Positions 1-64,000 of a DNA stretch of 64,000 nucleotides are shown piece after piece (position 1 is the stretch's first letter; each line of letters begins with the position of its first letter). Position numbers and translations under genes: made by a program. Origin of the DNA: Cognatiluteimonas profundi (GTDB taxonomy: Bacteria > Pseudomonadota > Gammaproteobacteria > Xanthomonadales > Xanthomonadaceae); contig NZ_VKHQ01000005.1 in the NCBI RefSeq assembly GCF_009792795.1, forward strand, positions 186,001 through 250,000, read 5' to 3'. The notes under the pieces are model-generated. The model did no database searches. It was given only the letters and a program-made list of their open reading frames with translations, and was not told the DNA's origin.

Positions 1-1061
1 TCGCCGCGATGACGACATCGATTCCCGAGGCGCCGCACACCGTGCGCAACTGGGACTACCGCTACTGCTGGCTGCGCGACTCGGCCTTCGTGGTGCGCGC
101 GCTCAACCGGCTCGGCGCGACCCGCACCATGGAGGAATACATCCGCTACATCACCAACCTGGTGGCGGGCGAGGACCGCGAACTGCAACCGGTGTACGGC
201 ATCTGCTTCGAGCCGACGCTGGCCGAGGATGAAGTGCACAGCCTGGCCGGGTATCGCGGCATGGGCCCGGTCCGGCGCGGCAACCTGGCGTGGCTGCAGA
301 AGCAGCACGACGTCTACGGCAGCGTCGTGCTGGCGTCGACGCAGTTGTTCTTCGACCAGCGCCTGGAGAATTGCGGCGACGTCGCGATGTTCCAGCGCCT
401 CGAGCCACTCGGCGAGCGCGCATTCGCCCTGTACGACCAGCCCGATGCCGGGCTGTGGGAATTGCGCGGCCGCGCGCACGTGCATACCTATTCCAGCGTG
501 ATGTGCTGGGCCGCCTGCGATCGCCTGGCCCGGATCGCGTTGCGCTTCGGGCTGCAGGACCGCGTCGCCTACTGGCGTGATCGCGCGGCCATCATCCGCG
601 AGCGCGTGCTGCGCGAAGCCTGGAACGAGGCGCACGGTCACTTCGCCGACGCCTTCGGTGGCGAGCGACTGGATGCGAGCCTGTTGCTGCTGGCGGACCT
701 GGGCTTCATCGCCGCGGACGACCCGCGTTTCATCGCGACGGTCGAGGCGATCGGCCGCGACCTGCGACGCGGGGATGCGCTGTTCCGCTACATCGCCGCC
801 GATGATTTCGGCATGCCGGAGACCAGCTTCACCATCTGCACGTTCTGGTACATCGATGCGCTGGCCGCGATCGGACGTCGCGACGAGGCGCGGGGGATGT
901 TCGAGCGACTGCTCACGCGTCGCAACCACCTGGGCCTGCTGTCGGAGGACCTCGCCTTCGACAACGGCGAGGCCTGGGGCAATTTTCCACAGACGTATTC
1001 GCACGTCGGCCTCATCATCGCGGCGATGCGCCTGAGCCGGCCCTGGCAGGACGCGACGTGA
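1..1061 (+). CDS. Glycoside hydrolase family 15 protein (glucoamylase/trehalase-like), 5' end outside window
   Basis: C-terminal part of a GH15 (alpha/alpha)6-barrel enzyme that hydrolyses alpha-glucosidic bonds. The frame is open from base 3, and the first visible residues already belong to the core (RNWDYRYCWLRD), so the ATG at 9 is internal and the N-terminal beta-sandwich half lies upstream of the window. Near the C-terminus the segment LSEDLAFDNGEAWGNFPQ followed by SHVGLI is the GH15 signature, with Glu in LSED the likely catalytic acid. Only 46 bp separate it from otsA on the same strand, so they probably form one transcript. GH15 enzymes beside otsA are common in xanthomonads, and some GH15 proteins are trehalases, so a role in trehalose turnover is plausible. 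The substrate cannot be told from the sequence. Confidence 0.9.
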   Translation, partial: AAMTTSIPEAPHTVRNWDYRYCWLRDSAFVVRALNRLGATRTMEEYIRYITNLVAGEDRELQPVYGICFEPTLAEDEVHSLAGYRGMGPVRRGNLAWLQKQHDVYGSVVLASTQLFFDQRLENCGDVAMFQRLEPLGERAFALYDQPDAGLWELRGRAHVHTYSSVMCWAACDRLARIALRFGLQDRVAYWRDRAAIIRERVLREAWNEAHGHFADAFGGERLDASLLLLADLGFIAADDPRFIATVEAIGRDLRRGDALFRYIAADDFGMPETSFTICTFWYIDALAAIGRRDEARGMFERLLTRRNHLGLLSEDLAFDNGEAWGNFPQTYSHVGLIIAAMRLSRPWQDAT

Positions 1062-1107
1062 TCGCAACCGCGCATATCCGACCCGGTCCCAGCATGGGAT
1101 GCGGCCG

Positions 1108-2478
1108 ATGAGTCGGCTTGTCGTCGTCTCCAACCGCGTCGCACTCCCGCATAACAACGATCGCGCCGGTGGCCTTGCGGTGGCGCTGCGGGCGGCGCTG
1201 GCCGAGCGTGGCGGCATGTGGTTCGGCTGGAGCGGGCGACGCATCCGCGGGGAATCGGGCGAGCGCCATGTCGAGCAGGACGGCAACATCACCTATTGCA
1301 CGGTGGACCTGTCCTACCGCGATTTCGATGCGTACTACAACGGCTTCGCCAACCGCACGCTGTGGCCGCTGCTGCATTTCCGCATGGACCTGGTCGACTA
1401 CAACCGCGAGACCTGGGCGGCCTATCGGCGCGTGAATGCATTGTTCGCCGAGCGCCTGGTGCCCGAACTGCGCAAGGACGACGTGCTGTGGGTGCATGAC
1501 TACCACGTCATCCCGCTGGCACAGGAGCTGCGCGAACGCGGCGTCGACAACCGCATCGGCTTCTTCCTGCATGTGCCGATGCCATCGTCCGACCTGCTGG
1601 CGGCGCTGCCGGCACACCGCGAGGTGTTCGCCGCGCTGTCGTCGTACGACCTCGTCGGCTTCCAGACCACGCGGGACCTCGAGCGATTCCAGGATTACGT
1701 GCGCCTGTTCGGTGGCGGCCGCCTGATCGGCCCGGGCCAGCTGGAAACCGCGGGGGGCCGACGTTTCCGCGCGGGCGCCTTCCCGATCAGCATCGACACC
1801 AAAACCATCGCGCGGCAGGCGGCCGTCGCATGGAGACGTTCGGCGGTGCAGACGCTGCGTGCCAGCCTCACCGGCCGGCAACTGGCGATCGGCGTCGACC
1901 GGCTCGATTATTCGAAAGGCTTGCCGGAGCGGTTTCGCGCCTTCGAGCGCCACCTGGAACGCCATCCCGACCAGCGCGGCAAGCTGACCTACCTGCAGAT
2001 CGCGCCGCCGTCCCGCGGCGAGGTGCCGGAGTACCAGGCGCTGCGCCGCGAACTCGAAGGCCTCTCCGGCCACATCAATGGCCTGCATGCCGCGCCCGAC
2101 TGGACACCCGTGCGCTACGTCAATCGCAATTTCCCGCACGACGTGCTGACTGGTTTTTTCCGGATCGCGAACATCGGGCTGGTGACGCCCTTGCGCGATG
2201 GCATGAACCTGGTCGCCAAGGAATATGTCGCCGCGCAGGATCCGGACAATCCCGGCGTGCTGGTGCTGTCGCGTTTTGCCGGCGCCGCCAGCGAAATGAC
2301 CGAAGCGCTGCAGGTCAATCCCTACGACCTCGATGGCGTCGCCGATGCCATCGCCCAGGCATTCGAAATGCCCCTGGCCGAGCGCAGGCAGCGCTGGCGC
2401 GCGATGATGGATTCACTGGAGCGGCACGACATCAACGCCTGGCGTCGCAGTTATCTTGGCGCGCTCTCGGCGGCCTGA
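1108..2478 (+). CDS. otsA: Alpha,alpha-trehalose-phosphate synthase (UDP-forming)
   Basis: GT20 retaining glycosyltransferase that joins UDP-glucose and glucose-6-phosphate to give trehalose-6-phosphate, for osmotic and desiccation protection in the cytoplasm. The N-terminal LVVVSNRVALP, the glycine-rich AGGLAVAL loop, VHDYHVIPLA, and the C-terminal nucleotide-sugar segment LRDGMNLVAKEYVAAQ are all typical of OtsA. The length of about 456 residues fits the family (E. coli about 474). Start at 1108 (MSRLVVVSNRV) is preferred over the in-frame ATG at 1099 because family members begin just before the LVVVSNR strand; neither has a good Shine-Dalgarno sequence. No otsB phosphatase is visible downstream, so it is probably upstream of the window. 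Confidence 0.93.
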   Translation: MSRLVVVSNRVALPHNNDRAGGLAVALRAALAERGGMWFGWSGRRIRGESGERHVEQDGNITYCTVDLSYRDFDAYYNGFANRTLWPLLHFRMDLVDYNRETWAAYRRVNALFAERLVPELRKDDVLWVHDYHVIPLAQELRERGVDNRIGFFLHVPMPSSDLLAALPAHREVFAALSSYDLVGFQTTRDLERFQDYVRLFGGGRLIGPGQLETAGGRRFRAGAFPISIDTKTIARQAAVAWRRSAVQTLRASLTGRQLAIGVDRLDYSKGLPERFRAFERHLERHPDQRGKLTYLQIAPPSRGEVPEYQALRRELEGLSGHINGLHAAPDWTPVRYVNRNFPHDVLTGFFRIANIGLVTPLRDGMNLVAKEYVAAQDPDNPGVLVLSRFAGAASEMTEALQVNPYDLDGVADAIAQAFEMPLAERRQRWRAMMDSLERHDINAWRRSYLGALSAA

Positions 2479-2488
2479 CGCAACGCGT

Positions 2489-3226
2489 TCACTTCAACCA
2501 GGCCAGCGTCGCCATGCGACCGGTGACACGGTCGCGCCGATGCGAGAAGAAACGCGCGGGGTCCGAGATCGTGCACAGGTCACCACCATGCACGTGCTGC
2601 AGGCCGGCAGCCAGCAAACGGCGGCGAGCCAGCGCAGGCAGGTCGACGAGCCAGTGTCCCGGGCGTGTCGCGACGAATGCCGATGCCGCGCGCGGCTCGC
2701 CTGCTGCGAACGCGTCGTACACGTCCTCACCGACCTCGTAGGCCCGCGGCCCCGCGGCCGGGCCCATCCACGCGACGATGTCCCGTGGCGATGACCACAT
2801 CGCGGCGATCGTCGCCTCCAGCACGCCGCCCGCCAGTCCACGCCAGCCGGCGTGGGCCAGGGCGACTTCGCCGCCATCGCGCGCCGCCAGCACCACCGGC
2901 AGGCAATCGGCGGTAAGGATGGCCAGGACCAGGCCGCGGGTGCGGCTGATGGCGGCATCGGCTTCGGGCTCGTCGCCCGCGGGTTCGACGGCGACGCGGT
3001 TGCCGTGCACCTGCCGCAACCAGCGCGGCACTCCGGGAAGCGCAAAGCGGGCGGCCAGTTCGTCGCGATTGCGCGCCACCGCATCGGGCGCATCGCCGCA
3101 ACGCGTGCCCAGGTTGAAGTCGTCGAATGGCGCCTGCGACACGCCGGCGCCATGGCGCAGCGTGGTGAGCGCAGCGACGCCCGCGATGCCACCGAGCTCG
3201 GCCTGCAGCACCGCGGTGTCGTTCAT
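2489..3226 (-). CDS. pgeF: PgeF/YfiH multicopper-oxidase-like purine nucleoside phosphorylase
   Basis: Laccase-domain protein of the YfiH/PgeF family. Members have been linked both to peptidoglycan editing (excluding L-Ser from muropeptide position 1) and to adenosine phosphorolysis/deamination. The metal-binding set His74 (RQVHGNRV), Cys108 (LTADCLPVV) and His125 (LAHAGWRG) is intact, and the 245-residue length is normal. It lies 29 bp downstream of rluD on the same strand, the conserved rluD-pgeF pair that usually follows divergent bamD. It converges with otsA with only 10 bp between the stop codons, too little for a conventional separate terminator on each side. Confidence 0.9.
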   Translation of the reverse strand: MNDTAVLQAELGGIAGVAALTTLRHGAGVSQAPFDDFNLGTRCGDAPDAVARNRDELAARFALPGVPRWLRQVHGNRVAVEPAGDEPEADAAISRTRGLVLAILTADCLPVVLAARDGGEVALAHAGWRGLAGGVLEATIAAMWSSPRDIVAWMGPAAGPRAYEVGEDVYDAFAAGEPRAASAFVATRPGHWLVDLPALARRRLLAAGLQHVHGGDLCTISDPARFFSHRRDRVTGRMATLAWLK

Positions 3227-3255
3227 CGACGGCTCACCGGCACCGGCACGGCCGG

Positions 3256-4239
3256 TCAGCGGCGTGCGGCCGCCGCGGCGGCGTCATCACGCAGCGCCTT
3301 GAGCAGGTTCAGCATGTCCTCCGGCACGGGCGCGCTGCAGCGCACCGGCTCGCCGGTTGTCGGATGCTGGAATTCCAGCGTCTCGGCATGCAGCGCCTGG
3401 CGCCGGAAGCCGCGCAGCGCCTCGATCAGCTCGGGCGTCGCGCCCTTGGGCAACTTGAGCGAGCCGCCGTACACCGGGTCGCCCACGATCGGATGCTTGA
3501 GGTGCGCCATGTGCACGCGGATCTGGTGCGTGCGTCCCGTCTCCAGCCGGCATTCGAGCGCCGTGTGTGCGCGGAATCGCTCGCGCAGGCGGTAATGGGT
3601 GACGGCATCGCGGCCGTCGTCGCGCACCGCCATGCGGATGCGATCGTGCGGATGGCGCTCGATCGCCCCGGTGGCGGTGCCGCCGGACACCAGTGCGCCG
3701 ACCACGATCGCCAGGTACTGGCGATGCACGCCGCGCGCGGACAGTTGCGCCACCAGCGCGGCGTGCGCCTGCAAGGTGCGCGCGACCACCATGACGCCCG
3801 ACGTGTCCTTGTCCAGGCGATGGACGATGCCGGCGCGCGGCAGCGCCTCCAGCGACGGGTCCCGGTGCAGCAACGCGTTGACCAGCGTCCCGGTGGGATT
3901 GCCCGCGCCCGGGTGCACCACCAGTCCGGCTGGCTTGTTCAACACGATGACCTGGGCGTCCTCGTACAGGACGTCCAGGGCGATGTCCTCGGGCTCGGCC
4001 CGGGTCTGGACGTCGAGCACGGCGGTGAGCGACACCGCCTCGCCGCCGCGGACGAGTTCGCGGCCGCGCACCGTCCGGCCGTCGAGCAGCAGGTCGCCGG
4101 ACTTGATCCACAGGCTCAGCCGGGACCGCGAGAATTCAGGGAAGAGTTCGGCCACGACCGCATCGAACCGACGGCCGGCCGCGGCGTCAGGGACGCAGGC
4201 TGCGCGGGTTTCGGTGGCGTCGGGCGACGATGCGGGCAT
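3256..4239 (-). CDS. rluD: 23S rRNA pseudouridine(1911/1915/1917) synthase
   Basis: Isomerises uridines in helix 69 of 23S rRNA. An N-terminal S4-like RNA-binding domain ([19 protein letters not shown], then DGRTV) precedes the catalytic domain with [17 protein letters not shown], whose Asp is the nucleophile, and the later [12 protein letters not shown] motif. Start 4239 gives 327 residues, close to E. coli RluD (326). The frame stays open a further 108 codons upstream but that part is low-complexity Arg/Pro-rich sequence and overlaps the bamD start. A GGAG lies about 10 bases before the chosen ATG. Divergent from bamD and cotranscribed with pgeF, as in many gammaproteobacteria. Confidence 0.93.
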
Positions 4240-4259
4240 TGCGGGGGAACTCCGGGAGG

Positions 4260-4290
4260 TTAAGGGAGGCGGGCCTCCGGCTGCTATTAT
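4260..4290 (+). promoter_or_regulatory. Candidate sigma-70 promoter for bamD
   Basis: A good -10 hexamer (TATTAT, 4285-4290) lies about 70 bp before the bamD start in the divergent rluD/bamD spacer. The best upstream -35 match, TTAAGG at 4260-4265, is poor and spaced 19 bp, so this is tentative. Confidence 0.3.
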
Positions 4291-4360
4291 CGGCGCTTCG
4301 TGCCTCCGGCGCCTTCGTCCCAGCCCCATGACCCCACGTTTGTCTTCCCCGAGCATGCCC

Positions 4361-5227
4361 ATGCAGCGTTTGCCGTTCGCGCGTCGCCTGTCGTCGCTGT
4401 TGCTGCTGGCCCTGGTGGCGGCGTTTGCCGTTTCCGGGTGCTCCTCCGTCAAGGGCATCTTCAAGCACGACCGCAAGGACGCCAACGAGGGCGTGCCGGC
4501 CGAACAGCTGTATGCCAAGGGCCACAAGCAGATCGAGCGCGCCAACTGGAACGGCGCGATCATCGTCTACAAGCGCCTGGTCGCCCAGTACCCGTACGGG
4601 GCGTATACCGAGCAGGCGCTGGTCGAGACGGCCTACGCGCAGTACAAGGCCGGCAGCAACGATGACGCGATCTCCACGATCGACCGTTTCATCCGCACCT
4701 ATCCGACCCATCGCAACACGGTCTACATGTACTACCTGCGCGGGCTGGTTGACTCCAACCGCGACACGGTCTTCCTGCAGCGGGTGTGGAAGCTGGATTC
4801 CAGCCGCCGCGACCTGGCCACGCCAATGCAGGCCTACAACGACTTCAAGACCGTCGCCGAGCGCTACCCCAACAGCCGCTATGCCACCGATGCACGCGCC
4901 CGCATGGCGACGCTGCGCGACCTGTTCGCGCGCCACGAGCTGGAAACAGCCCTGTACTACCTGCGCCGTGGCGCCGACGTGGCGGCGGTGGACCGCGCCA
5001 AGTACCTGCTCGAGACCTATCCGCAGTCATCGCACCAGAACGATGCGGTTGCCGTCCTCGCCGCGGCCTACACCCACATGGGCAACCAGACGCTCGCGGC
5101 CGACGCCAAGCGCGTCCTGCAGCAGAACGACCCCAACCATCCGTGGCTGCGCGGCGACTGGCCGAACTACCCCTCGAAGATCCGCACGCTCAATCCGTTT
5201 GCCGGTGACGCGCCCGCTGCGAAGTAA
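4361..5227 (+). CDS. bamD: Outer membrane protein assembly factor BamD (lipoprotein)
   Basis: Essential lipoprotein of the BAM complex that folds beta-barrel proteins into the outer membrane, working with BamA on the periplasmic face. A lipoprotein signal peptide ends in the lipobox VSGC with the lipidated Cys at residue 27. The mature part is TPR-like, with the BamD-typical segments [26 protein letters not shown] and [11 protein letters not shown]. The total of 288 residues fits the family. In-frame ATGs at 4328 and 4355 are alternatives; 4361 gives the most compact signal peptide, and none has a clear Shine-Dalgarno sequence. It is monocistronic, with a strong terminator 21 bp after the stop. 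Confidence 0.95.
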
Positions 5228-5248
5228 GCGGGTGGGCCCCATGCAAAG

Positions 5249-5276
5249 ACGCCGCCTCTGGGCGGCGTTTTTGTTT
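5249..5276 (+). terminator. Rho-independent terminator of bamD
   Basis: Perfect 8-bp stem ACGCCGCC / GGCGGCGT (5249-5256 and 5261-5268) with a TCTG loop, followed by a T-rich tract (TTTTTGTTT). It sits between convergent bamD and nadE; the opposite strand lacks a comparable T run. Confidence 0.9.
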
Positions 5277-5298
5277 GGCGAGCCCGAAAACGTCGGCG

Positions 5299-6963
5299 CT
5301 ATTCCCGATACCCGTTGCTGATCGGGTAGCGGCGCTCGCGTCCGAACGCGCGACGCGACACCTTGGGTCCGGGCGCGGCCTGGTGCCGCTTCCATTCACC
5401 GATGCGCACGAGGCGCAGCACCTTGTCGACGGTCTCGGCGTCGAAGCCGGCAGCGACGATTTCGGCGCGCGACTGCTCCTGGTCGACGTGGCGCAGCAGG
5501 ATCGCGTCGAGCACGTCGTAGGGCGGCAGCGAATCCTGGTCGCGCTGGTTCTCGCGCAACTCGGCCGACGGCGGACGCTCGATCACCGCCGGGGGAATCA
5601 CGGGATTGCCGCCGACGGTATTGCGCCAGCGCGCCAGCTCGAAGACTTCGGTCTTGTACAGGTCCTTGATCGGCGCGTAGCCGCCGCACATGTCGCCGTA
5701 GATCGTCGCGTAGCCGACTGCGTATTCGCTCTTGTTGCCCGTCGTCAGCAGCATGCCGCCGAACTTGTTGGACAGGGCCATCAGCAGCGCGCCGCGCGTG
5801 CGCGATTGCAGGTTTTCCTCGGTGGCGTCGGACGGCTGTCCCTCGAACAAGCCGGCCAATGTATCCAGGTAGCCCTGGAAGGGCTTCTCGATCGGCAAGG
5901 TGACCAGCTTCACGCCCTGCGCCGCGCACTGTTCGGCGGCAAGCGCGTTGGACAGTCCGGCCGTGTAGCGCGACGGCATGCTGACGGCGGTGACATTCTC
6001 CGCGCCCAGCGCATCCACCGCGATCGCCAGCACCACCGACGAGTCGATCCCGCCGGACAAGCCCACCCACACCTTTTCGAAACCGTTCTTGCGGCAGTAG
6101 TCGCGCGTGCCGCGCACCACCGCACGCCAGGCGAGCGCATCGCGACTTTCATCCGAATCGACCATCCAGTCGACCGGCGAGAAGCGGCGCGACGCGATGT
6201 CGAAATCGGCGACCAGCCATTGATCGAGGAAGGCCGACGCGGCCGGATGCACGATCCCGTCGCCATCGGCCAGCACCGAAGCGCCATCGAACACCAGCGC
6301 ATCCTGCCCGCCGACCAGGTTGAGATAAGCCAGCGCCACGCCGCGGCCATCCACGATGGATTCGTTGACCCGCTGCGCGATCAGCGCATCGCGCTGCGCA
6401 TGCTTGTCGCGCTCATAAGGCGATGCATTGGGCACCAGGACCAGTTGCGCGCCAGCCGCGACCGTCTGCGCCAGCGGTTCCGGGAACCACATGTCCTCGC
6501 AGATGACCAGGCCGACCTTCACGCTTTCGCCGGGAACACTGCCGTCGACGTCGAACACGCAGATGCCGCCGTCGGGATCGACATCGAAATACCGCCGCTC
6601 GTCGAAGACCGCGTAGTTGGGCAGCTCACGCTTGCGATAGGTCTGCTCCACCTGTCCGTCGCGCAGGACACTGGCGGCGTTGTACACGACCGCCCCGGCC
6701 GATTGCGGCCAGCCGACGATGGCGACGATCCCACGCGTCTGCGCGGCGATGCGCTGCAACGCAGCCTCGCACGCCGACAGGAAAGACGGCCGCAGCAGCA
6801 GGTCCTCGGGCGGATAGCCGCTGAGCGCGAGTTCGGGAAACAGCACCAGGCCGGCGCCAAGGTCGTCGCGCGCCTGGACGATCATCTCCGCGATGCGGTC
6901 GGCATTGGATTCGACCGCACCGACGGGGAAGTCGAACTGGGCGAGTGCGATGCGTAGGGTCAT
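5299..6963 (-). CDS. nadE: Glutamine-dependent NAD+ synthetase
   Basis: Last step of NAD biosynthesis: nicotinic acid adenine dinucleotide + ATP + glutamine to NAD+. Two-domain form of 554 residues. The N-terminal nitrilase-like glutaminase carries the Glu44-Lys111-Cys155 triad (FPELALSG, YRKRELPN, VICEDMW). The C-terminal ATP-pyrophosphatase domain has the P-loop SGGIDSS at residues 303-309. Start at 6963 (MTLRIALAQFDFPVG) matches the family start, and this ATG overlaps the stop of the upstream DUF559 gene as ATGA, implying translational coupling. It converges on bamD. Confidence 0.95.
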   Translation of the reverse strand: MTLRIALAQFDFPVGAVESNADRIAEMIVQARDDLGAGLVLFPELALSGYPPEDLLLRPSFLSACEAALQRIAAQTRGIVAIVGWPQSAGAVVYNAASVLRDGQVEQTYRKRELPNYAVFDERRYFDVDPDGGICVFDVDGSVPGESVKVGLVICEDMWFPEPLAQTVAAGAQLVLVPNASPYERDKHAQRDALIAQRVNESIVDGRGVALAYLNLVGGQDALVFDGASVLADGDGIVHPAASAFLDQWLVADFDIASRRFSPVDWMVDSDESRDALAWRAVVRGTRDYCRKNGFEKVWVGLSGGIDSSVVLAIAVDALGAENVTAVSMPSRYTAGLSNALAAEQCAAQGVKLVTLPIEKPFQGYLDTLAGLFEGQPSDATEENLQSRTRGALLMALSNKFGGMLLTTGNKSEYAVGYATIYGDMCGGYAPIKDLYKTEVFELARWRNTVGGNPVIPPAVIERPPSAELRENQRDQDSLPPYDVLDAILLRHVDQEQSRAEIVAAGFDAETVDKVLRLVRIGEWKRHQAAPGPKVSRRAFGRERRYPISNGYRE

Positions 6964-7388
6964 GTTGGTTCCGTGTTCGTCGTCCTGCAGACGGTGTTCG
7001 CCATTCTGCCTCCCACACTGTCGAGGGAAGGATCGGGGCAAGGACCATCAACTGCCGCGAGTGCATCGTAAATGACTGCCAGCACGGCTTCGGTGTTGGT
7101 CAATGCGTCATTGTCCCAAAATCGCAGGACGCGATAGCCGTGCGATTCGAGTTGGGACGTCCGGACGGCATCCCGTGGATCCGACAGGTGTTGGCTGCCG
7201 TCCAGTTCGACGATCAGCTTGCTCTCGACGCAGGCGAAGTCCGCGATGTACGGGCCAACCGGGTGTTGTCGCCGGAATTTCCAGCCCATCAAGGAACGGT
7301 TCCTGAGGTGGTGCCATAGGTTTCGCTCGGCATCCGTGAGCCCACCGCGCAGGCGACGGGCGAAATCCTTCTTCTGTCCCGTACGCAT
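6960..7388 (-). CDS. DUF559 (Vsr/PD-(D/E)XK endonuclease-like) domain protein
   Basis: A 142-residue protein of the DUF559 family, related to the very-short-patch-repair endonuclease fold. Visible core: YIADFACVESKLIVELDGSQH (residues 47-67), where Asp50 and Glu61 sit at the positions expected for a PD-(D/E)XK metal site, then GYRVLRFWDND. The biological role of the family is unknown. Start 7388 (MRTGQKKDFARRLR) is chosen because the frame further upstream (to 7646) runs through two repeat copies and merely translates repeat DNA. Its stop overlaps the nadE start by 4 bp (ATGA), so nadE seems to depend on translation of this gene. Confidence 0.8.
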   Translation of the reverse strand: MRTGQKKDFARRLRGGLTDAERNLWHHLRNRSLMGWKFRRQHPVGPYIADFACVESKLIVELDGSQHLSDPRDAVRTSQLESHGYRVLRFWDNDALTNTEAVLAVIYDALAAVDGPCPDPSLDSVGGRMANTVCRTTNTEPT

Positions 7389-7439
7389 CCTTGCGTCCCT
7401 GCGGCCCTCAACATGCAGGCTCGCAGCCTTGATGCGGCG

Positions 7440-7570
7440 GATCAAGAGCGCCCTCATCCGCCCTGCGGGCACCTTCTCCCGCAGGCGGGAGAAGGGAGAC
7501 AAGAGCCACGGTCGCGAGGGACTAGCCCCTCTCCCGCTTGCGGGAGAGGGGTTGGGGTGAGGGCGCTCTT
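7440..7570. repeat. 131-bp palindromic-ended repeat, copy 1
   Basis: First of two identical direct copies 144 bp apart. Each begins with AAGAGCGCCCTCATCCGCCC after GATC and ends with GGTGAGGGCGCTCTT, so the ends are inverted repeats of each other. Two internal hairpins, TTCTCCCGCAGGCGGGAGAA and CCCCTCTCCCGCTTGCGGGA, form the body. No coding content. Resembles REP/MITE-type intergenic repeats common in xanthomonads. Confidence 0.9.
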
Positions 7571-7583
7571 TGCTAAAGGATTT

Positions 7584-7714
7584 GATCAAGAGCGCCCTCA
7601 TCCGCCCTGCGGGCACCTTCTCCCGCAGGCGGGAGAAGGGAGACAAGAGCCACGGTCGCGAGGGACTAGCCCCTCTCCCGCTTGCGGGAGAGGGGTTGGG
7701 GTGAGGGCGCTCTT
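7584..7714. repeat. 131-bp palindromic-ended repeat, copy 2
   Basis: Second direct copy, separated from copy 1 by a 13-bp AT-richer spacer (7571-7583). Its last two bases overlap the TAA stop of sucD (7713-7715), so the element abuts the gene exactly. Its hairpins may also serve as the 3' end of the sucCD transcript, though there is no T tract. With copy 1 it fills the DUF559-sucD spacer. Confidence 0.9.
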
Positions 7715-8588
7715 ACCGCGCGAGGCGCTTGGCGATCGCCGCACCCAGGTCGCCGGGCGACTTCACCGTGGTGATGCCCGCGGCTTCCATCGCGGCGAAC
7801 TTGCCAGCGGCGGTGCCCTGCCCACCCGACGCGATCGCGCCGGCGTGGCCCATGCGCTTGCCCGCGGGCGCGCTGGCGCCGGCGATGAAGCCAACCACCG
7901 GCTTGGTGACGAATTCGGCGATGAACGCCGCTGCTTCTTCTTCCGCACTGCCGCCGATCTCGCCAACCATGATGATGCCTTCGGTCTGCGGGTCATCCTG
8001 GAACAGGCGCAGGCAGTCGATGAAGTTCATGCCGTTGATCGGGTCGCCGCCGATGCCGATGACGGTGGACTGGCCCAGCCCGACATCGGTCGTCTGCTTG
8101 ACCGCTTCATAGGTCAGCGTGCCGGATCGCGACACGATCGCGATCTTGCCGGGCATGTGGATATGGCCGGGCATGATGCCGATCTTGCATTCACCGGGCG
8201 TGATCACGCCGGGGCAGTTCGGGCCGATCAGCACGACGTCGTCGTAACCGGCGAGCACGTTCTTGACGCGCAGCATGTCGAGCACCGGGATGCCTTCGGT
8301 GATGCAGACAATGACGCTGATGCCGGCATCGGCAGCTTCCATGATCGCGTCGGCCGCGAATGCCGGCGGCACGTAGATGACGGATGCGTCGGCGCCGGTT
8401 GCAGCGACGGCATCGGCGACGGTGTCGAACACCGGCAGGCCGAGATGCGTGGTGCCGCCCTTGCCCGGGGTCACGCCGCCGACGACCTGGGTTCCGTAGT
8501 CGACCATCTGCTCGGCGTGGAAAGTGCCCTGCGTGCCGGTGAATCCCTGCACGATGACCTTGGTGTTTTTGTTGACGAGAACGGACAT
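7713..8588 (-). CDS. sucD: Succinyl-CoA synthetase, ADP-forming, alpha subunit
   Basis: TCA-cycle enzyme subunit; binds CoA and carries the phosphorylated histidine while converting succinyl-CoA to succinate with ATP formation. Typical 291-residue SucD beginning [21 protein letters not shown], with CoA-binding loops and the active-site segment [12 protein letters not shown] holding the phospho-His. Partner sucC lies 97 bp upstream on the same strand; the spacer is a palindromic repeat. Start 8588 is preferred; the open frame continues upstream into that repeat. Confidence 0.97.
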
Positions 8589-8600
8589 TGCGTTGAGTCC

Positions 8601-8682
8601 TGTAGGGCGGGTTTTAACCCGCCGCCAAATGGTTGGTTGACGCTGGCGTACGAAGAGCCGGCGGGTTGAAACCCGCCCTACG
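8601..8682. repeat. REP-like inverted repeat between sucC and sucD
   Basis: Two arms, 8602-8623 (GTAGGGCGGGTTTTAACCCG...) and 8659-8681 (CGGCGGGTTGAAACCCGCCC...), are inverted copies; each arm is itself palindromic (GCGGGTTTTAACCCGC). It occupies nearly the whole spacer between two genes of one operon, so it may tune sucD expression or mRNA stability. Confidence 0.85.
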
Positions 8683-8685
8683 AAA

Positions 8686-9852
<1,167 letters not shown>

Positions 9853-10077
9853 GGGTCACCAGATGGGGAGAAGTCGTTCGCGCAAGCCATGCGGGCCGCC
9901 TGGGCCGCCGGAAGCCTGCGGCGCGAAGCCCGCCATTGTCGCCGATGCGCCGGCCGGGGACAAAACGCCCGGTCCCGTCCCGCCGCCAAAACCCCGCGAT
10001 TGGCGTTGCGTCGCGCCGGCTCCGGCAGCGCGCGTGTGCCTATACTCGGCGGGATTTCCCCCGATCCGGCCGCCCGC

Positions 10078-11691
10078 TTGCCGACCCGTCCCGACCCCGC
10101 GATCGCGGCACCGCCGCTGTCCGCCGACGCCGCCCTGCGCCGCGAGCTGTACTTTTTCGGCTTGTACCGGATGCTGGAGGCGTCGCTGCTGGCGCTGATG
10201 GTCTTCAGCCCGGTCGGGGCCTGGATCGGCGTCGCCGAGCGTTCGCGGCTGGGCCAGGCCACGACCGTCTTCTACCTGGTCGCCAGCGTGCTCCTGCTCG
10301 GCTGGGCGCAACGCCAGCGCGCACTGCGCGCGCAGGTGATGGTCGCCACCCTCATCGACATCACCGTGGCGACGCTCGCCATCCACGCGCTGCCCCTGGC
10401 CTCGCCGGGCATCGCGCTGATGCTGCTGTTCAATATCGGCGCCGCTGCCCTGTTGCTGCCGCTGCGCTACGGCCTTGGCGGGGCGGCGCTGGCGGCCCTG
10501 GCGATGATCGGCGAGCTGGTCTGGACCTCGCTGCACGGCAACGAGAGCGCCATCTCGTTCGCCGAGCGCATCATGTTTTCGGTCAGCTTCCTCGCCATCG
10601 CCATGCTGACCTACCTGCTCGGACGGCAGATGCGGGCCAGCCAGGCGCTGGCCGAGCGCCGCGGCCTGGAGCTGGCCGACCTGGCGGAAATCAACGAACT
10701 GATCATCCGGCGCATGCGCAACGGGGTGGTCGTGGTCGATGGCGAAGGCCGTCTGCGGCTGGCCAACGAGGCGGCCCTGCAGTTGCTCGGTGAAGCCGGT
10801 GAAGGCGAACGCAACCTGGCGGTGGCCGCGCCGGAGCTGGCGCGCCGGCTGGCGAAATGGCGGGAAGACGGGCAAAACGACGATACCCCGCTGCGGCTGG
10901 GGGCCGAGTCCGAAGTCCTGCCGCGATTTGCCCGGCTGCTGGCCAACAGCGATGCGGTGCTGGTGTTCCTGGACGACACCTCGATGGTGTCGCGTCGCGC
11001 CGAGTCGATGACGCTGGCGACCCTGGGCCGGTTTTCGGCCAGCCTGGCCCACGAGATCCGCAATCCGCTGGCCGCGATCAGCTACGCGACCCAACTGCTG
11101 GAGGAATCGCGCGACATCGTCGACGGCGACCGGCGCCTGCTGGAAATCGTCGGCCAGCAGTGCGCGCGCACCAATGGCATCGTCGAAAGCGTGCTGGGCA
11201 TCGCCCGGCGCGAACGCGCCAATCCCGAGCACGTCGACCTCGTCGCCTGGGTCCGCCGGTTCATCGACGACTACCAGCAGATGCTGCCGCCCGAGTCGGG
11301 CACGGTGCACGCGACGCACGCGACCGCCGCGATCCCGGCGCTGGTCGATCCGCGCCACCTGCAACAGGTCTGTACCGTGCTGCTGCAGAACGCCCTGCAC
11401 TACGGCCGCCTTCCCAGCGATCCCGCACGGGTCACCCTGGTCGTCCACTCACTGGGCGGCAAGCCGGCGATCGATGTGGTCGATCGCGGCCCGGGTATTC
11501 CCGAGGCACTGCGGCCACGATTGTTCCGGCCGTTCTATACGACGTCCGAGCACGGCACCGGCCTTGGCCTGTATATCGCCCGCGAACTCTGCGTCGCCAA
11601 CGAGGCGACCCTGGACCATGTCCCGGTCCCGGGAGGCGGCAGTTGCTTTCGCGTCATCCTTCCGGCTCCGCATGCCTTGCTCCGGGCATGA
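10078..11691 (+). CDS. pilS: Two-component sensor histidine kinase PilS
   Basis: Membrane sensor kinase that controls pilin transcription through PilR; in Pseudomonas it senses pilin levels in the inner membrane. About six hydrophobic segments (residues ~30-185), then a PAS-like region, the HisKA H-box with His325 (SLAHEIRNPLAAISY), and a HATPase domain ending in GTGLGLYIA (~493). The start is uncertain: a TTG at 10078 gives 537 residues; a GTG at 10036 is possible, but a TATACT hexamer (10041-10046) just after it looks like a -10 element and favours the later start. Downstream pilR follows after 68 bp. Confidence 0.9.
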   Translation: MPTRPDPAIAAPPLSADAALRRELYFFGLYRMLEASLLALMVFSPVGAWIGVAERSRLGQATTVFYLVASVLLLGWAQRQRALRAQVMVATLIDITVATLAIHALPLASPGIALMLLFNIGAAALLLPLRYGLGGAALAALAMIGELVWTSLHGNESAISFAERIMFSVSFLAIAMLTYLLGRQMRASQALAERRGLELADLAEINELIIRRMRNGVVVVDGEGRLRLANEAALQLLGEAGEGERNLAVAAPELARRLAKWREDGQNDDTPLRLGAESEVLPRFARLLANSDAVLVFLDDTSMVSRRAESMTLATLGRFSASLAHEIRNPLAAISYATQLLEESRDIVDGDRRLLEIVGQQCARTNGIVESVLGIARRERANPEHVDLVAWVRRFIDDYQQMLPPESGTVHATHATAAIPALVDPRHLQQVCTVLLQNALHYGRLPSDPARVTLVVHSLGGKPAIDVVDRGPGIPEALRPRLFRPFYTTSEHGTGLGLYIARELCVANEATLDHVPVPGGGSCFRVILPAPHALLRA

Positions 11692-11759
11692 CGATTCACG
11701 TTCAGGTGAAATGACCAGGAGCATTGGCTCCTCCGCCGCGCATCCGCTAAGGTGCCCCG

Positions 11760-13175
11760 ATGAGTGATCCCCAAAGCGCTTCCCCCAGCGCACTGATCGT
11801 CGACGACGAGCACGACATCCGCGAGTTGCTGGTGCTGACCCTGGGCCGGATGGGACTGCGCACCGATACCGCCGCCACCGTCGCCATGGCCCGCGCGCAA
11901 CTGGCGCAGGGCAACTACGACCTGTGCCTGACCGACATGCGCCTGCCCGACGGCACCGGCATGGACGTGATCGCGACGATCGCAGCCAACCACCCCGACA
12001 CCCCGGTTGCGATGATCACCGCGTTCGGCAATGTCGACGCCGCCGTGGAGGCCCTCAAGGCCGGCGCGTTCGACTTCGTCAGCAAGCCGGTCGACCTCGC
12101 CGTGCTGCGTGGCCTGGTCAAGCAGGCGCTCGAGCTCAACCAGCGCCGCCGCGAGGGCCTGGGCAAGATCCGCGCCGATGCCGGCCTGGGGCGGCTTGGC
12201 GGAAATTCCGCGGCCATGCAGACCCTGCGCGAGACCGTCGCCAAGGTCGCGCGCAGCCAGGCTCCCATCTCGATTTCGGGCGAGTCCGGCGTCGGCAAGG
12301 AGCTCGTCGCGCGCACCATCCATGCCGAGGGCGGCCGCGCCGGCGGGCCCTTCGTGCCGGTCAACTGCGGCGCCATCCCGGCCGACCTGATGGAGAGCGA
12401 ATTCTTCGGCCACAAGAAGGGCAGCTTCACCGGCGCCCACGTCGACAAGGCCGGGCTGTTCCAGGCAGCCGATGGCGGCACCTTGTTCCTCGACGAAATC
12501 GCCGAGCTGCCGCTGCCGATGCAGGTCAAGCTGCTGCGCGCGATCCAGGAAAAATCGATCCGCCCGGTCGGTGCATCGACGGAACTGTCGGTCGACGTCC
12601 GCATCCTGTCGGCGACCCACAAGGATCTTGCGGGGCTGGTCGCCGATGGCCGCTTCCGCCACGACCTGTACTACCGCATCAACGTCATCGAACTGCGCGT
12701 GCCGCCTTTGCGCGAGCGCATCGAGGACCTGCCGATCCTGGCCGAGACCATCCTCGTGCGACTCTCGGCCGGACAGCACCGGACCCCGCCGTCGCTGGGC
12801 AGCGATGCCCTGGCCGCACTGCAGGCCTACGCCTTCCCCGGCAACGTGCGCGAGCTGGAGAACATCCTCGAGCGCGCGCTGGCGCTGGCCGATGGCGACG
12901 TCATCAACGTGGCCGACCTGCGCCTGCCCACCGCTGCTCCGGTCGCGCCCAGCGCACGCCCGGCCGCGGCCCCCGCCGAGCCCCGCGACCCGCGCACGAT
13001 GAGCCCGCGCGAGAGCGCCACCAGCGCGCTGCCCTCCTTCATCGAGGAAATCGAGCGCGCCCAGATCCAGCAGGCACTCGTCGAGAACCGCTACAACAAG
13101 ACCCGCGCCGCCTCGGCACTGGGCATCACGTTCCGCGCGCTGCGATACAAGTTGAAGAAGCTCGGGATCGAGTAG
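11760..13175 (+). CDS. pilR: Sigma-54-dependent response regulator PilR
   Basis: NtrC-type activator of pilA. Receiver domain with phospho-acceptor Asp59 (LTDMRLPDG), AAA+ domain with Walker A GESGVGKE (~172-179), the sigma-54 contact loop GSFTGA (221-226, a common variant of GAFTGA), and a Fis-type helix-turn-helix at the C-terminus (NKTRAASALGITFRALRYKL). 471 residues, standard for the family. Follows pilS. Its likely target is the sigma-54 promoter at 14693 before pilA, which has inverted repeats upstream. Confidence 0.96.
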   Translation: MSDPQSASPSALIVDDEHDIRELLVLTLGRMGLRTDTAATVAMARAQLAQGNYDLCLTDMRLPDGTGMDVIATIAANHPDTPVAMITAFGNVDAAVEALKAGAFDFVSKPVDLAVLRGLVKQALELNQRRREGLGKIRADAGLGRLGGNSAAMQTLRETVAKVARSQAPISISGESGVGKELVARTIHAEGGRAGGPFVPVNCGAIPADLMESEFFGHKKGSFTGAHVDKAGLFQAADGGTLFLDEIAELPLPMQVKLLRAIQEKSIRPVGASTELSVDVRILSATHKDLAGLVADGRFRHDLYYRINVIELRVPPLRERIEDLPILAETILVRLSAGQHRTPPSLGSDALAALQAYAFPGNVRELENILERALALADGDVINVADLRLPTAAPVAPSARPAAAPAEPRDPRTMSPRESATSALPSFIEEIERAQIQQALVENRYNKTRAASALGITFRALRYKLKKLGIE

Positions 13176-13191
13176 CGGGCCGGCTCTCAGC

Positions 13192-14559
13192 GTGTCTCCA
13201 ATTCAACCCAGCGCACGTTCCCGCACCTGGCTGGCGTACGCCGTCCTTGCCGGCATCCTGGCCCTGTCCGCATGGTTGCAGTGGACGACCATTCGAGAGA
13301 CGCATGTGGTGGCGCCGGCCCGGCCCGATGCGGCGTCCTACGTATCGTATGCCTACAACCTGCGCACGTTTTCAGTGTATTCCCGCGCGCACACGTGGCT
13401 GGAGAAGGCACCCGGCATTCCCGCTGCAGACGCCGTCAGCACGCCCGGATACCCGTTGTTCCTGACCGCGTTCATGCGCGACAAACCGGATCTTGGCTTC
13501 ATGTATCGCGTTGTCACCGCGCAGGCCATCCTTGGCGTCTTGACGACACTGCTCGTCTTCCTGCTTGCCCGAATGGTGTTGACACCGCCGCTCGCCTGCG
13601 TCCCGGCGTTGTTGACGGCGCTGACTCCGCAGATGGAAACCATCAGTACCTACCTGCTGACCGAATCTCTCTTCACCGCACTGCTCGTGCTTTCAACGCT
13701 GCTGTTTGCAGCAGCGATCCGATCTCGCAGGCCGTGGCAATGGGCGTTGGCGGGGACCGTTTTTGCGCTGTGCTGCCTGGTGAGGCCGACCCTGCAACTA
13801 CTGTTGCCGCTTACCCTTGTCCTCATGTTTTTGGTCAAGGGCTGGCGCCGATTGATCCGCCCCGTCGCCTTGGCCACTGCATGCTGGGTCGTGTTGCTGC
13901 TCCCGTGGTTTGCCTACAAGGAGTCGATACCGACCAGCCAGGAAAACCCGAACCTGTTGCGCGCGTCGCTGTACCACGGGTCATTCCCCGACTTCATGTA
14001 TGAGGGACAAAAGCTGAACTTCGGCTACCCCTACCGCGACGATCCGCATGCGGCGGAGATCATGGCGAGCTATGCCGGCCTGGAGAAATGGGTCGGCGCA
14101 AGGGTGCGCGCAGAACCATTGCATTACCTGCAGTGGTACCTCATCGGAAAGCCGCGTTACTTTCTCTCGTGGTATCCGGTTGCGGCTGCCAGCGACATCT
14201 TCATTTACCCGGTGGATGCATCGCCGTTCATCAGCCGCCCATCATTCCAACTGATGCACGCATTGATGGTCGGACTGCACTGGCCGCTGATGCTGTTCGG
14301 CATTGGTGGTGCATTGCTGTCCTGGGTGCGACCGCAATCCCTGGGGCTGTCGACGGGAGCATTGGGAACGGCACGCCTGACTGGCTTGATGTTCCTCTCA
14401 GCCATCCTGCTGCACATGATCGGGGCACCCTTCCCGCGCTACAGCATTCCCTTCCGGCCATTGGCATTCATTCTGGCCGTGGCCGCGGCGGTCGCCGCGA
14501 CGCGGACGGCTAACGCGCTTCGCGGCGAGGCGGTTCGTCGGGCCGCAGCGCGGGCGTGA
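13192..14559 (+). CDS. GT-C-type integral membrane glycosyltransferase (GT39/ArnT-like)
   Basis: 455-residue protein with a dozen or so hydrophobic segments. After the first one, the predicted periplasmic loop holds an acidic motif (ARPDAASYVSY), the arrangement seen in GT-C enzymes that use polyprenyl-phosphate sugars. Later segments include TPGYPLFLTAF and PFPRYSIPFRPL, typical of the glycosyltransferase-39/RgtA-like group. Starts with GTG 16 bp after pilR and so is probably cotranscribed with it, just upstream of the pilA promoter. Pilin or LPS modification is a reasonable guess from context; acceptor and donor are not shown by the sequence. Confidence 0.75.
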   Translation: MSPIQPSARSRTWLAYAVLAGILALSAWLQWTTIRETHVVAPARPDAASYVSYAYNLRTFSVYSRAHTWLEKAPGIPAADAVSTPGYPLFLTAFMRDKPDLGFMYRVVTAQAILGVLTTLLVFLLARMVLTPPLACVPALLTALTPQMETISTYLLTESLFTALLVLSTLLFAAAIRSRRPWQWALAGTVFALCCLVRPTLQLLLPLTLVLMFLVKGWRRLIRPVALATACWVVLLLPWFAYKESIPTSQENPNLLRASLYHGSFPDFMYEGQKLNFGYPYRDDPHAAEIMASYAGLEKWVGARVRAEPLHYLQWYLIGKPRYFLSWYPVAAASDIFIYPVDASPFISRPSFQLMHALMVGLHWPLMLFGIGGALLSWVRPQSLGLSTGALGTARLTGLMFLSAILLHMIGAPFPRYSIPFRPLAFILAVAAAVAATRTANALRGEAVRRAAARA

Positions 14560-14574
14560 ATGCCTCAGCGGAAC

Positions 14575-14678
14575 TGACGCATCGCGTCACTTTCCGCGCC
14601 ATGGTGACGTCTTGCGTCAGTTCTCCTGGGCCACGCGGGCCGTTCAGTGACGTTCCGCACATTTTCGCAGTGACGTCA
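14575..14678 (+). promoter_or_regulatory. Candidate PilR upstream activating sites
   Basis: Two inverted repeats of the form TGACG-N5-CGTCA, at 14575-14589 and 14605-14619, are exactly 30 bp apart (about three helical turns). Further TGACG half sites lie at 14648-14652 and in the palindrome TGACGTCA at 14671-14678. They precede the sigma-54 promoter by roughly 75-120 bp, the usual place for an NtrC-type activator. Assignment to PilR is by position. Confidence 0.6.
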
Positions 14679-14692
14679 CGCTCTTGGCCGTA

Positions 14693-14709
14693 TTGGCACG
14701 CGTCGTGCG
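14693..14709 (+). promoter_or_regulatory. Sigma-54 (-24/-12) promoter of pilA
   Basis: TTGGCACG-CGTC-GTGCG matches the consensus TTGGCACG-N4-TTGCW, with the invariant GG at 14695-14696 and GC at 14707-14708 at the correct 12-bp spacing. Transcription should start near 14720, giving a leader of about 88 nt before pilA. Confidence 0.85.
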
Positions 14710-14807
14710 TATGATTCCCTGCACGTGCATCGTTGCACGGCTACCCGACGGATCCGGAATGCCGGCCGCGTGGGCACGTGAAGTTCAACACTCCTAGGGG
14801 ATACACC

Positions 14808-15242
14808 ATGAAGAACATGAAGAAACTGCAGCAGGGCTTCACCCTGATCGAATTGATGATCGTCATCGCGATCCTCGGCATCCTGATGGCCATCGCGATC
14901 CCGGCCTACCAGGACTACGCGGTCCGCGCCAAGGCGGCGGAAGGCATCAACCTGGCAGGTGCCACCAAGCTCGCGACGGCCGAGACGTACTCGTCCACCG
15001 GTCGTCTGCCTCCGAACAACACCAGCGCAGGCATGCCCACCGCAGCGTCGATCAACGGAAAGTATGTAGCGTCCGTTTCGACCGCTTCCGGCGTGGTCAC
15101 GATCACGTACAACGGCACCGAGCCGAAGCTCACTTCGAGCAGCACGCTGCTCCTTTCGGCAACGACCCAGGCGGGTTCGATCAAGTGGAAGTGCAAATCC
15201 GCGAACATCTCATCCAAGTATCTGCCGTCCGAATGCCGCTGA
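14808..15242 (+). CDS. pilA: Type IV major pilin PilA (prepilin)
   Basis: Class IVa prepilin of 144 residues, the structural subunit of the type IV pilus. Ten-residue leader [10 protein letters not shown] is cut by PilD after Gly; the mature N-terminus [20 protein letters not shown] has the N-methylated Phe+1 and Glu+5. The globular part is rich in Ser/Thr (for example [12 protein letters not shown]), and two C-terminal cysteines (WKCKSAN... and PSECR) form the expected D-region disulfide loop. The ATG has a nearby AGGGG. Its own sigma-54 promoter and terminator make it a separate, strongly expressed unit. Flanked on both sides by membrane glycosyltransferase genes, so Ser/Thr glycosylation is a fair hypothesis. 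Confidence 0.95.
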
Positions 15243-15264
15243 TCGACTAGCACGATCCGTTACC

Positions 15265-15296
15265 AGAGGGCCGCCACGTGCGGCCCTCTTTTTTTG
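15265..15296 (+). terminator. Rho-independent terminator of pilA
   Basis: Perfect 10-bp stem AGAGGGCCGC / GCGGCCCTCT (15265-15274, 15280-15289) with a 5-nt loop and a run of seven T. It separates the abundant pilA mRNA from the glycosyltransferase operon that starts 40 bp later. Confidence 0.92.
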
Positions 15297-15335
15297 GGTA
15301 TCGTCAGCGGATTCCAGCTTCGTGATTGCTCTCGA

Positions 15336-17351
15336 ATGCGCATGCCCCGCCGCCCCGCCTTGCTGCTTGCGACTTGCGCGACCTTGCTGGCGATCACTTG
15401 GGCGTACTGGCCGGGGTTGAGCGGCCCATTCCTGTTCGATGACCTCGGCAACCTCGATGCATTGGGTGCCTATGGCCGCATGGACCATTGGGCCAATTTT
15501 CTCTACTACATCAGCTCGGGAATCGCCGACCCCACCGGCCGCCCCATTGCGATGTTGAGCTTCCTGCTCGATGCCCACACCTGGCCTGCGCCGCCATGGC
15601 CGTTCAAGCGCACCAACCTCGTGGTGCACCTGGTCAATACAGCACTGCTTGGCTGGACGGTCGCGACACTGCAGGCCGCAGCACAGCGCCGGCGACCAGC
15701 GTTGCGGGTTTCGCCGCTGACGCCCTTGTTGGCCGCTGCACTGTGGGGTGCGCACCCGCTTTTCGTGTCCACGACGCTCTACGTGGTTCAGCGCGAAGCG
15801 ATGCTGCCGATGATTTTCGTGTTGCTGGCGTTGCTGGCCTGGCAACGGGCGGTGTGGTGTTTCGAGCGTGGCCGCGCACGTAGCGGATGGGCATGGGCCG
15901 TCGCCGGAATGGGTGGCGCGACGCTGCTGGCCGGCTTCTCGAAGGCCAACGGGTTCCTCGCGCCGATGCTGGTGGGCCTGGCGTACCTGTGGTTCCTGAG
16001 ACCGGGAGAACGCCCGGCCGCGGAGCTGCGCCAGATGGACCACGCAGCATGGTGGTGTCTCGGCGTGCCGAGCCTGTTGGTACTCGCCTACCTGGCCATG
16101 GTCGGCTGGAAGTTTTGGCCAATGCCACGAATCCCCGGCCGCGAGTGGTCGTTGTCGGAACGCCTGCTGAGCGAACCGCGCGCGCTCTGGAGCTACGCAT
16201 GGCGGCTCGTGCTGCCGCGCGCGGGCGGAGGCGGGCTGTTCGTCGACGATTTTGTTCCGTCCCGCGGCTGGTTGCAGCCTTGGGTCACCTTGCCCGCCAT
16301 GCTGGCGCTGGCTGGAAGTGCGGTGGCTGCGATTGCCTTGCGACTGCGCTTCCCGATCGCGACGTTTGCATGGTTGTTCTACCTCGCCGCCCATTTGCTC
16401 GAAGGCACCACGATCCCCCTCGAATTGTATTTCGAGCATCGCAATTACCTGCCGGCCATGTTCCTCGGCTGGCCTTTGGCGCACGCCGCGTTGCGTCCCG
16501 GCGCCTACGGTCGTTACCGCTCCGCCACGGCGGCCTTGTTGCTGGCGGCGCTGCTGCTGCTCACACACCAGCGCGCGCTGGTCTGGGGCGACGCGGCGTT
16601 GTTGGGTGCACTGTCGGCAACCGACGGTAGCGAGTCGGCACGCGCGCAGGTGGATTTCGCCGCGCAGCAGGTCAGGCAGGGCAACATCGCCGCTGGCCTG
16701 GACCGCATCCGCGCCGTGCAGCACGCGCAGCAGGATTCGGTCGACATCGCGATCTCGGTGATCGGCATGGAATGCGCGGCCACAGGTGCATTGCAGCCCC
16801 GGACGCTGGACCAATCGATGCGCACCCTGTCCACGGCATCGAAGTGGAATTACCGCCTGTATCAATGGCTGCAGAATGCCGCGGTCGATCCTGCGACGCG
16901 ACAGTGTCGCGGCCTGGGCTTGGCCGGCCTGGGCGACCTGATCGCGGCAGCGGAGCGGAACCCCCAGAACGCTGCGCCGCGACGGCGGCGTGATCTGTGG
17001 CACGCGCGCGGACGCATCGCGCTGGCCGCAGGGAATCCTGCGCTTGCCCTGCGTTGGTTCAATGCAGCGCTGCTGATCGCCCCCGATCCGGAATACGCCC
17101 TGGTCCAGGCGGCGGCGTTGGGCGATGCCGGCATGCCAGCCCTGGGCATTCGCCATCTGGACCTGTATTCCCATCTCGAATCCCGACGATCCACGCCGCC
17201 GGTGCGCGACATGGCTTCGGCGCATGTCTGGCTGTTGCACCATTACGGCTACTACTCGGACGAATTGTCCAACCTGCGCGAACGCCTTCGCGCGGATGCG
17301 GCGAAGTCGACTGCCGCCGCAGTGCAACCCGACGACAAGGATCGACGATGA
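15336..17351 (+). CDS. TMTC-like membrane protein 1 (GT-C fold with C-terminal TPR-like domain)
   Basis: 671-residue polytopic protein. After the first hydrophobic segment comes an acidic motif in the predicted periplasmic loop (FLFDDLGNL, Asp35-Asp36). It is followed by RPIAMLSF, a TNLVVHLVN segment, and HPLFVSTTLYVVQREAML, a pattern shared with bacterial TPR membrane proteins related to eukaryotic TMTC O-mannosyltransferases. A second conserved motif, LELYFEHRNY (EHRNY 367-371), closes the membrane part. The last ~230 residues are soluble and helical, probably TPR-like. Start 15336 or 15342 (both ATG). Its TGA overlaps the ATG of the next gene. I infer a GT-C transferase acting on a periplasmic substrate, possibly PilA. 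Confidence 0.7.
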   Translation: MRMPRRPALLLATCATLLAITWAYWPGLSGPFLFDDLGNLDALGAYGRMDHWANFLYYISSGIADPTGRPIAMLSFLLDAHTWPAPPWPFKRTNLVVHLVNTALLGWTVATLQAAAQRRRPALRVSPLTPLLAAALWGAHPLFVSTTLYVVQREAMLPMIFVLLALLAWQRAVWCFERGRARSGWAWAVAGMGGATLLAGFSKANGFLAPMLVGLAYLWFLRPGERPAAELRQMDHAAWWCLGVPSLLVLAYLAMVGWKFWPMPRIPGREWSLSERLLSEPRALWSYAWRLVLPRAGGGGLFVDDFVPSRGWLQPWVTLPAMLALAGSAVAAIALRLRFPIATFAWLFYLAAHLLEGTTIPLELYFEHRNYLPAMFLGWPLAHAALRPGAYGRYRSATAALLLAALLLLTHQRALVWGDAALLGALSATDGSESARAQVDFAAQQVRQGNIAAGLDRIRAVQHAQQDSVDIAISVIGMECAATGALQPRTLDQSMRTLSTASKWNYRLYQWLQNAAVDPATRQCRGLGLAGLGDLIAAAERNPQNAAPRRRRDLWHARGRIALAAGNPALALRWFNAALLIAPDPEYALVQAAALGDAGMPALGIRHLDLYSHLESRRSTPPVRDMASAHVWLLHHYGYYSDELSNLRERLRADAAKSTAAAVQPDDKDRR

Positions 17352-19387
17352 CGATGGCGACCGATCGAATCCCGCAGTCGGGGGACAACCAGGAGACTGC
17401 CGCGAGATGGAGTAGTCCAATGATGCTGGCAGGCGTGCTGGTACTGGTAGCGCTTGCGTACTGGTCGGGCCTGCACGGCGGCTTTGTCTTCGATGATTTC
17501 CCCAACATCGTCGACAACCCCACGCTGCATGTGACGCTCCAGTCGACTGCGTCGCAATGGCTTGCCGCCATGTTCTCCTCACCAGCCAGCGATCTGCAGC
17601 GACCGCTGGCGATGCTCAGCTTCGCGATCAACCATGCGCTGACTGGGCTTGATCCGTTCTGGATGAAGCTCACCAACCTTGGCATCCACCTGGTCAACAC
17701 CTGCCTGGTGTACGGCCTGGTCCGACGCTTGCTGCAGGCATTTGACAGCCAACAGCCGCAACATCTTCGCCGTGAGTGGATTGCGCTCTGGATTGCGGCG
17801 GCATGGGCATTGAACCCCATCAACCTGATGGCGGTGTTGTTCGTGGTCCAGCGCATGGAGAGCCTGTGCCACATGTTCGTGTTCGCCGGACTCTGGCTGT
17901 ACCTCGACGGGCGTTCGCGCTTGCTTGCAAACGGCCGTGGCTGGCCGCGGATGCTCGGCGGATTGATCGGCGGTACCGCACTGGGCGCCCTCGCCAAGGA
18001 ATCGGCCGTCCTGCTGCCGCTGTATGCGCTGGCACTGGAATGGGCGCTATCCGGATTTTCAGGCCCCCGGCACCTGGGCCATCGTCGCGTGGCCAGCGTC
18101 TTTGGTGTCCTGCTGGCACTGCCGGCGGTGACCGGTTTGGCGTGGCTGTTGCCCAAGGTGCTGGCGCAGAATGCCTATTCCTCTCGCGATTTCAGCCTGG
18201 CCGAACGCCTGCTGACGGAATCGCGCGTGGTCGTCGATTACCTGCACTGGACATTGCTGCCAAACCTAGGCCGCCTCAGCCTCTACCACGACGACTATCC
18301 CATTTCCCGCGGCCTGCTCGATCCGCCATCGACACTGGCCGCGATCGCGCTGATCGCCCTGCTGATCGGTGCACTGTCCTGGCTACGCAGCCGAAGGCCG
18401 TTGGCCGCACTTGGACTGGCGTGGTTCCTGTCGGCGCAGCTGCTGACGGCCACGATCATTCCGCTGGAGCTTGTGTACGAACACCGCAACTACTTCGCCT
18501 CGTTGGGGCTGTGCCTGGTCATGGCCGACATCCTGCTGTGCCTTCCCAGGCGCGACCTGGCGCGCAAGGTGGGCAAGCTCGCAGCCGCTGGATTGTTGCT
18601 GTTGTACGCCGGCGAAACGTCGCTCCGCGCACGCGAGTGGAGCGACCCCGTGCGATTTTCCATGACCGAGGCCGCCAAGCACCCGCAGTCGCCGCGCGCG
18701 GCCTACGACCTCGGGCGCAACCTGGTCATCCTGACGCGCTACCGGCCGGATTCACCATTCGTCGCACCGGCGTTCGCCGCGCTGGACCGCGCCACGCGCG
18801 TGCCCAATGCAAATACGCTGCCCGAAACCGCGCTGATCTTCCTGGCCGCCCGTCTCGGTGCCCCGCAGCGCCCAGAGTGGTGGCAGGGCCTGCAACGCAA
18901 ATTGCGCAGCCAGCCGATCGGCCCCCAGCAGACGTCGTCTCTGGCGTCGCTGGTGGACTGCGTGTTGAAGGATGGCTGCCGATTGGCCCAGCGGGACATG
19001 ATCGACACGTTTCTCGCGGCGCTGGAACGCGGCCCCAACGCGGAAGTCCTGAACATCTATGGCAACTACGCCCTCAACGTACTGCACGATCCGGGGCTTG
19101 CACTGCGGCTATGGCAGGGCGCGGTGGAGCAGGCGCCCAACGTGGTGCAGTACCGGGAAACCCTGGCGAGACTGCTGATCGCCGAGGGCCAGCTTGATGC
19201 GGCAAGAGCGCAGATTGCGCAGGTCCGGCAATTGGGCCGCATGGGCCAGAATGAGGCGGTGGCGCGCGAACTGGATCGGCTCGCTGGGATGATGCGGCAA
19301 CGAGCCATGCAACCGGAACCGGCGGGCGCGCCTTTGAAGCAGGGCAAGGACACCGGCACTCCCGGTGAAGCTAGACTGCCCCCATGA
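17348..19387 (+). CDS. TMTC-like membrane protein 2 (paralogue of the preceding gene)
   Basis: 679 residues with the same plan as its neighbour: [13 protein letters not shown] (FDD 48-50), [28 protein letters not shown], a [18 protein letters not shown] segment and [10 protein letters not shown] (EHRNY 378-382). The soluble C-terminal tail has TPR-like helices ([17 protein letters not shown]... then [12 protein letters not shown]). ATGA overlaps at both ends, with the previous gene and with gmd, show tight coupling. The two tandem paralogues may act on different sites or sugars. The GT-C assignment rests on the first-loop Asp pair and membrane layout. An O-antigen-ligase-like role is a less likely alternative. 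Confidence 0.7.
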
Positions 19388-20493
19388 AGCGCGCACTCAT
19401 CACGGGCATCACCGGGCAGGACGGCGCCTATCTGGCCGAATTCCTCCTCGACAAGGGCTATGAGGTCCACGGCATCAAGCGGCGCGCCTCTTCCTTCAAT
19501 ACCGAACGCATCGATCACCTGTACCAGGATCCGCATGAAAGCGGTCGCCGGCTGGTGCTGCATTACGGCGACCTCACCGACGCGACCAACCTGATCCGCA
19601 TCCTCCAGCAGGTCCAGCCGGACGAGGTCTACAACCTCGGGGCGCAGAGCCACGTGCAGGTGTCGTTCGAGACACCCGAATACACCGCGAATGCGGACGG
19701 AATCGGAACACTCCGCCTCCTGGAGGCGATCCGCATCCTCGGCCTGGAACACAAGACACGGTTCTACCAGGCATCGACATCGGAGTTGTTCGGAAAAGTA
19801 CAGGAAACCCCACAGCGGGAGACCACGCCGTTCTATCCGCGTTCGCCCTATGGCGTCGCCAAGCTGTATGCGTACTGGATCACGGTGAATTACCGCGAGG
19901 CCTATGGCCTGTTCGCCTGCAACGGAATCCTGTTCAATCACGAATCCCCGATCCGGGGCGAAACCTTCGTCACCCGCAAGATCACCCGCGCCCTGGCACG
20001 CATCCACCTGGGGCTGCAGGATTGCCTGTATCTGGGCAACCTCGATGCCCGCCGCGACTGGGGACACGCACGGGACTTCGTGGAAGCGCAATGGTTGATG
20101 CTGCAGCAGCCGACGGCCGAGGATTACGTGATCGCGACTGGCGTCCAGCATTCGGTGCGCGACTTCGTCGAGCGGGCTGCCTCGGAGATCGGTATCCGGA
20201 TGGAATGGCGCGGCCACGGTGCCGATGAGCATGGCGTCGTGGCCAATGCCCCAACGGAATCGAGAATCGCGTCGGGGCAGACGATCCTAGCCATCGATCC
20301 GCGCTATTACCGACCAGCTGAAGTCGACACCCTCTTGGGTGACGCCAGCAAGGCTCGAGCGAGCTTGGGATGGGCGCCGCGCACCAGTTTCGCCGAACTG
20401 GCGGCCGAAATGATGCGCGCCGACATGGCATTGGCACGACGCGATGCGCTGGTCGCCGATGCTGGATATCGAAAGCATCCGCCACTGGAATGA
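19384..20493 (+). CDS. gmd: GDP-mannose 4,6-dehydratase
   Basis: Converts GDP-D-mannose to GDP-4-keto-6-deoxy-D-mannose, the precursor of GDP-fucose, GDP-rhamnose, GDP-perosamine and related sugars. Extended SDR of 369 residues: Rossmann motif [10 protein letters not shown] (8-17), STSELFG, and the catalytic Tyr156-x3-Lys160 pair (YGVAK), followed by [13 protein letters not shown]. Starts inside the stop of TMTC-like protein 2 (ATGA). No GMER/Fcl, Rmd or Per partner is visible in the window, so the finishing enzyme must be elsewhere, or the GDP-mannose pool is the relevant link. Confidence 0.93.
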
Positions 20494-20762
20494 GCGGACT
20501 CGATCTACACCGCAATGTCCATTTCGCCGATAATTGCGGGCTGATCGGAAACGCATCCGTGCGAGGGCTTGGCGCCGGGGCCGCTGGCAATTTGCTCACA
20601 CCGCAATTGCCGGAGGGTGCCCTATATGCAAGCAGGCTCTGCGAACTCGGGTGCAACAGCCATGTCGGCCCAGAACCTGGAATGGTAAATACCACCCGCT
20701 GGGTCGTCGCCGCGGTAAGGCGTGCCCATTATCCGGGTTCCGTGAACCAACTGTCGTGCTGA
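20490..20762 (+). CDS. Small ORF of unknown function between gmd and wzx
   Basis: 90-codon frame whose ATG overlaps the gmd stop as ATGA, and whose stop overlaps the proposed GTG start of the flippase by 7 bp, so it fills the gap exactly. The protein ([20 protein letters not shown]...) is rich in Gly/Asn, has four Cys and no recognisable domain or membrane segment. The base composition is AT-richer than in upstream genes. It could be a real small gene, or the remnant of a longer one kept open by chance. Confidence 0.35.
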
Positions 20763-22075
20763 GGAAGTTCGCCAGTCCCGCTTGGGCGATGCTCGAATAT
20801 GGCTGGTATCCGCTGCTGTTGTTTATGGCAACACCTTGGTTCCTGCATCGACTTGGGACGGAGCAATACGGCAATTGGATGTTGCTCACGGCTACTGTCG
20901 GCTTCGGTGGGGTACTTAATGCGGGCACCGGAGCGGCAACGATTAAAGCCGTCTCTGCAGGTGTTGGCCGAGCCGCAAGCCACGATGCCGAGCGCGCAGT
21001 CAGGACAGCACTAGGAATCGCGCTGCTCGGCGGAGGCGGGTTGGCGTTGCTGGTGTTCTGCGTATTTTGGCTGGCTGGTGGCGAATTGCTTGGCAGAATG
21101 GGCAGCCCCATCCTCATAAAGCTGACCGGCGTCGCGGCGGCGCTCTTGATCTGGGTCGAACAACTGGACAATGTCTTCAGCTCGGCAATGAAGGGCGCCG
21201 AACAATTCGGGCAGGCCGCCCGCGTGGAGATCGCCAGCAAGACTCTGCAAATTCTTGCAGCCGCTGCAGTACTGCTGCCATGGCCTAATCTGTGGGCGCT
21301 ATATGTAGCGCTACTGCTCGTCTCAATATTGCGACTGCTCGCCAAAACCATCATTGCGAAACGGGTACTGGGCTTGTCCGATCTACATCCCTCGTTGTCA
21401 GGCACGGGAGAAATACTCCACTTCGCCAAATGGGGCTGGCTGCAAGGTGTTGGCGGCGTCCTATTCGGCGTCGCGGACCGCATGCTGGTGGGCTCGCTAC
21501 TTGGCGCGGCCAGCCTTGCCTATTTTTCGATTGCTTCGCAATTGGCGATGCAGGTCCATGCCGTCACAGCCGCTGGCTTGAGTGTGATCTTTCCTAAAGT
21601 GAGCCGAAAGCTGCAAGATGGAGGGTCATTTTCGCTTTGGCGCGTTACGAAACTGACTATGGCGGGCAATTTGTTGTTGAGCACCTTTATTGCCTTAATC
21701 CTGGTTCTTCTTGGCCCGATGCTCCTAAATACCTGGATTGGCGCAGAGCGTGCCGCTCCAACCGCGCAAATTCTTCCTTGGCTGGTCATTGCCTATTGGG
21801 TGCTGGCGCTGAACGTCGTGCCGTATTACGTCTTGCTTGGAATGGGTCGAATCCGATTCGTCGGTCTCACCGCCCTAACAGCCGGTACTGTCGCCGTGAT
21901 TGCGATGTACATGGCCATCTCTCGCGCGGGTCTGGTTGGCGCACCAGCAGGCAGGGGCGCCTATGCGGTGCTGTCGCTCGCGATGGTAGTTCCTTTGGCA
22001 CGGCACTTCATGCGCGAACGCAGTGCCCGGCTAACGGGACAACCCACCGCACCGGATATTGAGGATCTGCCGTGA
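20756..22075 (+). CDS. Wzx-type lipid-linked oligosaccharide flippase (MOP superfamily)
   Basis: 439-residue polytopic protein with about 12 hydrophobic segments and the polysaccharide-biosynthesis signature near the start (ATPWFLHRLGTEQYGNWMLL), then GAATIKAVSAGVG. Such proteins translocate undecaprenyl-diphosphate-linked sugars across the inner membrane. The GTG start at 20756 is inferred from the overlap with the preceding small ORF; an ATG at 20789 is possible, and neither has a convincing Shine-Dalgarno sequence. Codon use and base composition (more A/T, ATA and TTA codons) differ from the flanking pil genes, a sign of transfer. Implies at least one multi-sugar glycan is built here. Confidence 0.8.
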   Translation: MLRKFASPAWAMLEYGWYPLLLFMATPWFLHRLGTEQYGNWMLLTATVGFGGVLNAGTGAATIKAVSAGVGRAASHDAERAVRTALGIALLGGGGLALLVFCVFWLAGGELLGRMGSPILIKLTGVAAALLIWVEQLDNVFSSAMKGAEQFGQAARVEIASKTLQILAAAAVLLPWPNLWALYVALLLVSILRLLAKTIIAKRVLGLSDLHPSLSGTGEILHFAKWGWLQGVGGVLFGVADRMLVGSLLGAASLAYFSIASQLAMQVHAVTAAGLSVIFPKVSRKLQDGGSFSLWRVTKLTMAGNLLLSTFIALILVLLGPMLLNTWIGAERAAPTAQILPWLVIAYWVLALNVVPYYVLLGMGRIRFVGLTALTAGTVAVIAMYMAISRAGLVGAPAGRGAYAVLSLAMVVPLARHFMRERSARLTGQPTAPDIEDLP

Positions 22076-22254
22076 ATGCCTTTCTCGCGGCCCGTCCCCG
22101 CTGCGGGGAGTGTCACTTCGAAACCTCGGGTACGTTGTCCGACATCCAGCGGGTTGCAGGCAGATTTCTTGCACGGCCATCGTTTGCCCTCCCCGGAAAC
22201 GGGGCCAGCGCGGAACACCTGTTGATCGTTCTAACTCAAATGACTGAATCATGA
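22072..22254 (+). CDS. Small ORF of unknown function between wzx and fkbM-type gene
   Basis: 60-codon frame whose GTG start overlaps the flippase stop (GTGA) and whose TGA overlaps the ATG of the methyltransferase gene (ATGA): a 4-bp overlap at each end, as expected for a genuine member of a coupled operon. The product has a CGEC pair near the N-terminus (Cys11, Cys14) and no recognised domain. If it is not translated, the spacer is 175 bp of otherwise featureless DNA. Confidence 0.45.
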   Translation: MNAFLAARPRCGECHFETSGTLSDIQRVAGRFLARPSFALPGNGASAEHLLIVLTQMTES

Positions 22255-22982
22255 GCACTTTCGATCTCGAACGATTGGTCCGCCGAACAGCTAATCGCCT
22301 CGGCGTGGATGTCCACCGCCACCGACCCAAAAATTCGGAAGTCGGGCGGCTGACCATGATGCTGGCTTGCCATGGCGTTGATGTCGTATTCGACGTCGGA
22401 GCGAATATCGGCCAATTCGCCCAATCCTTGCGTGAAGCGGGCTATCAAGGCCGCACGGTGTCCTTCGAGCCATTATCGGCCGCGCACGCGCAGCTGCTGC
22501 GCGCAAGCGAAGGCGATGTCCAATGGCAGGTCGCTCCGCGCACCGCCATCGGCGATCACGAAGGCGAGGTCGAGATGCACATCGCCGGAAATTCGGTGAG
22601 TAGCTCCGCACTGGGCATGCTTGGCAGCCACGCCAAGGCCGACCCCGCTTCGGCCTACGTCGGCACGGAACGCGCGCGTCTATCGCGCTTGGACGTGCTG
22701 TCGCGTGACTATCTTCGTACGGGCTCGGTGCCGTTTCTCAAGATCGATACGCAAGGATATGAGGATCGGGTTCTGGCTGGCGCAACGGAACTGCTTCGCA
22801 ACGTTGCCGGTCTGCAGCTGGAGTTGTCGTTCGTCCCACTGTATGAGGGCCAGCAACTGTTCGATACCCTGGTCAATCGTCTGAACGCTCTAGGCTTCTC
22901 GATCTGGGGTGTATGGCCAGGATTTTACGATCCATCCAATGGACGCATGCTCCAGGTAGACGTCGCCTTTTTTCGCGACTGA
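22251..22982 (+). CDS. FkbM family SAM-dependent methyltransferase
   Basis: 243 residues. SAM-binding motif I VVFDVGANIGQFA (about 45-57), SFEP motif, and the FkbM signature FLKIDTQGYEDRVLAGA (~163-179). FkbM proteins O-methylate sugars or polyketides; next to glycosyltransferase genes the usual target is a hydroxyl on a glycan. Overlaps the preceding small ORF by 4 bp; 6 bp separate it from the following GT2 gene. The specific target sugar is unknown. Confidence 0.85.
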   Translation: MSTFDLERLVRRTANRLGVDVHRHRPKNSEVGRLTMMLACHGVDVVFDVGANIGQFAQSLREAGYQGRTVSFEPLSAAHAQLLRASEGDVQWQVAPRTAIGDHEGEVEMHIAGNSVSSSALGMLGSHAKADPASAYVGTERARLSRLDVLSRDYLRTGSVPFLKIDTQGYEDRVLAGATELLRNVAGLQLELSFVPLYEGQQLFDTLVNRLNALGFSIWGVWPGFYDPSNGRMLQVDVAFFRD

Positions 22983-22988
22983 TCAACG

Positions 22989-23774
22989 ATGGAAATCCAC
23001 CGCAGCCTTGCTGAAGCTCGCCATCCCACACCACGTCTATCGATCATTATCGCGACGTGGAACGCGGCGCGTACGCTCGAACGCTGCCTGGATTCTCTCT
23101 TCAGCCAAAGCTTTGCGCGGTGGGAACTGCTGGTTGCAGATGCAGCATCGACGGATGGCACGACTGACATCATTCGCAAAAATACGGATCGGATTGCGTG
23201 GTGGCGAAGTGAGAAAGATCGCGGCATCTACGATGCCTGGAACCATGCTCTGGTTCACGCCACCGGTGATTACGTTACTTTTCTTGGCGCAGACGACGCG
23301 CTTCATTCCGAAGACGTTCTCGAACGAATGTTCGCCGCCATTGGCAGCACTCAGTACGACTTGGTGAGTTCCCGTTGCCTGCTGCGTGACGCTGACTGGC
23401 ATCCGCTGGGTGAAGCAGGCAAGCCATGGAATCATGCGAGGCTGCCGCGGCGAATGGGCATCACTCACCCGGGGCTCTTGCATCGAAGAGAGCTATTCGC
23501 TCTATATGGCGAATTCGACGCGAGCTTGCGGATCGTTGGCGATCTCGAATTCCTGCTTCGTCTGCCTGATGACATTCGAACCTTGCACATTCCGTTTGTT
23601 TCAATTGACGTTCAGAATGATGGCGTCAGCCGCAAGCAATTCTGGTGCCGCTTGCGCGAGCGACGATTGGTCCATGCGCGATGCGCGCGCGTCGGCCGTT
23701 TCCGTGCGGACCTTTACTGGCTGGACAAGGCGTGGCGCATGCCGATCGCGCGACTGCTCGGATTGCAGCACTGA
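22989..23774 (+). CDS. Family 2 glycosyltransferase (GT-A)
   Basis: 261-residue soluble GT2. The N-terminal GT-A core is visible: LSIIIATWNAARTLERCLDSL, DAASTDGT, and the metal-binding acidic segment FLGADDAL (~100), followed by RGIYDAWNHAL, a pattern frequent in putative colanic-acid/O-antigen transferases of the WcaA group. Sits between the FkbM and GT4 genes with gaps of 5-6 bp, so one operon. Donor and acceptor unknown. Confidence 0.85.
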   Translation: MEIHRSLAEARHPTPRLSIIIATWNAARTLERCLDSLFSQSFARWELLVADAASTDGTTDIIRKNTDRIAWWRSEKDRGIYDAWNHALVHATGDYVTFLGADDALHSEDVLERMFAAIGSTQYDLVSSRCLLRDADWHPLGEAGKPWNHARLPRRMGITHPGLLHRRELFALYGEFDASLRIVGDLEFLLRLPDDIRTLHIPFVSIDVQNDGVSRKQFWCRLRERRLVHARCARVGRFRADLYWLDKAWRMPIARLLGLQH

Positions 23775-23779
23775 TTTCG

Positions 23780-24868
23780 ATGCGAATTCTTTTCCTTGGC
23801 AAGCGCTACTACACCAACAAGGATGCGCTGCGCGAGCGCTACGGGCGTATCTATCAATTGCCGTTTCGGTGGCATGCCGCCGGTCAATCCGTTGAGCTAG
23901 TGTTGATCGATTACCGCGGAGTGCGGGCTGAGCACACTGACGTCGATGGTTTCCCGGTGCACTCCCTGCCAATGTTGACTCCGATGACGTGCCTGCGCCT
24001 GCGGTCGTTGGCGCGCCAGTTACGGCCCGATGTCATTGTCGCCAGTGGCGACTGCTTCATTGGCCTTGCCGGGCTGCGGCTGGCACAGCAGTTCGGGGCA
24101 TCGTTCGTCTTTGACGCCTATGACGACTACCGCACGTTTGGCGCGTATCGCGCATTCCTCGGTTGGGATGCATTCGGTTACCTGCGTCGCCATTCGACGC
24201 TGGTCCTATACGCAAGCAGGGTCTTGGCGGATGAGCATTGTGCAGCGGCAGCGGTGCATGTCGTTCCCAACGGGGTCGATCCCGGTCAATTCCGACCCAT
24301 CGACCGCAACGTTTCGAGGGGGCGCGCGGCTCTGGTCAACGGCGATGCGGCGTTGGTCGGTTACTTCGGTGGCATGGACGCAGAACGCGGCGTCGAGGAC
24401 CTTGTCGAGGCTGTTGGCATTCTCAATGCGAATGGCCAATCCGTACGCCTGGTGCTTTGCGGCCCCATGCGGCGAGGCCTGACGATTGATCATCCATGGG
24501 TCGATTGGCGTGGCGCCGTGGAGCACGCGGTGATTCCGGACTTCATCAATGCGTGCGACGTGGTCGTGCTGCCGTACCGCCGCGGACCGATCATCGACAT
24601 GGCATCATCATGCAAGATCGCCGAATACCTGCTCTGTGAACGGCCGCTGGTAGCGACCGACACCCCGAACTTCGTCAGGAACTTTCCGCGGCAGGCCGGC
24701 GAGTTGGGGGCGGCGTTGTGTCGCCCCGCTGATCCGGTAGACCTGGCGCGCGCCATCGCTATGCAGCTGCAACGCCAGCTACTTGTCAGTCGACCCGACG
24801 AGCACACGTGGTCGCGAATTGCCGGCGATGCCCTGGTGGCGCTCGAGCGCGTGACCGGGCTGCGCTAG
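23780..24868 (+). CDS. Family 4 glycosyltransferase (GT-B)
   Basis: 362 residues beginning MRILFLGKRYYTNKDALRERYG. The GT-B layout is visible: N-terminal domain, then a linker at VHVVPNGVDPGQF (typical of GT4), YFGGMDAERGVEDLVEA, and a C-terminal nucleotide-sugar region with SSCKIAEYLLCERPLVAT. An upstream ATG at 23645 would overlap the GT2 gene widely and only reads its other frame. Last gene on the plus strand in the island; it overlaps the 3' end of the decayed methyltransferase on the other strand. Confidence 0.85.
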   Translation: MRILFLGKRYYTNKDALRERYGRIYQLPFRWHAAGQSVELVLIDYRGVRAEHTDVDGFPVHSLPMLTPMTCLRLRSLARQLRPDVIVASGDCFIGLAGLRLAQQFGASFVFDAYDDYRTFGAYRAFLGWDAFGYLRRHSTLVLYASRVLADEHCAAAAVHVVPNGVDPGQFRPIDRNVSRGRAALVNGDAALVGYFGGMDAERGVEDLVEAVGILNANGQSVRLVLCGPMRRGLTIDHPWVDWRGAVEHAVIPDFINACDVVVLPYRRGPIIDMASSCKIAEYLLCERPLVATDTPNFVRNFPRQAGELGAALCRPADPVDLARAIAMQLQRQLLVSRPDEHTWSRIAGDALVALERVTGLR

Positions 24869-25395
24869 GTCGCGAAGGCCTTGCAGACAAAATACACTTG
24901 GTACTGCCAGCGCAACGACTAAAGCGCCAGCGCCTGTACGAGGCGCAAGGGCTTGGCCAGCACCGGCCCCTGCGCAATCCACGCCACGCTCAATGGGTTC
25001 AGATCACGCCACCGCGCACGCACTCAAGGCCGGCGCCACGTGGCAGTGCCATCCATTCGTGCAGCGGGCGGACGGTTTCGCAGATCGCGGTCTGACTGCC
25101 CCGCCATATAAGCCCAACCGGCGCGAGGAAATCAGCGTTCGGCAGCATTCGATGGCTTTCACGGAAATATCGATTCCGGAGGCACACGCACCTCGACGCT
25201 GCAGTTCCGAAAGCCACGCGCCTGTGTCGCAGGCGATGTGAGCACCGCGCGGCCGTCCAGCCGGCCCAGTCGATGGGCGGCTCGCTTGACTTGCCATGGC
25301 ACACCACTTCGTCGAAGCCTGCACGGAGTAGTACTTCTCATCGTGGACCTGTGCACTTGGTCATGGCCGATAGCGCTCTGGTCGAGTTCCGTCAT
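24865..25395 (-). pseudogene. Decayed class I SAM-dependent methyltransferase
   Basis: No intact frame, but pieces of a sugar-cluster methyltransferase are visible in order on the minus strand. The ATG at 25395 (MTELDQSAIGHDQ) is followed in another frame by HDEKYYSVQAS, and then by ACDTGAWLSELQRRGACASG and IDIS, a damaged motif I (expected DVGCGTGAWL). The 3' end reads KPLRLVQALAL, a TAG stop, then SLRWQYQVYFVCKA before the final TAG at 24865, like a normal methyltransferase C-terminus. At least two frameshifts and one nonsense codon are needed. The original ATG overlapped the stop of the upstream GT4 gene (ATGA), so it was once the third gene of that operon. Confidence 0.7.
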
Positions 25396-26558
25396 GCCCT
25401 GCTCCGGTCCAGGTCGCGCAAAGCGACATGCAAGTTTTGCGAGAAATGATCCCACCCATACGCAGATGCAGCGCCCACACAACGCGCCCGCATCTGCGCG
25501 TCACCTCGCTTGGAGATCCATCGCTGCACTTGCGTAGCAAATCCGGTGTAATCACCTGCCGCCACCAGGCTGCCCGTGACGCCGTCCACCACAGCATCAG
25601 GTACGCCGCCAACGGCAAAGGCGACCGTGGGCAGTCCATGCGCTGCAGCCTCAATGGCGACCATGCCGAAACCCTCGACATCACCAGGCAGGTCGACGAC
25701 TGGGAAGACGTGGACATTAGCGGCGCGATAAGCGGCCGCGAGCGCATCGTCGTCGCAATGTGGAAGCATGCACACGGCAGAGGCGACGCCCGCGAGCTCC
25801 GCTTGGCCGAGGATGCGTGCGTGTTCGGAGTCAGCGGCGGGCCGAACGGCATCGCTCGCGTCGGCCCCGATCACTAGCAAAAGCACGTCCGGGCACTGCG
25901 ATACGATGGCCGGGAATGCTTCGCGGATGAATTCCGCCAGCCCCTTGCGCCGGGTGAGTCGACCCACCGACAGCAACAGCGGCCGGTCGCCCCAGCCACG
26001 CTGCGTTCGCTCGCGAACCGCCGCATCACTGTCCAGTGGCGGCAATTTCGTGCCCGGATGCAGGATGCGGATGGTATTTTCGGCAACGCCACGCTCGATT
26101 GCCAGACGTCGGGTATTCGCGCTGTTGACCAGCACGAGATCAGCGCGCCGGATGAAAGGCAACCAGATGCGCTGATAGATGACACTTGGCGCGATCAGGT
26201 CTAGCCCATGCAGGTAGACCGCGAAGTGAGCGCCCGAGCGCCGGGCTGCCCACCACGCGAATGGCGCTGTCAGCCCACTGCCAGCCACGACCAAGGCAAG
26301 GTCCTGCTTGGTGAAATTCCCGGTCGCGTGTGCGGCTGCCAGGAGGAATCGAAGTAACGGGTGATGGGGGACTTCGCGGGTGCGCGTTCCGCGGGGCAGG
26401 AACACCGCGCACCCCTCCGGACCTATTGCGCGCAGGTCGTAGACCTTGGCCAGCGACTGCGCCAGATGCTCGACGAGACGTTCCATGCCTCCGCGCAGTG
26501 GCGGCAAGTTGCGGGTGATTAGAAGTGCCTTCGGCCGCGGATCTGCCGACTTATCCAT
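25392..26558 (-). CDS. Family 4 glycosyltransferase (GT-B)
   Basis: 388-residue GT4. Begins near LITRNLPPLRGGMERL (the G-G-M-E loop typical of GT4 acceptor domains), has the interdomain segment IRILHPGTKLPPL, LLSVGRLTRRKGL, and the nucleotide-sugar motif VEGFGMVAIEAAAHGLPTV with the E-x7-E pair. Starts 8 bp inside the 3' end of the DPM-like GT2 gene and its TGA overlaps the start of the decayed methyltransferase, so the three once formed one coupled operon. Sugar specificity unknown. Confidence 0.88.
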   Translation of the reverse strand: MDKSADPRPKALLITRNLPPLRGGMERLVEHLAQSLAKVYDLRAIGPEGCAVFLPRGTRTREVPHHPLLRFLLAAAHATGNFTKQDLALVVAGSGLTAPFAWWAARRSGAHFAVYLHGLDLIAPSVIYQRIWLPFIRRADLVLVNSANTRRLAIERGVAENTIRILHPGTKLPPLDSDAAVRERTQRGWGDRPLLLSVGRLTRRKGLAEFIREAFPAIVSQCPDVLLLVIGADASDAVRPAADSEHARILGQAELAGVASAVCMLPHCDDDALAAAYRAANVHVFPVVDLPGDVEGFGMVAIEAAAHGLPTVAFAVGGVPDAVVDGVTGSLVAAGDYTGFATQVQRWISKRGDAQMRARCVGAASAYGWDHFSQNLHVALRDLDRSRA

Positions 26559-27405
26559 CGCGCCGATACGTCAGGTTGGTGATCTGCTCGGAGATCAGTC
26601 CGATAAGGAAGACGATCACCGCCGCACTGAGCAACAACGCGCTCATGTTGGTGAAGCGGTGCTCGAAATAAAACGTATACGCGTAATAGCCCAGGCCGAG
26701 CAGGCCGAATACGAAGGCCGCCGGCGCAAACAACTTCAGCGGCGAATACAGCGTCGCGATCTTGAAGATGATCAGCAGGAAGCGTACGCCGTCGCGCAGC
26801 GGGCGGATGTGGCTGCCCGTGCCCACGCGCCTGGCGACCGGGATCGACACGTAGGCAACCGGATAGGCGCTGCGGAAGAACGCCATGGTGCTGGTCGTGG
26901 GATAGCTGAAGCCGTTCGGCAGCAGGTGCAGGAATTCACGGAATTTGTCGGCGCGGACCGCGCGGAATCCGGACGTCAGGTCGGCGATGTGGTGGCCGGT
27001 CATCCAGCTGGCGAGCCGGTTGTAGAAGGCATTGGCGGCGCCACGGCCGCGATTGGCCTGGCCATCGGCATTGCGTGCGCCCACCACCATGTCGTAGCCG
27101 GCATCGAGCTTGTCGAGCAGCGACTGGATCAGTTGCGGATCGTGCTGGCCATCGGCGTCCATGAAGACGAGGACATCCCCGGTGGCGGCCCGGGCACCGC
27201 GCTTGATCGCCGCACCATTGCCCATCGAGTAGGGGGAATGCAGCGTCCGCACCCCGTTGTCGGCGGCGACCATCGCTGTCGCATCGGTGGAGCCGTCGTC
27301 CACGACGATGATCTCGGCGTCGGGAAACCGCGCACGCAGGGCCGGCAGCGTCCGCTGCAGGCCCTCGGCTTCGTTCTTTGCGGGCAGGATGACCGAGATG
27401 CGCAT
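26551..27405 (-). CDS. DPM/DPG-synthase-like family 2 glycosyltransferase (polyprenyl-phosphate sugar synthase candidate)
   Basis: 284 residues. GT-A core with VILPAKNEAEGL, VVDDGSTDAT and the metal-binding MDADGQHDP; ends with two hydrophobic segments (about 215-240 and 250-272) after the RRVGTGSHIRPLRDG stretch typical of the DPM/DPG-synthase-like group. Such enzymes load one sugar onto a polyprenyl phosphate at the inner membrane, the donor form used by GT-C transferases. It could therefore feed the GT-C and TMTC-like proteins beside pilA; this link is inference. First gene of the minus-strand operon. Confidence 0.82.
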   Translation of the reverse strand: MRISVILPAKNEAEGLQRTLPALRARFPDAEIIVVDDGSTDATAMVAADNGVRTLHSPYSMGNGAAIKRGARAATGDVLVFMDADGQHDPQLIQSLLDKLDAGYDMVVGARNADGQANRGRGAANAFYNRLASWMTGHHIADLTSGFRAVRADKFREFLHLLPNGFSYPTTSTMAFFRSAYPVAYVSIPVARRVGTGSHIRPLRDGVRFLLIIFKIATLYSPLKLFAPAAFVFGLLGLGYYAYTFYFEHRFTNMSALLLSAAVIVFLIGLISEQITNLTYRRDG

Positions 27406-27714
27406 GGAACTCCCCTTTCGGGGCGAAGCGTAGCGTGAAAGCGGATGGCGGGGTCGGGACGTCGTGCTCCATGGAGGAGATCGGTTGGCGTGCCCCCATC
27501 CGCCTTAGGCACCTTCCCCTGCTTTGCAGGGGAAGGGAGGGAGCGGGAGCAAGTCAAAGGCCGCGGGAGCCGTGCATTCAGATTCCGCAGCTTGGGGCGG
27601 GCGGAATCGGGAATGCGAAGGCGCTTCCAGTTTGGCGGCGCCGGGTTTCACCTTGCGTTCGCGCGCCGCGGACTTTGGGGTAAAGTCGGGCTGGGGAATA
27701 CCGAGAGGATGATC
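27406..27714. repeat. Intergenic spacer with a partial copy of the 131-bp repeat
   Basis: 309 bp between divergent genes, no coding frame with support. At about 27493-27545 lies a diverged copy of the left half of the repeat at 7440 (CCCATCCGCC...GGCACCTTC, then the hairpin TTCCCCTGCTTTGCAGGGGA). The rest should hold the promoters for the GT2 operon and pilB, but I see no convincing sigma-70 or sigma-54 match. Confidence 0.6.
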
Positions 27715-29442
27715 ATGGCAACCGTGGCGACCGCCAACCTGGTGGGCATCACCGGCATCGCACGGCGCCTGGTGCTGGACGGGGCGCTGGACGAGTCGGT
27801 CGCGCGCGAGGCCATGGCCGCGGCGACGCAGGAGCGCCGGCCGCTCGCCGGGTACCTGCTCGAGAAGAAGCTGATCGCGCCCGCCGACCTGGCCGCCGCC
27901 AACTCGATCGAGTTCGGCATGCCGCTCTTCGATGTCGCCGCGCTGGATCCCGCGCAATCGGCGATCAAGCTGGTCAGCGAGGACCTGGTCCGCAAGCATT
28001 CGGCGCTGCCCCTGTACAAGCGCGGCGGCAAGTTGTTCGTCGGTATTTCGGATCCCACCAACACCCGCGCGCTGGACGAACTCAAGTTCCACACCAACCT
28101 GGTGGTGGAAGCGATCCTGGTCGACGAAGACCGCATCAAGCGCACCATCGACCTGTGGCTGGAAACCGCCGACGCCCTGGCCGACGCCGTGGCCGACAGC
28201 GAAGGCATGGAAGGGCTGGAGGTCAGCGGCGGCAGCGACGACGACCTCGCCGGCGACAGCGGCGTCGACGCCAAGGGCGACGACACGCCTGTCGTGAAGT
28301 TCATCAACAAGGTGTTGATCGACGGCATCCGCAAGGGCGCGTCCGACGTGCACTTCGAGCCATACGAGACCGACTACCGGGTGCGCCTGCGCATCGATGG
28401 CCTGCTCAAGCAGGTCGCCAAGGTGCCGGTGAAGCTGGCCCCGCGCATCGCCGCGCGCCTGAAGGTCATGGCGCAGCTGGATATCGCCGAAAAGCGCGTC
28501 CCGCAGGACGGGCGCATCAAGCTCAACCTCAGCAAGACCAAGCAGATCGACTTCCGCATGAGCACCTTGCCGACCTTGTTCGGCGAGAAGATCGTGCTGC
28601 GCATCCTGGATGCGGGCGCGGCGAAGCTCGGCATCGACAAGCTCGGCTACGAGGAAGACCAGAAGAAACTGTTCCTGGACGCCGTCGAGAAACCCTACGG
28701 CATGGTGCTGGTCACCGGGCCAACCGGCTCGGGCAAGACCGTGTCGCTGTACACGGCGCTGAACATCCTCAACGACGAAAGCCGCAACATCTCCACCGTC
28801 GAGGATCCGGTCGAAATCCGCGTGCCCGGCATCAACCAGGTGCAGATGAACGTCAAGCGCGGCATGACCTTCGCCGCGGCCCTGCGCAGCTTCCTGCGAC
28901 AGGATCCGGACGTGATCATGGTCGGCGAGATCCGCGACCTGGAGACCGCCGAGATCGCCATCAAGGCGGCGCAGACCGGCCACATGGTGCTGTCGACGCT
29001 GCATACCAACGACGCGCCGCAGACCATCTCGCGCCTGATGAACATGGGCGTGGCGCCATTCAACATCACCTCGTCGGTGACCCTGGTCATCGCCCAGCGC
29101 CTGGCGCGCCGCCTGCACGACTGCAAGCGCCAGCAGGTGCTGCCGGAGCATGCGCTGCTGGCCGAAGGCTTCACGGCCGATGAGGTCCATGCCGGCCTGA
29201 CGATCTACGAAGCTGTCGGCTGCGCTGATTGCACCGAGGGCTACAAGGGGCGCACCGGTCTCTACCAGGTGCTGCCCATGAGCGAAGAGATCCAGAAGAT
29301 CGTGCTGGCCGGCGGCAACGTGCAGCAGATCGGCGAGGCCGCCCAGCGCGCCGGTGTCCGCGACCTGCGCCAGTCGGCTTTGCTGAAGGTCAAGAACGGG
29401 CTGACCAGCCTGGCCGAAATCAACCGCGTCACCAAGGATTAA
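27715..29442 (+). CDS. pilB: Type IV pilus extension ATPase PilB
   Basis: Hexameric AAA+-like ATPase that powers pilus extension at the cytoplasmic face. N-terminal T2SSE/MshEN-type domain (LVLDGALDESVAREAM...), then the ATPase with Walker A GPTGSGKT (335-342), Asp box, Walker B VIMVGEIRDLETAEIA, His box, and C-terminal cysteines (HDCKR, GCADC) as in zinc-binding PilB. 575 residues, as expected. ATG 27715 is chosen over 27709 because AGAGG (27704-27708) is 6 bases away. First gene of pilBCD-coaE. Confidence 0.96.
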   Translation: MATVATANLVGITGIARRLVLDGALDESVAREAMAAATQERRPLAGYLLEKKLIAPADLAAANSIEFGMPLFDVAALDPAQSAIKLVSEDLVRKHSALPLYKRGGKLFVGISDPTNTRALDELKFHTNLVVEAILVDEDRIKRTIDLWLETADALADAVADSEGMEGLEVSGGSDDDLAGDSGVDAKGDDTPVVKFINKVLIDGIRKGASDVHFEPYETDYRVRLRIDGLLKQVAKVPVKLAPRIAARLKVMAQLDIAEKRVPQDGRIKLNLSKTKQIDFRMSTLPTLFGEKIVLRILDAGAAKLGIDKLGYEEDQKKLFLDAVEKPYGMVLVTGPTGSGKTVSLYTALNILNDESRNISTVEDPVEIRVPGINQVQMNVKRGMTFAAALRSFLRQDPDVIMVGEIRDLETAEIAIKAAQTGHMVLSTLHTNDAPQTISRLMNMGVAPFNITSSVTLVIAQRLARRLHDCKRQQVLPEHALLAEGFTADEVHAGLTIYEAVGCADCTEGYKGRTGLYQVLPMSEEIQKIVLAGGNVQQIGEAAQRAGVRDLRQSALLKVKNGLTSLAEINRVTKD

Positions 29443-29445
29443 CCC

Positions 29446-30696
29446 ATGGCCGTCACCCGAACCGCAGCCAAGCAGACCGCGCGTCGTGCCGATGCACTGG
29501 AGATCTTCGTCTGGGAGGGCAAGGACAAGCGCGGCATCAAGATGAAGGGCGAGCAGCCCGCGAAGAACGCCGCGCTGGTCAAGGCCGAGTTGCGGCGGCA
29601 AGGCATCACGGTCACCGGCATCAAGCCCAAGCCCAAGGCGCTGTTCGGCGGCGCCGGCAAGAAGGTCAGTCCCAAGGATATCGCCATCTTCAGCCGCCAG
29701 CTGGCGACGATGATGAAGTCGGGCGTGCCGATCGTCAGTTCACTGGAGATCATCGCCGGCGGGCAGAAGAATCCCAAGGCGAAGGAACTGATCAATGCGC
29801 TGCGCTCGGACATCGAAAGCGGCTCGTCGATGTATGAGTCGCTCGGAAAGCATCCGGTCCAGTTCGACATGCTGTACCGCAACCTGATCAAGGCCGGTGA
29901 GTCGGCCGGTGTCCTGGAGACGGTGCTGGACACCATCGCCAGCTACAAGGAAAACATCGAAAGCCTGAAGGGCAAGATCAAGAAGGCGTTGTTCTACCCC
30001 GCCACGGTGATCGCGGTCGCCGTCCTGGTCAGCGCCATCCTGCTCGTCTTCGTGGTGCCGCAGTTCCAGCAGGTGTTCGCCAGTTTCGGCGCGGACCTGC
30101 CGGCATTCACCAAGATGATCATTGCGGCCAGCGACTTCATGATCGGCTACTGGTGGCTGGTGCTGGGCGTCGTCGTCGGAACGATATTCGGGCTCATCGC
30201 GCTCAAGAAACGCTCGCAGGGTTTTGCCGACTTCCTCGACCGGATGATGCTGAAGATCCCGGTGGTGGGTCAGATCCTGCACAACTCGGCGATCGCACGG
30301 TTCGCGCGGACGCTGGCGGTGACCTTCAAGGCCGGTGTTCCGCTGGTCGAGGCGCTGGACATCGTGGCAGGCGCCACCGGCAGCGTTGTCTACGAGAAGG
30401 CCGTCAAGCGCATCCGCGACGATGTCTCGGTTGGCTACCCGATGAACATGGCGATGAAACAGGTCAACCTGTTCCCGCACATGGTGGTGCAGATGGTCGC
30501 CATCGGCGAGGAAGCCGGTGCGTTGGATGCCATGCTGTTCAAGGTCGCTGAATTCTATGAAAGCGAGGTCAACAACGCGGTCGATGCGCTGTCGAGCCTG
30601 CTCGAGCCGATGATCATGATCATCATCGGCCTCGTCGTGGGCAGCATGGTGATCGGCATGTACCTGCCCATCTTCAAGCTGGCCGCAGCGATCTGA
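29446..30696 (+). CDS. pilC: Type IV pilus inner membrane platform protein PilC
   Basis: Polytopic platform protein that couples PilB rotation to pilin insertion. 416 residues with two T2SSF repeats (IFSRQLATMMKSGVPIVSSLEI, and ARFARTLAVTFKAGVPLVEALD) and three hydrophobic segments, the last at the C-terminus (PMIMIIIGLVVGSMVIGMYLP). Starts 3 bp after pilB, so translation is effectively coupled. Confidence 0.97.
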   Translation: MAVTRTAAKQTARRADALEIFVWEGKDKRGIKMKGEQPAKNAALVKAELRRQGITVTGIKPKPKALFGGAGKKVSPKDIAIFSRQLATMMKSGVPIVSSLEIIAGGQKNPKAKELINALRSDIESGSSMYESLGKHPVQFDMLYRNLIKAGESAGVLETVLDTIASYKENIESLKGKIKKALFYPATVIAVAVLVSAILLVFVVPQFQQVFASFGADLPAFTKMIIAASDFMIGYWWLVLGVVVGTIFGLIALKKRSQGFADFLDRMMLKIPVVGQILHNSAIARFARTLAVTFKAGVPLVEALDIVAGATGSVVYEKAVKRIRDDVSVGYPMNMAMKQVNLFPHMVVQMVAIGEEAGALDAMLFKVAEFYESEVNNAVDALSSLLEPMIMIIIGLVVGSMVIGMYLPIFKLAAAI

Positions 30697-30716
30697 CGAC
30701 GCCGCGACCGCATTCG

Positions 30717-30775
30717 CCGACAATGGTGTGCAACGCGCCGCCGCGCACACTGGTGCAGCGCATGCGGACTGTCGG
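30717..30775. other. Nested inverted repeat between pilC and pilD
   Basis: Outer arms CCGACA / TGTCGG (30717-30722, 30770-30775) enclose inner arms GTGTGC / GCACAC (30726-30731, 30745-30750). It ends shortly before pilD; no T tract, so an mRNA hairpin rather than a terminator, if it has a function. Confidence 0.4.
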
Positions 30776-30794
30776 CCTGTGACCAGGGACTTGC

Positions 30795-31658
30795 ATGTCT
30801 TTTCTTGACCAGAACACCGGCCTGGGCTATCCGCTTGCGGCCGGCATGGGATTGCTGCTGGGCAGCTTCCTCAACGTCGTGATCCTGCGCCTGCCCAAGC
30901 GGTTGGAATGGGAATGGAAGCGCGACAGCCGCGAGGTGCTCGGCGAGCCGGAGCTGTACGATCCGCCGCCGCCGGGCATCGTCGTCGAGCGCTCGCATTG
31001 CCCGACCTGCAAGCACCAGCTGACATGGTGGGAAAACATCCCCCTGCTCAGCTGGCTGGCGCTGCGCGGACGCTGCCGCTACTGCAGGACGCCGATCTCG
31101 ATCCAGTACCCGCTCGTCGAGTTGTTGACGATGGTGCTGGTGGTGGCCAGCGTCTGGCGATTCGGTTTCGGCTGGCAGGGCTTCGGCGCGATCCTGCTTT
31201 CGTGTTTCCTGGTCGCGATGTCGGGCATCGACCTGCGCACGCAGCTGTTGCCGGACCAGTTGACCCTGCCCTTGCTGTGGCTTGGCCTGGTGGCAAGCAT
31301 CGACGGGCTGTACATGCCCAGCAAACCGGCCGTGGTCGGCGCCGCCGTCGGCTACCTGTCGCTGTGGTCGGTGTGGTGGCTGTTCAAGCAGCTGACCGGC
31401 AAGGAGGGAATGGGCCACGGCGACTTCAAGCTGCTCGCCGCGCTCGGGGCATGGGTGGGACTGCGCGGCATCATTCCGACGATCCTGTTGTCGTCCCTGG
31501 TCGGGGCGATCATTGGTTCGATCTGGCTGGCGATGAAGGGCCGCGACAGCGCCACCCCAATTCCCTTCGGCCCGTATCTCGCCGCTGCCGGCTGGATCGT
31601 CTTCTTCTGGGGCGGCGATCTCGTCGACGCCTACCTGCGCGTGTCCGGACTGCGCTGA
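30795..31658 (+). CDS. pilD: Prepilin peptidase / N-methyltransferase PilD
   Basis: Bifunctional inner-membrane aspartic protease that cleaves prepilin leaders after Gly and N-methylates the new Phe1. 287 residues. The cytoplasmic zinc loop has the full tetracysteine set Cys69-x2-Cys72 and Cys94-x2-Cys97; the catalytic aspartates are Asp146 (SGIDLRTQLLPDQ) and Asp210 (GHGDFKLL). About eight membrane segments. Its substrates include PilA at 14808 and probably minor pilins and type II pseudopilins elsewhere. Confidence 0.97.
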   Translation: MSFLDQNTGLGYPLAAGMGLLLGSFLNVVILRLPKRLEWEWKRDSREVLGEPELYDPPPPGIVVERSHCPTCKHQLTWWENIPLLSWLALRGRCRYCRTPISIQYPLVELLTMVLVVASVWRFGFGWQGFGAILLSCFLVAMSGIDLRTQLLPDQLTLPLLWLGLVASIDGLYMPSKPAVVGAAVGYLSLWSVWWLFKQLTGKEGMGHGDFKLLAALGAWVGLRGIIPTILLSSLVGAIIGSIWLAMKGRDSATPIPFGPYLAAAGWIVFFWGGDLVDAYLRVSGLR

Positions 31659-31763
31659 GGCGCCGCGATCGCAGCCGTTCGCGGAAATGACCACAGCGCC
31701 GCCGCGCGCGGAGGACAAGCGCGCGGCGATGCCGGTGGCTCGTCGACTTGCCATAATCCATCA

Positions 31764-32387
31764 ATGAGCGATTACATCATCGGCCTGACCGGCGGAGTGG
31801 CCTCAGGCAAGAGCGTCGTCGCACAGGCCTTCCGCGACCTGGGCGTGGCGGTTGTCGATGCCGACATCGCAGCGCGCGAAGCAGTGGCTCCCGGAACCGA
31901 TGGCCTTGCTGAGGTGGTGAGCGCATTCGGCGTGGAAGTGCTGGATGCCCATGGCGCGCTGGACCGCGTCGCGATGCGCCAGCGGGTCTTCACCGACACC
32001 GACGCGCGACGCCGGCTGGAAGCCATCGTGCATCCACGCGTGCGCGCGGCACTGCAGGCGGCCAGTGCGGCGGCACCGGGGTCCTATGTCGTCGTTGCAA
32101 TCCCCCTGCTTGCCGAAGGCGGCGGTCGCGACGGCTATCCATGGCTGGACCGGATCCTGGTCGTCGACACGCCGGTCGCGACGCAACTGGCGCGGCTGCT
32201 GCAGCGCGACGGCATCGACGTGGCGCTGGCCGAACGCATGGTCGCCGCGCAAGCCAGCCGTCGCGATCGGCTGGCGATCGCCGACGACATCCTCGTCAAC
32301 GACGGGGAGATCGCCGCATTGGACGGGCCGATCCGCGCGCTCGACAACCAATATCGCCTGCTCGCTTCCGCGATCGGCTCCTTGTAA
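31764..32387 (+). CDS. coaE: Dephospho-CoA kinase
   Basis: Final step of coenzyme A synthesis, phosphorylating the 3' hydroxyl of the ribose. P-loop kinase of 207 residues starting MSDYIIGLTGGVASGKS (Walker A 10-17), with VVDADIAAREAV and the lid-like region VAIPLLAEGG. The pilD-coaE neighbourhood is conserved in gammaproteobacteria. Its stop codon lies inside the palindromic repeat that separates it from the Nudix gene. Confidence 0.96.
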   Translation: MSDYIIGLTGGVASGKSVVAQAFRDLGVAVVDADIAAREAVAPGTDGLAEVVSAFGVEVLDAHGALDRVAMRQRVFTDTDARRRLEAIVHPRVRAALQAASAAAPGSYVVVAIPLLAEGGGRDGYPWLDRILVVDTPVATQLARLLQRDGIDVALAERMVAAQASRRDRLAIADDILVNDGEIAALDGPIRALDNQYRLLASAIGSL

Positions 32388-32434
32388 GAGCGGCTCGTCC
32401 TTGGCACGCGGTCGCGGCTGAACCCGCTCCTACA
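32383..32434. repeat. REP-like palindrome spanning the coaE/Nudix convergent spacer
   Basis: Ends TGTAAGAGCGG and CCGCTCCTACA are inverted copies with one mismatch. The element covers the TAA of coaE (32385-32387), the 42-bp spacer, and the TAG of the convergent Nudix gene (32430-32432). The sequence GTCGCGGCTGAACCCGCTCC is of a type often seen in xanthomonad and pseudomonad REPs. Could act as a two-way transcript end. Confidence 0.8.
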
Positions 32435-33392
32435 GCGATTGCGTCCACAGCGCACGGATCGCGGCGATGCCCTGCCCGCCATGCGTCCGTGCGATGGCGA
32501 TGTCGTCGGATGTCATGCCGCCGATGGCGTAGATCGGCAGCGAGACGGATTCCCGCAGCGCGGAAAAAGCGTTCCAGCCCATGCCGGGAACACCCGGATG
32601 GGTGGTGGTCGCGGCGACCGGTCCGAGCACCACGAAATCGCAGCGCAGTCGTTCCGCGCGCGACAGGCCTTCGACGTCATGGCATGACGCGGCCACGGGA
32701 AGCCCTTCGGGCAGCGGTCGCTGACTCAGCTCGCGCAACTGCGCGTCGCGCAGGTGCACGCCAGCACCCAGTTCCAGCGCAAGTTCGATATCGGCATTGA
32801 GCAGGACGTCGACACCGGCAATGCGGCAGCGCCCCACCGCGATGCGCGCCAATGCGCGGAACGACTCACGGTCATGCGCCGGCGCCGGCCGCAGCTGGAT
32901 GCGGCGGATGCCGCTGTCCAGCGCGACCTGCAGCGTGGACAGCCAGGACGCGGTATCCCGCCCAGGGTCCGGCGTCACCAGGTAACGGTCCGGCTGCACC
33001 AGCGCGGCGACGACCGGGCGGTCCGCCGGCGGCATCGCGTAGCTGGCGAGCATGTGCGGCGGCGCCCAGGCCAGGGCCTGTCCCTCGTGGCCGCGCGGTG
33101 TCCCGTGCCACGAGGCGATGCGGCGCACGTCCAGGCGCAATCGCTTGTGCGGGTACTGCTGCGGAACGCTGATCAGCGGCGCGCCGACTTCGACGTCGAT
33201 GCCGAGTTCTTCGTGCAGCTCACGGGCCAACGCTGCTTCGGATGTTTCTCCGGGCTCGCGCTTGCCGCCGGGAAATTCCCACAAGCCGGCCAGGTCGCGG
33301 CCCTTGGTGCGACGCGCGAGGAGGATGCGGCCGCGCGCGTCCTGCAGGACGCCGGCGACGACGTCGACGGGTTTGGCATCCGTTGCAGTCAC
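32430..33392 (-). CDS. Nudix hydrolase (MutT-like) fused to a ThiE/TenI-like domain
   Basis: 320 residues. The N-terminal Nudix domain (~1-130) has a complete Nudix box GGKREPGETSEAALARELHE continuing EELG (42-64), as in MutT, which removes 8-oxo-dGTP from the nucleotide pool. The C-terminal domain (~150-320) is a TIM barrel of the thiamine-phosphate-synthase/TenI group, ending with YAIGGMTSDDIAIA. This fusion is widespread in gammaproteobacteria next to secA; the role of the second domain is unclear. GTG start at 33392. Confidence 0.9.
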   Translation of the reverse strand: MTATDAKPVDVVAGVLQDARGRILLARRTKGRDLAGLWEFPGGKREPGETSEAALARELHEELGIDVEVGAPLISVPQQYPHKRLRLDVRRIASWHGTPRGHEGQALAWAPPHMLASYAMPPADRPVVAALVQPDRYLVTPDPGRDTASWLSTLQVALDSGIRRIQLRPAPAHDRESFRALARIAVGRCRIAGVDVLLNADIELALELGAGVHLRDAQLRELSQRPLPEGLPVAASCHDVEGLSRAERLRCDFVVLGPVAATTTHPGVPGMGWNAFSALRESVSLPIYAIGGMTSDDIAIARTHGGQGIAAIRALWTQSL

Positions 33393-33600
33393 GTCAGCGC
33401 ACGCCGTCCCTTCTCCCGTTTACGGGGTGAAGAGGAGCGCTCGCGAGCCACCGGCTCGCGCGACGATGAACGCCTGGGCGCTGGCGCGAAGGCCGGGGCG
33501 CGGAGCGGGGTGCCGAAGGCGAACGAGGGCGCTCTTACCTGCCGCTGGCCTCACCCCAACTCTCTCCCGCAAGCGGGAGAGGGGATAACAGCGCAAAGAG
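33393..33600. repeat. Spacer with decayed repeat copies between Nudix gene and secA
   Basis: 208 bp without a gene. At 33549-33590 the right half of the 131-bp repeat occurs in inverted orientation (CTCACCCCAAC then TCTCCCGCAAGCGGGAGA). Just before it is GAGGGCGCTCTT (33528-33539), and at 33409-33424 a weak hairpin TTCTCCCGTTTACGGGG. It probably forms the 3' region of secA mRNA; there is no classic T-tailed terminator. Confidence 0.65.
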
Positions 33601-36339
<2,739 letters not shown>

Positions 36340-36417
36340 TGAGGGTCCGGAGCTGGGTAATGGGATTGCCGGAGCGGTTTGCCAGGATCGGAATGGCGAA
36401 GCCGGGCTCCAGCAATG

Positions 36418-36442
36418 AAAAAGGGCGCTGGGCGCCCTTTTT
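36418..36442. terminator. Bidirectional terminator upstream of secA
   Basis: Perfect 11-bp inverted repeat AAAAAGGGCGC / GCGCCCTTTTT with a 3-nt loop, giving T5 tails on both strands. On the minus strand it ends transcripts from the M23 peptidase gene about 80 bp before the secA start, implying that secA has its own promoter between 36340 and 36417. Confidence 0.85.
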
Positions 36443-36460
36443 GTTGGCAACACGCATTGT

Positions 36461-36512
36461 AGCGTGGGGGTGAGCCCCCGCGCTCACAAGGCACCGCCTT
36501 GTGCGGGGGCGA
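36461..36512. repeat. Palindromic REP-like element
   Basis: Two adjacent palindromes in the spacer between the M23 gene and secA: AGCGTGGGGGTGAGCCCCCG (with CGCT) and CACAAGGCACCGCCTTGTG. The rest of the 36443-36599 spacer contains no gene. Confidence 0.6.
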
Positions 36513-36599
36513 ACGCCCGTAGCGGCTGCGCCGCGCAGGGCCGGATCACCAGTCGTGAATCAACGCGCCTCGCCTCCCCGCCGTGCGGGAGCGACACCC

Positions 36600-37538
36600 T
36601 CAGCCGCGCGTCACCGCCGCCCGCCCCAGGAACTTCGACGGATTCACCACCCGTCCGTCGGCCCAGACCTCGAAATGCACGTGCGCGCCGGTGGAGCGCC
36701 CGGTCGAGCCGGCCCTGGCAACCTGCTGGCCGCTGCGGACCAGGTCGCCGACCTGGACCAGCAGGCGGGAATTGTGCGCATACCGGGTGACATAGCCGTT
36801 GCCGTGGTCGATCTCGACCACGTTGCCGTAGCCCGAGCGCGTGCCGGCATAACTGACCACGCCGTCGGCGACCGCAAGTACCGGGTCACCCATCGCGGCG
36901 TGGAAGTCGATGCCCTTGTGGAAGGCCGCGCCGCCGCCGAACGGATCGGCGCGCCCGCCGAATCCGGACGTGATGTAGCTGTTGGCGATCGGGGTGCGCG
37001 AGGGCGTGGCCTCGGCGTCGAGCTTGCGGTTGAACAGCAGCGACTCGAGCACCGAGAGCTGCTCGCCCGAGGCCTTGAACTGTGACTCCAGGCGATCCAG
37101 GCCGCTGCGCAGCTGCGCCGGCGGCATGTCGTGGACCGGCCCGGCGCCGCCGATGCCGACGGGCTGGTCGAAGTCGAATTCGCCATCGGCCAGCTGGCCG
37201 GTGCGGGTCAGGCGCTCACCGAGGGCATTGAGGCGGTTGGCCTCGGCCTGCAATTCGCCCAGGCGCGCGGCCAGTGCGTTGACTTCGCGCTGGGCCTGGT
37301 CGCGGGTCGCATCGAGCTGCGCCTGCTGGGTTGCCGCCTGGGTCCGCAGGTGCGCCATCCCGGCATAACCGGCACCGGCGCAGAGCATTGCACCCAGCGC
37401 CATGCCGACGCCCAGGATCATTGCTGCGGTTTTGGTCGGCCGCTGGGTCGCCGATGCCGCCGCCTGCCGCGCCAGATGGCTGACGCGTGCGCGCGCGTGA
37501 CTGAGCAGGCGGTGGAAGGGATTGTCGCGGAAGCTCAT
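36600..37538 (-). CDS. M23 family (LytM-type) peptidoglycan metallopeptidase
   Basis: About 312 residues. N-terminal membrane anchor (AMILGVGMALGAMLCAGAGY), coiled-coil region (THQ-rich helix with LGELQAEANRLNALGERL), then a C-terminal LytM domain with the zinc ligands of FHKGIDF (His, Asp) and GAHVHFEVW (His-x-His). Cuts peptide crosslinks or regulates amidases in the periplasm. Start 37538 (MSFRDNPFHRLL) or 37553 (MTAYSMSF), the latter overlapping the divergent dciA leader. The M23 gene beside secA and dciA is conserved in the xanthomonad order. Confidence 0.88.
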   Translation of the reverse strand: MSFRDNPFHRLLSHARARVSHLARQAAASATQRPTKTAAMILGVGMALGAMLCAGAGYAGMAHLRTQAATQQAQLDATRDQAQREVNALAARLGELQAEANRLNALGERLTRTGQLADGEFDFDQPVGIGGAGPVHDMPPAQLRSGLDRLESQFKASGEQLSVLESLLFNRKLDAEATPSRTPIANSYITSGFGGRADPFGGGAAFHKGIDFHAAMGDPVLAVADGVVSYAGTRSGYGNVVEIDHGNGYVTRYAHNSRLLVQVGDLVRSGQQVARAGSTGRSTGAHVHFEVWADGRVVNPSKFLGRAAVTRG

Positions 37539-37572
37539 GCTGTAGGCAGTCATGCGATGGAAAGGTCCTGCA

Positions 37573-38043
37573 ATGTCTGGTTTGCGTTCATCCGGTCCGC
37601 CGCGCCCGAAGGCTCCGAAGGGACCACGTGTTGCGCTGGACGCGCTGATGGAGGGCACTGCCGCCGATCCGGTCCGTCGTGCCCTGTGGCTCGACGCGCT
37701 GGAACAGCGACTGCGATCGCACTTGCCTCCTTCACTGGCCGCGCACGCGCGGCTGGCTAACGTGAATGGAGCGGAGCTGGTGTTCGTCGTGGACTCACCG
37801 GTATGGCGTGCCCGCTTGCGGCTTGCCGCGCCGGAGCTGCTCGAAGCCGCTCGTCGCGTCGGTCTGGCGGTCACCGATGTGGCTGTCAGGACGACGACCC
37901 GGCCGCCGGAAACGCCGGCACCCGCGCCGCGACCACCCAAACCGATGTCGGCCGCCTCGCGCGATGCCCTGCAGGCTGCATTGGCGTCGCTGGCCATCGA
38001 ACCTGCGGCGGGGGCACGCAAGCCAAAGGGCGAAGCTCCCTGA
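37573..38043 (+). CDS. dciA: DciA family replicative helicase loader (DUF721)
   Basis: 156 residues of the DUF721/DciA family, which loads the replicative helicase DnaB in the many bacteria lacking DnaC. The compact KH-like core is visible: LWLDALEQRLRSHLPPSLAA, LVFVVDSPVWRARLRLAAPE, LLEAARRVG; the tail is Pro/Ala-rich and probably disordered. Start ATG 37573 has GGAAAGG (37559-37565) at a good distance. In Pseudomonas the same gene lies between secA and lpxC, supporting the call. Divergent from the M23 gene, convergent with lpxC. Confidence 0.88.
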   Translation: MSGLRSSGPPRPKAPKGPRVALDALMEGTAADPVRRALWLDALEQRLRSHLPPSLAAHARLANVNGAELVFVVDSPVWRARLRLAAPELLEAARRVGLAVTDVAVRTTTRPPETPAPAPRPPKPMSAASRDALQAALASLAIEPAAGARKPKGEAP

Positions 38044-38200
38044 TCGAGCAGCCTGGCCACGGCCGGGCTCCCCGAGGGGAGAGGCATCCTAACGACGCCT
38101 TCCGGGCCAAGGGTTAAGGGTCCGCTAGGCAGACCGAAAGAATTCGTTAAATCCGCGTGAAGGATTCACCAACGTTTCACTCGGGAAACGCTGCCTGCTT

Positions 38201-39109
38201 TCAGGCCAGGTAAGGGGCGCCATAGCCGATTGGCGGACGCTCGTCCTCGGGAAAGGTCACTTCTTCCCAGGCAGTCTGGTCGGCGAGCAGGGCGCGGACC
38301 AGTCTGTTGTTGAGCGCATGGCCGGACTTGTGGCCCTCGAAAGCCCCCAGGATCGGGTGGCCGGCCAGGTACAGGTCGCCGACGGCGTCAAGCAGCTTGT
38401 GGCGCACGAATTCATCGCCGTAGCGCAGGCCGTCGTCATTGAGCACGCGGAACTCGTCGAGCACGATGGCATTGTCCATCGAGCCGCCCAGGCCGAGATT
38501 GCGCTCGCGCATGAACTCCAGGTCGCGCATGAATCCGAACGTGCGGGCGCGGCTGAGCTCGCGGATGTATGCGGCCGTCGAGAACTCCACCTCGGCGCGC
38601 GACAGCGTGGACGGGATCATCGGATGGTCGAACTGGATGGTGAAGCCCAGCTTGAAGCCGTTGTAGGGCTCGAAGCGCGCGATCTTGTCGCCGTCGCGGA
38701 CTTCAAGCGCGCGCTTGATGCGGATGAATCGCTTGGGCGCCGCCTGCTCGACGATGCCCGCCGACTGCAGCAGGAACACGAACGGACCCGCAGAGCCATC
38801 CATGATCGGCACTTCGGGCGCAGACAGTTCGACGTAGGCGTTGTCGATGCCCAGGCCCGCACACGCGGACATCAGGTGCTCGACCGTCATGACCTTGCCG
38901 CCGTCGCGCGAGAGCCCGGTGCACAGCATGGTCTCGGTCACCAGTTCGGCACTGGCGGGAATCTCGACGACCGGATCCAGGTCCACGCGGCGGAATACGA
39001 TCCCGGTATCGATGGCGGCCGGACGCAGGGTGAGAAACACCTTCTCGCCGCTGTGCAGGCCGACGCCGGTCGCACGGATCACATTCTTGAGGGTGCGTTG
39101 CCTGGGCAT
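38201..39109 (-). CDS. lpxC: UDP-3-O-acyl-N-acetylglucosamine deacetylase
   Basis: Committed step of lipid A synthesis, a zinc amidase. 302 residues starting [21 protein letters not shown]. Zinc and catalytic residues visible: His78 (MTVEHLMSA), and the C-terminal [14 protein letters not shown] with its His/Asp pair, then [10 protein letters not shown]. Upstream frame extension to 39301 is not coding. The 157-bp convergent spacer to dciA (38044-38200) shows no gene and no clear terminator. Confidence 0.97.
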
Positions 39110-39250
39110 TCGGTGTCGTCGGATGCGTCGGGTCTCCGGCAATGGACGCCTGCCGTTGACTCCGTAGCGGTCATGAAGACCGGTGAGATTAACACGTGAC
39201 CGGCTGAACCTGAACGGAAGTGACACCCCGTTCCACGGCTGGAACAACGA

Positions 39251-39288
39251 TAAAACGGCCGACTGGCTGCCAAGGCAGCCAGCCGACC
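39251..39288 (-). terminator. Terminator of ftsZ / dcw operon
   Basis: On the minus strand, 15-bp near-perfect arms (39274-39288 and 39257-39271: GGTCGGCTGGCTGCC / GGCAGCCAGTCGGCC) followed by GTTTTA. It lies 53 bp after the ftsZ stop and before lpxC, so lpxC is transcribed separately. Confidence 0.82.
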
Positions 39289-39340
39289 CAAATCCCGCCA
39301 TGCCGGCGCAGGCCGGCGGGTGAGGACGTGCCTGGCCGGG

Positions 39341-40585
39341 TCAGTCGGCCTGCCGGCGCAGGAACGCCGGGATATCCAGGTAACTGCTGTCGTTGCCGAA
39401 ATCGGCGACGGCAGGAGTGGCGGCATCGCTGCCGCCGCGGCCGCGCAGGCTGGCTCCGATGCCCTGGTTGGGCGACGGCGCATAGGCATCGACGACTTCG
39501 TCGATCAACATCCCGGTGGTGCCGTCGCGACGACCCTGGGTGTGGATCAGCTGCACCTGCGGCTTGCGGATCGGCTCGTGGCCATGGTCGCGCTCGCTGC
39601 CACGGATCGACTGACGGGTGACGGCACGGTTGAGTCCGGTCGCGACCACGGTGACGCGGACCTCGTCCTGCATGTCCGGGTCCAGCACGGTGCCGATGAC
39701 CACGGTCGCATCCTCGGCGGCGAAGTTCTCGATGGTGCGACCGACTTCGTCGAACTCGGCCATCGTGAAATCCGGACCCGCGGTGATGTTGACCAGGATG
39801 CCGTTGGCGCCGGACAGGTTGACGTCGTCGAGCAGCGGGTTCTGGATCGCGGATTCCGCGGCGGCGGACGCGCGGTCGTCGCCACGCGCACTGCCGGTGC
39901 CCATCATCGCCAGGCCCATTTCCGACATCACGGTGCGCACGTCGGCGAAGTCGACGTTGATCAGGCCCGGACGCACGATCAGGTCGGCGATGCCCTGCAC
40001 GGCGCCGAGCAGCACGTCGTTGGCGGCGCGGAACGCCTGGATCATGGTCGCGTTGCGGCCGAGCACCGTGATCAGTTTTTCATTGGGGATCGTGATCAGC
40101 GAATCGCAATGCTGGCTCAGCTCCTCGATGCCCTTGAGCGCGACCTGCATTCGCCGGCGGCCTTCGAACGGGAATGGCTTGGTGACGACGGCCACCGTGA
40201 GGATGCCCATCTCCTTGGCCAACTGCGCGACGACGGGCGCCGCACCGGTGCCGGTGCCGCCGCCCATGCCCGCGGTGATGAACACCATGTCCGCGCCACT
40301 GAGCGCGTCCATGATGCGTTCGCGATCTTCCAGCGCCGCCTGGCGGCCGACTTCGGGATTCGCGCCCGCGCCCAGCCCCTTGGTGACATTGCTGCCGAGC
40401 TGCAACTGCAGCTTGGCGCCGCAGTTCTTGATGGCCTGCGCGTCGGTGTTGGCGGTGATGAACTCCACCCCGTCCACGCTGCCGTTGACCATGTGCGCGA
40501 CGGCGTTGCCGCCTCCGCCGCCCACGCCGATTACCTTGATGACCGCATTCGGGGCCATCTTTTCCACGAGTTCGAAATGCGCCAT
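39341..40585 (-). CDS. ftsZ: Cell division protein FtsZ
   Basis: Tubulin-like GTPase that forms the division ring. 414 residues: [15 protein letters not shown], the tubulin signature GGGTGTG (108-114), synergy-loop region [15 protein letters not shown], a variable linker, and the conserved C-terminal peptide [11 protein letters not shown] that binds FtsA/ZipA. Strong Shine-Dalgarno GGAGG 7 bases before the ATG. It stands 122 bp after ftsA, the first real gap in the dcw cluster, so it may have extra promoters there. Confidence 0.98.
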
Positions 40586-40707
40586 GACACGTCCTCCGTT
40601 ATGAATTGCTATGTGCCGCTTCGTTGTCGGTTCTGTGTTGCCAACAATCGCCGTCCCTCGCCTGCCTGCAGCGTCCGTTGCGCCATCGCAACGTCGCCCT
40701 CATCAGC

Positions 40708-41943
40708 TCAAAATTCGCCGCGATACCAGTTCTTCACCTTGTTGAAGAAACTTCCCGCGCGGCCGGCCGGGATCACCGGGCGGCGCGGATGCTCGATCTG
40801 GCTGCCCATCAGCAGCAGGCCCACGCCGGTGGCATGCACCGGGTTGCCGACCACTTCACCCAGGCCCGTGACGTGCTGCGGGATGCCGATGCGCACCGGC
40901 ATCTGCAGCATCTCTTCGGCCAGCTCGACCACGCCCTCCATCTTCGAGGCGCCGCCGGTCAGCACCATGCCGGCGCGCACGAGCTCCTCGAATCCCGAGC
41001 GGCGCAATTCGGCCTGCACCATCTCGAAGATTTCCTCGTAGCGGCCCTGCACCGCCTGCGCCAGCGCGTGCCGCGGCAACCGACGTGGCGGGCGATCGCC
41101 GACGCTCGGCACCTGGATCGATTCCTCCGCCGTCGCCAGCTGCGCCAGCGCGCAGGCGTAGCGCACCTTGATCTGCTCGGCCTCCGGCGTCGGCGTGCGC
41201 AGCATGTGCGCGATGTCGTTGGTGACATGGTCGCCGGCGATCGGCAACGACGCCGTATGGCTGATCGAGCCCTGCACGAACACCGCAAGGTCGGTCGTGC
41301 CCGCCCCGATATCCACCAGCACCACGCCGAGTTCGCGCTCGTCGGCCGTCAGCACCGCGGTCGCCGAGGCCAGCGACGACAGGATCAGGTCGTCGACCTG
41401 CAGGCCGCAGCGCTGCACGCACTTGCTGATGTTGGCCGCGGCCGATTGCGCGCACACGACCAGGTGCGCGTGCACCTCGAGCCGCACGCCGGTCATGCCG
41501 ACCGGGTTGCGGATGCCTTCCTGCGAATCATCCAGGACGTACTCGCGCGGGATGGCGTGCAGGATCTTCTGGTCGGCGGGGATGGCGACGGCCTTCGCCG
41601 CCTCCAGCACCCGATCCAGGTCCGACCACGTCACCTCGCCATCGCGGATCGGGACGATGCCAGGCGAGTTGCGGCACTGCACGTGGTTGCCCGAGATCGA
41701 CGCGTAGACCGAGCGGATCTCGCAACCGGCCATGAGCTCGGCTTCCTCGACGGCACGCTGGATCGACTGCACGGTCGACTCGATGTCCACGACGACGCCG
41801 CGCTTGAGCCCGCGCGATTCGTGCGAACCGATGCCGATGACCTCGATGGGGTTGCCCGGCGAATATTCGCCGACCAGCGCGACGACCTTGGACGTACCGA
41901 TGTCCAGGCCGACGATGAGCGCTTTGTCGCCTTTCCGATTCAT
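40708..41943 (-). CDS. ftsA: Cell division protein FtsA
   Basis: Actin-like membrane tether of FtsZ. 411 residues: VGLDIGTSKVVALVGE, phosphate-2 loop VVLVDIGAGTTDLAVF, adenosine motif VLTGGASKMEG, and a C-terminal amphipathic helix (FFNKVKNWYRGEF). ATGA overlap with ftsQ. The frame continues far upstream (to 42489) but that part is the shadow of ftsQ. Confidence 0.98.
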   Translation of the reverse strand: MNRKGDKALIVGLDIGTSKVVALVGEYSPGNPIEVIGIGSHESRGLKRGVVVDIESTVQSIQRAVEEAELMAGCEIRSVYASISGNHVQCRNSPGIVPIRDGEVTWSDLDRVLEAAKAVAIPADQKILHAIPREYVLDDSQEGIRNPVGMTGVRLEVHAHLVVCAQSAAANISKCVQRCGLQVDDLILSSLASATAVLTADERELGVVLVDIGAGTTDLAVFVQGSISHTASLPIAGDHVTNDIAHMLRTPTPEAEQIKVRYACALAQLATAEESIQVPSVGDRPPRRLPRHALAQAVQGRYEEIFEMVQAELRRSGFEELVRAGMVLTGGASKMEGVVELAEEMLQMPVRIGIPQHVTGLGEVVGNPVHATGVGLLLMGSQIEHPRRPVIPAGRAGSFFNKVKNWYRGEF

Positions 41944-42731
41944 ATCGTTGCCTGTGTTTCCTGCCCTGCCCCGGTTGCGGGGGAGGGCTGTGGTGGGGGC
42001 GCGCCGCGCGTTGGCGTCGCGTTGGATGTCATGCGTGGATCCGGCCAGCTCAGGGCGAACCCATTGGTGTAGCGCAGGTCGGCGCGTGTCAGCGGCAGCT
42101 GCTTCTGCGACAGCAGTTGTGGCAGCAGGCGCGCGAACCGGGCCAGGCGCAGGCGCGCTTCGCTGCTGCCGATCACGACCTGGGTGCCACTGGACAGGGA
42201 GAGCGACCAGCTGCCACGTCGATCGAGCGTCACCGCGCGCACGCCGATGCCGCTGGGCGAAAACAACTCGCTGGACTGGTTGTAGAGCGCGACGACGTCC
42301 GCGACGCGCGAATCGGGCCCGTCGAGCAGTGGCAGGCCATTGGGCACCGGCGCGCCCTGCGTCGGGAACAGGCGCCCGTGCTGCGACAACAGCCGATCCT
42401 TGCCCCAGCGCGCGAACGGGCGGTGCTCGACGATGCTGATCTCCAGCACGTCGGGCCAGCGCTTGCGCACCTCGGCCCGCTCCACCCACGGCAACCGCGC
42501 GACTGCTGCCTGCGCATCACCCAGGCGCACCGCGAAGAAACCCTTGGCGGCGAATGGCAACACCGTCGCGCGCAGCAGCGCCGGATCGACCCGTCGCAAA
42601 TCTCCCTGCACGCGCAGCGTGCGCAACGGCCAGTGGCCGGCACCCATCCAGCCATTGACCGCCGCGACCACCGGCAAGGCCACCAGCGCGAGCGCCAGTG
42701 TCCAGGCCAGCATGCGAAGGATCGCGTTCAT
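41940..42731 (-). CDS. ftsQ: Cell division protein FtsQ
   Basis: Bitopic inner-membrane protein linking early and late divisome proteins. 263 residues: short N-terminus, membrane segment (~6-26), POTRA domain ([22 protein letters not shown]...), and FtsQ beta domain ([25 protein letters not shown]). The last ~25 residues ([20 protein letters not shown]...) are low-complexity and appear to be encoded by a diverged copy of the 131-bp repeat. ATGA overlaps with ddl and ftsA on either side. Confidence 0.95.
41964..42005 (-). repeat. Repeat fragment inside the 3' end of ftsQ
   Basis: CCCTGCCCCGGTTGCGGGGG, continuing AGGGCTGTGGTGGGGGCGC, aligns with the right half of the repeat at 7440 (CCCTCTCCCGCTTGCGGGAG, continuing AGGGGTTGGGGTGAGGGCGC), roughly three quarters of bases by eye. 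It is read in frame as the Pro/Ser-rich FtsQ tail. Confidence 0.6.
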
Positions 42732-43723
42732 GCGCGCGCACCGCCGGGCATGGTCATTTCCAGGATGCGCCAGCACAGCTCGTCGAATTCAATGCCCATC
42801 TGACGCGCCGCCTTGGGCACCAGCGAATGGCTGGTCATCCCGGGCGCGGTATTGACCTCGAGCAGGAACAGGCGGCCGCTGCGGTCGCGCATGACATCCA
42901 CGCGGCCCCATCCGGCGCAATCCAGCGCATCGAAGGCGCGCAATGCCAGCGCGCGGATCGCGTCCTCCTCGTCGGCCTCGAGACCGGGACACAGGTACTG
43001 CGTGTCTTCAGCGACGTACTTGGCGTGGTAGTCGTACCACTGCCCCTTCGGCACGATCCGGATGGACGGCAGCGCGGTGTCGCCGAGGATGGCGACGGTG
43101 AGTTCGTCCCCCTCGATCATCTGCTCCATGAGCAGTTCGCCCGGATATTTCCCGGCCAGCGCGACGGCGTCGTCCAGGTCGGCCTCGGTGAGCACGCGGC
43201 TGACGCCGACGCTGGAACCTTCGCAGGCCGGCTTGACGATCACCGGCAATCCGAGTTCGCGGGCAGCCGCGTGCACGTCGCCGGCGGCGCGCTGGCCGCG
43301 CGGCGCCAGGCGCACGTAGCGCGGCGTGGGAAGCCCGAGCGACAACCACACCTGCTTGCTGCGGATCTTGTCCATGCTCAACGCCGATCCGAGCACGCCC
43401 GATCCGGTGTACGGCATGCCCATCGCCTCCAGCAGGCCCTGCAGGACGCCGTCCTCGCCACCGCCGTGGTGGCCATGCAGGATGTTGAAGACACGGTTGA
43501 AATGCTTGCCCTGCAGTTCGCGGATCATGCTCGGAATGCCGTCGACGGCATCGGCGGCAATGCCACGCGAACGCAATGCGTCGAGCACGTTGCGCCCGGA
43601 ATCCAACGACACCTCGCGCTCGGCACTGGTGCCGCCCATCAGCACCGCGACCCTGCCGAATTCGGCGGGGTTGGTCACTCTCAACGCGGGGAATGCGTTG
43701 TTTGAAGCACGTTGCGTGGTCAT
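42728..43723 (-). CDS. ddl: D-alanine--D-alanine ligase
   Basis: ATP-grasp ligase making D-Ala-D-Ala for the peptidoglycan stem peptide. 331 residues: [48 protein letters not shown], and [19 protein letters not shown]. DdlB-type position inside dcw. ATGA overlaps with murC (upstream) and ftsQ (downstream). The murB gene, present between murC and ddl in E. coli, is absent here. Confidence 0.97.
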
Positions 43724-45186
43724 GCCTGTGCTCCTTCGAATCCATGGGCGGCCAGCTGCTGGGCGACGTGGCCGATGTCGCCGGCGCCCATGAGCAACAG
43801 CAGGTCGCCGTCCTGCAGCACGTCGGGCAGCACCGCCGCCAGGTCGGCTGGCGAATTGACCAGCACCGGATCGATGCGGCCGCGTGCACGTATCGCGCGC
43901 GCCAGTGCCTTGGTGTCGGCGCCAACGATCGGCGCTTCGCCCGCGGGATAGACCTCGGTCAGCACGAGCGCGTCGACGCTGGACAGCACGCTGGCGAAAT
44001 CGTCGAACAGGTCGCGCGTGCGGCTGTAGCGGTGCGGCTGGAATGCCACCACGAGACGCTTGTCCGGCCAGCCACCGCGGGCAGCGGCGAACACGGCCTC
44101 CAGCTCCTTGGGATGGTGTCCATAGTCGTCGACCAGCTGCACGGTCGCGCCCTTGCCGGTGTGCAGTTGCGCGAGCAGGTTGAAGCGGCGGCCGATGCCG
44201 GCGAACTTGCGCAGGGCTTCGGCGATCACCGCCGGATCCACGCCGAGCTCCCAGGCGACCGCTGCCGCGGCAAGCGCGTTCTGCACGTTGTGCCGGCCAG
44301 GCAGTGCCAGCTGGATCGCGGTGCGCGAGCCGTCGGGCAGGCATAGCGCGAAACGCATGCAGGCGCCGTCCTGTCGCACATCCTCGGCACGCACGTCCGC
44401 CTGCGCTGCGAATCCGTAACGCAGCAGGTGTCGTGGCGTCTCGGCTGCCAGCGTGGCGACCTCGGCGTCGTCGATGCACAACACCGCCAGCCCATAGAAC
44501 GGGAGGCGATGCAGGAACTCGGCGAAGGCCGCCTGCACGCGGGCGAAGTCGCCGCCGTAGTTCTCCAGGTGGTCGGCATCGATGTTGGTGATGATGGCGA
44601 CCAGCGGGTTGAGCCGCAGGAAACTGCCGTCACTCTCGTCGGCCTCGGCCACCAGCCATTCGCCACTGCCCAGGCGTGCGTTCGCGCCCGCGGCGAGCAA
44701 TTGCCCGCCGATGACGAAGGTCGGATCCAGTCCGCCTTCTGCCAGCACGCTGGCCAGCAGGGACGTCGTGGTGGTCTTGCCGTGCGTGCCGGCGACCGCG
44801 ATCCCGCGCCGGAATCGCATCAACTCGGCGAGCATTTCCGCCCGCGGCACGATCGGAATCCGCTGCGCGCGCGCTTCGATCAGTTCGGCGTTGTCGGCCT
44901 TGATGGCGCTGGATGCGACCACGCAGTCCGCGCCCTGCACGTTCGAGGCCGCATGGCCGCGGTGGATGCTGGCGCCCAGCGCCGCCAGGCGACGCGTGCT
45001 CGCACTGTCGGCATTGTCGGAACCCGACACCTTGTAGCCAAGCGTGCACAGCACCTCGGCGATGCCGCTCATGCCGACGCCGCCAATGCCGACGAAGTGC
45101 ACGCATGTCGGCGCGCCATCGGCGCCGGAGCGGGCGACATCGGCCTTGGCCACGTCACGCATGGCGAACAGGCGACGCAGGCTCAT
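43720..45186 (-). CDS. murC: UDP-N-acetylmuramate--L-alanine ligase
   Basis: Adds L-Ala to UDP-MurNAc. 488 residues: [18 protein letters not shown]-loop [16 protein letters not shown] (~124-139), DYGHHPKEL and the Mur-ligase C-domain [12 protein letters not shown]. Start MSLRRLFAM at 45186 overlaps the murG stop (ATGA); MRDVAKAD at 45162 is an alternative. Confidence 0.97.
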
Positions 45187-46340
45187 GGCGCACCGCCAGC
45201 TGCGGCGTTCGCCGCTCGACCAGGCCGTGACGGGCGCGGCTGGCTGACTTCGAGCACGATGTCGGCAACGCGTTCGGCGGCGTCGGGCTTGGCCAGGCGT
45301 CGCGCGGCCATCGCCATCGCCAGCCGGCGCGCGGGATCGGCCACGAGCGTGGCCAGCGTGAGGCGCAGGTCGTCGGCAAGACCGTCGCCTTGCGGCAGCA
45401 GGACCGCCGCCTGGCGTTCGACCAGGTACTCGGCGTTGCGCGTCTGGTGGTCGTCGACCGCCAGCGGAAATGGCACCAGCACGCTGCCGATGCCGGCCGC
45501 GCAGATTTCCGCCAGCGTCAATGCCCCGGCACGGCAGACGACGAGGTCTGCCCATGCGTACGCATCCGCCATGTCGGCGATGAATGGCTCGACGGACGCA
45601 ACGATGCCGGCATCCGCATAGGCGCGGATGGCTTCCTCGCGCAGGGCTTCGCCGCACTGGTGTCGCACCTCGACCGTGCCACCCAGGCCCGCGAGCGCCC
45701 TGGGCACGGCGTCGTTGAGCGCGCGCGCGCCCTGGCTGCCACCCAATACCAGCAGGCGCAGCGCGCCGGCGCGTTGCGAGAAGCGTTGTTCCGGATCGGG
45801 CAGCAACGCGATCTCGCTGCGAACCGGATTGCCGACCAGCACTTCGGGCACGTTGCGGAAGGTCTGCGGAAAGCCGGTCAGGACGCTGCGCGCGAATCGC
45901 GCCAGCACGCGGTTGGTCATGCCGGGCGCGCGATTCTGCTCGTGCACGATCAGCGGCGTGCCACGCAGGCGCGCGGCAATCCCACCTGGCCCGGCGGCAT
46001 ACCCGCCGAAGCTCACCACCGCGCGCGGCTTGCGCTTGTCCAGCACGCGCGCCGCGGCGCGGACGGCGGCCAGCACGCGCATTGGCGCCGTCAACAACGT
46101 GGCGACGCCCTTGCCGCGCAGGCCCTTGATCGCGATCGTGTACAGCGCGATGCCGCGCGGCGGCACCAGCCGCGTTTCCATGCCGCCCTCGGCGCCGAGC
46201 CACAACACCGGGATGCCGCGGGCCTGCAGCGCCGCCGCCACCGCCAGTCCGGGAAAGATGTGTCCGCCCGTGCCACCGGCAAGGATCATCACCGGCGCCT
46301 CGAGCGCAGCGCCGGCCGCGTGGATGTCGCTCGCGCTCAC
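45183..46340 (-). CDS. murG: Undecaprenyldiphospho-muramoylpentapeptide beta-N-acetylglucosaminyltransferase
   Basis: Makes lipid II from lipid I at the cytoplasmic face. 385 residues: [25 protein letters not shown], the HEQN segment, and the donor-site [46 protein letters not shown] start overlapping the ftsW stop (GTGA); a short N-terminal extension (~16 aa) precedes the first core strand. TGA overlaps murC. Confidence 0.97.
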
Positions 46341-47683
46341 CGGCCTTTCCTCAGGGCGAGAGACGGCACGATGGCCGCGCTGACCTGCGCCAGCACCGGC
46401 TCGGCGCGCGCGCGCGGCCGCGATGCGTTGCGCGGAGGATTCACGGGCTGCGCGACCGGAGCGGCAGCCGGAGGCGCCGTCGATGCAGCAGGCGCCGGCG
46501 CTTCACCACGCAACCTGGCGACCTGGCGCTCGGCGCGATCCAGTTCATAGGACACCCGCAACAACAGTCCCATCGCGGCACAGGTCATCAGCACGCTGGA
46601 CCCGCCCGACGAGATCAAGGGCAGGGTCAGTCCCTTGGTCGGCAGCAGCCCGAGGTTGACGCCGATCGAGACGAAACTCTGCAGGCTCATCCACAAGGCG
46701 ATGCCGAATGCGCAATAGCCGGCGAAGTGGCGCCGCATCTCGACGCAGCGCAGCCCGACCCAGAACGCACGGCCAGCCAACAGTGCGTACATGCCGATCA
46801 CCAGGCACACGCCGACGAAGCCGAGCTCCTCGGCGATCACCGCCAGGATGAAGTCGGTGTGCGCCTCGGGCAGGTAGGCCAGCTTCTGCACGGACGCACC
46901 GAGGCCCACACCGAACCATTCGCCGCGGCCGACGGCCATCAGCGCATTGGTCAGCTGGTAGCCGCTGTTGAAGGGATCGGCCCAGGGATCCATGAACGAG
47001 GTGAAGCGGCGCACGCGGTAGGGCTCGGCGATCGCGATGGCGGCCAGCACGGGCAGCCCGACCAGCACCGGCCCGAACATGCGCGGCATGTTGACGCCGC
47101 CGAGCACGAGCATGCCGGCGGTGATGGCCAGGATCAGCGACAGCGAGCCGAAGTCCGGCTGCGCGATCAGCAGGGCGACCAGCAGCACGGCGACGCCGAG
47201 CGGCTTGAGCATCGCGCGCCACGTGGCGGTCACCTCTTCGCTGAAACGCTTGAGGTAGCTGGCCAGCCAGATGATGTAGAGCAGCTTGACCGCTTCGACC
47301 ACCTGGAAGTTGGCGACGCCCAGGTTCACCCAGCGCCGTGCACCGTTGACCGTGCGACCGATGCCGGGCACGAACACCAGCAGCAACAGGACGAAGCACG
47401 CCAGCAGCAACCACTGGCCCTGCTGCTCGATCGACTTGAGTTCGGTGCGCATCAGCCACAGCGCCAGGCCGACGCCGATTGCGAGGAACAGGATGTGGCG
47501 CGTCAGGAAGTAGAACGGGCCGACACCCAATCCCTCGCCGATGGAGATGGAGCTGGAAGCCACCATCACCAGGCCGAAGCAGGCGAGCGCGATCGACACG
47601 CCGAGCAGCCACGGGTCGAAACGGCCGCGCAACGCATCCAGGCGGGTGGCCTGCTGGGTGGTGCCGACAAAGGGCGCGTTCAT
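46337..47683 (-). CDS. ftsW: Septal peptidoglycan polymerase FtsW (SEDS)
   Basis: SEDS-family glycosyltransferase that polymerises lipid II at the septum with FtsI. 448 residues, ten membrane segments, [13 protein letters not shown], a large loop with [19 protein letters not shown], and [19 protein letters not shown] near the end. A ~65-residue Pro/Ala/Arg-rich cytoplasmic tail follows the last segment. Starts on the stop of mraY (TGATG, one base shared). GTGA overlap with murG. Confidence 0.97.
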
Positions 47684-48768
47684 CAGCGCACCTTCAACGT
47701 GGCAAGGCCGACGAGCACCAGCACCACCGAGATGATCCAGAAGCGCACGATCACCCGTGGCTCGGGCCATCCCTTCAATTCGAAATGATGGTGGATCGGC
47801 GCCATCCGGAACACGCGCTTGCCGGTGAGCTTGAACGAGCCGACCTGGATCATCACCGACAGCGTCTCGATGACGAACACGCCACCCATGATGACCAGGA
47901 CCAACTCCTGGCGGACGATGACGGCGATGGTGCCGAGCACCGCGCCAAGCGCCAGCGCGCCGATGTCGCCCATGAACACCATTGCCGGATAGGTGTTGAA
48001 CCACAGGAAGCCGAGTCCGGCACCGGCGATCGCCGCGCAGATGATCACCAGCTCGCCCGCGCCGGGCACCTGCGGAATCTGCAGGTAAGCCGAGAACACC
48101 GCGTTGCCCGACGCGTACGCGAACACGCCAAGCGCGCAGGCGACCAGCACCGTCGGCATGATCGCCAGGCCGTCGAGGCCGTCGGTGAGGTTGACCGCGT
48201 TGGAGAAGCCGACGATCCACAAATAGACGATGGCGACGAAGCTCACGCTCACCAGCGGCAGCGCGACGGCCTTGAAGAACGGGATGTAGAACGTGGTCGC
48301 GGCCGGGACGTCGGCGGTGTAGTACAGGAACAATCCGGCGCCCAGTCCCAGCAGCGACTGCAGCAGGTATTTCCAGCGCGACTTCATCCCGTTGGGATCG
48401 CGCTTGACGATCTTCAGCCAGTCGTCGTACCAGCCGATCGCACCAAACGTGACCATCACCACCAGCACCAGCCACACGTATTTGTTGCGCAGGTCGCCCC
48501 ACAGCAGGACCGACGCCAGCACCGTCACCAGGATCAGCGCGCCGCCCATCGTGGGCGTGCCGGCCTTGGAGAAATGCGTCTGCGGACCGTCGGTGCGGAT
48601 CGGCTGCCCGCCCTTGAACATGGCGAGCTTGCGGATCACGGCCGGACCCCACCACAGCGACAGCGCCAGCGCGGTGAGTGCGCTGAGGATGCCGCGGAAG
48701 GTGAGGTAAGCGAACAGCCCGAAGTGCGACTGCAACTGCTCCAACCAGCGGGTGAGTTCAAGCAGCAT
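47683..48768 (-). CDS. mraY: Phospho-N-acetylmuramoyl-pentapeptide transferase
   Basis: Transfers phospho-MurNAc-pentapeptide to undecaprenyl phosphate, giving lipid I. 361 residues, ten membrane segments; catalytic motifs GWYDDWLK (Asp pair), [13 protein letters not shown], and [15 protein letters not shown]. Overlaps murF by 11 bp and ftsW by one base. Confidence 0.98.
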
Positions 48769-50137
48769 GCGTCGTATCCCCTGCGGCAGGCAGCAGTGCC
48801 TGCACGACCTTGTCCATGGCACTGCCGCGCGAACCCTTCACCAGCACGCGGACGTCACTGCGAAGTTCGGCCGCAAGCGCGCTGGCGAGCGCCGCATGTG
48901 TGTCGAAATGGGTTGCGCCGGGGCCGAAGGTCTCCGCCGCGGCCGCGCTCAGGGATCCCAGCGTGAACAGGCGCGCGATGCCGGCGGCGCGCGCGCGGCG
49001 ACCGGCTTCGGCATGCAGGGCGCGCGCGTCGTCGCCGAGTTCGCGCATGTCGCCGAGCACCAGCCAGCTCTCGCCGCCGGCGCTGGCGAGCGTATCGATC
49101 GCCGCGTTGAGCGAGCCCGGATTCGCGTTGTAGCTGTCGTCGATCAGGATCGCGCCACCGGGCAGGTGGTGCGTGACCAGCCGACCCGCGACGGCACGCG
49201 CTGCCGCCAGGCCGTCGCCGATCGCCTGCAGCGACGCGCCGGCCCCGAGCGCCATGGCGGCGGCGGCCAGCGCATTGAGCACGTTGTGACGCCCGGGCAG
49301 GGACAGCACGACGTCGATGTCGCCATCGGGCGTGACCAGCTTGAACCGCGTTCCGTCGCTGTCGGCGACCAGGTCGCGCGCGCTGACGTCGGCCGTCGCC
49401 TCCAGCCCGAAACGGATCAGTCGGCGGCCATGCGCACGCTCGGCAAAATAAGGCGCGAAGGCGTCATCGGCATTGATCACCGCCACGCCACCGGCGGACA
49501 GCGCGTCGTAGATCGCACCCTTGGTGTCGGCAATGCCCAGCAAGCTGCCCATGCGCTCCAGGTGCGCCGGCGCCACGTTGTTCACCAGCGCGATGTCGGG
49601 ACGCGCGATCGCGGTGAGGTAAGCGATGTCGCCCGGCTTGCCGGCGCCCATCTCGTAGATGAAGAAGTCGGCATCGTCCGGCGCGTCGATCACGGCCATC
49701 GGAAGCCCGATCTCGTTGTTGCGGTTACCGGGATTGGCATATGCCGAACCAGTGCGCTGGAGGATCCCGAGCAGCAGGGTCTTGACGCTGGTCTTGCCAT
49801 TGCTGCCGGTGATCGCGACGACCTTGCCAGCGCGCGAGGCCTGCACGGCCGCAGCGAATGCCGCCAGTGCACGCTCGGTGTCGGCGACGACGACTTGTGG
49901 CAGCCGGACATCGATCTGTCGTGCGACCAGCGCAGCGCTTACGCCAGCCGCGGCGGCATCGGCCACATGCGCATGTCCGTCGAAGCGTTCGCCCTTCAGC
50001 GCGACGAACAGGCTCGCCGGGCCGGCATCGGCGGCCAGCGTACGCGTGTCGGTAGCCAGCGTGTCGACGAGCAGGTCCTCGCCCAACAGGCGCCCGCCCG
50101 TCCACTGCGCGACCTGGCTGAGCAGGATCGGCTTCAT
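48758..50137 (-). CDS. murF: UDP-N-acetylmuramoyl-tripeptide--D-alanyl-D-alanine ligase
   Basis: Adds D-Ala-D-Ala to complete the pentapeptide. 459 residues: [20 protein letters not shown]-loop [43 protein letters not shown]. Start MKPILLSQ at 50137 overlaps the murE stop (ATGA). Confidence 0.97.
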
Positions 50138-51630
50138 GCGCGTCGCTCCGGCCACGCGCGCGCCAACGCCGCGGCGGCCACCTGCGTGTCGTCGAACGGG
50201 TGTCGCACGCCATCGATTTCCTGGTAGAGCTCGTGTCCCTTGCCGGCCACCAGCACGCTGTCGGTTTCACCGGCGTGCTGCACCGCGCGGGCGATGGCAG
50301 CAGCCCGGTCGCGCTCGACGATCACTTGCGCCGGGCGCTCGAAGCCGGACAGGATCTCGGCCACGATCGTGTCGCCGCTTTCCGAGCGCGGGTTGTCGTC
50401 GGTCACGATCACCACGTCGGCAAGCCGTTCGGCGATCGCCGCCATCTGCGGGCGCTTGCCGCGATCGCGCTCGCCACCACAACCGAACACGCAGACGAGG
50501 CGACCGCGGACATGCGCGCGCAACGACGTCAGCGCCTGCTCCAGCGCATCGGGCGTGTGCGCGTAGTCGATCACCACCAGCGGCTGGCCGAGGTTCCCGC
50601 CGAGCCGGTTCATGCGCCCGGCAACCGGCTGCAATTGCGTGAGCGTCCGGGCGATCGTTGCCGGCGCCTCGCCGAGCGCATGCAGCGTTCCGGCGACCGC
50701 AAGCAGGTTGTCGACATTGAAGCGGCCCAGCAGCGCGGACTGCACCGCGAACCGCGCATCGCCGATCACCAGGTCGAAGGCCAGGCCATCGGAGTCCAGC
50801 GAGATGTTCTCCGCGCGCACGTCGGCCTGCGCGCCCTGCGAACTCAGGCCGATGGCATGCGTGCTCGCCGGCAGGCTCGCGCACAGGGCGCGGCCGAAGG
50901 CGTCGTCGAGGTTGACCACCGCCGACTGCAATCCCGGCCACGCGAACAGGCGCGCCTTGGCATTGCCGTAGGCATCCATGTCGCCGTGGTAATCGAGATG
51001 ATCGCGCGTGAGATTGGTGAAGACCGCCACGTCGAAATGCACGCCATCGACGCGGCCCTGGTCCAGTGCATGCGAGCTGACTTCCATCGCCACGGCCTGT
51101 GCGCCGTCGTCGCGCAGCGAAGCGAGCAGCGCATGCAACTGCAGGACCAGCGGCGTGGTGAATCCGGTGGGGACGGTGTGACCGTAGAGGCCGGCACCCA
51201 GCGTGCCGATGCTGCCGCTGCGCACGCCGCACCGGGCCCAGGCCTGCGTCAGCAACTGCACCGTCGACGTCTTGCCATTGGTTCCGGTGACACCGACGGT
51301 CGTCATTGCGCGCGAGGGCTGGCCATGGAAACGATCGGCGATCGCGCCGATGCGCGCCTGCAGGTGTGGCACGGCGATGGCGCCTGCCGGCGCGGGGAGG
51401 CCGTCGGGCGCCGGTGGCTCGAACAGGATCGCCGCCGCACCCGCTGCCTGCGCCCTCTGCGCAAAGCGCAGCCCGTGCACGGACATGTCGTTGGCCACCG
51501 GCCCGATCGCGACGAAGGCGTCGCCCGGTTGCACGGCGCGACTGTCCTGCACCAGCCCGGTGATCACCAGGTCGGCGGGCACGCCGGCGACATCCGGCAG
51601 CAGTTCGGACAGCAGCATGGCGGCGCTCAT
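50134..51630 (-). CDS. murE: UDP-N-acetylmuramoyl-L-alanyl-D-glutamate--2,6-diaminopimelate ligase
   Basis: Adds meso-diaminopimelate. 498 residues: P-loop [28 protein letters not shown], and the DAP-recognition motif DDNPRSESG (D-N-P-R), which marks DAP rather than lysine as substrate and fits Gram-negative peptidoglycan. ATGA overlaps with ftsI and murF. MLLSELL at 51618 is an alternative start. Confidence 0.97.
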
Positions 51631-53447
51631 TCGGCCACTTCCGGCGTGGTCGTGGCTGGCGTCGTTGCCGGCGCTGTCGTGGCCGCCTTGGCGGGCGCCT
51701 TGCCGACGCGCTTGGCCTCGTCCGCGGCCTGCGCCGCCAGCCATGTGTCGATGTCGTCCGGCGGCACGTCCATCAGTCGCAGCGCGCCTTCCATGACGTT
51801 GTGGAACACCGGGCCGGAGACCGAGCCGCCGTAATAGCCGTGCCGGCTCGGATCGGGTTCGCTGATGACCACGACCATCGAGAAGCGCGGGTTGTCGACC
51901 GGCACCACGCCGGCGAACAGCGAGATATAGCGTCGCGCATAGCTGCCACCGCTGGCCTTGCGCGCGGTGCCGGTCTTGCCGGCCACGTGGTAACCCAGGA
52001 TGGCCGCCGCCGTGGCGGTGCCACCAGGCTCGGTCACCGTCTGCATCATCTTCATCACTTCATGCGCGATGTGCGGGTCGAGCATCTGTTTGGCTTCGTT
52101 GCGCTGGCCCTTGACGAAGGTCGGCGCGATCAGCCGGCCGCCGTTGGCGAAGGCTGCATACGCCTCGGCGATCTGCAGCGGCGTGGTCGACAGCCCATAG
52201 CCATACGAAATCGTCTGCTTGGTGGTGCCGCTCCAGCGCGACGGAGCGGGTAGGACGCCGGCGGACTCCCCGGGAAATCCGCTGTGTGGCGCGCTGCCAT
52301 ATCCGAAGCGGCGGATGAATTCGTAGAACGCCGGACCCTGCAGCTTCATCGCCACTTTCGCCGCGCCGACGTTGGAGCTCTTGGTGATGACGCCGGTGAC
52401 CGTCAGCACGCCATGGTTGGTGGTGTCGGTGGTGCGGTAATGCCCGTTCGGGATCCAGCCGGGATTGGTATCCACCAGCGTATTGGGCGTCACCACGCCG
52501 GCCTCCAGCGCAGCCGCGATCGTGATCGGCTTCATCGTCGAGCCTGGCTCGACCACGTCGGTGACAGCCCGGTTGCGATGGGCATCGCGCATGCCGCCGT
52601 CGACGGCATTGGGATTGAACGAAGGCAGGTTGGCCATCGCCAGCACTTCGCCGGTGTGGATATCCAGCACCACCGCCGACGCGCTGCTGGCGCCGGTTTC
52701 CTGCAGCGCATTCTTCAGTTCGCGATAGGTCAGGTACTGGATGCGCCGGTCGATGCTGAGCGTCAGGTCCTTGCCGGGCTGCGCCGGACGCACCAGGTCG
52801 ACGTTCTCGACGATGCGGCCGCGACGGTCGCGGATGACCTTCTTGGCGCCCGGCGTCCCGCGCAACCAGTCGTCGAATGCCAGCTCGACGCCTTCCTGTC
52901 CGCGGTCGTCGATATTGGTGAAGCCCAACACGTGCGCCAGCGCTTCGCCCTGCGGATAGAAGCGGCGGAATTCGCGCTGGGAAAACACGCCGGGGATCTT
53001 CATCGCCAGGATCGCGTGGGCCTGGTCGGGGTTGATCCGGCGCTTGAGGTAGACGAATTCCTTGTCGCTGCGCTGGCCGAGCTTCAGCGTCAGCTCATCC
53101 ACGGAGACGCCCAGCGCCTGCGCCAGTGCCGGCAGGCGATCCGGGTTCTTCAGCAGTTCGGGCGGGTTGCCCCAGACCGACTCGACCGGCGACGACACCG
53201 CCAGCGGCTCGCCATTGCGGTCGGTGATCATGCCGCGCGAGGTCGGGATCGCGATTTCGCGCAGGAAGCGCTCGTTGCCCTGCGCGCGGTAGAAGGCGTT
53301 GTCGATCAGCTGCAGGTCGACCGCGCGTCCGACCAGCGCCAGCGAACACAGGCCCAGCGCGCCGGTGACCAGCAGCAGCCGTCCGCGCAGGTTGAACTGC
53401 GTGCGCTTGCGCGACCGTGGCGCCTTCGAGGGCGTCCGTCCGTTCAT
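51627..53447 (-). CDS. ftsI: Septal peptidoglycan transpeptidase FtsI (PBP3)
   Basis: Class B penicillin-binding protein that crosslinks septal peptidoglycan. 606 residues: basic N-terminus, single membrane segment (~22-40), pedestal domain, and transpeptidase with Ser303-x-x-Lys306 (STMK), SSN (357-359) and KTG (491-493). The Ala/Thr/Pro-rich tail (~25 aa) is not conserved. ATGA overlaps with ftsL and murE. Confidence 0.98.
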
Positions 53448-53710
53448 TGGCGCACCACCACGATGTCGCCGGTTTCCGGGAACTTCATCCCCAGCCGCGT
53501 GCGGGCGACCTGGTCGATGCGGTTGCTCTCGGCCCAGGTGGCCTGCTCCAGCTGCAGGCGACCGAATTCGATGTTCAACTCGTCACGCGCCTTCTCAAGC
53601 TTGGTCAGCGCAATGAACAGCTGGCGGTGTTCGTGGCGCGCGAAGACGACACCGATCGCCGACAGCACGTTGGCGGCGATCAGTGCGGCCAGCAGCAGGC
53701 GCGCGCTCAC
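53444..53710 (-). CDS. ftsL: Cell division protein FtsL
   Basis: Small bitopic divisome protein, 88 residues: N-terminal membrane segment ([20 protein letters not shown]) followed by a leucine-zipper-like coiled coil ([20 protein letters not shown]...), and a C-terminal [20 protein letters not shown] segment. GTG start overlapping the rsmH stop (GTGA). Acts with FtsB/FtsQ to activate FtsWI. Confidence 0.95.
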
Positions 53711-54669
53711 GGCGACACCTCGACGCCGTCACCGGCCAGCCGTTCGGCGATCCGCAACACGGCGCTGCGCGCGCGCGGGTTGGCGGCAAGCTCGGCTTCA
53801 TCGGCGCGCTGCGCGCCGTCGATCTCGCGCAGGGTCGGGATGAACGGCTGTGGCACCGGCATCCGCCGGTTGCCGGGCGGCGCCTTGGCGTGTCCGGCGA
53901 TGAAGCGCTTGACGATGCGGTCTTCCAGCGAATGGAAGCTGACCACCACCAGTCGTCCGCCGACCTTGATGCGCGCATACGCGGCATCGAGCCCGACTTC
54001 GAGGTCCGCCAGTTCACGGTTGATGTGGATGCGGATCGCCTGGAAGCTGCGCGTCGCGGGATGGATCTTCGATGCGCCGCGCGGCACCGCCGACGCGATG
54101 ATGTCCGCCAGCTGCGCGGTGCGCGTGATCGGCTGCTCGGCGCGGCGCGCCACCAGCGTGCGTGCGATCCGGCGCGACAGGCGCTCCTCGCCATAGGTCC
54201 ACAGCACATCGGCGATCTCGCGCTCGTCGGCGCGCGCGAGCCACTGCGCGGCGCTCTCGCCAGCGGCCGGGTCCATGCGCATGTCCAGCGGGCCGTCCTT
54301 GCCGAAACTGAAGCCGCGCTCGGCGACGTCCAGCTGCGGCGAGGACACGCCAAGATCCAGCAATACGCCGTCCAGGCCCGCGTCCGTCGCGTCCCACTGC
54401 GCGAGCTCGGCAAAGCTGCCCCGCCGGATCGATACGCGCGCATCGCCGCCGAAGTCACGCTCGGCCACCGCGATCGCCTCGGGATCCTTGTCCATCAGCA
54501 GCAACCGCCCATCCGGGCCCAGACGCTCCAGCACGCCACGCGCGTGTCCGCCGCGGCCGAACGTGCCATCCAGGTAGACGCCGTCCGGGATCACGCGCAG
54601 CCCTTCGATCACCTGCGCATACAGAACCGGAAGGTGGGCGGACCGCGCATCCGCGCCACCGGCTGTCAT
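53707..54669 (-). CDS. rsmH: 16S rRNA (cytosine(1402)-N4)-methyltransferase
   Basis: N4-methylates C1402 of 16S rRNA in the P site (old name mraW). 320 residues: [58 protein letters not shown], and [19 protein letters not shown] overlap with mraZ. The family partner rsmI, which acts on the same base, is at 57491. Confidence 0.98.
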
Positions 54670-55112
54670 AACTGCAGGTCGAGCAGCCCATCGCCCAGGT
54701 CGGCATCCGTGAGGGTCTGCCGGATCTGCGCGTGGTGCGCCTGCTCGCTCCATAACTCGAACTTGTCGCCCATGCCCAGCAGCACGGCCTTCTTCTCGAT
54801 GCCGGTCGCATTGCGATGGCTGGCGGGAATGCTGATGCGACCGCTGCCGTCGGGCTCCACGAAGGTCGCCGCGCCGACCAGCTTTAGCTGGAACATGCGG
54901 CTGGTCTGGCGGGTGCGCGGCAGCGCATTGACCTGGTCGCGGACCCGCTCCCAGACCGGCTGCGGGTACAGGTACAGGCTGCCGGCCTCGAACGGGTTGT
55001 AGGTGATCACCAGGCGATTGCCGCAATCGCGGGCGACAAGATCCCGGTAGCTGGTTGGGATCGCCAACCGGCCCTTGTCGTCAATGGTGATAGCGGTCTC
55101 GCCCTGGAACAT
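54666..55112 (-). CDS. mraZ: Transcriptional regulator MraZ
   Basis: First gene of dcw; AbrB-like DNA-binding ring protein that represses its own cluster in E. coli. 148 residues with two SpoVT/AbrB-type halves: [23 protein letters not shown], and [18 protein letters not shown]. Likely operator: the four 10-bp-spaced GG-rich repeats at 55149-55183 just upstream. Confidence 0.97.
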
Positions 55113-55148
55113 CGGCTACCCTGAGTGACCCGTCTCTGCGGGCTTGCG

Positions 55149-55183
55149 ACCCATGGAAAACCACTAATTTCCCGGTTTCCCCA
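55149..55183 (-). promoter_or_regulatory. MraZ-box-like operator (10-bp direct repeats)
   Basis: On the minus strand, TGGGG, GGGAA, TGGTT and TGGGT follow each other at exact 10-bp steps, close to the TGGGN-N5 direct repeats bound by MraZ. They lie between the predicted promoter (-10 at 55193-55198) and the mraZ ATG, where MraZ boxes occur in other bacteria. The middle two units are degenerate. Confidence 0.65.
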
Positions 55184-55192
55184 CGAGTCGCC

Positions 55193-55221
55193 ACCTTAGG
55201 AGCCGCCCACAGGGTTGTCAA
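55193..55221 (-). promoter_or_regulatory. Sigma-70 promoter of the dcw cluster
   Basis: Minus strand: perfect -35 TTGACA (55216-55221), 17-bp spacer, weaker -10 TAAGGT (55193-55198). Transcription would start near 55186, directly at the MraZ-like repeats. Confidence 0.65.
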
Positions 55222-55290
55222 CAGGTTTCGGAAGCAATTTCGCCTTGAAGGTCAAGGACTTGCGACGAACTTCAGAGACTTGTTCAAGCC

Positions 55291-55299
55291 TTATCCACA
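55291..55299 (+). promoter_or_regulatory. Consensus DnaA box upstream of the dcw promoter
   Basis: TTATCCACA, a perfect DnaA 9-mer, 70 bp upstream of the dcw -35. Single copy; chance occurrence in a 64-kb window is quite possible, so the regulatory role is only suggested. Confidence 0.35.
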
Positions 55300-55558
55300 A
55301 GCTGCTGTTTCGTCTCAAATTTTAAGATTTGGCCTCGGGACCCGTCCGGCCAGACCCGCTCCTCCGTTCAGCCAACCGCGCCTGCTGCACCGCAACAGAA
55401 AGCAGCCACAGTCGGACTGAAGACGCGCCTGATGACAGCCCCCTTGAGTCAAGGGGGCGCCGCGACAGCGGCGGGGATGTGGGTGTACAGAGAGGGACCC
55501 GCGATTCGGGGCTTGCGTCAGCAAGACCTGAATCGTGGGCCGCCCTTGCGAAGCAAGT
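55300..55558. other. Gene-free spacer between dcw promoter and rnpB
   Basis: No supported coding frame. Contains a strong 9-bp hairpin GCCCCCTTG-AGT-CAAGGGGGC (55438-55458) and, just past the rnpB 3' end, CTTGC-GAA-GCAAG (55545-55557) plus nested CGATTC/GAATCG arms (about 55502-55535), which may form the rnpB transcript end on the minus strand. No T-rich tail is present. Confidence 0.5.
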
Positions 55559-55921
55559 GGCGGAGCCGGCCGATAAGCCGGGTTCTGTCGTGGACAGTCA
55601 TTCCTCTAGGCGCATCGTCGCCGATACGCTCGAGCAGCCTACCCGGACCTGACGCGGGCCGCGTCGTGGGGTCCCTATTTGGCCTTGCTCCCGGTGGGGT
55701 TTGCCGTGCCGGCCTGTTGCCAGGCTCGCGGTGCGCTCTTACCGCACCATTTCACCCTTGCCTGTGTCCTTGCGGATCATCGGCGGTATCTTTCTGTTGC
55801 ACTTTCCGTCGGCTCGCGCCGCCCAGGCGTTACCTGGCACCGTGCCCTGTGGAGCCCGGACTTTCCTCGGCATCCGCCCTGCGAACAGGGAAGATGACGC
55901 GACTGCCTGGCCGACTCCGCC
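55559..55921 (-). ncRNA. rnpB: RNase P RNA (class A)
   Basis: Catalytic RNA that matures tRNA 5' ends. Minus strand, about 363 nt. The two ends pair as helix P1 (GGCGGAGUCGGCC with GGCCGGCUCCGCC). Universal pieces are in order: GAGGAAAGUCCGGGCUCC near the 5' side, GAAAGUGCAACAGAAAGAUA, CAAGGGUGAAAUGGUGCGGUAAGAGCGCACC (read as separate conserved blocks), and the 3' GAACCCGGCUUAUCGGCC. Ends are set by P1 and may be off by a few nucleotides. The promoter should lie in the 38-bp gap or the 3' end of the upstream gene. rnpB beside mraZ is usual in xanthomonads. Confidence 0.95.
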
Positions 55922-55959
55922 ACGCGCATTGTCGCATGGTGGGCACGGCAGGCCTTGCC

Positions 55960-57501
55960 CTACGCAGGGCCTTCCTGCTGGTCGGGCAGCGTCCCGGACA
56001 GGACGCGCCTGGCGAAGGCCTGGGCCGCTTCTCCATCTGCCGGCGTCATGGGCTCATCGCCCACCGCGACGAAATACAACGTGGTGTCGCGGTACTCGAG
56101 CAGCGGCACCATCGCCGCGACCCCGGGCATCGCCGCGATGGTGCGTGACAGGGGTTCGTGGAAATAGGTGATGTGCGAACCGATGCCGGGATCCCGGTCA
56201 AAGCCCGAGACCAGCGCTCCGCGGCGGGCCCGCCCGAGCAATCGCCCGACCAGCGCGCGATAGGCGGCGGGGTCCGGCTGGTGGATGAGGACGTCGAGGC
56301 ACAGCACCACGTCGCGACGATGGTCGACCCCCGCATCGAAGTCCGCCGGAGTGGCGAATGTCCATGAAGGCTGCTTGGCCGCGGCGATCCGCAAGGCTTC
56401 GATCGACAGATCCACGCCGACGTAGTCGCGGCATGGCAGGTCGCGCGTTGTTTCCAGGTCTCCGCAGCCCCAATCGAGGACGGACAACTCCCGCGGAATC
56501 AGTGCGGCCAACAATGCGCGCTTGCGTTCCAGGATCTCGCCGCGCGACCCCTGGCCGCTGCCCAGCGCCGGGTGGTGCGCATAGCGGTGGTTCCAGAAAC
56601 CGCGGTTGTCGAAATACCGGCGCTGGAATTGCTCGATCGTGCGGTTGACCCGTGCGATCGCGGGCCTGGCCTGCGGCGCGTCGACTTGCTGGAGGCGCAT
56701 GTGGGCATCGAGCCGTCCATGGTGGTGCAGCAGGATCGGCTCATCGGCACTGGTGTCCACCGGACGATGCGTCGGGAAATTCCACGCGTCGGAGAGTATC
56801 TGGAACGCCTTCCCCGCTTCGGCCAACGCCAGGCAGAAGGACACCTGGTCGACGTGCACGCGCCATTTGTCCAGCAATTCGACGCGATCCAGCAACCAGT
56901 GCGCCCAATGCGCCCAGCGCGCCCCGAGCGCGGCGAGGAGCGGCGCATCGACGACGTACAGGCCGCCATTGAAATTCCCGCCAACGGTTTCGAACGCGAT
57001 GCGTTGCGACTGCGCGTTCCAGGAGCCGCATGCAAATCGTGCAGGCACGGCCATGCCAGCTTCGGCGAAGATGCGCTCAAGGACGGCGACAGGTGGATTC
57101 GGACCATCGACCAGCTTGCCCGCAACCGGCGCGGTGATCGTCGCCAGCGGAACGTCCCGCGCGAACACGATGTCGACATCGGTCAGCGCCACGCGATCGG
57201 CGTCGCCATAGTCGCCCTGGCATTGCCGGATCTTGTTGGAATGCGGGCTGCGCGCATCGAACGCCGGCACCGCGACGACGTTGACGCCCAGGGCTGCGCA
57301 CAACGACGCGACCTCCGGCCGCAGCGGACAGACATGGTGCACGTACATCCGCGTAGGATCGATGCCCGCCAGGCCGACGGCGGTTGCCAGCCATGGCGTG
57401 ATGCTCGACCAGATCTGCGGGGTATCGTCGACCAGGCAGGACCAGGCGACCTTCGACCCGCCGCCCGCGCGACCATCCGATCGGACTGCGTCAACCGCCA
57501 T
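55960..57501 (-). CDS. Two-domain glycosyltransferase-like / SAM methyltransferase fusion
   Basis: 513 residues. N-terminal ~290 residues look like a GT-A-type transferase: an early Rossmann-like half, a DxD at 108-110 (LTDVDIVFARD), and GGNFNGGLYVVDAPLLAALG, a fold element seen in GT8-like proteins. The C-terminal ~170 residues are a class I methyltransferase with motif I VLDWGCGDLE (341-350), GVDLSIEAL and VLCLDVLIHQPD. Start 57501 overlaps the rsmI stop by 11 bp, so it is cotranscribed behind rsmI. Substrate unknown; surface-glycan modification is likely from the domain pair. I do not recognise a named family for the full length. Confidence 0.7.
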   Translation of the reverse strand: MAVDAVRSDGRAGGGSKVAWSCLVDDTPQIWSSITPWLATAVGLAGIDPTRMYVHHVCPLRPEVASLCAALGVNVVAVPAFDARSPHSNKIRQCQGDYGDADRVALTDVDIVFARDVPLATITAPVAGKLVDGPNPPVAVLERIFAEAGMAVPARFACGSWNAQSQRIAFETVGGNFNGGLYVVDAPLLAALGARWAHWAHWLLDRVELLDKWRVHVDQVSFCLALAEAGKAFQILSDAWNFPTHRPVDTSADEPILLHHHGRLDAHMRLQQVDAPQARPAIARVNRTIEQFQRRYFDNRGFWNHRYAHHPALGSGQGSRGEILERKRALLAALIPRELSVLDWGCGDLETTRDLPCRDYVGVDLSIEALRIAAAKQPSWTFATPADFDAGVDHRRDVVLCLDVLIHQPDPAAYRALVGRLLGRARRGALVSGFDRDPGIGSHITYFHEPLSRTIAAMPGVAAMVPLLEYRDTTLYFVAVGDEPMTPADGEAAQAFARRVLSGTLPDQQEGPA

Positions 57502-58354
57502 ACAGCGCCTTCCGCGGCGCGCCGCTGAGCTCGGCCGCCAGCTTGGCGGCGGTGGACGGCGGCAGGTGCTGGCCGAGCACCGCATACAGGCGACGGCCTT
57601 CCACGATGCGGGCGTCGGCATCCTCCGCGGCGCCCTGCACCAGCACCACGAATTCGCCCTTGCGCTGGTTGGGGTCGGCAACGATCGTCGCGTGCAGGTC
57701 GCCCAGGCCGCCATCAAGCACCGTTTCGAAGAGCTTGGTGAGCTCGCGCGCAATCACTGCGGGCCGATCGCTGCCGAAGGCCAGGACCATGTCGGCCAGT
57801 GCATCGGCGATGCGGTGGGAGGACTCGTAGAAGGCCAGCGTGCGGGTTTCGGCCGCGAGCTGCCGCAGCCGCTCGCGACGGGCGCCGGCCTTCGCCGGCA
57901 GGAAGCCTTCGAACACGAACCGGTCCGATGGCAAGCCTGCGGCACTCAGCGCCGCGATGAACGCGCAAGGCCCGGGCAGCGGGCTCACGCGGATGCCAGC
58001 GATGCGGGCGGCCCGCACCAGCCGGAAACCGGGATCGCTGACCAGCGGCGTGCCCGCGTCGGAGACCAGGGCCAGCGATTCGCCCGCGACCAGGCGCGCG
58101 ACCAGGCGTTCGGCCAATGCGTCCTCATTGTGCTCATGCAGGGCAACCAGCGGCTTCTCGACGCCGTAATGCGCCAGCAGCTGCCGCGTATGCCGGGTGT
58201 CCTCCGCGCAGATGGCAGCGACCGACTTGAGCACGTCCAGCGCGCGCGGGGACAGATCGCCGAGATTGCCGATGGGCGTCGCCACCACGTACAGCGTCGC
58301 CCTCGTGCCCGGCGCTGCATGGGCCGCGACGGACGTCGTGCCGGCTGTCGTCAT
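57491..58354 (-). CDS. rsmI: 16S rRNA (cytidine(1402)-2'-O)-methyltransferase
   Basis: Tetrapyrrole-methylase-fold enzyme that 2'-O-methylates C1402 of 16S rRNA, next to the RsmH modification. 287 residues: TLYVVATPIGNLGDLSPRAL, CAEDTRHTRQLL, LVSDAGTPLVSDPGFRLV, PGPCAFIAALSAAGLP, YESSHRIADAL. Divergent from lpoA, as in E. coli. Confidence 0.97.
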   Translation of the reverse strand: MTTAGTTSVAAHAAPGTRATLYVVATPIGNLGDLSPRALDVLKSVAAICAEDTRHTRQLLAHYGVEKPLVALHEHNEDALAERLVARLVAGESLALVSDAGTPLVSDPGFRLVRAARIAGIRVSPLPGPCAFIAALSAAGLPSDRFVFEGFLPAKAGARRERLRQLAAETRTLAFYESSHRIADALADMVLAFGSDRPAVIARELTKLFETVLDGGLGDLHATIVADPNQRKGEFVVLVQGAAEDADARIVEGRRLYAVLGQHLPPSTAAKLAAELSGAPRKALYGG

Positions 58355-58435
58355 GTTGCGTGAATCCTGCTGGCGGGGACGGGGCAGGTAGAATCCTAAC
58401 CGGTCCCCTGCAAAAGCCGTCGCGGCTGAATCCTG

Positions 58436-59812
58436 ATGAGCAAGCGCGTCAATTCCCGGTTCGCCAGAGGCATCCTGCTGTTGCTTGCCACGTCGCTGCT
58501 GGCCAGCTGCGGGACGGTCACCACGCGAACCACGCCGGACAGCGCCAGCGCACCGGTGGCTGCCGCGTTCGCCAGCGCCGAGGAGCTCGCCCATCGCGAC
58601 GCCACGCTTTCCGGCCAGGCCCGGCAGGACAATCGCGCGCAGATCGATCGCCTGCTCGCCGGCATCGACAACGCCGGCCTCGCCCGCCAGGCGGCTGCGC
58701 TGCCGGTTGGCGACCCGCTGTACAACTTCGTCGGCCGGGCACTGCTCAATCGGGGCCTGGCCCTGCCGCGCCCATTCGATCGCGAAGACCTGCACTTCGA
58801 TGCCGGCAATCGTCCGCCCGCGGACAGCGACGGATATCGTCCGCCGGTCAAGCTCGCGGTGCTGCTGCCGCTGACGGGCGATCTGTCCAAGGCCGCGGTG
58901 CCCGTGCGTGACGGCCTGCTGGCCGCTTATTACGGCGAACACCGACGTCGCCCCGACATCCTGTTCTACGACACCACCGGCACGCCCGCCGGTGCCATTG
59001 CCGCCTACGGGCGCGCCGTGACCGAGGGCGCGGACGCTGTCGTCGGTCCATTGGGCCGTGACGAGGTCAGCGCCCTGCTGCACGAGCGCCTGACGGTGCC
59101 GGTGCTCGCGCTCAATCGCGGCAACGTCGCGCCACCGGCAGGGAGCAGCAGTTTCTCGCTGGCGCCGGAAGATGACGGCATCGCGGCAGCGGAGTTCCTG
59201 CTGTCGCGCAACGCCAGGCGCGTGCTGGTGCTGAACGATGGCGGACTGCAACGCGTCGTCTCGGCGTTTCGCGACCAGCTGAAAGGTCGCGGCGGCGTCA
59301 TCACCGACACGCTCGTCGTCGCCGACAAACCCGGCGACATGGGCACCGCGCTACAGGCGGCGATGCAGAAGCCCGGTGGCGTCGATGGCGTGTTCCTGGC
59401 GCTCAACCCCGCCCAGGCGCGTGCGATCGCGCCACAACTGGCCGCGGCCGGCCTGGCATCCAGGCCGCGTGTCATGACCACGTCGTCGGTATCGGCCGAA
59501 GGCGCCGGACTGGATGGCATCGCATTCCCCTCCGAATCCTGGGGCGTACAAAGCGTCGCCGGCCTGCCCTCCCCGGAAATGGCGGCAAAGATGCTGCCCA
59601 GTACGCGGGGGGGTGGCGCCAGGTTGTTCGCCTTCGGCCATGACGCGTGGTTGCTCACGGCCTATATGGAGCGCCTGGCAACGCGCGCCGACGGCAACGT
59701 CCAGGGCGCCACCGGCACGCTGCGGCTGGATGGCTTCGGCAACGTGATGCGCACGCCGGCCTGGTCCACCTTCAGCGGTGGCACGGTCGTGCCACTTGGC
59801 GGCAATCCGTAA
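58436..59812 (+). CDS. lpoA: Penicillin-binding protein activator LpoA-like lipoprotein (short form)
   Basis: Outer-membrane lipoprotein that stimulates PBP1A in E. coli. Signal peptide with lipobox LLASC, lipidated Cys25. The C-terminal part (~130-458) is the periplasmic-binding-protein-like domain: KLAVLLPLTGDLSKAAVPVRDGLLAAY, VGPLGRDEVSALL, and GTLRLDGFGNVMRTPAWSTF. At 458 residues it is much shorter than E. coli LpoA (about 678); the TPR-like N domain is reduced to ~100 residues, so partner contacts may differ. Divergent from rsmI; yraN starts directly after its stop. Confidence 0.88.
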   Translation: MSKRVNSRFARGILLLLATSLLASCGTVTTRTTPDSASAPVAAAFASAEELAHRDATLSGQARQDNRAQIDRLLAGIDNAGLARQAAALPVGDPLYNFVGRALLNRGLALPRPFDREDLHFDAGNRPPADSDGYRPPVKLAVLLPLTGDLSKAAVPVRDGLLAAYYGEHRRRPDILFYDTTGTPAGAIAAYGRAVTEGADAVVGPLGRDEVSALLHERLTVPVLALNRGNVAPPAGSSSFSLAPEDDGIAAAEFLLSRNARRVLVLNDGGLQRVVSAFRDQLKGRGGVITDTLVVADKPGDMGTALQAAMQKPGGVDGVFLALNPAQARAIAPQLAAAGLASRPRVMTTSSVSAEGAGLDGIAFPSESWGVQSVAGLPSPEMAAKMLPSTRGGGARLFAFGHDAWLLTAYMERLATRADGNVQGATGTLRLDGFGNVMRTPAWSTFSGGTVVPLGGNP

Positions 59813-60214
59813 TTGACCATCGCGAGCGTGGATCGGCGCTCGCGCGGGGCCATGGTCGAGGCAGCCGCGCGACGCCACCTGCTGGCGGCGGGGCTGACGG
59901 ATGTCGCCAGCAACGCCAGCTATCGCGGCGGTGAAATCGACTTGGTGATGCTCGATCGCGATGGACGCGCTGGCAGCTGCCTGGTCTTCATCGAAGTCCG
60001 CTACCGCAGCGCCGCCGCATTCGGCGGCGGGCTGATGTCGATCGACGCACGCAAGCGGCGCAAGCTCGTGCACGCCGCACAGTTGTTCCTGGCATCGCAT
60101 CGACAGTTCGCGCTCAGCGCGTGCCGGTTCGACGTGGTGGTCGCCGATGGCGACGCATCGGCGCCGAACATCACCTGGCTGCGTGACGCCTTCCGCGCCG
60201 ACGATCCGGCCTGA
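59813..60214 (+). CDS. yraN: UPF0102 (YraN) family endonuclease-like protein
   Basis: 133 residues with a PD-(D/E)XK-like core: [19 protein letters not shown] (Glu/Asp of the metal site) and [10 protein letters not shown], then [18 protein letters not shown]. Function in E. coli is unknown; the partner of lpoA in the rsmI|lpoA-yraN group. TTG start at 59813 adjacent to the lpoA stop (TAA TTG); GTG at 59828 is an alternative. Convergent with thiL, 30 bp apart. Confidence 0.85.
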
Positions 60215-60244
60215 CTACGAAGCACGCGCTCGCGCGCCTGGACG

Positions 60245-61219
60245 TCATCCGCGGTTGAAGTGATCGAAGCCGGTTTGCGGCGACTGCCACGCCTGTCCGG
60301 CCGCATCGACGGCCGCGACGCCGCTGCCGTCGACCACCGCGCCGATGCGGGTCATCGCGATGCCGAGCCGTGCCGCGATCGCGGCGATGGCGTCGCGCTG
60401 CGATGGCGCGGCGGTGAAGCACAGTTCGTAGTCGTCGCCGCCAGAGGCCTGCAGCACGCGCCGGGTTTCGGCGGTGAACATCGACCGCAGCGTCGGTGAT
60501 GCCGGCAGTCCATCGATGTCGACGCGCGCCGCGACGCCACTCGCGTCGCAGATATGCCCCAGGTCCGCCAGCAGACCATCGGAGACGTCGATGCAGGCAT
60601 GCGCGATCGGCGCGAGCGCGAGGCCGGCCTGGACGCGGGGTTCCGGGTGGTCGAGGCGCTCGCGCAGCGCGGGCTCGGCGGCACCGCCCGCGCGCCATTG
60701 CGCCAGCGCGGCACTGGCATCGCCGAGCGTGCCGGTGACCCAGACATCATCACCGGCGCGCGCGCCGTCCCGGCGCAACACCTGCGCCGGGTCGACGACG
60801 CCATGCACCGTGACGCAGACCGACAAGGGTCCGCGGGTGGTGTCCCCGCCGACCAGCGCGACGCCATGCAGCGCCGCGAGCGCCAGGAATCCATCGAGGA
60901 AGCCGTCCACCCACGCCGGATCGGCATCGTGCAGGGACAGCGACAGCGTGCACCACGCCGGCTGTGCGCCCATCGCCGCGAGGTCGGACAGGTTGACCGC
61001 CAAGGCCTTCCAGCCGATGTCCGCGGCCGCGGTCCCGGGCGGGAAATGCACGCCATCGTTGAGCGTATCGGTTGCAACGACCAGCAACTTGCCTGGCGGC
61101 ATGCGCAGCAGCGCGGCGTCGTCGCCGATGCCCAGGACCACGCCATCGCGGACGACGTCGACATGGCGTGCGCGCGATGCGATGCGCGCGATCAGGTCGA
61201 ATTCACCGCGCGCGCTCAC
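60245..61219 (-). CDS. thiL: Thiamine-monophosphate kinase
   Basis: Makes thiamine diphosphate from thiamine monophosphate. 324 residues: GEFDLIARIAS, GIGDDAALLRMPPG, VVATDTLNDGVHFPP, the VNLSDLAAMGAQPAW motif, and CIDVSDGLLADLGHIC. GTG start at 61219 gives the normal length; a GTG at 61276 would add 19 residues. Last of the rib-nusB-thiL group; 108 bp after nusB. Confidence 0.95.
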   Translation of the reverse strand: MSARGEFDLIARIASRARHVDVVRDGVVLGIGDDAALLRMPPGKLLVVATDTLNDGVHFPPGTAAADIGWKALAVNLSDLAAMGAQPAWCTLSLSLHDADPAWVDGFLDGFLALAALHGVALVGGDTTRGPLSVCVTVHGVVDPAQVLRRDGARAGDDVWVTGTLGDASAALAQWRAGGAAEPALRERLDHPEPRVQAGLALAPIAHACIDVSDGLLADLGHICDASGVAARVDIDGLPASPTLRSMFTAETRRVLQASGGDDYELCFTAAPSQRDAIAAIAARLGIAMTRIGAVVDGSGVAAVDAAGQAWQSPQTGFDHFNRG

Positions 61220-61327
61220 CGTGGTCGCGCGGAGCTGAACTCCACCGCACGCCGCGCCGTGGAAATCTTCAGTCACGAGACTCTCCAGCGCGCCGCCGCG
61301 CGCAATGGACCCTGGTTGCCAATCCTT

Positions 61328-61792
61328 TCAGGATTTCTTCGACGATTGGAACTCAACCGCGCGCCATGTCGCGGCCGCCTGGTCGAGCACGCCATTGACG
61401 TAGGTGTGCCCGTGCTCCGACCCGAAGCGCTTGGTGGTGTCGATCGCCTCATTGATGACGACGCGATACGGCACGTCCGGGCGATGCAGCAACTCATAGG
61501 CGGCAATCCGCAGGGCGGCGCGCTCGATCTGGTCGACTTCCTCGACGGTGCGGTCGAGAAAGCCCGACAGCGCCGCGTCCAGCTCGCGATGGTGGCGCAA
61601 CACGCCGCGCACCAGGTCCTCGAAATATTCCAGGTCGGCGACTTCGTGCGCCTGTTCGTGCGCGAACTGGGCGATCAGGCTGTTGGCGTCGCCACCGGAC
61701 ACCTGCCAGGCGTAGATCGCCTGCAGGCCACGCCGGCGCGCGCGCGAGCGCCGGACCGGATCGATGCCATCGCGACGCGGGGCGTGCTTCAT
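61328..61792 (-). CDS. nusB: Transcription antitermination factor NusB
   Basis: Binds boxA RNA with S10 (NusE) in rRNA antitermination. 154 residues, all-helical: [81 protein letters not shown] overlap with ribH. Confidence 0.97.
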
Positions 61793-62256
61793 GGCAGCTG
61801 CTCCAGCAGATGCGCCATCTCGATCGCCACCAGCGCGACTTCCTCGCCCTTGTTGCCATGCTTGCCGCCGGCGCGCTGTTGCGCGTCATCGTGCGCCTCG
61901 ACGGCCAGCACGCCATTGCAGACCGGCAGGCCGTAATCCAGAGACACGCGCATCAGGCCATCGGCGCAACCGTCAGCCACGTGTTCGTAATGCCGGGTCT
62001 GGCCACGGATGACGCAGCCCAGCGCGACCACCGCCACATGCGCGCTGGCGGCGGCGACGCGGGCAGCCGCCACGGGAATGTCCCAGGCGCCCGGTACGCG
62101 GATCACGTCGATCGACGCGTCGGCGACGCCGTTGTCGACGAAGGCCTTGCGCGCGCCGGCCACCAGCGCATCGGTGATGCGGGGATTCCAGCGGCTGGCG
62201 ACAATGGCGAAGCGGGCGCCTTCGGCGGCACGCAGGTCGCCTTCGTAATGCGGCAT
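61789..62256 (-). CDS. ribH: 6,7-dimethyl-8-ribityllumazine synthase
   Basis: Penultimate step of riboflavin synthesis. 155 residues: [33 protein letters not shown]-like loop, and [20 protein letters not shown] with the catalytic His. 55 bp after ribBA; its stop overlaps nusB. Confidence 0.97.
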
Positions 62257-62311
62257 GGTCGGGTCGATCGGCAGGGAACGCCAGTTTAGCGCCTGCCCGC
62301 TCCGGTGGCGG

Positions 62312-63418
62312 TCATGGCAGCGACGACGGCTCGAGGTACTCGACGACTTCCAGCCCGTAGCCGGCCAGGCCGACCTGTCGTCGCGGCGTGCCCAGCACCC
62401 GCAGCTTGCCCAGGCCCAGGTCGGCCAGGATCTGCGCGCCGGCACCATTGCGCCGCCATTCGGCGAAAGCACCACCGCGGCGCGGCTCTTCGGGCTGTTC
62501 GCGGATCCGGGCCAGTAGTGCATCGGCGCCCTGCGACTCCCCCAGCAGCACCAGCGCGCCACGGCCTTCCGCCGCGATCCGCGCCAGGACGTCGCCGACC
62601 GCCGGGCCGAAATCCGCGCGGCGCCAATGCAGGGCGTCGGCGAGCGGATTCTGCATGTGCACGCGGACCAGTGTCGGCGTCGCGGCATCGGCGTCGCCAC
62701 GCAGCAGCGCGAAATGCAGCGCGTGGCTCAGGCGGTCGCGATAGGTGTGCAGCATGAACGGACCATGCTCGGTGTCGATCGCGCGTGCGTCGACCCGCTC
62801 GATGGTGTGTTCGGTGGCCAGCCGGTGGCGGATCAGGTCTTCGATCGATCCGATCTTCAAGCCCTGCTCGCGGGCGAAGACTTCGAGCTCCGGGCGGCGC
62901 GCCATCGAGCCATCGGGATTGAGGATTTCGACCAGCACGCCCGCCGGCTCCAGGCCCGCCAGCAACGCCAGGTCGCTGGCGGCCTCGGTGTGCCCCGCGC
63001 GATTGAGTACGCCGCCAGGCTGCGCCTGCAAGGGAAAGATGTGCCCGGGCTGGGACAGGTCGCGCGCACTGGCATCGGGCCGCACGGCCGTGCGGATCGT
63101 ATGCGCGCGGTCATAGGCGGAGATGCCGGTGGTGACGCCTTCGGCGGCCTCGATCGACACGGTGAAGTTGGTGCCGTGCGACGAGGTGTTGTCGCGCACC
63201 ATCGGTGGCAGGCCGAGCTGCCGGCAGCGCTCGCGCGTCAGCGACAGGCACACCAGCCCGCGCGCATGCGTGACCATGAAGTTGATGTCCTGCGGGCGCA
63301 CCATCTCGGCGGCCATGATCAGGTCGCCTTCGTTCTCGCGATCCTCGTCGTCGACGATCACGACCATGCGCCCGGCGCGCAATTCGTCCAGCAGTTCGGG
63401 AATCGTCGCGAAGCTCAT
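62312..63418 (-). CDS. ribBA: 3,4-dihydroxy-2-butanone-4-phosphate synthase with degenerate GTP cyclohydrolase II-like domain
   Basis: 368 residues. N-terminal DHBP synthase (~1-205) is complete: [57 protein letters not shown]. The C-terminal ~160 residues have the GTP-cyclohydrolase-II fold, but where the zinc motif (E-C-x2-GD...CDCG) should be, the sequence reads [14 protein letters not shown] with no cysteine. The GCH II activity is therefore probably lost and a separate ribA expected. ATGA overlap with ribE. Confidence 0.93.
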
Positions 63419-64000
63419 GCGGTGTCTCGTGTCGTCAGCAGTCGCTCGACATAGCGCGCGACCAGGTCCACTTCCAGGTTCACGCCATCGCCTTCGCCGG
63501 TGCCGGCGAACGCGGTGTGCGCGAGCGTATGCGGGATCAGCGCCACGTCGAACCCGCCGGCATCGACCGCGTTGACGGTGAGGCTGACGCCGTCCACGCA
63601 GATCGAACCCTTCTGCGCGATGTAACGCAGCAAAGGCGACGGCGCGGCGAACGTCCAGCGTTGCGCGCGGGCGTCGACGACGATGCGCCGGACGTGTCCG
63701 ACGCCATCGACATGGCCGCTGACCAGGTGTCCGCCCAGGCGCTCGTCCGCGCGCAGCGCACGCTCGAGGTTGAGCAGCGCACCGGGCCGCAGGCTGCCCA
63801 GCGTCGTCAACGCCAGCGTCTCGTTGGAGGCGTCCGCCTCGAACGCGTGCGCGTCGAACGCGACCACGGTGAGGCACACGCCGTTGACCGAGATGCTCTC
63901 ACCCGGTTCGACCCGCTCGAAGGGCAACGTGCCGACGTCCACCCGCAGGCGCGCGTCGCCGCCACGCATGTCGCGGGCGGCCAAGCGGCCCACGCCCTGC
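63415..64000 (-). CDS. ribE: Riboflavin synthase alpha chain, 5' end outside window
   Basis: Converts two lumazines to riboflavin and ribitylaminouracil. Visible from GVGRLAARD, a few codons after the usual start, so only ~8-9 residues are missing; the GTG at 63993 is internal. The two lumazine-binding repeats are both present: [13 protein letters not shown]...[13 protein letters not shown], and [16 protein letters not shown]. Stop overlaps the ribBA ATG. Confidence 0.95.

Follow-up and report, generated by a model that had tools for sequence, protein, structure and literature searches.

Which protein acts on the DNA ahead of the type IV pilin gene pilA of Cognatiluteimonas profundi? In the window analysed here, by which we mean the whole stretch of 64,000 nucleotides, pilA is preceded by two inverted repeats, TGACGCATCGCGTCA and TGACGTCTTGCGTCA, hereafter called dyads. 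An earlier note on this DNA had described them as repeats of identical form lying exactly 30 bp apart, and direct reading of the sequence, start to start, confirmed this. The dyads precede the -24/-12 promoter of the gene for the major type IV pilin, the first of them 15 bp from the stop codon of a PMT_2 gene, and the genome encodes both PilS and PilR, from a pilS-pilR pair located one gene upstream of the dyads and pilA (Table 1). The name pilR is based on the place of the gene beside pilS and on its relatives, because none of the best 25 NCBIfam matches listed reaches the cut-off of its model. An alternative start of pilA, the ATG at 14817, is also possible. Between 14500 and 15400, no match to an Rfam family was obtained at E values up to 1.

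Table 1. Features of the pilS-pilR-pilA locus (positions are those of the window).
Feature	Position	Strand	Remarks
pilS, sensor kinase	10000..11691	+	Pfam 6TM_PilS, PAS, HisKA and HATPase; translated from 10000, true start codon not fixed
pilR, NtrC-type response regulator	11760..13175	+	Receiver, sigma-54 interaction domain and HTH_8
PMT_2 membrane mannosyltransferase-like gene, between pilR and pilA	13192..14559	+	ORF, Pfam
Distal dyad TGACGCATCGCGTCA	14575..14589	.	119 bp upstream of the T in TGGC
Proximal dyad TGACGTCTTGCGTCA	14605..14619	.	89 bp upstream of the T in TGGC and three helical turns away from the distal dyad
Lone half-site AGTGACG, TGAC at -46	14648..14652	+	46 bp upstream of the T in TGGC; position common to part of the promoters (17/98)
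TGACGTCA adjoining the -24 element	14671..14678	.	Without conserved position
Sigma-54 (-24/-12) promoter TGGCACGCGTCGTGCG	14694..14709	+	Sequence reading; alignment of relatives
5' leader of pilA, as far as the ATG	14710..14807	+	Kept in many relatives
pilA, major type IV pilin	14808..15242	+	144 aa from ATG 14808; N_methyl and Pilin domains (Pfam)

The pattern TGACG-N5-CGTCA matches these two sites and nothing else in the 64 kb window, where 0.21 matches are expected and one of 100 shuffles reached two. Genome-wide (2.71 Mb) it is found at 12 places, two of which are the pilA dyads. Two copies of TGAC-N7-GTCA separated by 4–18 bases, a double dyad, occur once in the genome, at pilA, and a reversed control gave none; similarly, the genome has a single occurrence of exact dyads set 19–33 bp apart, again at pilA. 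When a single dyad was combined with a loose sigma-54 site (two patterns), four places were found, and the form TGACR-N5-YGTCA was present at pilA only.

We examined conservation in pilin genes taken from three sources, namely 80 named PilR loci, 30 loci of a PilA search over 100 genomes that included our own (99 of the 100 matched), and 52 extra promoter stretches from those same genomes. A script collected 150 distinct pilin-like genes, 116 of which had a sigma-54 score of at least 24 and at least 200 bp of upstream sequence; 101 promoters passed the further requirement of at least 60 bp to the start codon, and 98 non-redundant ones remained once near-duplicates were taken out. Another 47 loci, including ten dyad loci of our own genome, held no gene fitting the pilin pattern, and one region (L117) was too short. 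In a de novo search of all pairs of 4-letter words at gaps of 0–16 between -180 and -25, TGAC-N7-GTCA was the top-ranked dyad; it occurred in 63 of the 98 promoters, whereas dinucleotide shuffles gave 0.25 on average, and the highest count reached by any dyad in 40 such shuffles was 10. Indeed, the gap is highly specific, since at every other gap from 0 to 24 the two words were found in at most six promoters. In the 200 bp upstream of the -24 element, an exact dyad is present in 67 of the 98 promoters, and 85 have one once a single mismatch is allowed (the average over 20 shuffles was 7.2 and the highest value 12); 13, some of them belonging to secondary pilin genes, have none even then. As for the letters around the dyad (n = 75), G follows TGAC in 36 cases, C follows GTCA in 55, and T stands two further on in 53. 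The sites had been described as TGACG-N5-CGTCA; this holds for the two copies in the window but not for the conserved core, which is TGAC-N7-GTCA.

Counted with at most one mismatch, the dyad is present in 7/7 promoters of the genus, 27/33 from the rest of the family, 21/26 from other families of the order, and 30/32 of the named loci, a group of mixed families that includes one locus of the genus Cognatiluteimonas (from genome G007). A further set was assembled from 34 genomes reached via the named loci (19 + 15), Pseudomonas among them, with a score of at least 25 and at least 40 bp to the start codon, promoters overlapping the first set being left out. Exact TGAC-N7-GTCA was found in 13 of the resulting 22 promoters, which are new to the first set and separate from it by promoter, but not wholly by genome, as the genomes of L063, L064 and L065 feed both sets. 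At gaps 3–6 and 8–12, the combination of TGAC and GTCA was seen in 0/22 of the further promoters at each gap. Seven of 12 Pseudomonas and Stutzerimonas genomes (none of them P. aeruginosa) had a sigma-54 pilin promoter (L182, L185, L190, L192, L194, L197, L208); four of the seven carry the exact dyad (L182, L185, L190, L197), and L194 and L208 have a one-mismatch dyad at -89 and -88, respectively. The dyad is kept across pilA promoters with fixed geometry, and the absence of conservation that the earlier note had named as speaking against its proposal was not seen. That proposal, a candidate PilR operator in this family, gains support from these data, although its scope was drawn too narrowly, given that other families and Pseudomonas carry the dyad as well.

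Dyads also keep a regular distance from one another. Among pairs consisting of one exact dyad and another with at most one mismatch, 13 are spaced 20–22 bp and 15 are spaced 29–32 bp; the remaining pairs are one at 27 bp, one at 34 bp and eight at 45–84 bp. Thus, 28 of the 30 pairs within 20–34 bp fall on seven distances, for which the binomial probability is 7e-8 under an assumption of independence that related genomes violate. The earlier description of the dyads as helically phased agrees well with the multi-dyad promoters (at most one mismatch), 32 of 35 having adjacent dyads at a distance of two or three turns of the helix (20–22 or 29–32 bp). The three-turn form is the one seen in the window, in G007 and in G045. 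Relative to the promoter, 71 of 78 exact dyads start 88–150 bp before the -24 element, which is an enhancer-like distance, and the periodicity of the starts is only weak (R at best 0.32).

Double dyads occur almost exclusively at pilin genes, whereas the single dyad is unspecific. Over the 100 genomes, our own included, double exact dyads separated by 4–18 bp turned up 13 times, in 13 genomes, and the reversed control was zero everywhere. Ten of the 13 are spaced 20, 22 or 29–32 bp, and in each of these cases a pilin gene lies no more than about 290 bp away; three of the ten come from the genus Cognatiluteimonas (G000, G004 and G007). At the other three, all with a 23 bp spacing, the 3 kb of sequence examined did not contain a pilin pattern. 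A single dyad together with a loose sigma-54 site was present in 77 and 61 of the 100 genomes for the two patterns, and many of the listed places are not at a pilin gene. As a side observation, the three double dyads away from pilin genes (L350, L357 and L358, in three genomes) contain GTCATG...CATGACC, and may be coding repeats or sites for a different regulator. We also noted that in tandem pilin pairs the second gene has a sigma-54-like site of its own in 12 of 21 cases. In those 12 pairs (L012, L017, L021, L043, L096, L109 and others), an exact dyad was found at the first gene in four and at the second in none; the second gene may share the enhancer of the first or be independent of it.

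The most plausible protein to act on the dyads is PilR. We estimate a probability of roughly 85% that the two dyads form the upstream activating sequence (enhancer) of pilA to which PilR binds, and we infer the identity of the protein from the gene neighbourhood, from the finding of the double dyad almost only at pilin genes, and from the elimination of other sigma-54 activators. Each TGAC-N7-GTCA palindrome would bind one phosphorylated PilR dimer via the C-terminal Fis-type helix-turn-helix, and the dimers would then assemble into a ring and reach the promoter by looping of the DNA.

A different sigma-54 activator, be it NtrC, FleQ or one of two other activator-like proteins, could bind the dyads instead, but we find this unlikely. 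Our own genome does encode NtrC and two others besides PilR, as its four proteins with strong Sigma54_activat matches are NtrC, PilR, L232 and L240, the last two being activator-like with receiver and HTH_8 domains. However, G007 has the double dyad at pilA with only NtrC and PilR as strong matches and one weak match (2.4e-6), although an activator might have been missed there because the genome is 91% complete. NtrC, for which the NCBIfam equivalog is over the cut-off in both our own genome and G007, has the consensus TGCAC...GTGCA. The dyads in the window read TGAC...GTCA, a different half-site, and TGCA-TGCA dyads were found in fewer than six of the 98 promoters at every gap. FleQ sites have the form GTCA-N6-TGAC, from which the dyads in the window differ in both orientation and gap, and Pfam matched no FleQ domain in any of the four strong activators that our own genome encodes. 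The arrangement GTCA-N5-TGAC is enriched (35/98 promoters), which is consistent with dyads and half-dyads being repeated every 20 bp. In Xylella, NtrC and PilR are stated to be the sole sigma-54 activators, and the sigma-54 promoter of pilA1 has been mapped there (PMC3224663). PilRX of Xanthomonas oryzae interacts with RpoN2 and regulates pilA, according to a review (PMC8657755). Our confidence in PilR, and in the more general reading given below, is tempered by the single dyads, which are not exclusive to pilA, and by the two unassigned activators in the genome.

Two other comparisons bear on PilR. The first concerns the helix-turn-helix itself, for which 70 of the 80 loci gave a frame (that of L062 stops short of the helix). 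Of the loci read, nearly all those from Lysobacteraceae have LGITFRALRYKLKKLG as the PilR helix and those from Pseudomonas have either LGLSFRSMRYRLKKLG or LGLTFRSMRYRLKKLG, while PilR of the Dokdonella type has LGLTLRQLRYRLEKLG in place of LGITFRALRYKLKKLG. A changed operator was expected to accompany the changed helix, but covariation of helix and operator gave no separation: D. immobilis keeps TGAC-N7-GTCA, farther upstream at -199, despite its changed kind of helix, and L063 and L325, also of the Dokdonella kind, have no exact dyad. The second concerns the absence of PilS, a test with little power because PilS is so common (95 of the 100 genomes). A match to the PilS domain is absent in G014, G030, G041, G054 and G077, and the pilin matches of these genomes are weak save in G077, whose pilin region (L153) has no good sigma-54 site and no dyad. 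In G054, an 81% complete genome in which PilS was not matched, a pilin gene carries the dyad. Among the loci we also came across a record titled Bacillus subtilis (L033) with a Xanthomonas-like PilR, 69% identical to that of the window, which is probably due to contamination in that assembly.

Could the dyads instead serve a sigma-54-independent regulator, such as a CRP/Clp-like factor or a nucleoid protein, that modulates pilA? CRP/Clp sites have the form TGTGA-N6-TCACA, and GTGA-N6-TCAC, an arrangement of this type, is indeed present in 13 of the 98 pilin promoters against 0.36 expected. In the dyads, however, the gap between GTGA and TCAC is 9 and not 6, and the peak at gap 9 is the larger one (28/98); the upstream position of 71 of the 78 dyads and the whole-turn spacing are, moreover, as expected of an enhancer, and we regard such a regulator as very improbable. 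The GTGA-N6-TCAC sites (maximum of 3 in 100 shuffles), for example those in L065, L133, L141 and L150, lie at varied positions, and a second pilA regulator of the CRP/Clp type is possible. Chance occurrence of TGAC and GTCA words in a G+C-rich genome, for which one might invoke the 10 other places with exact TGACG-N5-CGTCA, is hardly credible in view of the conservation, the gap specificity and the spacing.

The earlier note had also pointed to two further TGACG elements nearer the promoter. Both exist, but only the one at 14648 has an enriched position. Half-sites with TGAC at -46 or -45 are found in 17 of the 98 promoters, and no other position from -66 to -34 exceeds 3. Thirteen of these 17 read CGTGAC and seven have CAGTT within 25 bp after it; the copy in the window reads AGTGAC and is without CAGTT in the stretch examined. 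A CRP/Clp site at -46/-45 was considered and rejected, as none of the 17 sequences has an exact TCAC at the appropriate gap; GTGA-N6-TCAC was seen at -48 in L120 and L126. The other element, TGACGTCA at 14671, showed no positional enrichment across the 98 promoters and is likely incidental.

Downstream of the promoter, the pilA leader contains the blocks GCACGTGC, GCACGGC, CGACGGACCGG...CCGG, GGCACGTGAAG and CTCCTAGGGGA, kept in many relatives. For the leader alignment, 42 distinct sequences out of 87 candidates were picked for holding GCACGTG, a block that is therefore kept partly by choice, and 32 were aligned. The first hairpin is 92.8% paired compared with 91.2% in shuffles, and just one of its pairs shows changes on both sides; a slid control gave higher covariation scores, so an RNA structure is not established for this hairpin.

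NtrC enhancers of the glnA type are paired palindromes set whole helical turns apart, roughly 100–150 bp upstream of a -24/-12 promoter. The pilA dyads resemble them as paired palindromes of similar length with whole-turn spacing at a similar upstream distance, but have the half-site TGAC where the NtrC enhancers have TGCAC. The element is of an ordinary kind, that of NtrC-type enhancers, but its consensus and spacing rule are unusually clear. In P. aeruginosa, the PilR region of pilA is said to contain tandem (N)4-6(C/G)TGTC half-sites. Hallmarks of PilR in that organism are given as TGT-N11-AGA and GTCT elements in PMC6058289, which cites Jin et al. (1994). P. aeruginosa pilA is similar to the present locus in its PilSR-dependent sigma-54 promoter with upstream activator sites (Jin, Ishimoto and Lory, 1994, as cited in PMC6058289), and its TGTC and GTCT words overlap with the GTCA half-site found here, which they resemble without being equal to it. 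The unit described here is, however, the palindrome TGAC-N7-GTCA and not TGT-N11-AGA with GTCT.

Two other pilin systems offer partial parallels. Xylella fastidiosa belongs to the same family, and its pilA1 has a mapped sigma-54 promoter with PilR as the proposed activator, but the passages of that report at hand name no PilR operator (PMC3224663). In commensal Neisseria, pilE is controlled by Npa, likewise a two-component activator with an upstream sequence, in which a point mutation abolishes RpoN-dependent pilin expression (PMC6528607). An IHF site takes part there, whereas in our set an IHF bending site was rejected as a general part of the promoter, exact IHF-type matches (the only kind tested) being found in 4 of the 98 promoters, with that of the window not among them. 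The accessible text on Npa also gives no consensus for the activator sequence (PMC6528607). We found no description of a TGAC-N7-GTCA operator in the PilR and pilin literature searched, which comprised titles, starts of abstracts and passages, so that an earlier description is possible.

A broader reading, which we advance tentatively and to which we give slightly less than an even chance, would be that TGAC-N7-GTCA, as one dyad or as two at two or three turns, is the general PilR operator of Gammaproteobacteria, that PilR is in effect a single-target regulator in small genomes like this one, given the near-exclusive double form, and that a second half-site, GTGAC fixed in position at -46/-45, adds a further step close to the polymerase. 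In many bacteria the major pilin is under the control of PilR, whose operator has been only loosely described in the literature searched. A palindrome with a fixed gap and a spacing rule, shared from Lysobacteraceae to Pseudomonas, would make PilR targets directly predictable and would explain how the dimers cooperate. For the organism and its relatives, comparison of the promoters suggests that the dyad pair is a switch common to the same pilin gene in many related bacteria, and most likely the place where PilR lands.
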